A stretch of 32,044 nt of DNA, from IMG/VR virus record IMGVR_UViG_3300037628_000127, positions 1-32,044 of that record. One strand, 5' to 3'. The DNA comes from a virus. The notes beneath the pieces are model-generated. The model was not told the origin of the DNA, searched no databases, and saw only the letters and a program-made list of their open reading frames with translations. The position numbers were made by a program, and so were the translations under genes. Below are positions 1 through 32,044 of this stretch, one piece after another (the stretch's first letter is position 1; every line of letters starts with the position of its first letter).

Positions 1-681
1 TCTGAGGCCCGTTGCCATCAGTTCCACGACGTTGAGGCGCTCGGTGATTACCTCAAAAAGTACGGAGGCAAAGACACAGTTGTCCTGTGTGATGTCGGCA
101 AGATGAAGATCAAATGCACCCTGGATGAGAAGGCCAAGGACGGATTCGAGGTTATTGAATTAGAGTCGAAGTATCATCCGCTCGTTAAACCGTTCACTCA
201 AATGTCAATGACTTTCGCAATGAAAGATTTTGCAGCATGGATAATGAGAAACCGCAGACTGATCAGAGAACCCAACGGCAGAAACTTGGCGCTGTTACTA
301 TCTCAGATCAGAGTCTCGAAGAACATCACCATCGAGTCAGGTACCGGCAAGAAGAGCATCAACGGTATTATGGTGGAGATGGATATCGGCAGCAGCAAGA
401 ACAAGACTGAATTGGTAGAGTTACCCGAGGAACTCAAGATTCAAGTCCCTATGTTCGTAGGCCGGGAAGAGATCACCTTCACGGTCGATCTGGCGGTCGA
501 TTGCAACCGGGACCATACGGTAATCGCCACGATCAGTTCGCCCGACTTCGAGCAAGTGAAGATCAAAGAGTTCGACGATATGCTTGAAGAGTTAAAGGGA
601 AACCTGCCGGACGGTTGTATCGTCGGCCTCGGAGTTGTTGACACCGAAAAGTGGGACTACGTTGGTGAAGACGACGACTAA
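1..681 (+). CDS. DUF2303-like phage protein, 5' end outside the window
   Basis: The frame is open from the first base, so this is the last 226 codons of a longer gene. An internal ATG at 103 exists, but the sequence before it (SEARCHQFHDVEALGDYLKK) looks coding and has no stop. The layout resembles the DUF2303/YfdQ family of phage proteins, typically about 270 residues. It has an N-terminal H-x-V-E-x-x-x-D-Y segment, a central FAAWIMRN stretch (like the F-x-x-F-I-E-x-N of that family), and then a beta-rich part with the 'LPEELKIQVPMFVGREEITF' signature. The function of the family is unknown; members sit in early or recombination regions. The C-terminus is acidic (VGEDDD). The family call comes from memory of its pattern, so it is moderate. 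Confidence 0.6.
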   Translation, partial: SEARCHQFHDVEALGDYLKKYGGKDTVVLCDVGKMKIKCTLDEKAKDGFEVIELESKYHPLVKPFTQMSMTFAMKDFAAWIMRNRRLIREPNGRNLALLLSQIRVSKNITIESGTGKKSINGIMVEMDIGSSKNKTELVELPEELKIQVPMFVGREEITFTVDLAVDCNRDHTVIATISSPDFEQVKIKEFDDMLEELKGNLPDGCIVGLGVVDTEKWDYVGEDDD

Positions 682-736
682 GTTTTAGGCTTATAACTAA
701 AAAGCATAAAAACGCAATGACAGAAAGGAGTTAATT

Positions 737-1129
737 ATGAGCAAGATGGTACCATTGGAACTGAGCCTCTTAAATGAGGGCCAGTTCAAGAGTGAAATGG
801 CAACGGCGTTTACAAAACTCCAGCAGGACGCTCTGACGTACTCAAAGAAGTATCCAGACAACGCCAAGGGCCAGAAGTCGAAATTGACTATCGCAATCGA
901 GTTGAAGTGCGAAGACCCCAAGACGGAATACTACTCGATCACAACGAACGTCAAGGTAGTCACACCGCAGCCCCCGGCGATGGTTACTGCTGGAATCGGC
1001 GACTGCACTCAGACGGGCGAATTGGCATTATTCGTCAGGCAGGAAGGATCAAGTTACGACGACCCAAACCAGCACCTGATCCCCATGGAAGAGGAGAAAC
1101 CTGTTGACGCAGAAGAACAGCCTGAGTAG
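737..1129 (+). CDS. Conserved-looking small acidic phage protein
   Basis: A 130-residue protein with a good ribosome site (AAAGGAG about 7 bases before the ATG), 55 bp after the DUF2303-like gene and probably in the same operon. I do not recognise the family. The N-terminal half is amphipathic and helical, with 'KLQQDALTYSKKYPDNAKGQKSK'-type content. The middle is beta-like, with alternating polar and hydrophobic residues and a PQPP turn. The C-terminal 25 residues are strongly acidic and probably disordered. It has no Cys pairs, membrane segment or catalytic signature. Its place beside a DUF2303-like gene suggests an early, DNA-associated or accessory role, but nothing in the sequence proves that. 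Confidence 0.75.
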   Translation: MSKMVPLELSLLNEGQFKSEMATAFTKLQQDALTYSKKYPDNAKGQKSKLTIAIELKCEDPKTEYYSITTNVKVVTPQPPAMVTAGIGDCTQTGELALFVRQEGSSYDDPNQHLIPMEEEKPVDAEEQPE

Positions 1130-1147
1130 ATTACGAGTATATGAATT

Positions 1148-1360
1148 ATGAACGGATCAGATATGATAATGCTAAATACAATCAGAAAGGAGGACAGTAC
1201 CAATGAACAAGAAACGTCTATAGTCAATTCACAGAAAGATAAACAGAAACCGCAAAATGCAGGAGAGGTTCGGGATGACCAGCCCGGCCTCTCCATTATT
1301 GAACCCGAATGTACAAATCCCAACTGTCAAATATGTTTCGGTATCGATGGCAGAGGGTAA
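1148..1360 (+). CDS. Small hypothetical protein with C-terminal Cys motif; start uncertain
   Basis: An open frame of 70 codons ending in a Cys-rich tail (C-T-N-P-N-C-Q-I-C), which looks like a genuine small metal-binding or structural motif. The start is doubtful: neither the ATG at 1148 nor the in-frame ATG at 1163 has a ribosome site. The strong AAAGGAGG at 1186-1193 instead points to an ATG at 1203, in another frame, that reaches a stop after six codons (1221-1223). One extra A in the AAGAAA run at 1209-1214, or a -1 ribosomal slip there, would join that start to this frame and give MNKK-TSIVNSQKDK and onward. So this may be a frameshifted, broken or slippage-dependent gene. Confidence 0.4.
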   Translation: MNGSDMIMLNTIRKEDSTNEQETSIVNSQKDKQKPQNAGEVRDDQPGLSIIEPECTNPNCQICFGIDGRG

Positions 1361-1407
1361 TAAAAAAAGATTTTCTGAATACAGCCCTAAAGTATGGATA
1401 TTAAGCG

Positions 1408-1701
1408 TCATTCTTGGTTCTGGCAGTCGTCAAGTATGGCTTGTCGTTCTTTTTCACACTTAACCAAATCTATCTCAAAGAAATCCGCTAATTTTTGTTC
1501 TTTATTGAACCTCACATATTCCATCATAACACCACCGCAGGATTCACACTCATAACAATTAGAGCATTTTTCTTTTGGCTGTGTCATTAGCTCAATGCCC
1601 TGCTCATTCAGCCATTCAAGAAATTCCCCTATCTTCTGGCTGGCATCTCTAACCAGTAATATTTTATCTAATTCCGGTGTCTTTATTTGTTTTATTTTCA
1701 T
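1408..1701 (-). CDS. Small Cys-rich hypothetical protein, leftward
   Basis: A 97-residue protein on the minus strand, with an AGGAG ribosome site about 9 bases before its ATG. The N-terminus (MKIKQIKTPELDKILLVRDA) looks conserved, and a helical segment 'IGEFLEWLNEQGIEL' follows. The centre has a zinc-knuckle-like cluster of four cysteines (C-S-N-C-Y-E-C-E-S-C). The C-terminus is charged and helical. The family is not recognised. It converges on the rightward gene ending at 1360 and lies downstream of the other leftward gene (1734-1952), from which 32 bp separate it, so the two are probably one short leftward transcript. Confidence 0.75.
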   Translation of the reverse strand: MKIKQIKTPELDKILLVRDASQKIGEFLEWLNEQGIELMTQPKEKCSNCYECESCGGVMMEYVRFNKEQKLADFFEIDLVKCEKERQAILDDCQNQE

Positions 1702-1733
1702 GGCTGTACGCTCCTAATAAAAGGTTAATTTGT

Positions 1734-1952
1734 TTAGACAGTTATTTTAACTTTGCTTATCATGCTGTTATTCATGGTCGTTGACGTGATTGTCTTATCA
1801 CCGAGCTTTACAGGCTTATCGAATTTTACTAAGCTCTTGCCCCGCATATTGACAAATCCTGCAAGATGCGAGTTGTCTTGTATTGTCGCTTGTACTTCAG
1901 TTGGTTTACTGCCAATATAACAAAATACTTTTGTACCTGCTTTATATCTCAT
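1734..1952 (-). CDS. Small beta-rich hypothetical protein, leftward
   Basis: A 72-residue protein with a clear ribosome site (GAGGTG, 7 bases before the ATG). The sequence is short beta strands with charged turns, such as 'GTKVFCYIGSKPTEVQATI' and 'KSLVKFDKPVKLGDKTITS', consistent with a small SH3/OB-like barrel. No family is recognised. It is the first gene of the leftward pair. Its 5' untranslated region contains the interlocked inverted repeats at 1971-2077. Read on the minus strand, the GC-rich arm ends in TTTTAT just before the ribosome site, which would suit transcriptional attenuation or translational control of this gene. Confidence 0.72.
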   Translation of the reverse strand: MRYKAGTKVFCYIGSKPTEVQATIQDNSHLAGFVNMRGKSLVKFDKPVKLGDKTITSTTMNNSMISKVKITV

Positions 1953-1970
1953 TTTATCACCTCAATATAA

Positions 1971-2077
1971 AAGCCGCCCGGCCAGTATGAACGCGGACCA
2001 ACGCGAATTGCCTGTAAGGAGCGAAAGACCGGAGCGGCTTGTAAGCTGAATTGATTATTTTGGTCCTTATTCATACT
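1971..2077 (-). promoter_or_regulatory. Interlocked inverted repeats: candidate pseudoknot or RNA switch leader
   Basis: Two long inverted repeats overlap in a-b-a'-b' order. Repeat a (1971-1981) pairs with 2029-2040 through 11 base pairs, mostly G-C, with a single bulged A at 2033. Repeat b (1984-2001, AGTATGAA-n3-GGACCAA) pairs with 2060-2077 through 15 of 18 positions, with a 3x3 internal loop. The two stems cannot nest; they must form a pseudoknot or be alternatives. On the minus strand the last arm of repeat a is followed by TTTTAT and then the ribosome site of the 1734-1952 gene, like a terminator/antiterminator pair. Nothing here matches a riboswitch class I know. A DNA-level role (operator, origin) remains possible. 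The 119 bases from 2078 to 2196 show nothing further. Confidence 0.6.
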
Positions 2078-2196
2078 GAAACTATCTTCGACTATTTAGG
2101 CTGGAAAGTAAAGAAAAATATATCAAGGAAACGCAAATATTACTTACAATGGCAGTACAGGCTCTATGGCATACAATAAAAAAGATAAAAAAAGTA

Positions 2197-2225
2197 TTGA
2201 CAAATCATAAAGCAAGTTGAATAAT
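2197..2225 (+). promoter_or_regulatory. Sigma70-type promoter
   Basis: The -35 box TTGACA at 2197-2202 matches consensus exactly. A 17-base spacer leads to AATAAT at 2220-2225, one mismatch from TATAAT. Transcription would start near 2231-2233 and run rightward toward the small-gene block at 2417. It lies in the gap between leftward and rightward genes, as expected for a control region, and is the best promoter seen in the window. About 130 bases after the start, an intrinsic terminator begins. Confidence 0.75.
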
Positions 2226-2268
2226 AGAGATTGCTAAATGTTGTTGTATCTGAAAAGGACTGAAGAAG

Positions 2269-2415
2269 ATGTCAATGAGGACGATTCAATCCGAAAAGGA
2301 GTGCAGTAATCATGCCTACCAGGACTACCCTTTGAATGCAAATTCAAGTATTAATCTAAACAAGCTGGGTAGAGAACATAAGAAACTATCCAGCTTTCTT
2401 TTATTTTTTAGTTAA
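2269..2415 (+). CDS. Possible 48-residue leader ORF
   Basis: An open frame of 48 codons with AAAAGGA at 2253-2259, 9 bases before the ATG. It lies between the promoter at 2197 and the start of the gene at 2417, and it reads through the terminator hairpin, so its C-terminus (SSFLLFF) is encoded by the stem and T-tract. A second strong ribosome site (AAAAGGAG, 2294-2301) precedes another ATG at 2312 that gives only a seven-codon peptide with three Thr codons. Either could be a leader peptide whose translation affects the hairpin. No family is recognised. It may equally be untranslated leader. Confidence 0.3.
   Translation: MSMRTIQSEKECSNHAYQDYPLNANSSINLNKLGREHKKLSSFLLFFS
2362..2410 (+). terminator. 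Intrinsic terminator or attenuator
   Basis: Stem 2362-2372 (AAGCTGGGTAG) pairs with 2386-2396 through 11 base pairs with one G-U. The loop is 13 bases and a T-rich tail runs to 2410. It lies 7 bases before the ATG at 2417 and about 130 bases after the predicted transcript start. It could end a roughly 180-base RNA or act as an attenuator for the small-gene operon. Confidence 0.75.
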
Positions 2416-2416
2416 C

Positions 2417-2605
2417 ATGAATAAGAGAATAAGAATTGGCAGAAAGACAGTCGGGTTTATGTGTGGGGATTTTGGTTGTTTGCCTATATATGGGCAAGTT
2501 GAGCAATTACCAGAAAAAAAAGAGAGAAAATCACGAGAAGAAAAGATACACGAAGCCATACAAAGCATAATAACTAAAGACTACAGTAAAGGATTAGTAA
2601 AATGA
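2417..2605 (+). CDS. Small basic hypothetical protein
   Basis: A 62-residue basic protein. The N-terminus is rich in Arg and Lys (MNKRIRIGRK), followed by a Cys pair (C-G-D-F-G-C), a proline turn and a charged helix. No family is recognised. The ATG lies just after the terminator T-tract and has no ribosome site, which is unusual here and weakens the start. Its stop overlaps the ATG of the next gene (ATGA), typical of the operon that follows, so the frame is probably real. Confidence 0.5.
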   Translation: MNKRIRIGRKTVGFMCGDFGCLPIYGQVEQLPEKKERKSREEKIHEAIQSIITKDYSKGLVK

Positions 2606-2835
2606 AATGGTATGTAGCATATTCTGATAAAGGCCCATCTGGGCCATGTGGACAATCAGTAGAATGTACGAGAAGCCACCACGATTTATATATATTTGAT
2701 GATGAAGTATCTGCGAGGGATTTTATATCAAAAGTCGATGATATGATGCGCAAGAGCAGAGTTATGCCGAAAATTGAAGGAATGTGGTCGGAAGAAATGA
2801 ATAACGTTTTTATAGAGGCTACAGTAAAGGACTGA
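2602..2835 (+). CDS. Small hypothetical protein
   Basis: A 77-residue protein with AAGGA about 9 bases before the ATG. Its start overlaps the previous stop (ATGA). Features are a Gly/Pro/Cys-containing N-terminal segment (SDKGPSGPCGQSVECTRS), a His pair, and a helical region (SARDFISKVDDMMRKS) before an acidic C-terminal strand. No known family or catalytic motif is recognised. It is translationally coupled to its neighbours in the small-gene operon. Confidence 0.62.
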   Translation: MKWYVAYSDKGPSGPCGQSVECTRSHHDLYIFDDEVSARDFISKVDDMMRKSRVMPKIEGMWSEEMNNVFIEATVKD

Positions 2836-2836
2836 T

Positions 2837-3004
2837 ATGCTAGAAAGAATAAAAACATTCTTAAGAAATAGTAAGAGTTTTCACCATAGGTTAATGATGA
2901 GATATTTACAAAAACGGAATTGGGTAGTATTTTATCTTGAACCACAGCATCGAAAATGCAATGAAGGTTGTTGCTGGCTAAGTCTTTACAAAAGCCAGAC
3001 TTAA
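2837..3004 (+). CDS. 55-residue hypothetical protein
   Basis: A short gene with AAGG at 2827-2830, 6 bases before its ATG, and only one base after the previous stop. It is basic (several Arg, Lys and His in the first 30 residues). It has an aromatic strand (NWVVFYLEP) and a C-terminal C-N-E-G-C-C cluster. The ribosome-site pattern (TAAAGGA then start) copies that of the gene at 2602, which argues it is translated. No family is recognised. Confidence 0.55.
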   Translation: MLERIKTFLRNSKSFHHRLMMRYLQKRNWVVFYLEPQHRKCNEGCCWLSLYKSQT

Positions 3005-3029
3005 GGCATAACATGACAGAAGGACAGAT

Positions 3030-3212
3030 ATGAGAAGAACTGAAAAGCAAATGAAACAAGAGGAAAAAAGAAGTTTCGGTGCTTCACATGCCTACAATTG
3101 CAATTATCCCAGAGAGCCTTGTAATTGTGAAGTAAACAATAAATCTGAACGAAGGACATCTCATTCATATACTTGTACTTATCCATCAGACCCTTGCAGT
3201 TGTGGATTGTAA
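3030..3212 (+). CDS. Cys-rich protein with an internal tandem repeat
   Basis: A 60-residue protein with AAGGA 7 bases before the ATG. After a basic, helical N-terminus come two copies of a 15-residue unit: residues 19-33 (SHAYNCNYPREPCNC) and 44-58 (SHSYTCTYPSDPCSC). The shared pattern is S-H-x-Y-x-C-x-Y-P-x-x-P-C-x-C, spaced 25 residues apart. Each unit supplies one His and three Cys, enough for one metal site or a disulfide knot. The family is not recognised. It is the most clearly patterned of the small Cys-rich proteins in this operon. Confidence 0.65.
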   Translation: MRRTEKQMKQEEKRSFGASHAYNCNYPREPCNCEVNNKSERRTSHSYTCTYPSDPCSCGL

Positions 3213-3214
3213 AC

Positions 3215-3364
3215 ATGACAGAAGCAGAGAAATTCTATCACAGGCTATATTATGGAATTTATGGAGATTCAAGACGCAAGCAATCGAGAGAATCTTACGA
3301 AAGACACAGAGAAGAGAAGAAAGAGTATTCCAGGCAGGCAAGGTTAAGGAAAAAGGCAGGATAA
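3215..3364 (+). CDS. 49-residue highly charged helical protein
   Basis: Starts two bases after the previous stop. The chosen ATG at 3215 gives MTEAEKFYHRLYYG and onward; longer in-frame starts would run through the end of the previous gene. The C-terminal 30 residues are very rich in Arg, Lys and Glu, with a probable long basic helix (RHREEKKEYSRQARLRKK), suggesting nucleic-acid or protein binding. The ribosome site is weak, so translation is probably coupled. It has no catalytic motif. Its TAA overlaps the ATG of the next gene (TAATG). Confidence 0.55.
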   Translation: MTEAEKFYHRLYYGIYGDSRRKQSRESYERHREEKKEYSRQARLRKKAG

Positions 3365-3477
3365 TGGAAGTATCTAAAACGATAACAATATCAACGTGGT
3401 TATACTGTTTATTGTGGCTTAATAGTGTTTTACTAGTGATTTATGCAGCTATTAACATATTGAGGATTATAGAATAA
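3364..3477 (+). CDS. 37-residue single-span membrane peptide
   Basis: The TAATG overlap and a nearby AGG support this start over longer in-frame alternatives. Residues 11-34 form one hydrophobic membrane segment, preceded by a short polar N-terminus and ending R-I-I-E. The core Y-C-L-L-W-L-N-S-V-L-L-V-I (14-26) matches the core of the 35-residue peptide at 5614-5721 at 9 of 13 positions, so the two are related copies within one operon. Possible roles include holin-like lysis, superinfection exclusion or membrane anchoring. Length and single span alone cannot choose between these. Confidence 0.6.
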   Translation: MEVSKTITISTWLYCLLWLNSVLLVIYAAINILRIIE

Positions 3478-3872
3478 TGGCAGGTAGACCAAAAAGAGTA
3501 TTTACTCCTGAAGAAATACAAGGAATTGAGCGATATGCACGTATTGGTAGCTATAATCGCACAATAAGCACAGGACTAAACATACCATTACATACGCTTG
3601 AGAGGCATTATGGCGCGAAAATCAGGCATTGGCGAGCAGCAGGAAAGCTTGAAATGAGGGAAAGTTTGCACAAACAACGCGATACAAGCCCACAAACAGC
3701 GATATTTATAGCGAAGAACGAGCTTGGCATGGTTGACAAACAGGAGATAAAGACTACGGATGACAAACCAGTCAAAACCCTCACTGACGAGCAGATAACG
3801 GAGTTTAAGGCTATCTTGGCGGAGCGAGACAAGAGACGAGAAGCCACGATAATACCTATAAAGGAGGCATAA
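3477..3872 (+). CDS. Probable terminase small subunit
   Basis: A 131-residue protein starting inside the previous stop (TAATG). Residues 1-60 look like a helix-turn-helix DNA-binding domain. It begins MAGRPKRVFTPEEIQGIERYA, with a second helix GLNIPLHTLERHYG. Residues 70-92 carry the pattern SPQTAIFIAKNELGMVDKQE, typical of many phage small terminase subunits. The C-terminal helix is charged. The small subunit recognises the packaging site and recruits the large subunit. Here the large subunit gene lies about 2.5 kb downstream rather than next door. A general HTH regulator is the main alternative. Iterated decamers lie just after it. Confidence 0.65.
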   Translation: MAGRPKRVFTPEEIQGIERYARIGSYNRTISTGLNIPLHTLERHYGAKIRHWRAAGKLEMRESLHKQRDTSPQTAIFIAKNELGMVDKQEIKTTDDKPVKTLTDEQITEFKAILAERDKRREATIIPIKEA

Positions 3873-4244
3873 ATGAAGTGTATTGTATGTGATACTGAGA
3901 CTGGTAGTGATAAGCGGCGCACTTGTAGCGGTTCATGTAGGGCTAAGGCACAGAGAGAGCGCACGCGCACGCTCCATTATCAAGCGCACGCGTTGGAGCG
4001 CACGCGCCCTGATGCAGACGTAGTCAAGGGCGGAGTGTGCTGGTGTTGTGGTACAGAGATACACGAAGCACTGGTCTGGCAAAGCAGCACAAGTAAGAGC
4101 AGGAGCAGCACCGCCCAGGATAGGAGAGCTGATGCCATGCTATGCCTGAAAGAAAAAACCCATATCACAGAACAGACGGGGGTAGGGGAGGGGTGGCCGT
4201 TTGCTGGCGCAGATAAGGTACCAACCCCCAATCTAAGTATATAG
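3873..4244 (+). CDS. Zinc-finger-like hypothetical protein
   Basis: A 123-residue protein directly after the terminase-like gene, with a near-perfect AAAGGAGG ribosome site. The N-terminus has C-I-V-C and, 13 residues later, C-S-G-S-C-R-A-K-A, a zinc-finger layout seen in small phage proteins. A second Cys set (C-W-C-C) lies near residue 57. The middle is Arg-rich and encoded by GC-rich repeats; the C-terminus is Gly/Pro-rich and encoded partly by a G-run tract. That half looks compositionally unlike its neighbours and may be recently changed or out of frame with an ancestral sequence. No family is recognised. Confidence 0.55.
   Translation: MKCIVCDTETGSDKRRTCSGSCRAKAQRERTRTLHYQAHALERTRPDADVVKGGVCWCCGTEIHEALVWQSSTSKSRSSTAQDRRADAMLCLKEKTHITEQTGVGEGWPFAGADKVPTPNLSI
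3958..4006. repeat. Three direct copies of AGCGCACGCG
   Basis: The decamer AGCGCACGCG occurs exactly at 3958-3967, 3983-3992 and 3997-4006, inside the gene after the putative small terminase subunit. The copies are 25 and 14 bases apart, so not all are in the same reading phase, and the GC-rich motif stands out in an AT-rich stretch. Iterated sites beside a small terminase gene suggest a packaging (pac/cos-like) recognition site. That is inference from position. Confidence 0.6.
4178..4220 (+). other. G-run tract with complementary C-run
   Basis: At 4178-4196 the runs G5-TA-G4-A-G4-T-G2 occur in the coding strand. This could form a two-layer quadruplex, or a three-layer one with a defect because the last run is only GG. 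A CCAACCCCC about 30 bases downstream is complementary to the first GGGGGTAGG at 8 of 9 positions, so a hairpin is an alternative. No such tract appears elsewhere in the window. Confidence 0.4.
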
Positions 4245-4257
4245 TTTTTGGAATACC

Positions 4258-4488
4258 ATGATTATGCTTGACTGGCTACGAAAGTTAAGAAGTCAAATAC
4301 ATTGCTCATTGTCAAATAAGACAAGGACTGGTACGAGGACGTATTATGCAGAGGGCAGGTATATGATAGCGAACGTGCATGGCGATTATATAAATAATTG
4401 TTTTATACCTTATGCGAATATTTCTGAATGGTTGACTCAGGAACAGATAGACAGCATTGTACTTACGGAGACGATGCCGGATGACTAA
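4258..4488 (+). CDS. Small hypothetical protein
   Basis: A 76-residue protein. The ribosome site is poor and a second ATG lies two codons downstream (4264), so the start is uncertain by six bases. The N-terminal helix is basic (WLRKLRSQIH). It is followed by a strand-rich middle (RTYYAEGRYMIANVHGDYINN) and an acidic C-terminal helix (SEWLTQEQIDSIV). No family is recognised. Its last eight bases overlap the next gene. Confidence 0.5.
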   Translation: MIMLDWLRKLRSQIHCSLSNKTRTGTRTYYAEGRYMIANVHGDYINNCFIPYANISEWLTQEQIDSIVLTETMPDD

Positions 4489-4741
4489 TCCCACCCATAC
4501 TCCTAATTCTAAGGCATCACAAGCCACAGACGAAGCGGTAGCCTTTGAGGGGCATTGTGAGAGCGATTATGACAAGTTGAATAAGATTGCAGATTTGGAA
4601 TGTCATTGTCCTGACGATGAGTGGGGCACTCGTTGTATTACTTGTATAGCCTCTGGAGCATTGAATTTAAGTGCTGAGTTATTGGGTGAGGCCATAAAGG
4701 AGATTCATTCTTTGTCTCCCGAAAGCGCAGGTACTGAATGA
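4481..4741 (+). CDS. Small Cys/His protein
   Basis: The ATG at 4481 overlaps the previous stop and has GGAG upstream; earlier in-frame starts lie well inside the previous gene. The product has 86 residues: a polar, probably disordered N-terminus, then C-H-C-P-D-D-E-W-G-T-R-C-I-T-C, which looks like a metal site, then a hydrophobic helix (LNLSAELLGEAIKEIHSL). No known family is recognised. It is one of several tiny Cys-pair proteins in this block. Confidence 0.55.
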   Translation: MTNPTHTPNSKASQATDEAVAFEGHCESDYDKLNKIADLECHCPDDEWGTRCITCIASGALNLSAELLGEAIKEIHSLSPESAGTE

Positions 4742-4956
4742 ACAGCTTGATAAGAAATAAAAAGAAAGCTAAGATAGCATCTCAAAAAATGGGACATAAA
4801 ATGGGCAAGTTCTATATGTTTCTGGGATTTGCTCTATCAAGATGTGTTGTGTGTGGAAGGATGTTATATGTCGCCGGAAAACCTCATAATCATCTATATG
4901 GCAAACTCATATCCGGTGATACTATTAAAGAACTATGTATAGAGAAGTTAGCATGA
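4738..4956 (+). CDS. Small basic protein with a Cys pair
   Basis: A 72-residue protein starting in an ATGA overlap. The first 22 residues are Lys-rich and there is one C-V-V-C pair near residue 37 (SRCVVCGRMLYV), resembling half of a zinc ribbon. It also contains a His pair near residue 50. No family is recognised. Its stop overlaps the start of the next gene, so translation is coupled. Confidence 0.55.
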   Translation: MNSLIRNKKKAKIASQKMGHKMGKFYMFLGFALSRCVVCGRMLYVAGKPHNHLYGKLISGDTIKELCIEKLA

Positions 4957-5384
4957 CCCCAGAGACTGAGACAAAAACGAGAAGTATTGTCATAAACTTA
5001 GTAGGGACAGAGGGGCAGTTAGATATTGCCGAGAGCGATTATGCTGTTGTCAACGTAGAAGATGCAGCAGAGAGAGCTAAAAGTATTATTCTTGAATTAG
5101 GTAAGAAATACAGAAATTACGGATGGTCGATAATCTCAGGAGAAAAGGAAGATTGTCCTTCATGTACTGGTGAACTTATTGAATTAAAGTATGAAACGAT
5201 TAAAGTTCAAGAACGAGTTGCTTGTCCATTTTGGGATGTTGTAGAGCCTGAAGGTGAAATATGTCGCATAAATGCCATTCTTTGTCCAGAAGAAGGCTCA
5301 ATATGGCCTGATTGCTGTCCTTTATTAAATAATGACGGAGTTCTTGTTGAAGTAGAACCCCCCACTGAGCAAGAGACAGAATGA
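4953..5384 (+). CDS. Acidic Cys-containing hypothetical protein
   Basis: The ATG at 4953 overlaps the previous TGA and has AGAAG upstream. A further in-frame ATG at 4935 lacks a ribosome site, so 4953 is preferred, giving 143 residues. It is acidic, with a beta/alpha N-terminal part (SIVINLVGTEGQL, AERAKSIILELGKKYRN), then C-P-S-C, an isolated C-P-F-W, C-R-I-N-A-I-L-C and a C-C. This suggests a metal-stabilised domain. No family is recognised. The C-terminus is Pro/Glu-rich. Confidence 0.62.
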   Translation: MTPETETKTRSIVINLVGTEGQLDIAESDYAVVNVEDAAERAKSIILELGKKYRNYGWSIISGEKEDCPSCTGELIELKYETIKVQERVACPFWDVVEPEGEICRINAILCPEEGSIWPDCCPLLNNDGVLVEVEPPTEQETE

Positions 5385-5545
5385 CTCAATACGGTGGAGC
5401 GATATTTTCAGATAGATGTAAATGCGGCAGGAAGTTAAAGATGCCGAAAGAACTGTCAGTAAATGAATTTATGGCCGGCAGGGCTTTAATAGCTGAATGT
5501 CCGGATTGTGGCAAAGTCGAATCTAAGCAGACAGGTTGGAAATGA
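5381..5545 (+). CDS. 54-residue zinc-ribbon protein
   Basis: Starts in an ATGA overlap with the previous stop. The pattern C-K-C-G-R (residues 13-17) and C-P-D-C-G (40-44), separated by about 24 residues, is a classic zinc ribbon. Small ribbons like this in phages often bind nucleic acid or a host polymerase, but no partner is visible here. It is compact, with no other domain. Confidence 0.65.
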   Translation: MTQYGGAIFSDRCKCGRKLKMPKELSVNEFMAGRALIAECPDCGKVESKQTGWK

Positions 5546-5604
5546 ACTGGCTGATATGCAAATGTTTATATTGGTACGAGAGTATATTTAACACGCATTA
5601 TTGA
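5542..5604 (+). CDS. 20-residue micro-ORF
   Basis: An ATGA overlap with the preceding stop starts a 20-codon frame (MNWLICKCLYWYESIFNTHY) rich in aromatic residues. Its TGA sits inside the GAGG ribosome site of the next gene (5614), so it could serve to couple translation between its neighbours. There is no separate functional evidence. Confidence 0.35.
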   Translation: MNWLICKCLYWYESIFNTHY

Positions 5605-5613
5605 GGTAAGAGA

Positions 5614-5721
5614 ATGAAGCTTATAGAAGTTCCAAGATTTCTTTATATTATGCTTTGGATAAATTCCTGTTTATTGGTTATTAGTTCTTTCATAGGAATA
5701 GTGAGCTTTTTTGGGTGCTAA
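5614..5721 (+). CDS. 35-residue single-span membrane peptide, relative of 3364-3477
   Basis: A GAGG ribosome site precedes the ATG. Residues 9-33 form a single hydrophobic span. The core Y-I-M-L-W-I-N-S-C-L-L-V-I (11-23) aligns without gaps to residues 14-26 of the other tiny membrane peptide, with 9 identities. The end of the gene contains TTTTTT at 5707-5712, where the next frame (5711-5887) begins. It could therefore also be read as the N-terminal half of a frameshift fusion. Holin-like or exclusion roles are possible and unproven. Confidence 0.6.
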   Translation: MKLIEVPRFLYIMLWINSCLLVISSFIGIVSFFGC

Positions 5722-5887
5722 CAAAACGAAACGTGCAATAGAAGTCTTGACGACTGAATTAGATGATGTTATATACGTCAATATGAAGGAAAGAATACAA
5801 GGAAGATATTATGGTGAGCAGGCGGCAAGGTTTGACGAGTTGGTTAGAAAGGGAATAATAGTAAATGAACCGCAGACTATTTCTTAA
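5711..5887 (+). CDS. 58-residue hypothetical protein, TTG start or frameshift product
   Basis: Reading from TTG at 5711 gives 58 codons with good coding character (GANKTKRAIEVLTTELDDV, then a charged helical C-terminus). The frame is closed upstream by TGA at 5702. AGGAA at 5694-5698 is 12 bases away, so initiation is marginal. A +1 slip on the TTTTTT of the preceding gene would fuse it to the membrane peptide. It overlaps the next gene by 23 bp. An internal ATG at 5783 lacks a ribosome site. No family is recognised. Confidence 0.5.
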   Translation: MGANKTKRAIEVLTTELDDVIYVNMKERIQGRYYGEQAARFDELVRKGIIVNEPQTIS

Positions 5888-6227
5888 ACTGTTAGGCGTA
5901 TCACCTGTCTTGCCGAGCGTATTGATGGCGAAGGAGAAACTCGGCGCGTTTGACAGGCGATTTCCGGTAGAGTTTACTCCTGACGAGAAGAAGTTTACAT
6001 GGGTTATCGGGAGAGGCAATCCTGAATCATTTGATGCACCCGAATCGTTTGCAATATGGACTGAAATGTGGGATTGCCAAACAAAGCACAAATTAACATT
6101 TGACGAAAATATGGAGTGTGTAAAACGTGAAGAATTCGAGCAATTCCCGTTTGTTGTGTTTTCAGGGGAACAGAGTTATGTTGGTGATATAAGTTTTGTT
6201 GAACGAAAGATATTGCATAGATATTGA
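5865..6227 (+). CDS. Protein with Tat-like signal peptide
   Basis: A 120-residue protein whose first 22 residues are MNRRLFLKLLGVSPVLPSVL. This has a twin-arginine R-R-x-F-L-K motif, a hydrophobic stretch and a proline-rich end, as in Tat signal peptides. The remainder is a small globular domain rich in aromatic residues (FTWVIGRGN, SFAIWTEMWDC) with no recognised family. If functional, it would be exported folded to the host periplasm or anchored in the membrane, which is unusual for a phage protein. It is the last gene before the strong terminator. Confidence 0.65.
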   Translation: MNRRLFLKLLGVSPVLPSVLMAKEKLGAFDRRFPVEFTPDEKKFTWVIGRGNPESFDAPESFAIWTEMWDCQTKHKLTFDENMECVKREEFEQFPFVVFSGEQSYVGDISFVERKILHRY

Positions 6228-6290
6228 CAATTTAAGAATATGGGTTAACTGACAGCCTGGCCGGGCTGAGGTTACTAAAGAACGAATCAC

Positions 6291-6329
6291 AAGCGCAAGT
6301 AGGTGCCTACTCACCTCTTGCGCTTTTTT
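6291..6329 (+). terminator. Strong intrinsic terminator
   Basis: AAGCGCAAG (6291-6299) pairs with CTTGCGCTT (6317-6325), and the inner arm AGGTG (6301-6305) pairs with CACCT (6312-6316). T6300 is bulged and the loop is six bases, followed by TTTT. It closes the small-gene block just before the large terminase gene. A smaller hairpin, CAGCC/GGCTG, lies at 6253-6268. Confidence 0.88.
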
Positions 6330-6346
6330 CGTTGCCCACTGAAATT

Positions 6347-7975
6347 ATGAAAGAATCAATAATAAATCTCGATGACCCGAAGGTAACTGAGCAGTTTATG
6401 ATAGCGGACTCTGCTTTCTGGGCGGAGAAGTCTCATATCAGTCTATTGGGCGGTACGATATTCACTTTGGACGACTGCAAGTACCTTGCGGATATTATGC
6501 GGTCACAAGCCGACGAGAAGGTGATAATGAAAGGCGCTCAAGCCAGAATCACTACTATTTTTATGATAGATGCTATCCATGGACTCATACACAATCTTTA
6601 CCCTCAGGGAGTCATATATTACTTCCCGACCGAAAAGGCGGTCGAAGGATTTTCAAAGACACGGTTCGGGCCTTTAGTGGCTGATAACCCTGCGATACGA
6701 AGGCATTTGCAAAATACCAACTCAGTCTCAATCAAGAGAGTGGGCAAGACTTTCCTTTCACTTTTAGGCGCTAAAGCCACCCAATCTCTGCAAGGGACAA
6801 AGAAGGACGGAACATCAGTAAGGTCAACTCCTGCCGACTACATCATAAGAGATGAACGCGACCTGTTCGATGAATCGATGGTACGAATGACTAAAGATAG
6901 GTTACAGAATAGTAAAATAGCCAAAGAGGTTGATTTGGGTACTCCGACTATTCCCGATTTCGGTATTTCAAAGTCTTTTAACGAGTCCGACCAGAGGTAT
7001 TGGAAGATACCCTGTCAGTGTGGTAAGTGGACTTGTATAGTTGAAGAGTTTCCTCAATCGATAAGGTTCAAAGATAACGAACCGTACTTCGCTTGTATAA
7101 AATGTGGTGACGAGATTTATCCCAGAGACGGCCAGTGGGTGGCCAAGTACCCCGACAGGAGAGTTGCAGGCTGGCTGGTAAGTCACTTCATTACTCCTAA
7201 CATTAAATTAAGAAAGGTAATGACCCGATGGGAACACGACCAGAGAGAAGGGAAGATAGGAGAATTCTATAATGGCGTTTTGGGACTACCATTTATACCA
7301 GCCGAAAACCGCCTTCGCCACAGTGATGTCTATGCCTGCTGTGGCAATGATGTTATGCGTACCGATGTATCTATTTCAGAGACTGCCCTCGGCGCTGATA
7401 TTGGCAAACATTATCATACTATTGTTATTGCTGAGAAGTTGGATACAAAACGCGCTAAAATCATCTACCTCGCAAGAGTCAAAGGCTTTCAGGCCATCCA
7501 CGACATCGCAAAAAAGTACAATGTAAAGAGTGCCGTCATTGACAGACGGCCTTACGAAGAGGAATTTACCAACTTCCAGAACGCTGCGAAGTTCAGGGTC
7601 TTCGGGGCAGAGTATAAGGACAGGCAGAAAGATTTCCTGAAGACCGACGAAAAGACCGGAACTTATTCACTTCTGAGAAATCAGATATTCGATAAGACTC
7701 ACGCGTGGATAAAGAATAAGGAAATTGAGCTTCCCAGAAAGAGTGCAGAGGTCGATGAGTTCGTAAAGCAGATGTGTAATTGCGCGAAAGTCTTAGAGGA
7801 GAACGAGGCGGGTGACAGAGTTTACAGGTACATAAAGCTCGGTGATGACCATTACAGAAGTGCGGTCAATTACTTATACATGGCCCTGCAAGACCTGACA
7901 GCCTATCAGGGTATGAATACCCCTGGATGGGGAGTTGAAGAAGAAGTTAAAGACTGGAATCCGTTATTGGTATGA
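6347..7975 (+). CDS. terL: Terminase large subunit (GpA/T7-type)
   Basis: ATP-driven DNA packaging motor and nuclease. From the ATG at 6347 it is 542 residues. A TTG at 6332 would add five residues; neither start has a ribosome site, and both lie just after the terminator. The ATPase has a deviant Walker A-like KGAQARIT (residues 62-69) and a Walker B region IIRDERDLFDE (166-176). A zinc-ribbon insert (C-Q-C...C, then C-I-K-C, about residues 223-253) lies between the ATPase and the nuclease, as in lambda gpA-type enzymes. RNase H-like nuclease acidic residues fit GADIG (D351), VIDRR (D399) and GDDH (500-502). It is followed by coupled small genes and the portal, the usual order. Confidence 0.92.
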   Translation: MKESIINLDDPKVTEQFMIADSAFWAEKSHISLLGGTIFTLDDCKYLADIMRSQADEKVIMKGAQARITTIFMIDAIHGLIHNLYPQGVIYYFPTEKAVEGFSKTRFGPLVADNPAIRRHLQNTNSVSIKRVGKTFLSLLGAKATQSLQGTKKDGTSVRSTPADYIIRDERDLFDESMVRMTKDRLQNSKIAKEVDLGTPTIPDFGISKSFNESDQRYWKIPCQCGKWTCIVEEFPQSIRFKDNEPYFACIKCGDEIYPRDGQWVAKYPDRRVAGWLVSHFITPNIKLRKVMTRWEHDQREGKIGEFYNGVLGLPFIPAENRLRHSDVYACCGNDVMRTDVSISETALGADIGKHYHTIVIAEKLDTKRAKIIYLARVKGFQAIHDIAKKYNVKSAVIDRRPYEEEFTNFQNAAKFRVFGAEYKDRQKDFLKTDEKTGTYSLLRNQIFDKTHAWIKNKEIELPRKSAEVDEFVKQMCNCAKVLEENEAGDRVYRYIKLGDDHYRSAVNYLYMALQDLTAYQGMNTPGWGVEEEVKDWNPLLV

Positions 7976-8184
7976 GTGAATGGTGTGCATATTGCGAAGA
8001 AGACAAAGAGGTAGGAATGCCTTTAGATGTTGAAGGCAGATTTGTTACCGAAAACAATTTACATTACATTGTTAAGATTACCGCATTAAATGGATTTATA
8101 TGTAGGGATTGTGGTAAAGCGATGATGGAGAGTATTAAAAAGAGCAAGGTTTTGTGGAAAGAAACTGTATTAAGTAAAGGATAA
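7972..8184 (+). CDS. Small zinc-ribbon protein
   Basis: A 70-residue protein coupled to the terminase stop (ATGA). It has C-A-Y-C near the N-terminus (residues 5-8) and C-R-D-C-G (44-48), with a strand-rich linker, forming a zinc ribbon of roughly 40 residues. The C-terminal helix is Lys-rich. The specific family is not recognised. Its position suggests a packaging accessory or a simple phage-borne ribbon protein. Confidence 0.65.
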   Translation: MSEWCAYCEEDKEVGMPLDVEGRFVTENNLHYIVKITALNGFICRDCGKAMMESIKKSKVLWKETVLSKG

Positions 8185-8188
8185 GCTA

Positions 8189-8611
8189 ATGGCAGGTGCA
8201 GCAGTATTAAATATAAAACTTAAAGTGACAGGATTAGGTCAGGAGATAACTTACGGTGTTGACTCCGAGGGCAATCCTGAAGACCTGACCTTAACAGTAC
8301 CTACGGAATATACACCGAGTCGTCTTGTCGTAGCTACCGCTACCGCGACTGCTTTGCAACTTAGTGACTTAGCTCCGCAGATAGCACTTACGAAGATGAC
8401 TTACCTGTATATTAAGGCATTGTCCGGTACTATTTATTTACAATTGGATACTGCGGGGACGACTACATTTGCCGAAGCCGCTGCTCACATCGTCTTGCAG
8501 AGCGGTGACGCTAATCTTATCTCTATAAATCCGGCTGGTAACTTAGGCGTAACTATAGACGCTGCTTCAAATACGGATACATTCGAGTTTCTTTTACTTG
8601 GAAAGGCTTAA
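8189..8611 (+). CDS. Beta-rich putative virion protein
   Basis: A 140-residue protein with AAGGA 9 bases upstream. It is rich in Thr, Ala, Val and Leu with alternating strand patterns, such as LKVTGLGQEITYGVD and YIKALSGTIYLQL, and a Gly-rich end (DTFEFLLLGKA). It has no Cys or catalytic motif. Length and composition suit a small capsid-decoration or tail-associated protein. The family is not recognised. It sits between terminase and portal genes. Confidence 0.65.
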   Translation: MAGAAVLNIKLKVTGLGQEITYGVDSEGNPEDLTLTVPTEYTPSRLVVATATATALQLSDLAPQIALTKMTYLYIKALSGTIYLQLDTAGTTTFAEAAAHIVLQSGDANLISINPAGNLGVTIDAASNTDTFEFLLLGKA

Positions 8612-8613
8612 TC

Positions 8614-8835
8614 ATGGGCGGTGCATTGAGAACAACAAGAACAAAACTGCCACCTGCTGCTGCACCGGCACCGAGTCCTGTACCTCTGGACGTTGAGGTA
8701 TTGGAAAAGGAGCGTGCGCGACGCAGGCAGAAACTAAGACAGTTCGGACGGCAGGGGACTATTCTTACTGGCGGTGGTCTTGGAACTTCTGACGAAGCTT
8801 CGCAAAAAGGAACGTTACTCGGTGGGAGTGCATAA
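8614..8835 (+). CDS. Small basic phage head-region protein
   Basis: A 73-residue protein, two bases after the previous stop, with AAAGG upstream. A Pro/Ala-rich linker (residues 13-27) leads to an Arg-rich helix (EKERARRRQKLRQ) and then GRQGTILTGGGLG and GTLLGG. The 'R-x-x-T-I-L-T-G...K-x-T-L-L-G' pattern is common in small proteins beside podovirus terminase or portal genes. Function is unknown; binding to the connector or DNA is a guess. Confidence 0.65.
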   Translation: MGGALRTTRTKLPPAAAPAPSPVPLDVEVLEKERARRRQKLRQFGRQGTILTGGGLGTSDEASQKGTLLGGSA

Positions 8836-9008
8836 TGGTAAAAAAAGTACTAATGTATCGTAGTCGTAAGGTAACGGATTTAGACAGAAAAGAATTATTG
8901 GAACTTGTCGAGTATTTACATCAAGAAGTAGAAGACGAAAGAAAATCTCATACTCAGTCTATGAATATGTCGAGGATGTGCAGACAGGAAAGGGCGAGAA
9001 TAGCATGA
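8835..9008 (+). CDS. 57-residue charged hypothetical protein
   Basis: Starts in a TAATG overlap with the previous gene and ends in an ATGA overlap with the portal gene. The product is a mostly helical, highly charged peptide (LDRKELLELVEYLHQEVEDERKS) ending in an Arg-rich segment. Probably a short coiled coil. No family is recognised. The double coupling and continuous coding character support it. Confidence 0.58.
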   Translation: MVKKVLMYRSRKVTDLDRKELLELVEYLHQEVEDERKSHTQSMNMSRMCRQERARIA

Positions 9009-10753
9009 GTGGACAATGCAGCATACTCTTAAGGCAGAGACAACTCGAAGAGGTCAAGTGTGACTACGAACCTTTACAGCAGTTGGCTGCCAAGTACGTC
9101 AACAACCGCAGGGAACTGATGCGTGATTCCCAGAGATACGATAAGAAAGGCCAGAAGCATGGTAAGGATATATTTGATGCTTCTGCTTCGTTGGCTTTGG
9201 CTACGTGGCGAGATGGGATGCAGGGATTCATGGTATCGGAATCCTTGAGATGGTTCAAATCTCGGATGAGCGATTACCGACTAAATGATATTGATGAAGT
9301 GAGAATATTCCTTGCCGAATACGACGAGGCAATGTATGCGGCTTATGAAAGAAGTAATTTCTATTCGGTAGTAAACGAATGGTTTAACGACTCTGGCTCA
9401 GTCGGTACGGCCACAATGTACGTCGAAGAGGATATTAAAGGCGGTACGACAATCCATACACCAATCCACCTGAGAGAAGTATTTATAGCAGAGAATAGAT
9501 TCCAGAATGTTGACGTTCTTTTCAGGAAGTTCTTCTTAACTGCAAGGCAGGCAATGCAGAAATTTGGTGAGAGTAACTTAACTTCGGACGTAATCTCTAA
9601 TGCAGCGAATAACCCTGAGAAGAAACATGAATTCATACACGCAGTCTATCCCAATGATGAGCGACAGTTTGGCTCTATCACTTCTACTAACAAAGCGTAT
9701 AAGTCGGTTTATGTTCAGACTAAAGGAAGCACAGGCGGTTTGAATGAACCCAACCAAACATCAGAGGTCTTACTTGCTGGCAATACAGGTCAGAATGACC
9801 AGAATCTAATAGCGAGAGAAAGTGGTTACGATGTATTCCCCTACGCTGTGTGGCGGTTCAGAAAGAACTCGGATGAAGTTTACGGTCGTTCTCCGGCGAT
9901 GGACTTTATGACGCCTATCCAAAAGCTCGATGTTATTGGTAAGACTCTTTTGCAAGCCGCACACTTATCTGTCCGTCCTGCAAGGAACGTCCCTGAACGG
10001 ATGCGTGGTCATGTGAGAATGGATGCCGATGGAAATAACTACTTTGAAAAAGGCGGCGACCAGATTTCAGTAATCAGTTCAGGCGTAAACTTTCCAGTAG
10101 GAATTGATAGAGAAGAAAGGTATGAAGCATTTATAAAGCAAGGCTATAATGTAGAGTTTTTCAGGACATTTATCGGAAGGCAGGGCGAAGCGACGAGAGA
10201 AGAGATACTACAGATAAAAGCGGAACAGGCACAGTTAATGGGTTCTCAGGTTGATAGACTTACTAAAGACGGACTCAGTAAGAACTTCGATATAGTAGCT
10301 GGTATAGAAAATGAGGCAGGTCGTTTACCTGAACCGCCCCAGATACTTGTCGATAGGATTGAAGAAGAAAAAGAACGTGGCGCACAGAGGACTAAAATAA
10401 ACATTCGTTTCACCGGCCCCTTAGCACAGGCACAGAGACGTATGTTTGAGTTACAGCCGGTAAAAGAAGGTTTGCGGGAATTTGCCGAAGCGTCTGTTTT
10501 CTTCCCGAACATATTCGATAGGGTAAACGAACTAAAACTCTCAGAGAAAATTGGCGATAGTACCGGCTTCCCGCAGGATATTATGAATACCGACGAAGAG
10601 ATAATAGAGAAAAGGAAGCAAGATGCGGAAGCGTTGGCACAACAGCAACAATTAGAACTTTTAGGTCAAGCGGCTGATGCTGTGCCGAAACTCAACAAAA
10701 CGACTGAAGAAGGTAGCCCATTAGAGGCAATAGGGGAGGCTGTAGGAGTATGA
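9005..10753 (+). CDS. Portal / head-tail connector protein
   Basis: A 582-residue portal of the podovirus head-to-tail connector family. It forms the dodecameric ring through which DNA enters and leaves the capsid. ATG 9005 is chosen because it overlaps the previous TGA; a GTG at 8978 has its GAGG too close. The N-terminus is helical and begins with the RQRQLEEVK region. The middle contains the family-like segments YPNDERQFG, YAVWRFRKNSDEVYGRSPAMD and IQKLDVIGKTLLQAA. The C-terminal part has long helices (EEILQIKAEQAQLMG) and ends in a Gln-rich tail. Length suits the family (500-700). Confidence 0.9.
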   Translation: MSGQCSILLRQRQLEEVKCDYEPLQQLAAKYVNNRRELMRDSQRYDKKGQKHGKDIFDASASLALATWRDGMQGFMVSESLRWFKSRMSDYRLNDIDEVRIFLAEYDEAMYAAYERSNFYSVVNEWFNDSGSVGTATMYVEEDIKGGTTIHTPIHLREVFIAENRFQNVDVLFRKFFLTARQAMQKFGESNLTSDVISNAANNPEKKHEFIHAVYPNDERQFGSITSTNKAYKSVYVQTKGSTGGLNEPNQTSEVLLAGNTGQNDQNLIARESGYDVFPYAVWRFRKNSDEVYGRSPAMDFMTPIQKLDVIGKTLLQAAHLSVRPARNVPERMRGHVRMDADGNNYFEKGGDQISVISSGVNFPVGIDREERYEAFIKQGYNVEFFRTFIGRQGEATREEILQIKAEQAQLMGSQVDRLTKDGLSKNFDIVAGIENEAGRLPEPPQILVDRIEEEKERGAQRTKINIRFTGPLAQAQRRMFELQPVKEGLREFAEASVFFPNIFDRVNELKLSEKIGDSTGFPQDIMNTDEEIIEKRKQDAEALAQQQQLELLGQAADAVPKLNKTTEEGSPLEAIGEAVGV

Positions 10754-10905
10754 GGTACGAAAAAGGAACTGACATAAAAGGCAATGAGGCTTACATAGAT
10801 ACCAGAATGGGAAGGTTTGTATCCAAAGAAGAATACGAAGAGGATAAAAGAACCGGAGATGACGGTTACGAAGACCTCGACGGTGAATGGTGGAGAATAT
10901 TCTAA
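10750..10905 (+). CDS. 51-residue acidic hypothetical protein
   Basis: Starts in an ATGA overlap with the portal stop and has GGAG upstream, though close to the ATG. It is acidic and Tyr/Gly/Asp-rich (SKEEYEEDKRTGDDGYEDLD) and ends in an aromatic W-W-R-I-F. The acidic middle contrasts with the very basic peptide encoded next. The family is not recognised. Confidence 0.55.
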   Translation: MRYEKGTDIKGNEAYIDTRMGRFVSKEEYEEDKRTGDDGYEDLDGEWWRIF

Positions 10906-10916
10906 AGGAGTAACTA

Positions 10917-10988
10917 ATGCCACATAAGGGAACAAAGCCATACAAAGGTAAAAAAGGACACAAACGACCGAAGAAGGGTAAGAAGTGA
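10917..10988 (+). CDS. 23-residue Lys-rich micro-protein
   Basis: A strong AAAGGAG 7 bases upstream drives a 23-codon frame whose product has 12 Lys or Arg and 2 His (MPHKGTKPYKGKKGHKRPKK and GKK). There are no acidic residues. This is a clear nucleic-acid-binding composition, recalling protamine-like tails. Its stop overlaps the GTG start of the Bbp19-like gene. The strong ribosome site makes translation likely despite the length. Confidence 0.6.
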   Translation: MPHKGTKPYKGKKGHKRPKKGKK

Positions 10989-11284
10989 ACCCTGACCCAA
11001 TAGAAATATATTACAGGAACTGCTTCGGTACAGGTTCAGGAAAAGTAGTCTTAAAGAACCTCTTAATGGAAGCAAGGCTCTTTGAACAGAACGAAACGTC
11101 CGAACAGCAGGCTGTGGAAAACTTTGCAAAGACCATACTCCATAAGATGGGAGAGTATGGCGATACAAGAATGAATGAAAAGTTAATTGACAGGTTATTC
11201 AATATACCAAAACGAAAGGAAAAAATAGGATGGCTACAGAAACTAAAGAGAAAAAAGATGACAAAACTCCAGCGAAAACAGTAA
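10985..11284 (+). CDS. Bbp19-like phage protein
   Basis: A 99-residue protein starting with GTG in a GTGA overlap. The N-terminus (IEIYYRNCFGTGSGKVVLKNLLMEARLF) has the Y-R-x-x-F-G-T-x-x-G-x-x-V-L-x-x-L pattern of the Bbp19 family, found upstream of the scaffold gene in BPP-1-like podoviruses. The C-terminal 20 residues are basic. Function in virion assembly is not established. Its last 55 bp overlap the next gene, a long overlap for this operon. Confidence 0.75.
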   Translation: MNPDPIEIYYRNCFGTGSGKVVLKNLLMEARLFEQNETSEQQAVENFAKTILHKMGEYGDTRMNEKLIDRLFNIPKRKEKIGWLQKLKRKKMTKLQRKQ

Positions 11285-11421
11285 CTCCAAAAAAGAAGAA
11301 AGCTAAAAAGAGAACAGGACCGTCTATCACCGAGTTGTCTTTGCGTCTCGCAGTAGTTGAGACGAGGTTAAGTGCTTTAGTTGACGCATTGAAAAGTTCT
11401 AAAGGATTGAAAGGAATATAA
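11230..11421 (+). CDS. Basic N-terminus, helical C-terminus hypothetical protein
   Basis: A 63-residue protein with AAAGGA about 10 bases upstream, beginning inside the Bbp19-like gene. Residues 1-28 are Lys/Thr/Pro-rich and basic (PKKKKAKKRTG). Residues 32-56 form a heptad-like helix (ELSLRLAVVETRLSALVDAL), suggesting an oligomer with a DNA- or RNA-binding tail. Unrecognised. A similar layout, a basic tail plus a short coiled coil, is common among small podovirus head-region proteins. Confidence 0.6.
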   Translation: MATETKEKKDDKTPAKTVTPKKKKAKKRTGPSITELSLRLAVVETRLSALVDALKSSKGLKGI

Positions 11422-11667
11422 ATGCTGGAAACACAGAAACGAAGGATAACTTGTAAGAAGTGCGGTCTTCTTCATTACAGTAACGAGGACTGTCCGGAAT
11501 ATGCAATCAAGCCTCTCGATGAACATCCTAAATGGACTATCGAGCAGAGCCGAAAGAATGGTACCCCAATCGAAGGTACTATGCGTCGCATGGAGGCACT
11601 GGAAGACCGAGTAAATCAATTAATCGATATAGCAAATAAGGAGAAATTATGCCAGAACCAAGTTTAG
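11422..11667 (+). CDS. Small Cys-containing hypothetical protein
   Basis: An 81-residue protein with AAAGGA upstream, starting at the base after the previous stop. C-K-K-C-G (residues 11-15) and a later C-P (24-25) form part of a metal knuckle. The C-terminal half is a helix (EGTMRRMEALEDRVNQLIDIANK) with coiled-coil character. Its last 19 bp overlap the scaffold gene. No family is recognised. Confidence 0.6.
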   Translation: MLETQKRRITCKKCGLLHYSNEDCPEYAIKPLDEHPKWTIEQSRKNGTPIEGTMRRMEALEDRVNQLIDIANKEKLCQNQV

Positions 11668-12380
11668 TAACAGAAACGCCGCCTGTAGTTGCGTGGCATT
11701 CTGAAGAGAACGCTGAGTTAGTAACTCAACAAAACTGGAAGAGTGGCGATGATGTAATAAGGGACTATAGTGAGTTGCAAAAGTCTGCTTCTACAAGGGT
11801 TAACTTGCTTACAGAGGAGTCGTCCCCGGAAGAGAGGTCTGCTTTCTATACTAAGATAGGAAGGCCGGACACGCCCGAAGGCTATGAGATTACCGAGGTA
11901 CCTGAGAACATAGGATTTGACGAAGATGCTATTAAACAGTTACGGCAGGATGCTTTTGAAGCAGGAGTCCCTAAAGTAGCTTTTGAGACTGTTCTGAAGA
12001 ACTATCTGAACCGCCTATCTGAGCAGGTTGTCCAGACAAGAGTAGATGGCGAAAAGGTTCTCAAGGAAGAGATATGGAAAGGCGATTACGACGCTAATCT
12101 CGAAATAGCCAAGAGGTACGTATCAGAACATTGCAGCGATGAGTTCAAGCAGTATCTCGAAGATACCGGACAGGGGAATAACCCTATATTTGCCAAGCAT
12201 TTTTACGAACAGGGCAAGAAGACGTTAAGCGATACTCTGATAAAAGGCGACCAGAAGGGTAATGGTGACCCCGAATACAAACCTCAATATCCAAATTCAC
12301 CCGATATGTATAAAGCTGGTGACGATGAGGAGTCTAAGAAAGCAAGGGCATACTTTACTGCGAAAGGGTATGTATATTGA
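11649..12380 (+). CDS. Capsid assembly scaffold protein
   Basis: A 243-residue protein with AAGGAG upstream, directly before the capsid region. The segment FYTKIGRPDTPEGYEI (residues 66-81) is the well-known phage scaffold signature (G-R-P-x-T-P-x-G-Y). The rest is mainly charged helices (ASTRVNLLTEE; DAIKQLRQDAFEAGVPK), with an acidic, probably flexible middle and a basic C-terminal part that would contact the capsid protein. It is likely expelled or cleaved during maturation. Two cargo genes separate it from the capsid gene, which is unusual. Confidence 0.85.
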   Translation: MPEPSLVTETPPVVAWHSEENAELVTQQNWKSGDDVIRDYSELQKSASTRVNLLTEESSPEERSAFYTKIGRPDTPEGYEITEVPENIGFDEDAIKQLRQDAFEAGVPKVAFETVLKNYLNRLSEQVVQTRVDGEKVLKEEIWKGDYDANLEIAKRYVSEHCSDEFKQYLEDTGQGNNPIFAKHFYEQGKKTLSDTLIKGDQKGNGDPEYKPQYPNSPDMYKAGDDEESKKARAYFTAKGYVY

Positions 12381-13117
12381 AAGTTATATGGCTTACAGGT
12401 GAATCAGGAGTCGGTAAGACTATCTTAGCAGAGCGTTTGCAGGAGAATTGGCCTTGTGTAATTCTCGACGGTGACGAGATGAGGGACAGTATATCCTTAA
12501 AGGCAGGCTTTAGCAGGAAGGATAGGGCAGAACATAACTACCGGGTTGCTCGACTTGCCAAAGTCTTATCCGAACAGTCTAACGTAGTCGTCTCTGTAAT
12601 AGCGCCCATTAGAAGTGTCAGGGCGGATATAGACGATATATGCTCCCCTGAGTGGGTATGGGTAAGACGTAAAGTACCTGAAAGGGAAGGTCATTTCTAC
12701 GAAGTACCGGACGGATACTACAGACTCAACCACGATATACTCTCGATAGAACAAAGCTGTAAAACCCTTATGAGTTTGTTGGGTATCGAGAAGAAGATTT
12801 ATAGCTTATTCATAGGAAGATGGCAATCAAGGGAAGCTTTGCATAATGGCCATTTAGCATTATTCGATAAAGTCAGGAGTGAAGGTAAGAATATTGCTAT
12901 AGGTATTCGTGACACTGAGAAAGATGAGAACAACCCGCTCTCTGCCACAGAAAGAAAAAGTATAATTGAACAACAAGTACCCGACGCTAAAGTATTCGTG
13001 ATGCCTGACATCGAGGAAGTCGTCTATGGCCGACGGGTAGGTTGGGGTGTTCGTGAGTTGAGATTAGACGATGTAACCGAATCAATCTCAGCCACGAAGA
13101 TACGGGAGACATTTTAG
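12377..13117 (+). CDS. APS kinase fused to NMN-adenylyltransferase-like domain
   Basis: A 246-residue two-domain protein with a TTG start in a TTGA overlap with the scaffold stop. Residues 1-135 are an adenylylsulfate kinase (CysC-type), which phosphorylates APS to PAPS. They carry Walker A GESGVGKT (8-15), D-G-D-E-M-R (31-36), GFSRKDRAEHNYRVARLAK (about 44-62) and Y-E-V-P near 113. Residues 138-246 carry GRWQSREALHNGHLALF (H-x-G-H nucleotidyltransferase motif), N-P-L-S-A-T-E-R and a C-terminal S-A-T-K-I-R, as in NadM/NadR-type NMN adenylyltransferases. ATP sulfurylase belongs to the same superfamily, so an APS-forming role is also possible. The sulfotransferase next door supports PAPS production. 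The kinase call is stronger than the second domain's substrate. Confidence 0.82.
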   Translation: MKVIWLTGESGVGKTILAERLQENWPCVILDGDEMRDSISLKAGFSRKDRAEHNYRVARLAKVLSEQSNVVVSVIAPIRSVRADIDDICSPEWVWVRRKVPEREGHFYEVPDGYYRLNHDILSIEQSCKTLMSLLGIEKKIYSLFIGRWQSREALHNGHLALFDKVRSEGKNIAIGIRDTEKDENNPLSATERKSIIEQQVPDAKVFVMPDIEEVVYGRRVGWGVRELRLDDVTESISATKIRETF

Positions 13118-13801
13118 ATGCACATAAAAGTTCCAGTATATTCAAGATTCGGCCCTAACGTCGTTTATAAGGACGGCGAGGCTTGCTGTAAGGATAAAGA
13201 CGGCGAAGTTACATGGGCATATTCCGGTAAGGACGTTACCGGCAAAGGGATATTCGTCTGTGCGTCTCCGAGGTCTGCAACGTCTTATATGACTCTTATA
13301 CTCAGAGAGTTAGGATATGACATAGGTCATGAAAAAGCTGATAAAGACGGTTCGGTCGGTTATCATCTTGCAGTTATTCAGCCTGAGAACTGTTTTCATC
13401 AAGTTAGGCATCCTTTGAATCAGATTTCTTCGATGCAGTCTTTACATAGTTGGGGGTTCATGGATACGGTAGTAAATGTAGCCAATCACAAACTCTTAGG
13501 AATGATGCAATGCTGGTTACAATGGAATGAGATATGTGAATCGTTTTGTGTATGGCGGTACAGAATAGAGGACTTGCCTGATGCATGGCCGGAACTATTA
13601 TGGAGAATAGGTCATTATAATAGATTGGCTTTAATACCGCCCGTACCGACTAATACGAATTCATGGAAACATACGATGTTGAACTGGGACGATTTGTACG
13701 AATGCAATAGTGAATTGTCCCAGGAAATATATGATAAACATTTAGAATATGGCTACTCTCCCGCAAGGGATAGAGAGGAGTCGTTACAAATCTCAGGATA
13801 G
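13118..13801 (+). CDS. PAPS-dependent sulfotransferase-like protein
   Basis: A 227-residue protein beginning at the base after the APS kinase fusion. Residues 43-60 contain GIFVCASPRSATSYM, matching the 5'-phosphosulfate-binding loop of sulfotransferases (S-P-R-S-x-T-S/T). Residues 94-105 (HQVRHPLNQISS) fit the 3'-phosphate-binding R-x-P...S motif. A Y-R-x-E-D-L segment (148-153) also occurs in the family. It would transfer sulfate from PAPS to a carbohydrate or other acceptor. No membrane anchor is seen, so it is cytosolic. The acceptor cannot be read from sequence. The first 40 residues are strand-rich and unassigned. Confidence 0.78.
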   Translation: MHIKVPVYSRFGPNVVYKDGEACCKDKDGEVTWAYSGKDVTGKGIFVCASPRSATSYMTLILRELGYDIGHEKADKDGSVGYHLAVIQPENCFHQVRHPLNQISSMQSLHSWGFMDTVVNVANHKLLGMMQCWLQWNEICESFCVWRYRIEDLPDAWPELLWRIGHYNRLALIPPVPTNTNSWKHTMLNWDDLYECNSELSQEIYDKHLEYGYSPARDREESLQISG

Positions 13802-13937
13802 CCTTAACTGGCCTGAGTCGCATCGGCGTGAGTCGCCGCATTGAGCGAATGAATACGCAGTAGCAGCCCGCAATCGCCGGGATAGCTCCTACGCATAAAA
13901 GACAATTTGAATTCATAATGCGAAAGGAGCAACCAAA
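13802..13937 (+). promoter_or_regulatory. Non-coding, structured leader before the capsid gene
   Basis: A 136-base gap, the longest in the virion gene block. It contains GGCG-n5-CGCC near 13825, a compound stem built on GTAG/CTAC and CCCG/CGGG near 13855-13895, and CGCAT/ATGCG flanking the last 30 bases before the ribosome site (AAAGGAG). A direct repeat GAGTCGC is also present. No convincing promoter was found. It could be a stabilising or processing leader for the highly expressed capsid message. Confidence 0.4.
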
Positions 13938-14966
13938 ATGGCTGCTACACAAAAAGAGCTTAACGCTCGTGAAAACATGTTTCTCGCAGCGAAGATGACT
14001 CACAATCAGGAGATTATCGACGTAGCGGAAGTATTAAATGAGACCAATGATGTCATTCAGGACGCAGTTGTTATGCGTGCTAATGACATTACATCTCACG
14101 TTATCTCAAGACGTACCGCCCTTCCGGCCCCTTCGTGGGTGAAGATAGGCGAAGGTTGGAACGCTACCGCTGGAAGAATGCAGCAGGTAAGAGAAGGTAT
14201 CGGCCAATTGAAGGCGAGGTATCAATGCCCGGATGACGTTATGAGACTCCAGCCTAATCCTGCTAAGTTCAGAATGCAACAGGAGCGTCCTCACATCGAA
14301 GCTATGGGCCAGGAATTTGCCAATACCCTCGTAGCCGGTAGTACTACCGGAGAGGCACCTGAAGAGTTTGACGGCCTCTTGGCACGGTACAACACTCTCA
14401 GTCTATCACGGTCGGCTTACGTCGCTAATAACGGCGCTACGGCTGGCACAGGAGCGTCTTTAACGTCAATCTGGTTAATCCAGTGGCGACCGGGCGGAGT
14501 TTACTTAACCTATCCTCGTAATGCTGTCGGCGGTGGTATTAAGAAAGAAGATAAGGGCTTGGTTTACACTATGTCCGATACTTCTTCTAATACCCCATCC
14601 TATGAGCCTAATAACAAACAGTTATGGGCGCATATCACAGAATTCTCATGGGACATTGGTCTTGCTATCGAGGATACGAGAACTGTAAAGCGTATCGCTA
14701 ATATCTCGACCAACTCAACTACCGACGCAGCTACACTCGACGAGGACAAGATTATCGAGGCCCGCTACAACTACCAGACGCCGGGTACGATTTACATGTA
14801 CGTTAATGAGACCATTTTCGTACAGTTGATGATACTCGCAAAAGACAAAGTTAACGTCCAGTGGGGGCCACCGAATCCTTTCGGTCAGCCGCAACTCATG
14901 TTCCATGATATGCCGGTGAGACGACTGGATGCAATAGATACGACGGAAACAATCGTCACTACATAG
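13938..14966 (+). CDS. Major capsid protein (BPP-1-like)
   Basis: A 342-residue protein with a strong AAAGGAG ribosome site. It follows the scaffold and precedes a Bbp16-like protein, the expected position for the capsid subunit of a BPP-1-like podovirus. The sequence is helical at the N-terminus (LNARENMFLAAKMTHNQEII) and then mixed. It includes ALPAPSWVKIGEGWNATAGRMQQV, aromatic strands around SIWLIQWRPGGVYLTYPRN, and a domain ending TIYMYVNETIFVQLMILAKD. This is consistent with the HK97 fold. It has no long N-terminal delta domain, in keeping with a separate scaffold. Confidence 0.88.
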   Translation: MAATQKELNARENMFLAAKMTHNQEIIDVAEVLNETNDVIQDAVVMRANDITSHVISRRTALPAPSWVKIGEGWNATAGRMQQVREGIGQLKARYQCPDDVMRLQPNPAKFRMQQERPHIEAMGQEFANTLVAGSTTGEAPEEFDGLLARYNTLSLSRSAYVANNGATAGTGASLTSIWLIQWRPGGVYLTYPRNAVGGGIKKEDKGLVYTMSDTSSNTPSYEPNNKQLWAHITEFSWDIGLAIEDTRTVKRIANISTNSTTDAATLDEDKIIEARYNYQTPGTIYMYVNETIFVQLMILAKDKVNVQWGPPNPFGQPQLMFHDMPVRRLDAIDTTETIVTT

Positions 14967-14980
14967 AAAGGGGGCCACTT

Positions 14981-15442
14981 ATGGCACTTTTTGATGTTTT
15001 ATTTGAATTTTCCGATGCCGATGTTCAGACAATTATAGCTACCGGCACCGGCACTTTATCAACTACTAATGTAATAGATATGCAGGCTACCGACCTTGAA
15101 ATGGGTGCGGGTGAACCTGTATGGCTGAATATCAGAACTGCAACTCAATTTGCCGGGGCTGGAAATATTACATTTGCGTTAGTTAACGATACTAATGCAA
15201 CCATTGATTCAGGTTCCGTTAAAGTCCTTACAACTGAAACTATGGCTATTGCTACTGATGCAAGATTGGCTCCGGGCGGCTGGATATTGCGCACGCCACT
15301 GCCAAACGACTTCGATAGTGACCAGTATGTGGGTGTAGTTTGTGTAAGTTCCGGCGCGTCATCGGCTGGTGCTGTCGATGCGTGGTTAGACCACGGCTCG
15401 ATTTCAACTTACAAAACTCAGGTATCAACCTCTAATATTTAA
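14981..15442 (+). CDS. Bbp16-like capsid-associated protein
   Basis: A 153-residue beta-rich protein 14 bp after the capsid gene, with GGGG near the ATG. The N-terminus (MALFDVLFEFSDADVQTII, followed by T-N-V-I-D-M) matches the start of Bbp16-type proteins, which lie after the capsid gene in BPP-1-like phages and are thought to stabilise or decorate the capsid. The rest is Ala/Thr/Gly-rich strands (GEPVWLNIRTATQFAGAGNI) ending in the LDHGSIST region. No enzyme motif is present. Confidence 0.78.
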   Translation: MALFDVLFEFSDADVQTIIATGTGTLSTTNVIDMQATDLEMGAGEPVWLNIRTATQFAGAGNITFALVNDTNATIDSGSVKVLTTETMAIATDARLAPGGWILRTPLPNDFDSDQYVGVVCVSSGASSAGAVDAWLDHGSISTYKTQVSTSNI

Positions 15443-15450
15443 GGAGAGTT

Positions 15451-16080
15451 ATGGGACAGAAAATAATTGGCGTAACTTTGAATCCTGACTGGAAGATGGA
15501 CGCAAGAATAACATCTATGGTCGAATACTGGGACAGGGATGAGGATAAAGAGTCTCATTACATTCCAGCCGAATGTCCTGCTAATGGTCGGGATGCGATA
15601 GTTTTCAATGCAATGTACCGCATACCAAAGCCGACACATATTCTGTTCCTCGATGCCGATGTTCTGCCTCGCAGAAATACGCTTAAAAGACTACTCGACC
15701 ACGACAAGGACATTATAACTGGCGTTTACAATATTGGCCAGCAAGGAAAACTTTACTGGAACGTTTCAAAGTCTGACACCTTCAATGCTATTGAACTTGA
15801 AGAATTACCAGACAATCCATTCAAAGTAACTCTTTGTGGTAATGGCGTAATGTTAGTTAAGACCGAAGTCTTTGAGAGGTTAGAGTGGCCTTATTGGGAG
15901 AATATCCGTTCTCCTGGTTGTATTAAGCAGGGCGAGGACTTGTACTTCTGTAAAAAAGCAAGAGATGCAGGTTACGATATATGGTGCGACCCGAAAGTGA
16001 AATGCAACCATGTAAGAATGTCGGGATTACTGAGTATTGCAAATGAACAATCAAAACTCACGAAAGGAGTAAAAAAATGA
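15451..16080 (+). CDS. GT-A glycosyltransferase-like protein
   Basis: A 209-residue protein with AAGGAG upstream. FLDADVLPRRNTL (residues 66-78) contains a D-x-D sugar-nucleotide and metal motif. TLCGNGVMLVKTEVF (127-141) and GEDLYFCKKARDAGYDIW (161-178), followed by a late His (187), match the acceptor-side motifs of family-2-like enzymes that often occur in phages. It would move a sugar from a nucleotide donor to a glycan or protein. It has no membrane anchor. It stands between the capsid-stabilising gene and an exported beta-helix protein, pointing to a surface-glycan role. Confidence 0.82.
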   Translation: MGQKIIGVTLNPDWKMDARITSMVEYWDRDEDKESHYIPAECPANGRDAIVFNAMYRIPKPTHILFLDADVLPRRNTLKRLLDHDKDIITGVYNIGQQGKLYWNVSKSDTFNAIELEELPDNPFKVTLCGNGVMLVKTEVFERLEWPYWENIRSPGCIKQGEDLYFCKKARDAGYDIWCDPKVKCNHVRMSGLLSIANEQSKLTKGVKK

Positions 16081-17105
16081 AACGATTAATTTTAATCATG
16101 GCATTTATTTTGGCTATGTGCATACCTGTTCATGCTTTGACGTATGATGCTGAAAGCAGCACTACGTTTAATAATGGTTATCAGTGGGGCGGTCATCCTC
16201 AGAAGGACAGGGCGTGGATATGGGCCAAAGAAATGCAAGGAGCATCAGAACTTAGCGGCCAGCTTGGAACGGGCAAGATATGGTATGTCGATTCCGGGCG
16301 CGGCGTTTCAGGCGACGGTAAGTCATGGAGCAGGGCGGTCATTACGCTCGAAGAAGCTAACGTTCTTAGTCTTGCTGATGGCGGTGCAAATAGAGGCGAT
16401 GTAATCCTAATCGCTCAGGGCCATGCCGAGAACTTTTCTATTGCAAACGCCGCCGACCTTGATACGGCAGGTATTACGGTTATAGGTATTGGTAATGGAG
16501 CTAACGCACCTACCTTTTCTTATACGACCCCGGCCGGTGAGTTAGTTTTCGGTGCGGCAAGTGTAACTATTTACAACTTGAGGTTCTTCCCTGCTTCAGA
16601 CGATGTGTTGATGGCTATTAGTGTAGAGGCCGCAGGTGATAATGCTACGATAATCGGTTGCGAATGGGTCATGCCTACAACCGCAACCAATTGTTTTCTG
16701 GATGGTATCGACCTTGCAGGTACGGCCCATGACTTCAGAGTTTACAATAGCATTTACCGTAACACATCAGTTACCGGCCCTGACCACTGGATAGAAGCTG
16801 GCAACGGATTTAATCATCGCATGAGAATTGTCGGCAATGACATCATGGGCGATTTCGATGTTTCCGCTATATGGTCTAATGATGTGGATGAAGATGCCTA
16901 CATTGCATACAACACGATTCGCAATAAAGATTCAAGTGAGCATGCAATTGAATTTACTGCCGCTGCTACCGGGATGATTTGTTACAACGCGATTTACACA
17001 GACGCTTCACCAACGAGTATAGACCCCGGCGAAATGATGTTAGTCGAGAATTACGTTGCAAATGAAACTGACCGTTCGGCGGAATTATATCCGAGCGACC
17101 AATAA
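16077..17105 (+). CDS. Exported right-handed beta-helix protein
   Basis: A 342-residue protein starting in an ATGA overlap. The first 20 residues are a classic Sec signal peptide: MKR, then a hydrophobic run, then V-H-A before L-T-Y as a likely cleavage site. The rest is short strands and turns rich in Asn, Gly, Ala and Ile (NATIIGCEW, YNSIYRNTS, MRIVGNDIMGD, YIAYNTIRN), the spacing of a right-handed parallel beta-helix. Such folds often bind or cleave polysaccharides. An exported phage protein in the middle of virion genes is unusual. Enzyme or binder cannot be decided; no catalytic set stands out. Confidence 0.75.
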   Translation: MKRLILIMAFILAMCIPVHALTYDAESSTTFNNGYQWGGHPQKDRAWIWAKEMQGASELSGQLGTGKIWYVDSGRGVSGDGKSWSRAVITLEEANVLSLADGGANRGDVILIAQGHAENFSIANAADLDTAGITVIGIGNGANAPTFSYTTPAGELVFGAASVTIYNLRFFPASDDVLMAISVEAAGDNATIIGCEWVMPTTATNCFLDGIDLAGTAHDFRVYNSIYRNTSVTGPDHWIEAGNGFNHRMRIVGNDIMGDFDVSAIWSNDVDEDAYIAYNTIRNKDSSEHAIEFTAAATGMICYNAIYTDASPTSIDPGEMMLVENYVANETDRSAELYPSDQ

Positions 17106-17254
17106 TGAGTGAAAAGCATAGTATAGAGGCCAGAGACATGTTTCTTCTGGCATTAATCTTTGGATGTTCTGTGGTTCTTTGGCCTCTATGCTGGCTTGTT
17201 AATATAGTTTTATTGTTTTGGTGGACTCTTAGATGCTTAGGATTACCAATATAG
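17105..17254 (+). CDS. 49-residue membrane protein
   Basis: Starts in a TAATG overlap. Residues 11-40 are a long hydrophobic stretch (MFLLALIFGCSVVLWPLCWL, then VNIVLLFWW), broken by Pro, Cys and Trp. It is long enough for one long span or a tight two-span hairpin, and is flanked by charged ends. It overlaps the start of the polymerase/ligase gene by 22 bp. It could be a partner of that membrane enzyme or a holin-like peptide; neither is proven. Confidence 0.6.
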   Translation: MSEKHSIEARDMFLLALIFGCSVVLWPLCWLVNIVLLFWWTLRCLGLPI

Positions 17255-18780
17255 TATTTATTCTTGGCTTTATACTATGCGCTACCCTTGTATCGAGCAA
17301 TATGACAATGGGTTATGCACTTACGCATCGTTATCTTGCATGGGGGATTACTACATTGATTCTCTTTGTATTAATGGCACGAAAACTAAAGTATGGCAAT
17401 CTGATGTTCCTATTATTAGCGGCTTATTGGCTTATGGTTACATATTCGATTATTCGGGCGGTCAATCCGGGCGAAGCAGTAGGCCAGTCTTCAGAAGTAA
17501 TTTTAATGATAGCGTATTTGGCTGTAGCGGTGAAGCAATTAAAAAACAACGAATCGTTTCCGAAGGTGCTTATATTATTGACTATATTCATTGCTATATA
17601 TAGCTACATCAGGCCGGTAGGAATATTGGCATACAAGAACCAGACCTCTTATGTCTTATTCATGTTAATGGTCTTGTGTGCTTATTATTATAAATACTGG
17701 CCGATACCTTCCGTAATTGCCATAGCTACGAGTTTGATTGCAATAGCATTGTTAGGGGCAAGGTCTGTCTATCTTGCCATATTCGTTTCGGGAGTCGTTC
17801 TTGTAATAACTAATAAGAAATATCTCATAATAACGGCGTGTGTTTTCATGGCCGTTGGTGCCATTGCATATAAGAACAGTAATGTATTCAATACCGAATC
17901 CCTTAACCATAGAAAAGAGATATGGACACAAACATTAAAGATGATAAAGCATAATCCTTCCGGTGTGGGTGCAGGTAACTGGAAGATGATATATCCTGCA
18001 TATTCAGCTGAAGCCCCTCTCTCAAGGGCTAATAATTATGTGAATCGTTTTGTTATAAGGGTGCATAACGATTTTCTGGAAAAATGTGCAGAAATCGGTG
18101 CGTTGGGAATGTTAATATATATATCGATTTTTGTATTAGCAATTTATTACAGTAATGGATGGATACGAGCGGGAATTATCGGCTATATTTGTGTTGCTTT
18201 TCTCTCATTTCCTGCAAGCAGGCCGTTTCCGTCAATGCTCCTGATGATATATTTTGCCCATGCGATAAAAGACCATATAAGGTCGGTTAAATTCAAGCCT
18301 TTTTGTACGGTTGTAATAACAACATTACTTGTTATCGGGGTAATAAATTTTACTATTAGGCATTTAGGGGCAAGGCAAGTAGTAAGAATATATAGCGCCC
18401 AGATTGAAAATGATTGGGATGCGATATTATCGGAAACTGAAAAGATTTCGCCACTATTCAATATTGACCCCGTTTCCGCAACGCCGCTATCTCATTATCG
18501 TGGGATTGCTTATCATTCTAAGGGCGATAATGTAAATGCAATGAAGTCCTTTGAAGATGCGGCAAGAATAGCTCCATATCACTTATACAACCTAATGAAC
18601 CTTGCCATGATGTATCAAGTTGACTGTCAGTACGATATGGCGAAGCACGTCTATTTTGGAGTTGTGCAAATGTACCCTGATTTTGAAGATGCGAAAAATG
18701 GCATTAAAAATATTGAAACGGCAAATCAAATGATACGAAAAGCGGTAGAAGAAATTAGAAGATTTGGGCGAGGGGTTTAA
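17233..18780 (+). CDS. O-antigen polymerase/ligase-like (Wzy/WaaL) membrane protein with TPR tail
   Basis: A 515-residue protein with about 10-12 predicted membrane spans in residues 5-375. RKEIWTQTLKMIKHNPSGVGAGNW (227-250), the periplasmic-loop segment before VHNDFLEKCAEIGALG (277-292) and the conserved Arg and His fit the Wzy_C/O-antigen ligase family. These enzymes polymerise or ligate lipid-linked glycans in the periplasm. Residues 420-490 look like TPR helices (YRGIAYHSKGDNVNAMKSFE, NLAMMYQVDCQYDMAK), a layout also known in some cellular homologues. Finding this in a virion-gene operon is striking. The acceptor may be host lipid A-core, protein or virion glycan. Confidence 0.85.
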   Translation: MLRITNIVFILGFILCATLVSSNMTMGYALTHRYLAWGITTLILFVLMARKLKYGNLMFLLLAAYWLMVTYSIIRAVNPGEAVGQSSEVILMIAYLAVAVKQLKNNESFPKVLILLTIFIAIYSYIRPVGILAYKNQTSYVLFMLMVLCAYYYKYWPIPSVIAIATSLIAIALLGARSVYLAIFVSGVVLVITNKKYLIITACVFMAVGAIAYKNSNVFNTESLNHRKEIWTQTLKMIKHNPSGVGAGNWKMIYPAYSAEAPLSRANNYVNRFVIRVHNDFLEKCAEIGALGMLIYISIFVLAIYYSNGWIRAGIIGYICVAFLSFPASRPFPSMLLMIYFAHAIKDHIRSVKFKPFCTVVITTLLVIGVINFTIRHLGARQVVRIYSAQIENDWDAILSETEKISPLFNIDPVSATPLSHYRGIAYHSKGDNVNAMKSFEDAARIAPYHLYNLMNLAMMYQVDCQYDMAKHVYFGVVQMYPDFEDAKNGIKNIETANQMIRKAVEEIRRFGRGV

Positions 18781-18781
18781 T

Positions 18782-19633
18782 ATGGCTACAAAACTCGGAA
18801 TATATAATCTTGCATTATCTCAACTCGGTGAAGATAGATTAGTAAAACTCAACGACGATAACGAGAACAGGCGAAAGCTGGATAATATCTATCCTGAAAA
18901 GCTCAGGGAATTACAAGAGCAAGGCCCGGAACTTGGCTGGAAGTTCACTAAGAAAAAGAACATAGGTATTGACAGGGAATTCGCAACTATAACGGCTTTT
19001 ACAGATTACGAAACGACGGTCACAGGGACAGTTCTTGTAACTACTAAGACATCGCATAATCTTATTACCGGGAACGATATTGAGATACGCGATACTTCTA
19101 ACTACGATGCGATTTATACTCAAGTAGTTGCAATCTCAACGAGCCAATTCTATATGACGGATACTTTCGTAACTGATGATCCTACAGGTAAAGTCTATTG
19201 GGTTAGTAATAACTATCAATACAGATACAAAATACCAGACAGTGCGATAAGAGTAGTTTCGGTTAAAGTCGGTGGTATCGAGTTGACCGACTGGATTGAA
19301 GAGGATGGTTACATTCTAACGAATATGGAATCCGTTACGGTCTATATGGACTACCTGGACTTAGTAACGAATACCGGACTGTTTCCGGGCTATTTTACAA
19401 AGGTCTTATACTTATCCCTCGCATTAGAGCTTTCGTATAACATTAAAAAGAACGTAGCAAACTCCGAGAGATTAGAGGCGAGATTAGAAAAGGCAATATC
19501 GAAGGCCGAAGGTAAAGATGAGCAGAAAAAATACGTAAGAGAAGTATCGACAAGTTGGATAGATGCCGGTAGAGGCTCTACCGAAGGTCGAACTTTTAAC
19601 CCGAATTACAGAGGCGACGGCTATACAAGTTAG
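18782..19633 (+). CDS. Tail tube adaptor (T7 gp11-like)
   Basis: A 283-residue protein with GAGGGG 6 bases upstream of the chosen ATG; an earlier in-frame GTG/ATG lies inside the preceding gene. The N-terminus (MATKLGIYNLALSQLGEDRL) has the typical adaptor/'tail tubular protein A' start, followed by RRKLDNIYPEKLRELQEQ. The middle contains an inserted beta-rich part (ETTVTGTVLVTTKTSHNLIT), and the C-terminal helical part (TKVLYLSLALELSYNIKK) is typical of the family. It joins the portal to the nozzle. Confidence 0.85.
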   Translation: MATKLGIYNLALSQLGEDRLVKLNDDNENRRKLDNIYPEKLRELQEQGPELGWKFTKKKNIGIDREFATITAFTDYETTVTGTVLVTTKTSHNLITGNDIEIRDTSNYDAIYTQVVAISTSQFYMTDTFVTDDPTGKVYWVSNNYQYRYKIPDSAIRVVSVKVGGIELTDWIEEDGYILTNMESVTVYMDYLDLVTNTGLFPGYFTKVLYLSLALELSYNIKKNVANSERLEARLEKAISKAEGKDEQKKYVREVSTSWIDAGRGSTEGRTFNPNYRGDGYTS

Positions 19634-19644
19634 GAGATAAAATC

Positions 19645-20037
19645 ATGGCGGCAGCAGCACCAACAATGACAACGACAAGTAAATTTGACCAGAGAATATC
19701 TGATGCAGAAAGATACCCTGTCTGGGAATTTGTCCTTAACGGACTCTGGGACGCCGACGATACCGCAGACGGCACAATCAGCCATAAGATTAACGGTATT
19801 CTGCAAAAGGTAATTCTCAAAGTACCTGACGTGGCAACCGGCGCTATGACCGGGCAGGTCGTTATCAAGGACAACGGCGATAACACTATCTTCGACTCAG
19901 GTGAAAAGGGGGAACCTGGCACTTACGCATTCAATGTAAACGAGCCTTTGACTGGTACGATAGATGTCGTAATTGGTATATCAGAGGCTTCAGGAACAGC
20001 GGCAACTAATTTAGTTGTAACTTTACGAGGTGTATAA
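19645..20037 (+). CDS. Beta-rich virion protein
   Basis: A 130-residue protein with GGAG 9 bases upstream. Composition is Thr, Val, Gly and Asp-rich with alternating strands (AMTGQVVIKDNGDNTIFDSG; EPLTGTIDVVIGI), and it is Cys-free. It lies between tail adaptor and nozzle genes, suggesting a small tail or decoration protein. The family is not recognised. Confidence 0.65.
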   Translation: MAAAAPTMTTTSKFDQRISDAERYPVWEFVLNGLWDADDTADGTISHKINGILQKVILKVPDVATGAMTGQVVIKDNGDNTIFDSGEKGEPGTYAFNVNEPLTGTIDVVIGISEASGTAATNLVVTLRGV

Positions 20038-20038
20038 G

Positions 20039-20629
20039 ATGAAATCGAGATTTCTTCGTCAAGAGCCATCTACTAACGGCCTTGTAGCGAGCCTGAGAAT
20101 GAGGTACGGCCCTACTACAGCAGTAGCTACTGGTACGATGGTACACGACTATTCTGATAATAGTTTTGTAGGAACGGCTACGAACAGTCCACTGCCGAGT
20201 TATCCGGGTTATGATTTCACGGCGGGGAGTTCGATGTATGTAGATATTGGTGCAGGGCCGTCAAGTGTAAAGACGATTACCTTGTGGGTGAAACCTGATG
20301 CCGTCAACGTCACCGACGAACCAATAGACTTAAATGGCACAGACTACCTTACAATAGTAAATGGTACGCTTACTAAGAACGGATTCGCGGCTGGAACACA
20401 AGTCCTTTATACTAATGGAGTTGCAGCAGCAGTAACAGTAACGACTAATTGGACACATATTGGCATAACCGATACTACTGGAAGAAACGCTTCTGACTTT
20501 GATATTGCAAGAGTAACGGCAGCTTACCATGACGGATTAGTTGGTGATGTAAGACTATACAGTACAGTCCTGACGGCTGCGGATATACTTAGTATCTATT
20601 ACCAGACAAGAGGATATTACAGTGCCTAA
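20039..20629 (+). CDS. LamG/lectin-like virion protein
   Basis: A 196-residue protein with GAGG 9 bases before ATG 20039; a GTG at 20030 is possible. The sequence VASLRMRYGPTTAVATGTMV leads to D-Y-S-D-N-S-F-V-G-T, then TITLWVKPDAVN, WTHIGITDTTGRNAS and a closing HDGLVGDVRLYSTVLTAADI. This is the order of strands and turns of a concanavalin/LamG jelly-roll domain. Such domains bind carbohydrates. The next gene carries a second, longer domain of the same kind, so the pair probably contributes to binding host glycans. Confidence 0.75.
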   Translation: MKSRFLRQEPSTNGLVASLRMRYGPTTAVATGTMVHDYSDNSFVGTATNSPLPSYPGYDFTAGSSMYVDIGAGPSSVKTITLWVKPDAVNVTDEPIDLNGTDYLTIVNGTLTKNGFAAGTQVLYTNGVAAAVTVTTNWTHIGITDTTGRNASDFDIARVTAAYHDGLVGDVRLYSTVLTAADILSIYYQTRGYYSA

Positions 20630-23600
20630 AATAAATCACATCCTGAACAGTTTTAACGCAGGCGAGCTGAGCGGCAAGCTTGATGCGCGCATTGACCAGG
20701 AAAAATACGCCTTTGGTGCGCGTACTATGGAGAATTTCATCGCCATAATTTACGGAGGGGCCGAAAGACGCCCTGGCACTGAATTCATAGCAGGCCAGAA
20801 CAGCAATTCTGCCAAAGGTCGCGTAGAAGGCTTCGAGCATTCGGTTGACGATGTTTATGCTTTGTTATTTGAGAATCAAAGATTGCAGGTATTCACGGGA
20901 GGCACATCGCCTTCGGCGGTATTTAAGAAATACGGCACAGAAGATTTGTCTGGTGTAGGCACTCCGATTGCTCATTGGAAATGTAATGATAATCTGGCAA
21001 CTACAGCCGTTGTTGACGCAACTGGAAACGGCCATACGGGTACGGCACAATCTAATACGAGTACAATGTCTGTACCTGATGCAGAAGGAACTGCAAATAA
21101 AGCTTTAGATATAGACGATAATGATTGGATTACTGTAGCCGACCATAACGATTTATCATTCGGAGACGGAACTACAGATAGTCCGCTTAGTATTATTGGT
21201 TGGTTTGACTATGATGATACAAGCGCCTTACAGTATATAGTTGAGAAGGGAAGAACTGGGGGGGATACTAATGAATACATTCTTTTTATGCACAATGACC
21301 AGTTAAAATTTGAATTACATGATGAAAGTGATGGCGGTTCTGTAAAAACAAGAATGACCGATACAGTATCGACGGGATGGCATTTTTTTGGTATTACTTA
21401 TTCTGGCGTCGTAGATTCCGATGCAGTTGCTAATGACTCATCAGTAAAGGCGGGCATAAGATATTATGTAGATTTTATTGAAGTTCCTGCAATTATCCAA
21501 TCAATATCATCATACACTGCGATGGAAAATTTGGGTGAAGATTTATATATTGGGGCAGTTGCTCCCGGCGCAACTGGATGGGATGGTGTATTAGATAATA
21601 TATCTTTATGGGGTAAAGAGTTGTCTCCTGTTGAAATAGCTTCTTTGACTGGTAATGACCAATCTACCGTGTTCAGTATAACAACTCCATATCTAACAGC
21701 AGATATTCCAACTCTGAAATTCGAGCAGTCAGCAGATGTAATGTTTATTACTCATCCTTCTTATGAATCAAGAAGACTGTCACGATTTGGCGACGCCTCA
21801 TGGTCGTTGGATGCCGCTGGTATAGAGACGGGGCCATTTCGGGATGAAAATTCCGTAATTAATAAAACTATCGTTTCGTCCGCTACTACTGGAGCAGTCA
21901 CTTTGACAGCAGTTGGCCATTCTCCGTTTATAACGGGTGCAACGGCGGGACATTCTCCCAGTGGAACGACATCTACCTCTAAATCTATTACTGGTGCATT
22001 ATTCAAACTTGTTCACGCAACAGACACACCGTCTATCGCAGGCGCAATAGATAGTGGGACTCTTAATAACGCAAGTGCAACATTGGCAATTCCTAAAGGG
22101 ATTACTTGGGACTTAACTACTAACGGTACTTGGGGAACTGCAGGTAACTCTGCGAGTGTGGTATTGGAAAGAAGTTATGACGAAGGTACGACTTACGAAA
22201 CAGTAGTTACAGTGACATCAGCGGCCAATAAGAATATAGTTACATCGGGAACGGAAGATTTTGCTGACGCTATTTACAGGACGAGAACATCTGAGGCGGG
22301 TGGTGATAATTCTATATGTTCAACGCAATTGTCTCTCAGGGATACTTCTCATATAGGAATAGTCAGAATAACATCCGTAACTTCTGGTACGGTAGCTCTT
22401 GGGATAGTTGTTAAAACTCTCGGCTCAACTGATAAGACTCACCGTTGGAGCGAAGGTTCATTCTCTAATTATAGAGGTTGGCCGATAGACGTAACTATCT
22501 CGGCGGAGGAACGGCTGACTTTCGCAGGATTAACGTCAAAACCTCTAACGACTTACGGTAGTAAGACAGGCGACTTCACAGACTATGCAGCCGGTACGGA
22601 TGATGACGACCCTGTGACATTCACATTAGTAGGGACAGGTCAGCAGAACAGGATAAGATGGATATTATCGAAAGACGTTCTCGTTATAGGAACAGTTGGG
22701 GGGGAACATCTTTTAGGCGCTTCCAAAGACGATGAGGCTCTCACTCCGACTAACGTACGCGCAAGGTTGCAAACCACTAAAGGCTCAGAAGACATAGCTG
22801 CGATAGCGGTAGGGCAGGCGATTCTGTTCGTACAGAGGGGTGGTAAGAGAATCAGGGAACTGCTTTATAACTTTGAGTCCGACTCACATAAAGCCGACGA
22901 CTTAACGGTATTTGCAGACCATATTATGGGTACAGGTAAGACTGACGGTGTAGTTGATATGGCATACCAAAGGACTCCCGACCCTGTTCTATGGTGTGTG
23001 AGGAATGATGGCCAGATGGCTGTAATGTCTTATGAACGTGACCAGAAAGTTTTTGCTTGGAGTCGATATGTTACTGTTGATGGTGACGCTGACTCTGATT
23101 TTGAATCTGTGGCAGTTATCTATGGTGGTACGAGAAGTGAAGATGAGGTCTGGGTAACTGTACGAAGGACTATAGGCGGTGGTGATGTCAGATATGTCGA
23201 AAGGTTCAAGCCGAGGAATTGGGGTACAGACGATGAAGACGCCTTCTTTGTAGATTCGGGGCTGACTTATGACTCTACTGACGTTTCGACTGTTACTGCT
23301 GCACATCTAAAAAATGAAACCTGTTCTGTCTTTGCTGATGGCGTTGTTTTTGACGAAGCAGTAGCCGACGCTTCTACTGGCGTGATAACCTTAAAGAAAG
23401 ATGGAGTAGCAACGAAAGCTTCGGTAGTTCAATACGGACTTGGCTATACATCGACCTTACAACCGATGAAATTGAATATCGAGAACCAGGGTCGTGCGGC
23501 AACTTACCATATCCTCGGCGGTGTACTTAGTCTGTTTAAGACTATGCGTGGCGAATGGGGTGAAAATATAAATAAGATGAACCCTATCATCTATAGGAAA

Positions 23601-23762
23601 GAAGGTCAAACTTCGGCAGAGTTCCCATTAACTACCGATGATATAGAGATGGCGTTTCAGGGCGGTCAGTCGAGAAGTGGCGATGTAATTATAAGACAGA
23701 CAGACCCTGTACCAATGACAGTTCTCGCGATGTATTTAGATGTGGAGGTGAATGCAGATTGA
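20622..23762 (+). CDS. Tail nozzle (T7 gp12-like) with inserted LamG-like domain
   Basis: A 1046-residue GTG-start protein coupled to the previous gene. The N-terminus (NSFNAGELSGKLDARIDQEK, then AERRPGTEFIAG) and the later PYLTADIPTLKFEQSADVMF (about 355-375) are typical of podovirus nozzle proteins, where they normally follow closely. Here residues about 113-350 form an inserted LamG-like domain (HWKCNDNLATTAVVDATGNG; GVLDNISLWGKELSP). The part after 375 resumes the nozzle pattern (RIRWILSKDVLVIGTVGGEH, then PDPVLWCVRNDGQMAVMSYE). The insertion probably projects from the tail and binds glycan. Confidence 0.85.
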   Translation: MPKINHILNSFNAGELSGKLDARIDQEKYAFGARTMENFIAIIYGGAERRPGTEFIAGQNSNSAKGRVEGFEHSVDDVYALLFENQRLQVFTGGTSPSAVFKKYGTEDLSGVGTPIAHWKCNDNLATTAVVDATGNGHTGTAQSNTSTMSVPDAEGTANKALDIDDNDWITVADHNDLSFGDGTTDSPLSIIGWFDYDDTSALQYIVEKGRTGGDTNEYILFMHNDQLKFELHDESDGGSVKTRMTDTVSTGWHFFGITYSGVVDSDAVANDSSVKAGIRYYVDFIEVPAIIQSISSYTAMENLGEDLYIGAVAPGATGWDGVLDNISLWGKELSPVEIASLTGNDQSTVFSITTPYLTADIPTLKFEQSADVMFITHPSYESRRLSRFGDASWSLDAAGIETGPFRDENSVINKTIVSSATTGAVTLTAVGHSPFITGATAGHSPSGTTSTSKSITGALFKLVHATDTPSIAGAIDSGTLNNASATLAIPKGITWDLTTNGTWGTAGNSASVVLERSYDEGTTYETVVTVTSAANKNIVTSGTEDFADAIYRTRTSEAGGDNSICSTQLSLRDTSHIGIVRITSVTSGTVALGIVVKTLGSTDKTHRWSEGSFSNYRGWPIDVTISAEERLTFAGLTSKPLTTYGSKTGDFTDYAAGTDDDDPVTFTLVGTGQQNRIRWILSKDVLVIGTVGGEHLLGASKDDEALTPTNVRARLQTTKGSEDIAAIAVGQAILFVQRGGKRIRELLYNFESDSHKADDLTVFADHIMGTGKTDGVVDMAYQRTPDPVLWCVRNDGQMAVMSYERDQKVFAWSRYVTVDGDADSDFESVAVIYGGTRSEDEVWVTVRRTIGGGDVRYVERFKPRNWGTDDEDAFFVDSGLTYDSTDVSTVTAAHLKNETCSVFADGVVFDEAVADASTGVITLKKDGVATKASVVQYGLGYTSTLQPMKLNIENQGRAATYHILGGVLSLFKTMRGEWGENINKMNPIIYRKEGQTSAEFPLTTDDIEMAFQGGQSRSGDVIIRQTDPVPMTVLAMYLDVEVNAD

Positions 23763-24211
23763 TTGAAGTTAAACCAATGAAAGCTGAAGATTTACTCTAT
23801 GTCATTAAAAATGGCGTAAAGGAAGTGCAACTAAAAATGACTCCAACAGAAGAAATGAAAGTTATCGCCAAGCAACGTGAAGAGTCTGGCATGTGCGTTA
23901 CGGGTTGGGTAAACGGCAAGCCTGAATGCGTAGCAGGTATCGACCTTTTGTGGGAAGGAGTCGGCGACGTATGGTTAATGGTAACTCCTGCAATAGATAG
24001 ACAAGTAAAGGAAAGTTATAAGTGTATTCGTATGGGACTAAAGAAATTAATTGAAGACCATAAATTGAGACGTTTACAGTCTTATGGCAGAGTCGATTTC
24101 AAACAGTGTCATACACTTTTTAGCCACCTCGGTTTTGAAGTAGAAGGTCTGGCGCGAGAGTACACGGCCGATGGCATCGATGCGATAATGTACAGCTTAA
24201 TTACGGAATAA
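23759..24211 (+). CDS. gp13-like internal protein with GNAT-like fold
   Basis: A 150-residue protein with a TTG start in a TTGA overlap with the nozzle stop. KPECVAGIDLLWEGVGDVWL, the helix VKESYKCIRMGLKKLIEDHK and HTLFSHLGFEVEGLAREYTA follow the strand-helix order of GNAT acetyltransferases, as in the T7 gp13 group of virion-assembly proteins that lie after the nozzle gene. A canonical acetyl-CoA loop (Q/R-x-x-G-x-G/A) is not clear, so catalysis is doubtful. A structural or assembly role is likely. Confidence 0.7.
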   Translation: MIEVKPMKAEDLLYVIKNGVKEVQLKMTPTEEMKVIAKQREESGMCVTGWVNGKPECVAGIDLLWEGVGDVWLMVTPAIDRQVKESYKCIRMGLKKLIEDHKLRRLQSYGRVDFKQCHTLFSHLGFEVEGLAREYTADGIDAIMYSLITE

Positions 24212-24650
24212 TAGATTTATGCAACAATTTATGACACAAAGCACATACTGGAATTACATGAAGGATATAGTCCAGACTATACCCCATGTGATGATGATAG
24301 TGTTGTGCTTTTTGGTTACAATTAACGCATTGCAATGTATTAATTTTAGGAAGTTTGCCTGCTTGAATGGCATGCGCAATAGTCCAGTGAGCCTTGGTAA
24401 AATTGGGGCAATTTTGTTTAATCCTATCAATACATTCAAAGTGCTTTTTTTTGCCTACCTCGCTATTGCGATAGTTTTTCATATATTGTTTTCTGTGGTC
24501 TGTCCTATTAAGTATTCTTTGTCGAAGTGTACTACAAGGCTTACAAACCGTGTTGTGTCCATCTTTTCTGGCTCTATTTCTGTGAAAGTCGTCAATAGAT
24601 TTAATTTGTTTGCAATCGCAACACTTTTTGGCTATGATTTGTTTAGGCAT
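24201..24650 (-). CDS. HNH homing-type endonuclease
   Basis: A 149-residue protein on the opposite strand to its neighbours. ATG 24650 is chosen for its GGAG site (24659-24662); a TTG at 24671 would add seven residues. The N-terminal part has a zinc knuckle (C-C-D-C...C-K-P-C, residues 10-39) and a basic linker. The C-terminal part has CVNCNQKAQHYHHHMGY followed by V-C-A-L-C-H-K-L-L-H, an HNH fold with its own Cys pairs. Such free-standing enzymes spread by cutting alleles lacking them. It converges on the gp13-like gene, overlapping by 11 bp, and separates it from the gp14-like gene. Confidence 0.85.
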   Translation of the reverse strand: MPKQIIAKKCCDCKQIKSIDDFHRNRARKDGHNTVCKPCSTLRQRILNRTDHRKQYMKNYRNSEVGKKKHFECIDRIKQNCPNFTKAHWTIAHAIQAGKLPKINTLQCVNCNQKAQHYHHHMGYSLDYILHVIPVCALCHKLLHKSIIP

Positions 24651-24680
24651 GGTTGTTTCTCCATAAAACAATTATGTTTA

Positions 24681-24720
24681 GAGCCGGTCGCAGGACACAC
24701 TCCTGCGTTTGGCTCGTTTT
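24681..24720. promoter_or_regulatory. Hairpin flanking the HNH gene
   Basis: GAGCC (24681-24685) pairs with GGCTC (24711-24715), and CGCAGGA (24689-24695) with TCCTGCG (24701-24707). There is a 3x3 internal loop and a five-base loop. GTTTTATT follows on the + strand, so it could be a rightward terminator. On the minus strand it lies in the HNH leader and could restrain its expression. Confidence 0.55.
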
Positions 24721-24781
24721 ATTATGACAAGTCATATCAGTATTGCAAGCCTAAAAATAAAAAATATGCGAAGGTGACATA

Positions 24782-25330
24782 ATGTTAGAAATGTTTGATA
24801 TAGGCGTTCTCGCTACTGGCGCAGAGTTTGCGATAATAGCATTACTTGCCGCTGGTACTGCTACTGCAACTATCGGCGCAATCCAGCAGGGAAAAGCCGC
24901 AGAAGCACAGTCAAAGTCTGAACAGGACATACTAAACTTCAACGCCGCTCAGAAGGTCAAGGAAGCCGAGGAACATCGCACCGCCGCACAGGAGCAGGCC
25001 GCTAAGTTTGCAAAGCAGGGACGAAGATTAAGAGGCACACAAAGAGTTGCAATAGCGAGGGGGGGCGTTCTTGCTGTTGGTACTCCAGCGTTATTACTCG
25101 AAGAAACCGCGCAGGAACTTGAAGCAGACAGATTAGCAATATTAGAGCAAGGCTTTCTGCGCGGTGAATTCGCTGAATCCGAGGCTTTCGGGGCAAGATT
25201 CGCAGGTGTCTCAGCGAGGGCAAGAGGTAGGAATATCAAGAGAGGCTCACGCTTGGCGGCAGGTGGAACGCTCTTGACAGGCTTGGGAAGTGTCGGCCTT
25301 GCGAGACAACAACTAAAAACGGAGACATAA
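24782..25330 (+). CDS. gp14-like internal virion (ejection) protein
   Basis: A 182-residue protein with AAGG upstream. Residues 12-35 form a hydrophobic, membrane-inserting segment (AEFAIIALLAAGTATATIGA). It is followed by long Ala/Gln/Glu-rich helices (GKAAEAQSKSEQDILNFNAA; EEHRTAAQEQAAKFAKQGRR) and the IARGGV region typical of T7 gp14-type core proteins. These are injected with the DNA and help form the channel across the envelope. Its place before two larger internal proteins matches T7 order (gp14-gp15-gp16). Confidence 0.8.
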   Translation: MLEMFDIGVLATGAEFAIIALLAAGTATATIGAIQQGKAAEAQSKSEQDILNFNAAQKVKEAEEHRTAAQEQAAKFAKQGRRLRGTQRVAIARGGVLAVGTPALLLEETAQELEADRLAILEQGFLRGEFAESEAFGARFAGVSARARGRNIKRGSRLAAGGTLLTGLGSVGLARQQLKTET

Positions 25331-25331
25331 T

Positions 25332-26981
25332 ATGCCGAATTTACCTCGACATAGAGCTACAATTACACCACAGCCGGTAGGCAAAGCGCCACTTCCCGTT
25401 AGTGCCGCTGACGTAGGGGCAGGGGCGATAGGACAAGGTCTTGGAGCATTTGGTAGAGGGTTAGGCGATGTAGGCCAAGCTCTTTTCCAAGTAGAACTTG
25501 ATAAACAAAAGATGCGTGACGATGCTTCTCTTGCGAGTGCAAATGGCGATTACGATAAAGCCGTCTTCGATAAGATGGACGAAGCGAGAAGGACTACATT
25601 TACAAGTATAGAGCAATTCAATGAATTCCGCAAGCAAGCTGTGTCCGATTTAGATTCTCAAGTAGCTACGTCCATAAGTAAAATGAGTCCAGATGCAGGA
25701 GGGTTATTCGATAATTTTGCCAAGACTAATAAGCAAACTTCACTACGACAAATAGAAGGAATAATCTGGAGGAAAGAAGTTGAATTTGGTCAAGCCGACA
25801 CAATGAGGCAATATTCTAATAAATTTCAGGTATTAGCTGGTGCGGGAATCCCTGTAAACGATATTCTTAAAGACCCAACGTTGAGTGTTATAGAGAAGGG
25901 TATGGCACCTTACTGGTCGTCGGGAGAAATGGCAAGGGCGAGAGATAGAATACTTATAGATTCGCTGGTAAATGTAGGTAGATATGATGATGCTAAGAGC
26001 TTAACTAATTCAACGGAAGCATTTACTCCTACAGAAAAACAAGCCCGACTCTCTAATATAAATACTGTCGAAAAAGCAAGAACGAACCAGAGAGATGTTA
26101 ATTCCCTAACTGCTGCCAATTCTGCGGTAGAGACAATCTATTCACAGATAGTTCAAAAAGGTTCAGAAGCGGATATAGAGTTGTTTGCAAAACTTATATT
26201 GTCTGACCCAATTATATCTAATGAAGATGCAGTTAAGGCGGTTGATAAAGTAAAGACATTCTACACAACTTGGAACTCGGCAATTAAAGAGCCTGACGGC
26301 GAAGAAATTGTAACTTCTGATGCTACCAGAATAAAGGCATTGAGAGTTATAAATGCCGTTAAGACAGGCTCAATGACAGTAGATAGAGGATTGGAAGTAT
26401 ATAGTGTAATATCAAAGGTTGAGGGCGTAAATGGCAATGATGGAAAAGGATTTATAAATGATATATTTACTGCCGGAGAAACCGCTAAGAGAGTCGAGTC
26501 TATAAGGCAGAATGAGATATTAGGCGAAAGAGAGAAGCAACTCAGAGACGCTATAGAAAAACAACCTAATTTCTTCGGCGATGATGTGGCAGCAGAAATA
26601 CTGAAGGACTTTGCTAACAAAGCAGTTATAGAACTTAACGACGCATTCAGGGAGGGTGAATTCGACCAGAAGCAATTAGATGCTCAAGTTGATAATTTAA
26701 TAAGAAGATATACTCTGTCTGAAGCACAGCAACTTAATGCTTCAAATGCGAGGTCTTTAAGATTAGCTGAAACACTTAAAGAACAGCAAGAGAGTCTTAC
26801 TAAGCTAATGGAGTCACTGAGGGAGCAGGGTAAGACAGTAGAAGCCCAGAGGATAATGGATGAAGCAATAGAATTGGGTATCTTTACCAAAGACGGAGAA
26901 ACTATAAAGAAAGGTACAGGTAAGAAGAGAAATATAGGTATAGAGGTTATCAAGAGGATTTTGGACTCAATAACAGAATGA
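25332..26981 (+). CDS. gp15-like internal virion protein
   Basis: A 549-residue protein beginning two bases after the previous stop. The N-terminus is Pro/Gly/Ala-rich, with repeated GAGAIGQGLGAFGRGLGDVG. The rest is mostly helical, with many Gln, Lys and Glu residues (VELDKQKMRDDASLASANGD; EQQESLTKLMESLREQGKTV). It has no Cys or enzyme motif. By position and composition it is the second ejection protein, a likely periplasmic tube component. Sequence similarity to T7 gp15 itself is not evident by eye. Confidence 0.7.
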   Translation: MPNLPRHRATITPQPVGKAPLPVSAADVGAGAIGQGLGAFGRGLGDVGQALFQVELDKQKMRDDASLASANGDYDKAVFDKMDEARRTTFTSIEQFNEFRKQAVSDLDSQVATSISKMSPDAGGLFDNFAKTNKQTSLRQIEGIIWRKEVEFGQADTMRQYSNKFQVLAGAGIPVNDILKDPTLSVIEKGMAPYWSSGEMARARDRILIDSLVNVGRYDDAKSLTNSTEAFTPTEKQARLSNINTVEKARTNQRDVNSLTAANSAVETIYSQIVQKGSEADIELFAKLILSDPIISNEDAVKAVDKVKTFYTTWNSAIKEPDGEEIVTSDATRIKALRVINAVKTGSMTVDRGLEVYSVISKVEGVNGNDGKGFINDIFTAGETAKRVESIRQNEILGEREKQLRDAIEKQPNFFGDDVAAEILKDFANKAVIELNDAFREGEFDQKQLDAQVDNLIRRYTLSEAQQLNASNARSLRLAETLKEQQESLTKLMESLREQGKTVEAQRIMDEAIELGIFTKDGETIKKGTGKKRNIGIEVIKRILDSITE

Positions 26982-29900
26982 CAACTACTGAAGAACAATT
27001 AAATACATTTTTAGGGACATCAGCGACATTGACGTTGACGCCTATTCCCGGCCTGTCGTGGGTGAAACCTATCGGCATCCAAGACAAGTTGGATAGAAGG
27101 GCATGGACTTCTGACAGGATTGTAGCAGCAGGTAAGAATTTAGAAAAAGCTATTGGTACTGACGACTTGATTCCACCTAATGTTTTTGAACAGCAGAAGC
27201 GATTAGAATTTTGGTGGAACGAACAAGGACGTACATTGCCTCGTCACGTATTAGACCAGCTTGGTATTGTAGGTGGCGAACAAGTTCCTACCTTGCAGGA
27301 GTCTATCGAATTAGAAGGAAGGCAGCAAGTTAGTGCGGTTAAGGATTATCTTCAAATCGAGCGACCGAGAGGAAGAGACCCACTCGATGCTATGGTTTCA
27401 TTTGATATTATTGACCCTGACGAACCGGCAGTGACAAAGGTAATAAAGTCTGAAATGTCTGAAATACTCAAGGCAAGTTCTATTGAAGACCTTAGAGTTA
27501 TAAGAAGTACAATGTCCTCTAATCTTCTTGAATTTGACGAAGGGTTATTGAGAGCGGTTGATGATGAAATAAAGATAAAAGAATTACTTCCCACTGTGTA
27601 TAAACTGGTAGGAGAACGGCCATTGACTGTTCTTCTCGGTACGGACTTCTTCAATACGTTAGCATTCAACCTGCCAGAGTTCACATCAAGAAAAGGATTA
27701 AGTCCATCTGAGGCATTACTTGATTTACCAAAGGGAAGTGAATCAATTTATATAAGAGCGGTTGCGAGACTAAGAGAGCAGATAGCCGAAGAAGACCCAA
27801 GAATACTAACACGCATAGGACTGGAAACAGGTAACATTTTTGCGTCCTTAATTAAGTTCGCTCTCATACCAGACCCATCAAAAGCAAGAGTATTTGCTAA
27901 TCTATCACCTGCTGTTAAAGCGGCCATAGGAGTAGGGACGAAAGCGGGATTAGTTGAGCTACTGCAAGCTCCAGAGCCAGGAGAAACATTTGAACAAAGG
28001 ATAAAGACTACTGTTGCCGCTGCTGGAATAGGAGCATTGACAGGCGCTGCACTGACTAAGGCGGTAGAATTTGTAAAAGGATTACCGGCCAAACTAAAGA
28101 CAGCAAAACTGAATAAATTATTAAATGAGAAGTTTCCACAGATAAGCCAGGAAGATTGGACTCAAATAATCAAAGAGATGGAATCAAACAGGTTGGTATC
28201 GCTGGAGATTAAACCGCCCATCACTCCGGCGAGAAGGCTTGCCCCTACAGGTTTTAGACTTGGTATGGCAGAGATAGAACCTATTAAAAAAGGCGCTAAG
28301 ATTGTGGGGAAGGTTGCTAAAGCTGCTGCACCAAAAGCTAAAGAGGCAGCAGTAGTACAGGCGGCGAAATTGGCTTTAAGATTAAAAACACAAGTACCGG
28401 TCAAACCTATTAAGATTCTTACAAAGCGAGAGGCATTGTCGTTGCAGCAGTCTAATCTTGTAACGGGTGAGGGTGAGAATATACGGATAGTTCCAGATGC
28501 AAAGACGAAGAAAACTATCCAGGTTAAAGAGAATGAGATAGCTAAATTAAAAACTCGCAGAAACGAATTGATGGCAGAGAAGAAGTTTGCTGTTGCCAAG
28601 ACGCAAGCTGCTGAAATACGCAAGAAGGAAGAAGCCTTAATTAGTCTGAAAGAAAAAGCGGGGATTAAACTCGAACAGACCATTGAAGGCTCTAAAGCGA
28701 AGATAGCCAAGATACGAGAAGCGACAGAATTTAAGAATGAATTGAGAGACGATGCAGTCTCTATGATAACTGCTATCCCTAAAGAGCTTCGAGCAGGATT
28801 TATTAATCGTGCTGCTAAAGTCAAGACTCTTAAAGGATTGCAGAAAATAACCGATGAGATTGAGGAAGGTGTAGAAAAGTTCGACCGCAAGATAGCAGTA
28901 GGAGAACTGCGAGAGACAATTAAAGAATTGGAGTCTAAGAACCGTCTTGGCAAAGTAAGGATGGGCAAAATACCGTCTCCGCAACGTGAGAAGATAATAG
29001 AAATTATCGATGAGATAAGTACCAAAAAGATTTCTACTCAACTCGAACCGCCCCCAGAAGATGTAAAGACATTCGGCGAACTTGACGTTAAAGCAAGGCG
29101 AGGAAGAGAACAACTTTTAGGCGCAGACCTCGAATCATTACAGCAAGTTACACAGAGGTTATCTTCTGAACTTGCAGGCGGTCTTGAAGGATTGAATGCC
29201 GAAACTGATGCCGCATTAAGACTGCCTGATGAAAGAGTGAGACGATTAAATGTTCTGACTCAGAAGAATGTTGATGAGATAAATACCGAAGATATAAAAC
29301 TTGTTACTCAGTCGTTACAACAGTTAGCCCAAAACGCCAAACTCAAAGGCCAGCTTTTAACCAAAGAGGGATTCAAACCACTTGAAGGCGCTATAAAGAC
29401 TGTAACTGAGAATGAGATAGCAACAACGGGTGCAGCAAGGCGAAAGGCTGGAAAGATAGAAGCTGGTAAGGCGGTAGATGTCCAGAAGGGCAAATTACAA
29501 AAGACTGCTGAATTTGGTAAGAAAGTAGCATTTTTGGATGATGCCCACTTAGATACCTTAGTGCAGTTATCAACAAACCCTAATAGTCCTGTAACGAAAC
29601 AGATACTTGATACTGACCTTCACGAAGGGATGAGAAAGTCTGCCGAAAGATTGAGAGGCTGGATAAATGATTCTGCCAAAGAATTTGAGAAGATAGGATT
29701 CAAAGATACTGACCAGATTAAAGAGAAGGTAAGTGTGACTCTCGGCGGTAAGAAGATTAAGGTCGAGAAAGACTTTCTTATCAAGCTGGAACTGCATTCG
29801 AGAAGTCCTGATAACCTGAGAGCTATTTTGACTACAGAGGGATGGCAGATAGGCAGTGAGAAGATTACTTATCCATTGGACGCTCAGGGTAATGATAAAG

Positions 29901-31909
29901 TTGACCGGCTCGGTGAGTTGCAAGAGGCATTAAAGATAGTACGTGAAGACGCTACGTTAAAAGGAATAGCCGATTGGACTAATAAATTAACTCCAGGCAG
30001 GGCAGAAGCAATAAACGAAACATTCCGAAGACTTAACGGTTTTGATATTGCAAGAGACCCTTTATACACATCAAGACCAAGGGTACTTCCGAGAAGAGTT
30101 GAGGGCGGCAAAGACATATCCGTACCTCCAGAGTTACAAGGCCAATATCTTCCAAGGACGGGCGGCACAAAGCCAATTAGATTAGAGCGATGGTCAGATG
30201 ACTTCCTAAGTGGTTTAGAGTCTGACGCTTCTTTAGAAATGGCTATCCCTCTTCGTAATGCGAGGATACTTGTTAGTAGTTCAACATTCCAGAATGCTAT
30301 GAATGAAGCTGGCAGGAGTGTAGAACTTCAGAATATGATTACTATTCTAAGGCGTATTCAAGGGGTAACTACCAGTAGGAGTACGCTTGAGGTCTTTGGT
30401 GGTATGATACAAAGAGGCGTTACGACCTCTGCTCTCGGATTCAGGATAAGTACGATAGGCACACAGGCAATGTCATACCCTGCGGCCTTTGCAGAAATAA
30501 ATACACCTATGAGGCCAATGCTCCCCGTAGGAAAAGACACGCTTGCCCGTATCGAAGAGGATTCAGCTTTAATGGCCTTGAGGTGGAAGGGTAGAAGGAT
30601 AGGCGTTGAGGTCGGGACAAGCGCATCGTTTGAAGCATTTGATACTTTAATATTCGGCAAAGCTAAGAAGCTTTCTAATAAAGCATTACAGAAGTTAATT
30701 ACAGGTGATAAATTCGCTATTGGGAATATTTATAAACAAGGAGTCATCCCTGAATTACTTTCAGCACCTCGCAACGGAAAGAATGTGAACCCGTTTGAAT
30801 GGGAAGGTGTAAATGTAGCCGACCTTCCAGTAATGAATGACCCTGACTCTAAGGCGTTCAGATATGCCGCTGCAAGGCGATTAGAGTATGCAGTACGCAG
30901 GTCTCAACCGATGTTCGATATGTTGGACAGGTCAGTATCATTATCAAATCCAGCGTTCTTAGAGAGACAGCTTACTATATTCAGGACTGCTCTTGAAGCG
31001 CAGGAAAACATAGCCATCAGAGCATTAGACGCATACAGTAAGAGTCCGAAGGGGTTAGCAGATAAGAAGGAACTTACCAAGGGTTTAGGTTCTGTTATTA
31101 CATCCGCATTTTCTGTAGCAGTCTGGAAGAAAGGCTTAAAGTGGGCGATAGCTACCGGTGCGACGGCGGCATTAGCGGCTTTAGGTATATTCAAATTTGA
31201 TGATAAGAAAGCAAGGGAAAATTTGCCAGAAGAAGTCGCTAAGGATACAGGCAAGAATATACTTAGATTGACTAAAGTGGGTAAGTTCGTAGTAAGGATT
31301 GGTGAGTTAATCGCAGATAGGATAGCAGGCGATGGTTACAACTGGAATAGAAACACTTTTGACTTCCCTGCGATAGATGTACTTGAAAGTGGTGTAGATG
31401 CTGTTGAAGCGGTGTCTCAGGTATTGGTTAATTCTGGATTACTGGATGAATTCGTAGAGGAAACGACTAAAGAAGACAAAGCATTCAACGAGCAATTAAT
31501 ATCAAAATTGCAAACTGATATAGAAAAAGCAATACGTTCTTCTTATGACTTTGGGGTGCGCATAGCAGGATTGCCATTACTTGCACCGGTGCAGGAATTT
31601 CTAAGGCCAGCATTAGCAGATAGTAAAATTAAAATTATCCGTGAAGTTACATTTGGCGACGTAGATAGTCCTAAGAAATTCTCAGAGAGGGTATTTAAGC
31701 TTTACGAGAAAAGAGATGAATTAAGAAAGAAATCTAAGAAGAAACGACTAACAAGAGAAGAAGAGTTGCAGTTATCAACATTGGACAGGTTTGCTACGCA
31801 AGCTAATAAACTTGCTGATATAGCTAAAGAGACGAGTGACCAAGAATTAAGGAAGGCAAGATTCTCTATGTTTGAAATAATAATGTCAACGGCGGAGAAT
31901 AGATTGTAA
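26978..31909 (+). CDS. Giant gp16-like internal virion protein
   Basis: A 1643-residue protein, coupled by an ATGA overlap, and the third and largest internal protein. The N-terminal 350 residues are mixed alpha/beta. Residues about 400-850 are Lys/Glu/Ala-rich helices with repetitive coiled-coil character (KTKKTIQVKENEIAKLKTRR; RKKEEALISLKEKAGIKLEQ). A hydrophobic segment near residue 1390 (KWAIATGATAALAALGIF) could insert in the membrane. A lytic transglycosylase domain, found at the start of T7 gp16, is not apparent here. It probably forms the ejection channel and may drive genome entry. Confidence 0.75.
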   Translation: MTTTEEQLNTFLGTSATLTLTPIPGLSWVKPIGIQDKLDRRAWTSDRIVAAGKNLEKAIGTDDLIPPNVFEQQKRLEFWWNEQGRTLPRHVLDQLGIVGGEQVPTLQESIELEGRQQVSAVKDYLQIERPRGRDPLDAMVSFDIIDPDEPAVTKVIKSEMSEILKASSIEDLRVIRSTMSSNLLEFDEGLLRAVDDEIKIKELLPTVYKLVGERPLTVLLGTDFFNTLAFNLPEFTSRKGLSPSEALLDLPKGSESIYIRAVARLREQIAEEDPRILTRIGLETGNIFASLIKFALIPDPSKARVFANLSPAVKAAIGVGTKAGLVELLQAPEPGETFEQRIKTTVAAAGIGALTGAALTKAVEFVKGLPAKLKTAKLNKLLNEKFPQISQEDWTQIIKEMESNRLVSLEIKPPITPARRLAPTGFRLGMAEIEPIKKGAKIVGKVAKAAAPKAKEAAVVQAAKLALRLKTQVPVKPIKILTKREALSLQQSNLVTGEGENIRIVPDAKTKKTIQVKENEIAKLKTRRNELMAEKKFAVAKTQAAEIRKKEEALISLKEKAGIKLEQTIEGSKAKIAKIREATEFKNELRDDAVSMITAIPKELRAGFINRAAKVKTLKGLQKITDEIEEGVEKFDRKIAVGELRETIKELESKNRLGKVRMGKIPSPQREKIIEIIDEISTKKISTQLEPPPEDVKTFGELDVKARRGREQLLGADLESLQQVTQRLSSELAGGLEGLNAETDAALRLPDERVRRLNVLTQKNVDEINTEDIKLVTQSLQQLAQNAKLKGQLLTKEGFKPLEGAIKTVTENEIATTGAARRKAGKIEAGKAVDVQKGKLQKTAEFGKKVAFLDDAHLDTLVQLSTNPNSPVTKQILDTDLHEGMRKSAERLRGWINDSAKEFEKIGFKDTDQIKEKVSVTLGGKKIKVEKDFLIKLELHSRSPDNLRAILTTEGWQIGSEKITYPLDAQGNDKVDRLGELQEALKIVREDATLKGIADWTNKLTPGRAEAINETFRRLNGFDIARDPLYTSRPRVLPRRVEGGKDISVPPELQGQYLPRTGGTKPIRLERWSDDFLSGLESDASLEMAIPLRNARILVSSSTFQNAMNEAGRSVELQNMITILRRIQGVTTSRSTLEVFGGMIQRGVTTSALGFRISTIGTQAMSYPAAFAEINTPMRPMLPVGKDTLARIEEDSALMALRWKGRRIGVEVGTSASFEAFDTLIFGKAKKLSNKALQKLITGDKFAIGNIYKQGVIPELLSAPRNGKNVNPFEWEGVNVADLPVMNDPDSKAFRYAAARRLEYAVRRSQPMFDMLDRSVSLSNPAFLERQLTIFRTALEAQENIAIRALDAYSKSPKGLADKKELTKGLGSVITSAFSVAVWKKGLKWAIATGATAALAALGIFKFDDKKARENLPEEVAKDTGKNILRLTKVGKFVVRIGELIADRIAGDGYNWNRNTFDFPAIDVLESGVDAVEAVSQVLVNSGLLDEFVEETTKEDKAFNEQLISKLQTDIEKAIRSSYDFGVRIAGLPLLAPVQEFLRPALADSKIKIIREVTFGDVDSPKKFSERVFKLYEKRDELRKKSKKKRLTREEELQLSTLDRFATQANKLADIAKETSDQELRKARFSMFEIIMSTAENRL

Positions 31910-32044
31910 TGTTTCTCACGACTTTATCCGACAATCTAAGAATAGCCAGAAACGAGGCTGACGAAGACGCTACGTTACTCGACCTGACTACGAAGGGCGA
32001 CTATGCAAATAGACCTGCGGTATTGGGTGATACTGGTATAGGAG
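31909..32044 (+). CDS. Start of another virion gene, cut by the window end
   Basis: The ATG overlaps the previous stop (TAATG) and the frame is open for 45 codons to the window end. The N-terminus (MFLTTLSDNLRIARNEADED) leads to L-L-D-L-T-T-K-G-D-Y-A-N-R-P-A. This follows the internal-protein genes, where podoviruses commonly place tail fibre or tailspike genes, but too little is visible to assign it. Confidence 0.6.
   Translation, partial: MFLTTLSDNLRIARNEADEDATLLDLTTKGDYANRPAVLGDTGIG

Follow-up and report, generated by a model that had tools for sequence, protein, structure and literature searches.

The sequence studied here is the virus record IMGVR_UViG_3300037628_000127, whose 32,044 bases are referred to as the window. 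A leader of 126 nt (2078-1953, minus strand) lies ahead of the leftward gene at 1734-1952. In the minus-strand RNA of this leader, four arms follow each other 5' to 3' in the order b1-a1-b2-a2 and form two interlocked helices, S1 and S2. The features of the locus are listed below in the direction of the leftward operon.

2084-2112, minus strand: promoter box, from the alignment of four contigs, with -35 TTTACT (2112-2107), 17 nt containing CCTAAATAGTC, and -10 GAAGAT (2089-2084)
2060-2078, minus strand: arm b1, 5' strand of helix S1, CAGTATGAATAAGGACCAA
1949-2074, minus strand: leader ORF of 41 aa, with its AUG inside b1 and its stop overlapping the start codon of the next gene
2041-2059, minus strand: loop L1, G-poor (1 G in 19 nt)
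2028-2040, minus strand: arm a1, 5' strand of helix S2, AAGCCGCTCCGGT
2002-2027, minus strand: loop L2, 26 nt
1983-2001, minus strand: arm b2, 3' strand of helix S1, TTGGTCCGCGTTCATACTG
1971-1982, minus strand: arm a2, 3' strand of helix S2, GCCGGGCGGCTT, 0 nt after b2
1964-1970, minus strand: U-rich run TTATATT, or TTTTATATT when the last T's of a2 are included
1958-1963, minus strand: Shine-Dalgarno site GAGGTG of the 1734-1952 gene, read from the sequence
1952, minus strand: start codon ATG of the 1734-1952 gene
1734-1952, minus strand: P0001, first gene of the leftward operon, 72 aa
1408-1701, minus strand: P0002, second gene of the leftward operon, 97 aa

Helix S1 (b1/b2) comprises 16 pairs flanking an internal loop, with an energy of -24.3 kcal/mol. 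Helix S2 (a1/a2) has 12 pairs and -21.4 kcal/mol, and is made up of 7 + 4 Watson-Crick pairs, one bulged U and one G-U pair. A sequence-only reading of this DNA had described two stems arranged a-b-a'-b'; its arms and spacing hold, and its stem counts of 15 and 11 pairs are corrected to 16 and 12. The top interlocked helix pair of the leader scores 68.5, a value reached by none of 5000 dinucleotide shuffles (mean 34.6, maximum 54.5). The nested-only fold of the minus strand is of ordinary stability (z -0.56), and the signal therefore resides in the interlocked pair and not in overall stability. Scores of 50-55 occur at a handful of other places among 3398 overlapping 120-nt windows from three phage records, so that such a score alone is not unique and it is the context that makes the case.

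No Pfam or PHROG match was obtained for P0001, and its AlphaFold model is too poor for use (pLDDT 44). On the opposite strand, window positions 2197-2410 carry a near-consensus sigma-70 promoter (TTGACA-17-AATAAT, 11/12), a hairpin at 2362-2396 with a T-rich tail about 140 nt after the promoter, and, between promoter and hairpin, an 18-mer repeated at 2248 and 2289. This region could be a small rightward RNA adjoining the leader.

Relatives of the leader in other phages

The interlocked design was found behind the same promoter box in three further phage contigs, L122, L339 and L398, so that the class rests on four members. These are four otherwise different, uncultured phages, and the letters of the arms differ between them. 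A covariation search in related phages had been suggested for the arms; in the three other contigs their pairing persists, with compensation.

L122 was identified by a protein rather than by structure, as it encodes a homologue of P0001 with 78% identity, which is not the first gene behind the leader there. Its leader came to light through 43 nt of similarity to the window's promoter region and reads ATTACTCGGCTAAA ... GCCCGCCTGCGCA ... TTTAGCCGAGTAAT ... TGCGCGGCGGGC, followed by TTTATTT, AGGAG and ATG. The topology is that of the window in other letters, with a bulged U at the same position of a1, and the interlocked score was reached by 1 of 5000 shuffles. MAFFT does not align the L122 arms with those of the window, and pairs are listed per sequence without a column alignment.

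The other two members, L339 and L398, were retrieved by scanning for the promoter core together with AATCAA (at least 120 stretches) and then applying structure filters. The presence of AATCAA in the query makes the likeness of their L1 loops partly a matter of selection; the query contained no -35 element and no helices. The arms of L339 are homologous to those of the window, and the 16 aligned pairs of S1 show changes on both sides at two pairs (U-G to A-U, G-C to C-G) and on one side at a third (G-C to G-U). Its interlocked score was reached by 2 of 5000 shuffles. L398 has another set of arms; its S1 consists of 8 + 5 pairs with a 3x3 internal loop between them, and its S2 is followed by seven T. 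Helix filters that forbade overlap had missed this member; it was found by a scan starting from Shine-Dalgarno sites, and the filters were then loosened.

All four leaders share one order: S1 at the predicted 5' end, a G-poor L1, S2 abutting S1, a U-rich run, the Shine-Dalgarno site and the start codon. L1 measures 19-27 nt and contains 3 G in 91 nt over the four members, and L2 measures 9-26 nt. The gap between S1 and S2 is 0 nt in the window and in L398, -1 in L339 and 4 in L122; the helices overlap by at most one base in any member. The start codon lies 18-21 nt from a2. The G+C-rich S2 of every member (-19 to -24 kcal/mol) precedes the U-rich run, with 6-7 T within the 8 nt after its G+C-rich part in the printed sequences. 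Counted by eye, the 8 nt before the Shine-Dalgarno site contain 6, 5, 6 and 7 T; at least 6 T were thus found in three of the four leaders, compared with 14 of 168 control Shine-Dalgarno sites, which come from three of the phages and may include three of these leaders.

The promoters of the four contigs align from -35 to -10 without internal gaps. The common promoter consists of -35 TTKAC(A/T), 17 nt and -10 GATAAT (GAAGAT in the window), and the common box TTKAC-N12-TAGTCGA-NN-ATA has the helices directly downstream in all four. By its sequence the box is sigma-70-like and lies just upstream of the leader on the correct strand in each member. S1 begins 6-9 nt past the -10 box, where the start site is predicted; in the window, transcription is predicted from this box to begin at about 2076-2078, at or next to b1.

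The association between box and structure was assessed on 269 TAGTCGANNAT sites with enough sequence behind them, with all loci examined and duplicate loci left out. A TTKAC at the right distance upstream was present at exactly four of them, namely the window, L122, L339 and L398, which score 54.5-69 for interlocked helices. Among the other 265 sites, one exceeded 50 (L300, 55.5) and two reached 46. The full promoter box, therefore, goes with the structure. The L300 site, from a Sporocytophaga MAG, was dropped, as its high helix score after the motif comes without a -35 element in place. L079, L062 and similar high scorers of the Shine-Dalgarno-based scan have no such promoter box. A stricter promoter pattern was also run against the phyla of G003 and G005. 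Among 385 genomes of the former it gave one chance-like match, and among 382 of the latter none; both are weak negatives, since this pattern would miss L398.

Each phage has its own genes behind the leader, except for P0001, which is common to the window and L122. In the window, L339 and L122 the leader operon heads away from the terminase genes a few kb distant. In L398 the terminase and portal belong to other families, and the leader heads towards a clamp-loader-like gene and terminase, portal and capsid genes. With downstream genes and phage type differing in this way, promoter and leader look like a portable cassette, presumably one of phages of a single host group.

Several further elements were noted in these contigs. 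A stretch of 100 nt at 88% identity, covering the start of a small gene, is common to the L122 and L339 contigs (L318:4192-4291 and L440:3699-3798), as are 55 nt at 87% identity elsewhere; these similarities point to recent exchange or a common host. Several leader-operon genes of L122 (4480-5560, plus strand) are preceded by a nearly identical spacer, TATTAACTTTTTAAGGAGC. Between two of its genes (5486-5535, plus strand) lies a tRNA-like minihelix, AGCCCTG ... GCCGGTTCAACTCCGGC C CAGGGCT, with an acceptor-like 7-bp stem and a T-arm-like hairpin, which may possibly be an RNA processing site. In L339, a long nested hairpin, CAGCCCACACTACCGGTCAG ... CTGGCCGGGCTTGTGTGCTG, occupies positions 1349-1412 (minus strand) between two small genes behind the leader.

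Searches for described relatives gave little. No match to Rfam 15 was found in the window at gathering scores; the stretch 1700-2450 gave only two weak, unrelated matches far below gathering, and the leader stretches of the other three members gave matches only at that level. GenBank phages, plasmids and E. coli genomes contained no convincing match to the leader or to P0001. An alignment search with P0001 returned L122 only, and L123 was rejected as a relative, the match being weak (38% over 37 residues). An exact-peptide search with the large terminase subunit detected no relatives. As queries of viral contigs, AAAGCCGCCCGGCC was too unspecific, and GCGAAAGACCGGAGCGGC gave four matches whose surroundings have no such leader. 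The layout is not described in the titles and abstract openings covered by a literature search, a scope that leaves its absence from the literature unproven.

The leader as a candidate conditional terminator

The interlocked leaders of four phages point to a conserved control element heading a set of genes. The sequence-only reading had placed a leftward leader with a pseudoknot or terminator layout ahead of the 1734-1952 gene, and the three relatives and the promoter box support this. In the interpretation favored here, tentatively and with a probability of about 0.42, the element is a cis-acting pseudoknot leader, defined by structure, that serves the leftward operon as a conditional terminator, probably lifted when the leader ORF is translated. 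Transcription would start at or next to b1, within the portable promoter-plus-leader cassette. As the RNA emerges, b1 would pair with b2 to form S1, and a2 would subsequently pair with a1 to form S2, stacked on S1. The pseudoknot, with its G+C-rich S2 and U-rich run, would then act as an intrinsic terminator before the ribosome site of the first gene. A ribosome loaded on the 5'-terminal AUG and translating through b1, a1, b2 and a2 would let neither helix form, and the polymerase would pass.

When growing transcripts of three members are folded as nested structures, S1 forms first (mean b1:b2 pairing probability 0.87-0.95 before a2 is made), and S2 overtakes it later. A crude pseudoknot energy, which adds a constant to the sum of the helices and leaves out loop strain, lies below the nested minimum by 5 to 12 kcal/mol in each of the four members. 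The near-zero distance between the helices (L3) suggests that they stack and form together, and do not compete as in a classical switch. A classical terminator/antiterminator with competing stems, one of the layouts considered in the sequence-only reading, is contradicted by the same geometry, since S1 and S2 abut each other and share at most one base. Nothing thus forces a two-state switch, which counts against an attenuator. A simple terminator scan made no call on S2 plus U-run; the run is interrupted by A in all four members.

The open reading frame that would relieve termination spans all four arms. From the 5' AUG, which lies 6 nt (L122, L398) or 9 nt (window, L339) past the -10 box, the frame stays open for at least 32 further codons in every member. 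A frame of this length is not rare by chance in any single leader (shuffle frequencies 0.24-0.36 each, product 0.009), and an open frame is not proof of translation. Only three of the four members keep the same frame relative to the next AUG, and between the window and L339 the frame is shifted by an indel of one base in b1. The predicted peptide is not conserved, and those of the window and L122 matched no family.

In trp-type attenuators, a short ORF follows the promoter, and a G+C-rich stem with a U-run precedes the structural genes. The phage leaders resemble them in having a short ORF between promoter and first gene (four of four). Their G+C-rich S2 and U-rich run before the genes (four of four) may correspond to the terminator, but as a terminator stem S2 would enclose a loop of 28-45 nt, and the run is interrupted. 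They differ in that their helices interlock without sharing bases, no alternative stem overlaps the putative terminator by more than one base, the leader has no regulatory codon run or conserved peptide, and the start codon lies at the very 5' end. The put RNA of HK022, which makes polymerase read through terminators, likewise folds in the nascent transcript beside a phage promoter (PMC9378689); it consists of two adjacent but separate stem-loops, with sequence similarity between copies. The phage helices, by contrast, cross and end in a terminator-like element, and three of the four leaders have no common arm sequence.

A stronger version of the conditional terminator is less credible. It holds that folding competes in time with ribosome loading on a leaderless start codon in or at the first helix, a fixed promoter box being combined with a freely mutating, pseudoknotted 5' end in a portable unit. 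The operon would be read if the ribosome loads first, and transcription would stop if the RNA folds first.

Alternative explanations

The main rival, somewhat unlikely in our judgment, is a pseudoknot that protects the 5' end. S1, at the first transcribed bases and stacked on S2, would bury this end and shield the mRNA from 5'-end-dependent decay, with the ribosome site left free and the U-run a mere spacer. That S1 starts 6-9 nt past the -10 box in every member suits this role, as do S2 abutting S1 and ending 18-21 nt before the start codon, the freedom of the arms to vary and the crude energy advantage over nested folds. However, the start site is an extrapolation from the promoter, a plain 5' hairpin would suffice, and the U-run and leader ORF are left unexplained. 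Stabilizer stems of the ompA type base-pair the 5' end of the mRNA and leave the ribosome site free. The phage leaders are predicted to do likewise, but through a pseudoknot instead of a hairpin, and with a U-run and a leader ORF.

Translational control of the first gene, in which one fold hides the Shine-Dalgarno site and the other frees it, is improbable. Nested minimum folds of the full leaders do extend S2 towards the Shine-Dalgarno region, yet L1 pairs with this region no better than shuffled L1 does (three members, P 0.59).

Equally little probability is given to an antisense or immunity RNA acting in trans, of the type of C4, P4 CI or IsrK, whose released 5' half would pair with the 3' half of other copies while the arms diverge for specificity. 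C4 and c4-a1b1 are listed in a survey of 104 motifs (PMC2864571). C4, P4 CI and Gifsy-1 IsrK are phage RNA elements in which complementary segments stand apart from each other ahead of a ribosome site (PMC2864571, PMC4825925). The phage leaders are similarly placed, between a promoter and a ribosome site, and their arms diverge freely between phages, as immunity groups would show. In contrast, the C4 covariance model (RF01695) found no match in either of two records, the window and the L122 contig, even at E up to 10, and the small first genes matched no antirepressor family. RNAs of the P4 CI and IsrK type have complementary segments flanking the antisense segment on both sides, three copies in all, whereas each window arm occurs once with its partner: for b1, a search of the window allowing 3 mismatches gave no third copy, and the extra matches of a1 and a2 are single and at chance level within 2 mismatches.

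A DNA-level element could be a recombination site or an operator, the latter an alternative raised in the sequence-only reading. The arms are inverted repeats in DNA too, but such an element is highly improbable, because arm letters and spacings change between members while pairing is kept and the leader is confined, on one strand, to the interval from promoter to Shine-Dalgarno site; against chance repeats, of the same standing, speak the shuffles and the promoter association.

If real, the conditional terminator would represent an undescribed class of phage cis-regulatory RNA. Only topology and spacing are kept in this class, which would therefore tend to escape sequence searches and nested-structure models, and the promoter box provides a simple handle for finding further members. 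Translation-gated folding at a leaderless 5' end would become directly testable. If the race between ribosome and folding is true as well, the leader would be a sequence-independent sensor of ribosome availability common to unrelated phages.

Follow-up and report, generated by a model that had tools for sequence, protein, structure and literature searches.

The window, that is, the whole stretch of DNA analysed here, is a 32,044-base IMG/VR virus sequence, which may be incomplete because the record is classed there without end repeats. Its main genes all lie on the plus strand, and the features of the capsid region are given in Table 1. The open reading frames described in the initial annotation were all confirmed, in position and as lying on one strand. 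From the scaffold gene through the Wzy_C gene, successive junctions measure -4, 0, 136, 14, 8, -4, -1 and -4 nt.

Table 1. Genes and RNA feature of the capsid region, with positions in the window.
Feature	Coordinates	Strand	Remarks
Scaffold/protease-like head gene (phrog_3742)	11649..12380	+	left border of insertion 1
APS-kinase-like P-loop domain (residues 3-90) joined to HxGH nucleotidyltransferase domain (residues ~142-244), P0001	12377..13117	+	Pfam matches
Predicted PAPS-dependent sulfotransferase-like protein, P0002	13118..13801	+	two PAPS-binding signatures; in four lineages of the clade
Conserved RNA hairpin, capsid-gene leader	13854..13896	+	3' strand contains CUCCU
Major capsid protein, epsilon15 GP7 type	13938..14966	+	Pfam 1e-71
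Capsid cement protein, Bbp16 type	14981..15442	+	6.5e-11
GT-A glycosyltransferase, phrog_1574 / STIV A197 family	15451..16080	+	profile match; directly after cement
Signal-peptide protein with beta-helix-like body	16077..17105	+	N-terminal motif F-x-N-G-Y-x-W-x-G-H-P-x-K-D conserved
44-aa membrane protein	17105..17236	+	overlaps Wzy_C gene; placed as Iap in the epsilon15 unit
Polytopic Wzy_C (O-antigen polymerase/ligase superfamily) protein, P0008	17233..18780	+	PF04932 2e-13; C-terminal TPR
Tail adaptor (phrog_394)	18764..19633	+	right border of insertion 2

The GP7-type capsid protein and the Bbp16-type cement protein placed the window among the epsilon15-/BPP-1-like podoviruses, and it is a fragment of a phage of this type. 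In the relatives, the scaffold, capsid and cement genes are followed by the tail adaptor, as a rule with one or two small genes before it; this layout is shared by Nostoc phage Nsp-JY18, vir555, ctEw122 and epsilon15, as well as by the majority of 80 related IMG/VR loci. Relative to this ancestral order, the extra genes of the window constitute two insertions, one between scaffold and capsid (12377-13801) and the other between cement and tail adaptor (15451-18780). The extra genes, described in the initial annotation as interleaved with the capsid genes, flank the capsid/cement pair. A tyrosine integrase was detected in the L098 record but neither in the window nor in its closest relative, L011. 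GTDB genomes scanned with sulfotransferase and capsid-clade profiles yielded no relative. Single-sequence scans of IMG/VR with the kinase, sulfotransferase and Wzy proteins returned no matches, so that profiles were needed.

The first inserted gene encodes P0001, a fusion whose two domains match Pfam APS_kinase (PF01583, 3e-16) and CTP_transf_like (2e-5). Its residues 3-90 can be aligned with APS kinases of solved structure (best 1.5e-11, 8a8h, residues 3-83), and the P-loop, the LDGDxxR and GFSxxDR motifs and a downstream P-R motif are retained. The APS kinase lid region is missing, the PF01583 match spanning model positions 4-97 of 152, and the protein scores far under the TIGR00455 equivalog cut-off (60.5 vs. 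138.7 bits). Moreover, the nucleotidyltransferase loop carries an insertion, with GRWQSREALHNGH in place of GRxQPxHxGH. The C-terminal domain is nearest to archaeal NMN adenylyltransferase (1.4e-6), and no ATP-sulfurylase family was found among the P0001 domain matches.

Among the nine lineages of the capsid clade, the kinase fusion occurs in the window only, and its family is widespread in phages. At L175, the locus of the nearest homologue (52%), an HK97-type capsid gene is directly followed by the kinase fusion and then by a GT4 glycosyltransferase, a sulfotransferase, confirmed separately by Pfam, and methyltransferases. At L187, a complete APS kinase domain (6e-41) is joined to the same nucleotidyltransferase and adjoins two sulfotransferases and a PIG-L deacetylase. 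Overall, a sulfotransferase-like gene was present at 16 of 80 kinase-fusion loci, compared with 1 of 160 control loci (Fisher 1e-7, a value that is too small because the kinase-fusion loci are partly redundant and not all independent, with the direction still clear). Pfam assigned seven of ten candidate sulfotransferase proteins checked near kinase fusions to a sulfotransferase family and the other three to none. This enrichment in unrelated phages upholds the sulfation and glycan themes of the initial annotation, and our analysis suggests that the widespread phage kinase-nucleotidyltransferase family serves sulfation.

Alternatively, the fusion may serve nucleotide or NAD metabolism through its NMNAT-like C-terminus rather than PAPS formation and be a chance passenger at this locus. 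The archaeal NMN adenylyltransferase match and the missing kinase lid are consistent with such a function, as are the Sanovirus phages, in which a kinase-fusion homologue adjoins a NADAR gene. However, the LDGD, GFS and DR motifs are present in the window and in L174/L175 and absent from the NADAR-linked homologue, the fusion was inserted immediately upstream of a sulfotransferase gene, and the enrichment of sulfotransferase neighbours is family-wide. On this evidence, we place a role in NAD metabolism on the unlikely side. Cj1415-like proteins function as CDP-phosphoramidate-type kinases; a kinase of this type was dropped because the C-terminal domain of P0001 is of the HxGH type and sulfotransferases co-occur. 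Nothing specific was in favour of a Zeta toxin.

P0002 had no match in Pfam, PHROG, NCBIfam or phage tblastn searches, and its AlphaFold model (pLDDT 36) provided no usable fold; one member of its family matches PF17784, weakly (E 0.045). The protein carries the signature R-S-[GA]-T-x-Y and, 44 residues further on, V-R-H-P-x5-S, which represent a 5'-PSB (RSGT) and a 3'-PB (R, with S eight residues on). Residues R52, S53, T55, R97 and S105 are invariant in the four lineages, and no other family among 6411 ORFs of the loci examined carries the signature pair (0.16 expected by chance). The nucleotide-binding signatures to be expected of the kinase and the sulfotransferase, if named correctly in the initial annotation, are therefore present in the sequence.

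A 13-member profile of the glycosyltransferase matches STIV A197 (2c0n) with an E-value of 7.9e-10, and in its D-x-D metal motif D68 is nearly invariant and D70 invariant across the 13 sequences. The gene lies directly 3' of cement in all nine lineages, including those without sulfotransferase or Wzy. In addition, relatives lie directly 3' of capsid genes of unrelated types, namely SU10-type (L118 and L142, with a GT11 fucosyltransferase between capsid and glycosyltransferase), phrog_3437 (L102) and phrog_267 (L104), and also directly after the capsid gene in a Manatee Spring phage (L010) and mycobacteriophage Baka. Other relatives are located away from capsid genes, for example in tail regions, and the link between glycosyltransferase and capsid is thus frequent, not universal. 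Neither the glycosyltransferase nor the sulfotransferase has a signal peptide or membrane segment, and both would therefore meet virions in the cytosol.

A variable protein, mostly with a signal peptide, usually follows the glycosyltransferase in relatives. The body of the beta-helix protein is exchanged among them; as its structure model was weak (53) and lyases and tailspikes matched only at E > 5e-3, no enzyme activity is claimed for it. P0008 exceeds the curated Wzy_C cut-off (50.6 vs. 31.7 bits) and keeps the periplasmic His motif, with H278-N conserved; eight hydrophobic segments were counted in its L011 homologue. A comparison of the 44-aa protein with epsilon15 Iap revealed no sequence similarity, that is, no homologous Iap such as a seroconversion unit contains. 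Nothing specific favoured a pilin-type O-oligosaccharyltransferase.

Separately from the inserted genes, the RNA hairpin just upstream of the capsid gene was conserved in eight of the eight lineages in which the region is present. Pairing is 97% complete over its nine pairs and includes compensatory changes, compared with a mean of 87% for shuffles and a maximum of 49% for slid versions. A covariance model of the hairpin found one site per phage, at this place only and nowhere else in 834 kb, and the hairpin was not found in Rfam. Since its CUCCU is complementary to the ribosome-binding site AGGAG of the capsid gene and can pair with it, the sequence suggests that the hairpin may control capsid translation.

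The distribution of the inserted genes across the relatives is nested. L011 (51 kb; capsid 89% identical) has the order of the window, namely sulfotransferase, capsid, cement, glycosyltransferase, beta-helix protein, tiny membrane protein, Wzy_C and tail adaptor; of the six extra genes it keeps five in this order, with 42-67% identity, and the kinase fusion is absent from the locus and from the whole record. L092 and L093 contain sulfotransferase, capsid, cement and glycosyltransferase and lack the kinase; L093 also lacks Wzy_C and has a different long signal-peptide protein after the glycosyltransferase. In L096, L098, L100 and L101, the glycosyltransferase follows cement and the sulfotransferase is missing, and Wzy_C is absent from L098 and L099 across the full cement-to-tail interval. 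As several contigs of relatives are fragments, a gene is counted as missing only if its neighbours on both sides are visible. The resulting order of fixity is glycosyltransferase (9/9 lineages), the protein after it, sulfotransferase (4), Wzy_C (2) and kinase fusion (1). Furthermore, the cement-tail interval of L032 holds a Wzy_C gene alone and that of L012 a GT2 glycosyltransferase with a Gfo/Idh/MocA sugar-type oxidoreductase, indicating that this interval is a recurrent site for glycan genes.

The initial annotation had proposed a single module of fixed composition and had named independent occurrence of the genes in relatives as the finding that would speak against it. Such relatives exist: the glycosyltransferase without sulfotransferase (the four loci above), both of these without Wzy (L093), the sulfotransferase without kinase (L011, L092 and L093) and Wzy without the others (L032). 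The expected co-occurrence in fixed order is seen for five genes in L011, but composition varies elsewhere. Judged by these comparisons, the gene set was assembled stepwise, gene by gene, and its parts belong together but not as a fixed unit. Most module genes show dN well below dS between the window and L011 (sulfotransferase, 0.36 vs. 1.38; beta-helix protein, 0.26 vs. 3.1), with dS near saturation or undefined for the glycosyltransferase and Wzy.

We tentatively favour, at just short of even confidence, a layered late-region glycan-decoration locus with two tasks, virion decoration and a separate seroconversion-like pair. Gene content, order, motifs, nested distribution and recurrence are read from the sequence, and from them we infer substrates, acceptors, activity and the split of tasks. 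Two layers are the simplest arrangement because the glycosyltransferase and sulfotransferase are unexported and tied to the capsid, whereas Wzy_C lies in the envelope and varies separately. The model draws further support from the constant place of the glycosyltransferase after cement, from relatives of this enzyme encoded behind unrelated capsid genes, from the example of A197, from the kinase fusions that adjoin sulfotransferases, and from the gene order shared with epsilon15 and the retained His motif of Wzy_C. In the first, cytosolic layer, the A197-type glycosyltransferase would add a sugar to a virion protein encoded in the same operon, be it cement, capsid or the beta-helix protein; the sulfotransferase of four lineages would next sulfate that sugar or protein, and in the window the APS-kinase fusion would increase the supply of PAPS, the sulfate donor. 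In the second layer, in the host envelope, the tiny membrane protein and Wzy_C may act in the manner of Iap and Wzy-beta in epsilon15 and D3, diverting the periplasmic polymerisation or ligation of a lipid-linked host glycan and so changing the receptor. Several observations count against the two-task model: a signal peptide such as that of the beta-helix protein is unusual for a virion component, the kinase lacks the lid and scores under the equivalog cut-off, its nucleotidyltransferase loop has an insertion, relatives in Sanovirus adjoin NADAR, the sulfotransferase model gave no usable fold, and the kinase loci of the enrichment comparison are partly dependent on each other. We consider it doubtful, in a more specific form, that the phage decorates its capsid or head fibres with a sulfated glycan of its own making, using PAPS supplied through the kinase fusion, and that a kinase fusion, sulfotransferase and glycosyltransferase near the capsid arose more than once (in the window, L175 and probably L187).

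The same genes could instead form one host-surface pathway, in which the glycosyltransferase and sulfotransferase make and sulfate a lipid-linked sugar at the cytosolic face, Wzy_C acts on this sugar as a periplasmic polymerase or ligase, and the exported beta-helix protein serves to anchor or trim the product, leading to superinfection exclusion or receptor masking. The presence of Wzy_C and a signal-peptide protein and the five ordered genes of L011 are in accord with such a pathway, and phage Wzy_C polymerases that alter the O-antigen are established for epsilon15 and D3 (PMC4815439). However, L093 keeps the glycosyltransferase and sulfotransferase without Wzy_C, the glycosyltransferase persists without sulfotransferase in four loci, and the window has no recognisable flippase, initiating transferase or nucleotide-sugar gene. 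Moreover, the position of the extra genes between structural genes implies late expression, at which stage exclusion would hardly help a phage that is not temperate. A single pathway is thus unlikely. Superinfection exclusion, receptor masking and virion decoration, offered together in the initial annotation, probably apply to different subsets of the genes, since the glycosyltransferase and sulfotransferase are cytosolic and capsid-linked and Wzy_C acts in the envelope.

It is quite improbable that the genes are neutral passengers (morons) collected in a hot spot without a common function: other cargo does occupy the cement-tail interval in L012 and L032, and the wider glycosyltransferase family also occurs away from capsid genes, but glycan-type cargo recurs in unrelated phages, and the low dN relative to dS of most module genes argues against neutrality. 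A role in DNA modification was dropped as well, given the surrounding structural genes and the lack of any recognised DNA-modification gene in the vicinity.

Sulfotransferase function in phages is still unclear according to one phage-genomics paper (PMC10580990). Under the favoured two-task model, the locus offers a concrete proposal for such a role, in which one late operon brings together a kinase for donor supply, a sulfotransferase and a glycosyltransferase linked to the capsid, and natural relatives lacking one part each accompany it. If virions do carry sulfated sugars, this would be a new chemistry of virus particles that could affect adsorption, stability and recognition.

Several known systems resemble parts of the locus. 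PAPS synthetases and APS kinase fusions likewise join an APS-kinase-like domain to a HxGH nucleotidyltransferase-fold domain, but the second domain in the window matches NMNAT/cytidylyltransferase models and not ATP sulfurylase. STIV A197, which is essential for the virus and was proposed possibly to glycosylate the capsid protein (PMC10551542), is a GT-A member of the same family as the window glycosyltransferase and of about the same size; it differs in belonging to an archaeal virus without sulfotransferase or kinase and is remote in sequence. In the capsid-to-adaptor island of Baka, a glycosyltransferase of the same wider family lies directly after the capsid gene, followed by several further glycosyltransferases and a methyltransferase before the head-tail adaptor. 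This island contains no sulfotransferase, and its kinase is of the APH type instead of an APS kinase; virion glycosylation in mycobacteriophages is described by Freeman et al. 2023, as cited in PMC10955285. With the seroconversion units of epsilon15 and D3 (Iap and Wzy-beta), the window shares a polytopic phage Wzy_C protein; D3 Wzy-beta is a Wzy_C protein with an essential His, and the epsilon15 polymerase also has a Wzy_C domain (PMC4815439). P0008 differs from the latter in its C-terminal TPR, and only an HN...L...G motif is common to both. The epsilon15 pair is encoded past the tailspike and on the opposite strand, whereas that of the window lies in the capsid operon, but in both phages a tiny membrane gene precedes the Wzy_C gene, in the same order and size class, and the capsid type is shared.

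The RNA hairpin in the leader of the capsid gene is conserved in the window and seven relatives, with compensatory changes present. Its anti-Shine-Dalgarno strand, CUCCU, can pair with AGGAG of the capsid gene, and the hairpin is a candidate translational switch for capsid synthesis. The element has no Rfam entry and was not found in the other epsilon15-type phages searched.

The proteins encoded after the A197-type glycosyltransferase (GT) gene have a common N-terminal motif and exchangeable bodies of the beta-helix or fibre-like repeat type. A signal peptide is present on most of them, but the protein of the related lineage L101 and the beta-helix homologue in ctMEh928 lack one. Separately, Tat-type signal peptides (MNRR-x-FLK...) were observed on small proteins encoded immediately 5' of the terminase gene in several lineages. 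The epsilon15 gp13 position is occupied in the window by a GNAT-like acetyltransferase gene, which is kept in L011, the closest relative, and in Nsp-JY18.

Relatives of the GT and of the kinase fusion also occur in unrelated phages. In L118 and L142, the genes downstream of an SU10-type capsid gene encode, in order, a GT11 enzyme of the fucosyltransferase family, a small protein, an A197-type GT and a tail-adaptor-like protein. The L175 row runs from capsid through APS-kinase/nucleotidyltransferase, GT4 and sulfotransferase to three methyltransferases. L187 encodes two sulfotransferases, a PIG-L deacetylase and a kinase fusion, in which a complete APS kinase domain is joined to an NMNAT-like domain.

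Coordinates of the features in the window and other phage loci
Feature	Locus	Position	Remark
Capsid-leader hairpin	window	13854-13896	
Capsid-leader hairpin	L011	9919-9961	
Capsid-leader hairpin	L092	2902-2944	
Capsid-leader hairpin	L093	2578-2619	
Capsid-leader hairpin	L096	1096-1137	
Capsid-leader hairpin	L098	6356-6397	
Capsid-leader hairpin	L100	686-727	
Capsid-leader hairpin	L101	1314-1352	
Post-GT protein	window	16077-17105	
Post-GT protein	L093	4811-8221	
Post-GT protein	L098	8606-11638	
Post-GT protein	L100	2920-4917	
Post-GT protein	L101	3577-4020	
Beta-helix homologue of post-GT proteins	L008 (ctMEh928)	9965-10864	directly 3' of capsid gene
Small Tat-signal protein	window	5865-6227	
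Small Tat-signal proteins	L011	about 1724-2267	two copies
Small Tat-signal protein	L094	35-391	
GNAT-like acetyltransferase gene	window	23759-24211	
SU10-type capsid and GT row	L118	5833-8483	
SU10-type capsid and GT row	L142	5791-8441	
Capsid/kinase-fusion/sulfotransferase row	L175	3528-10704	HK97-type phage
Sulfotransferase/PIG-L deacetylase/kinase-fusion genes	L187	1606-5840	one viral contig
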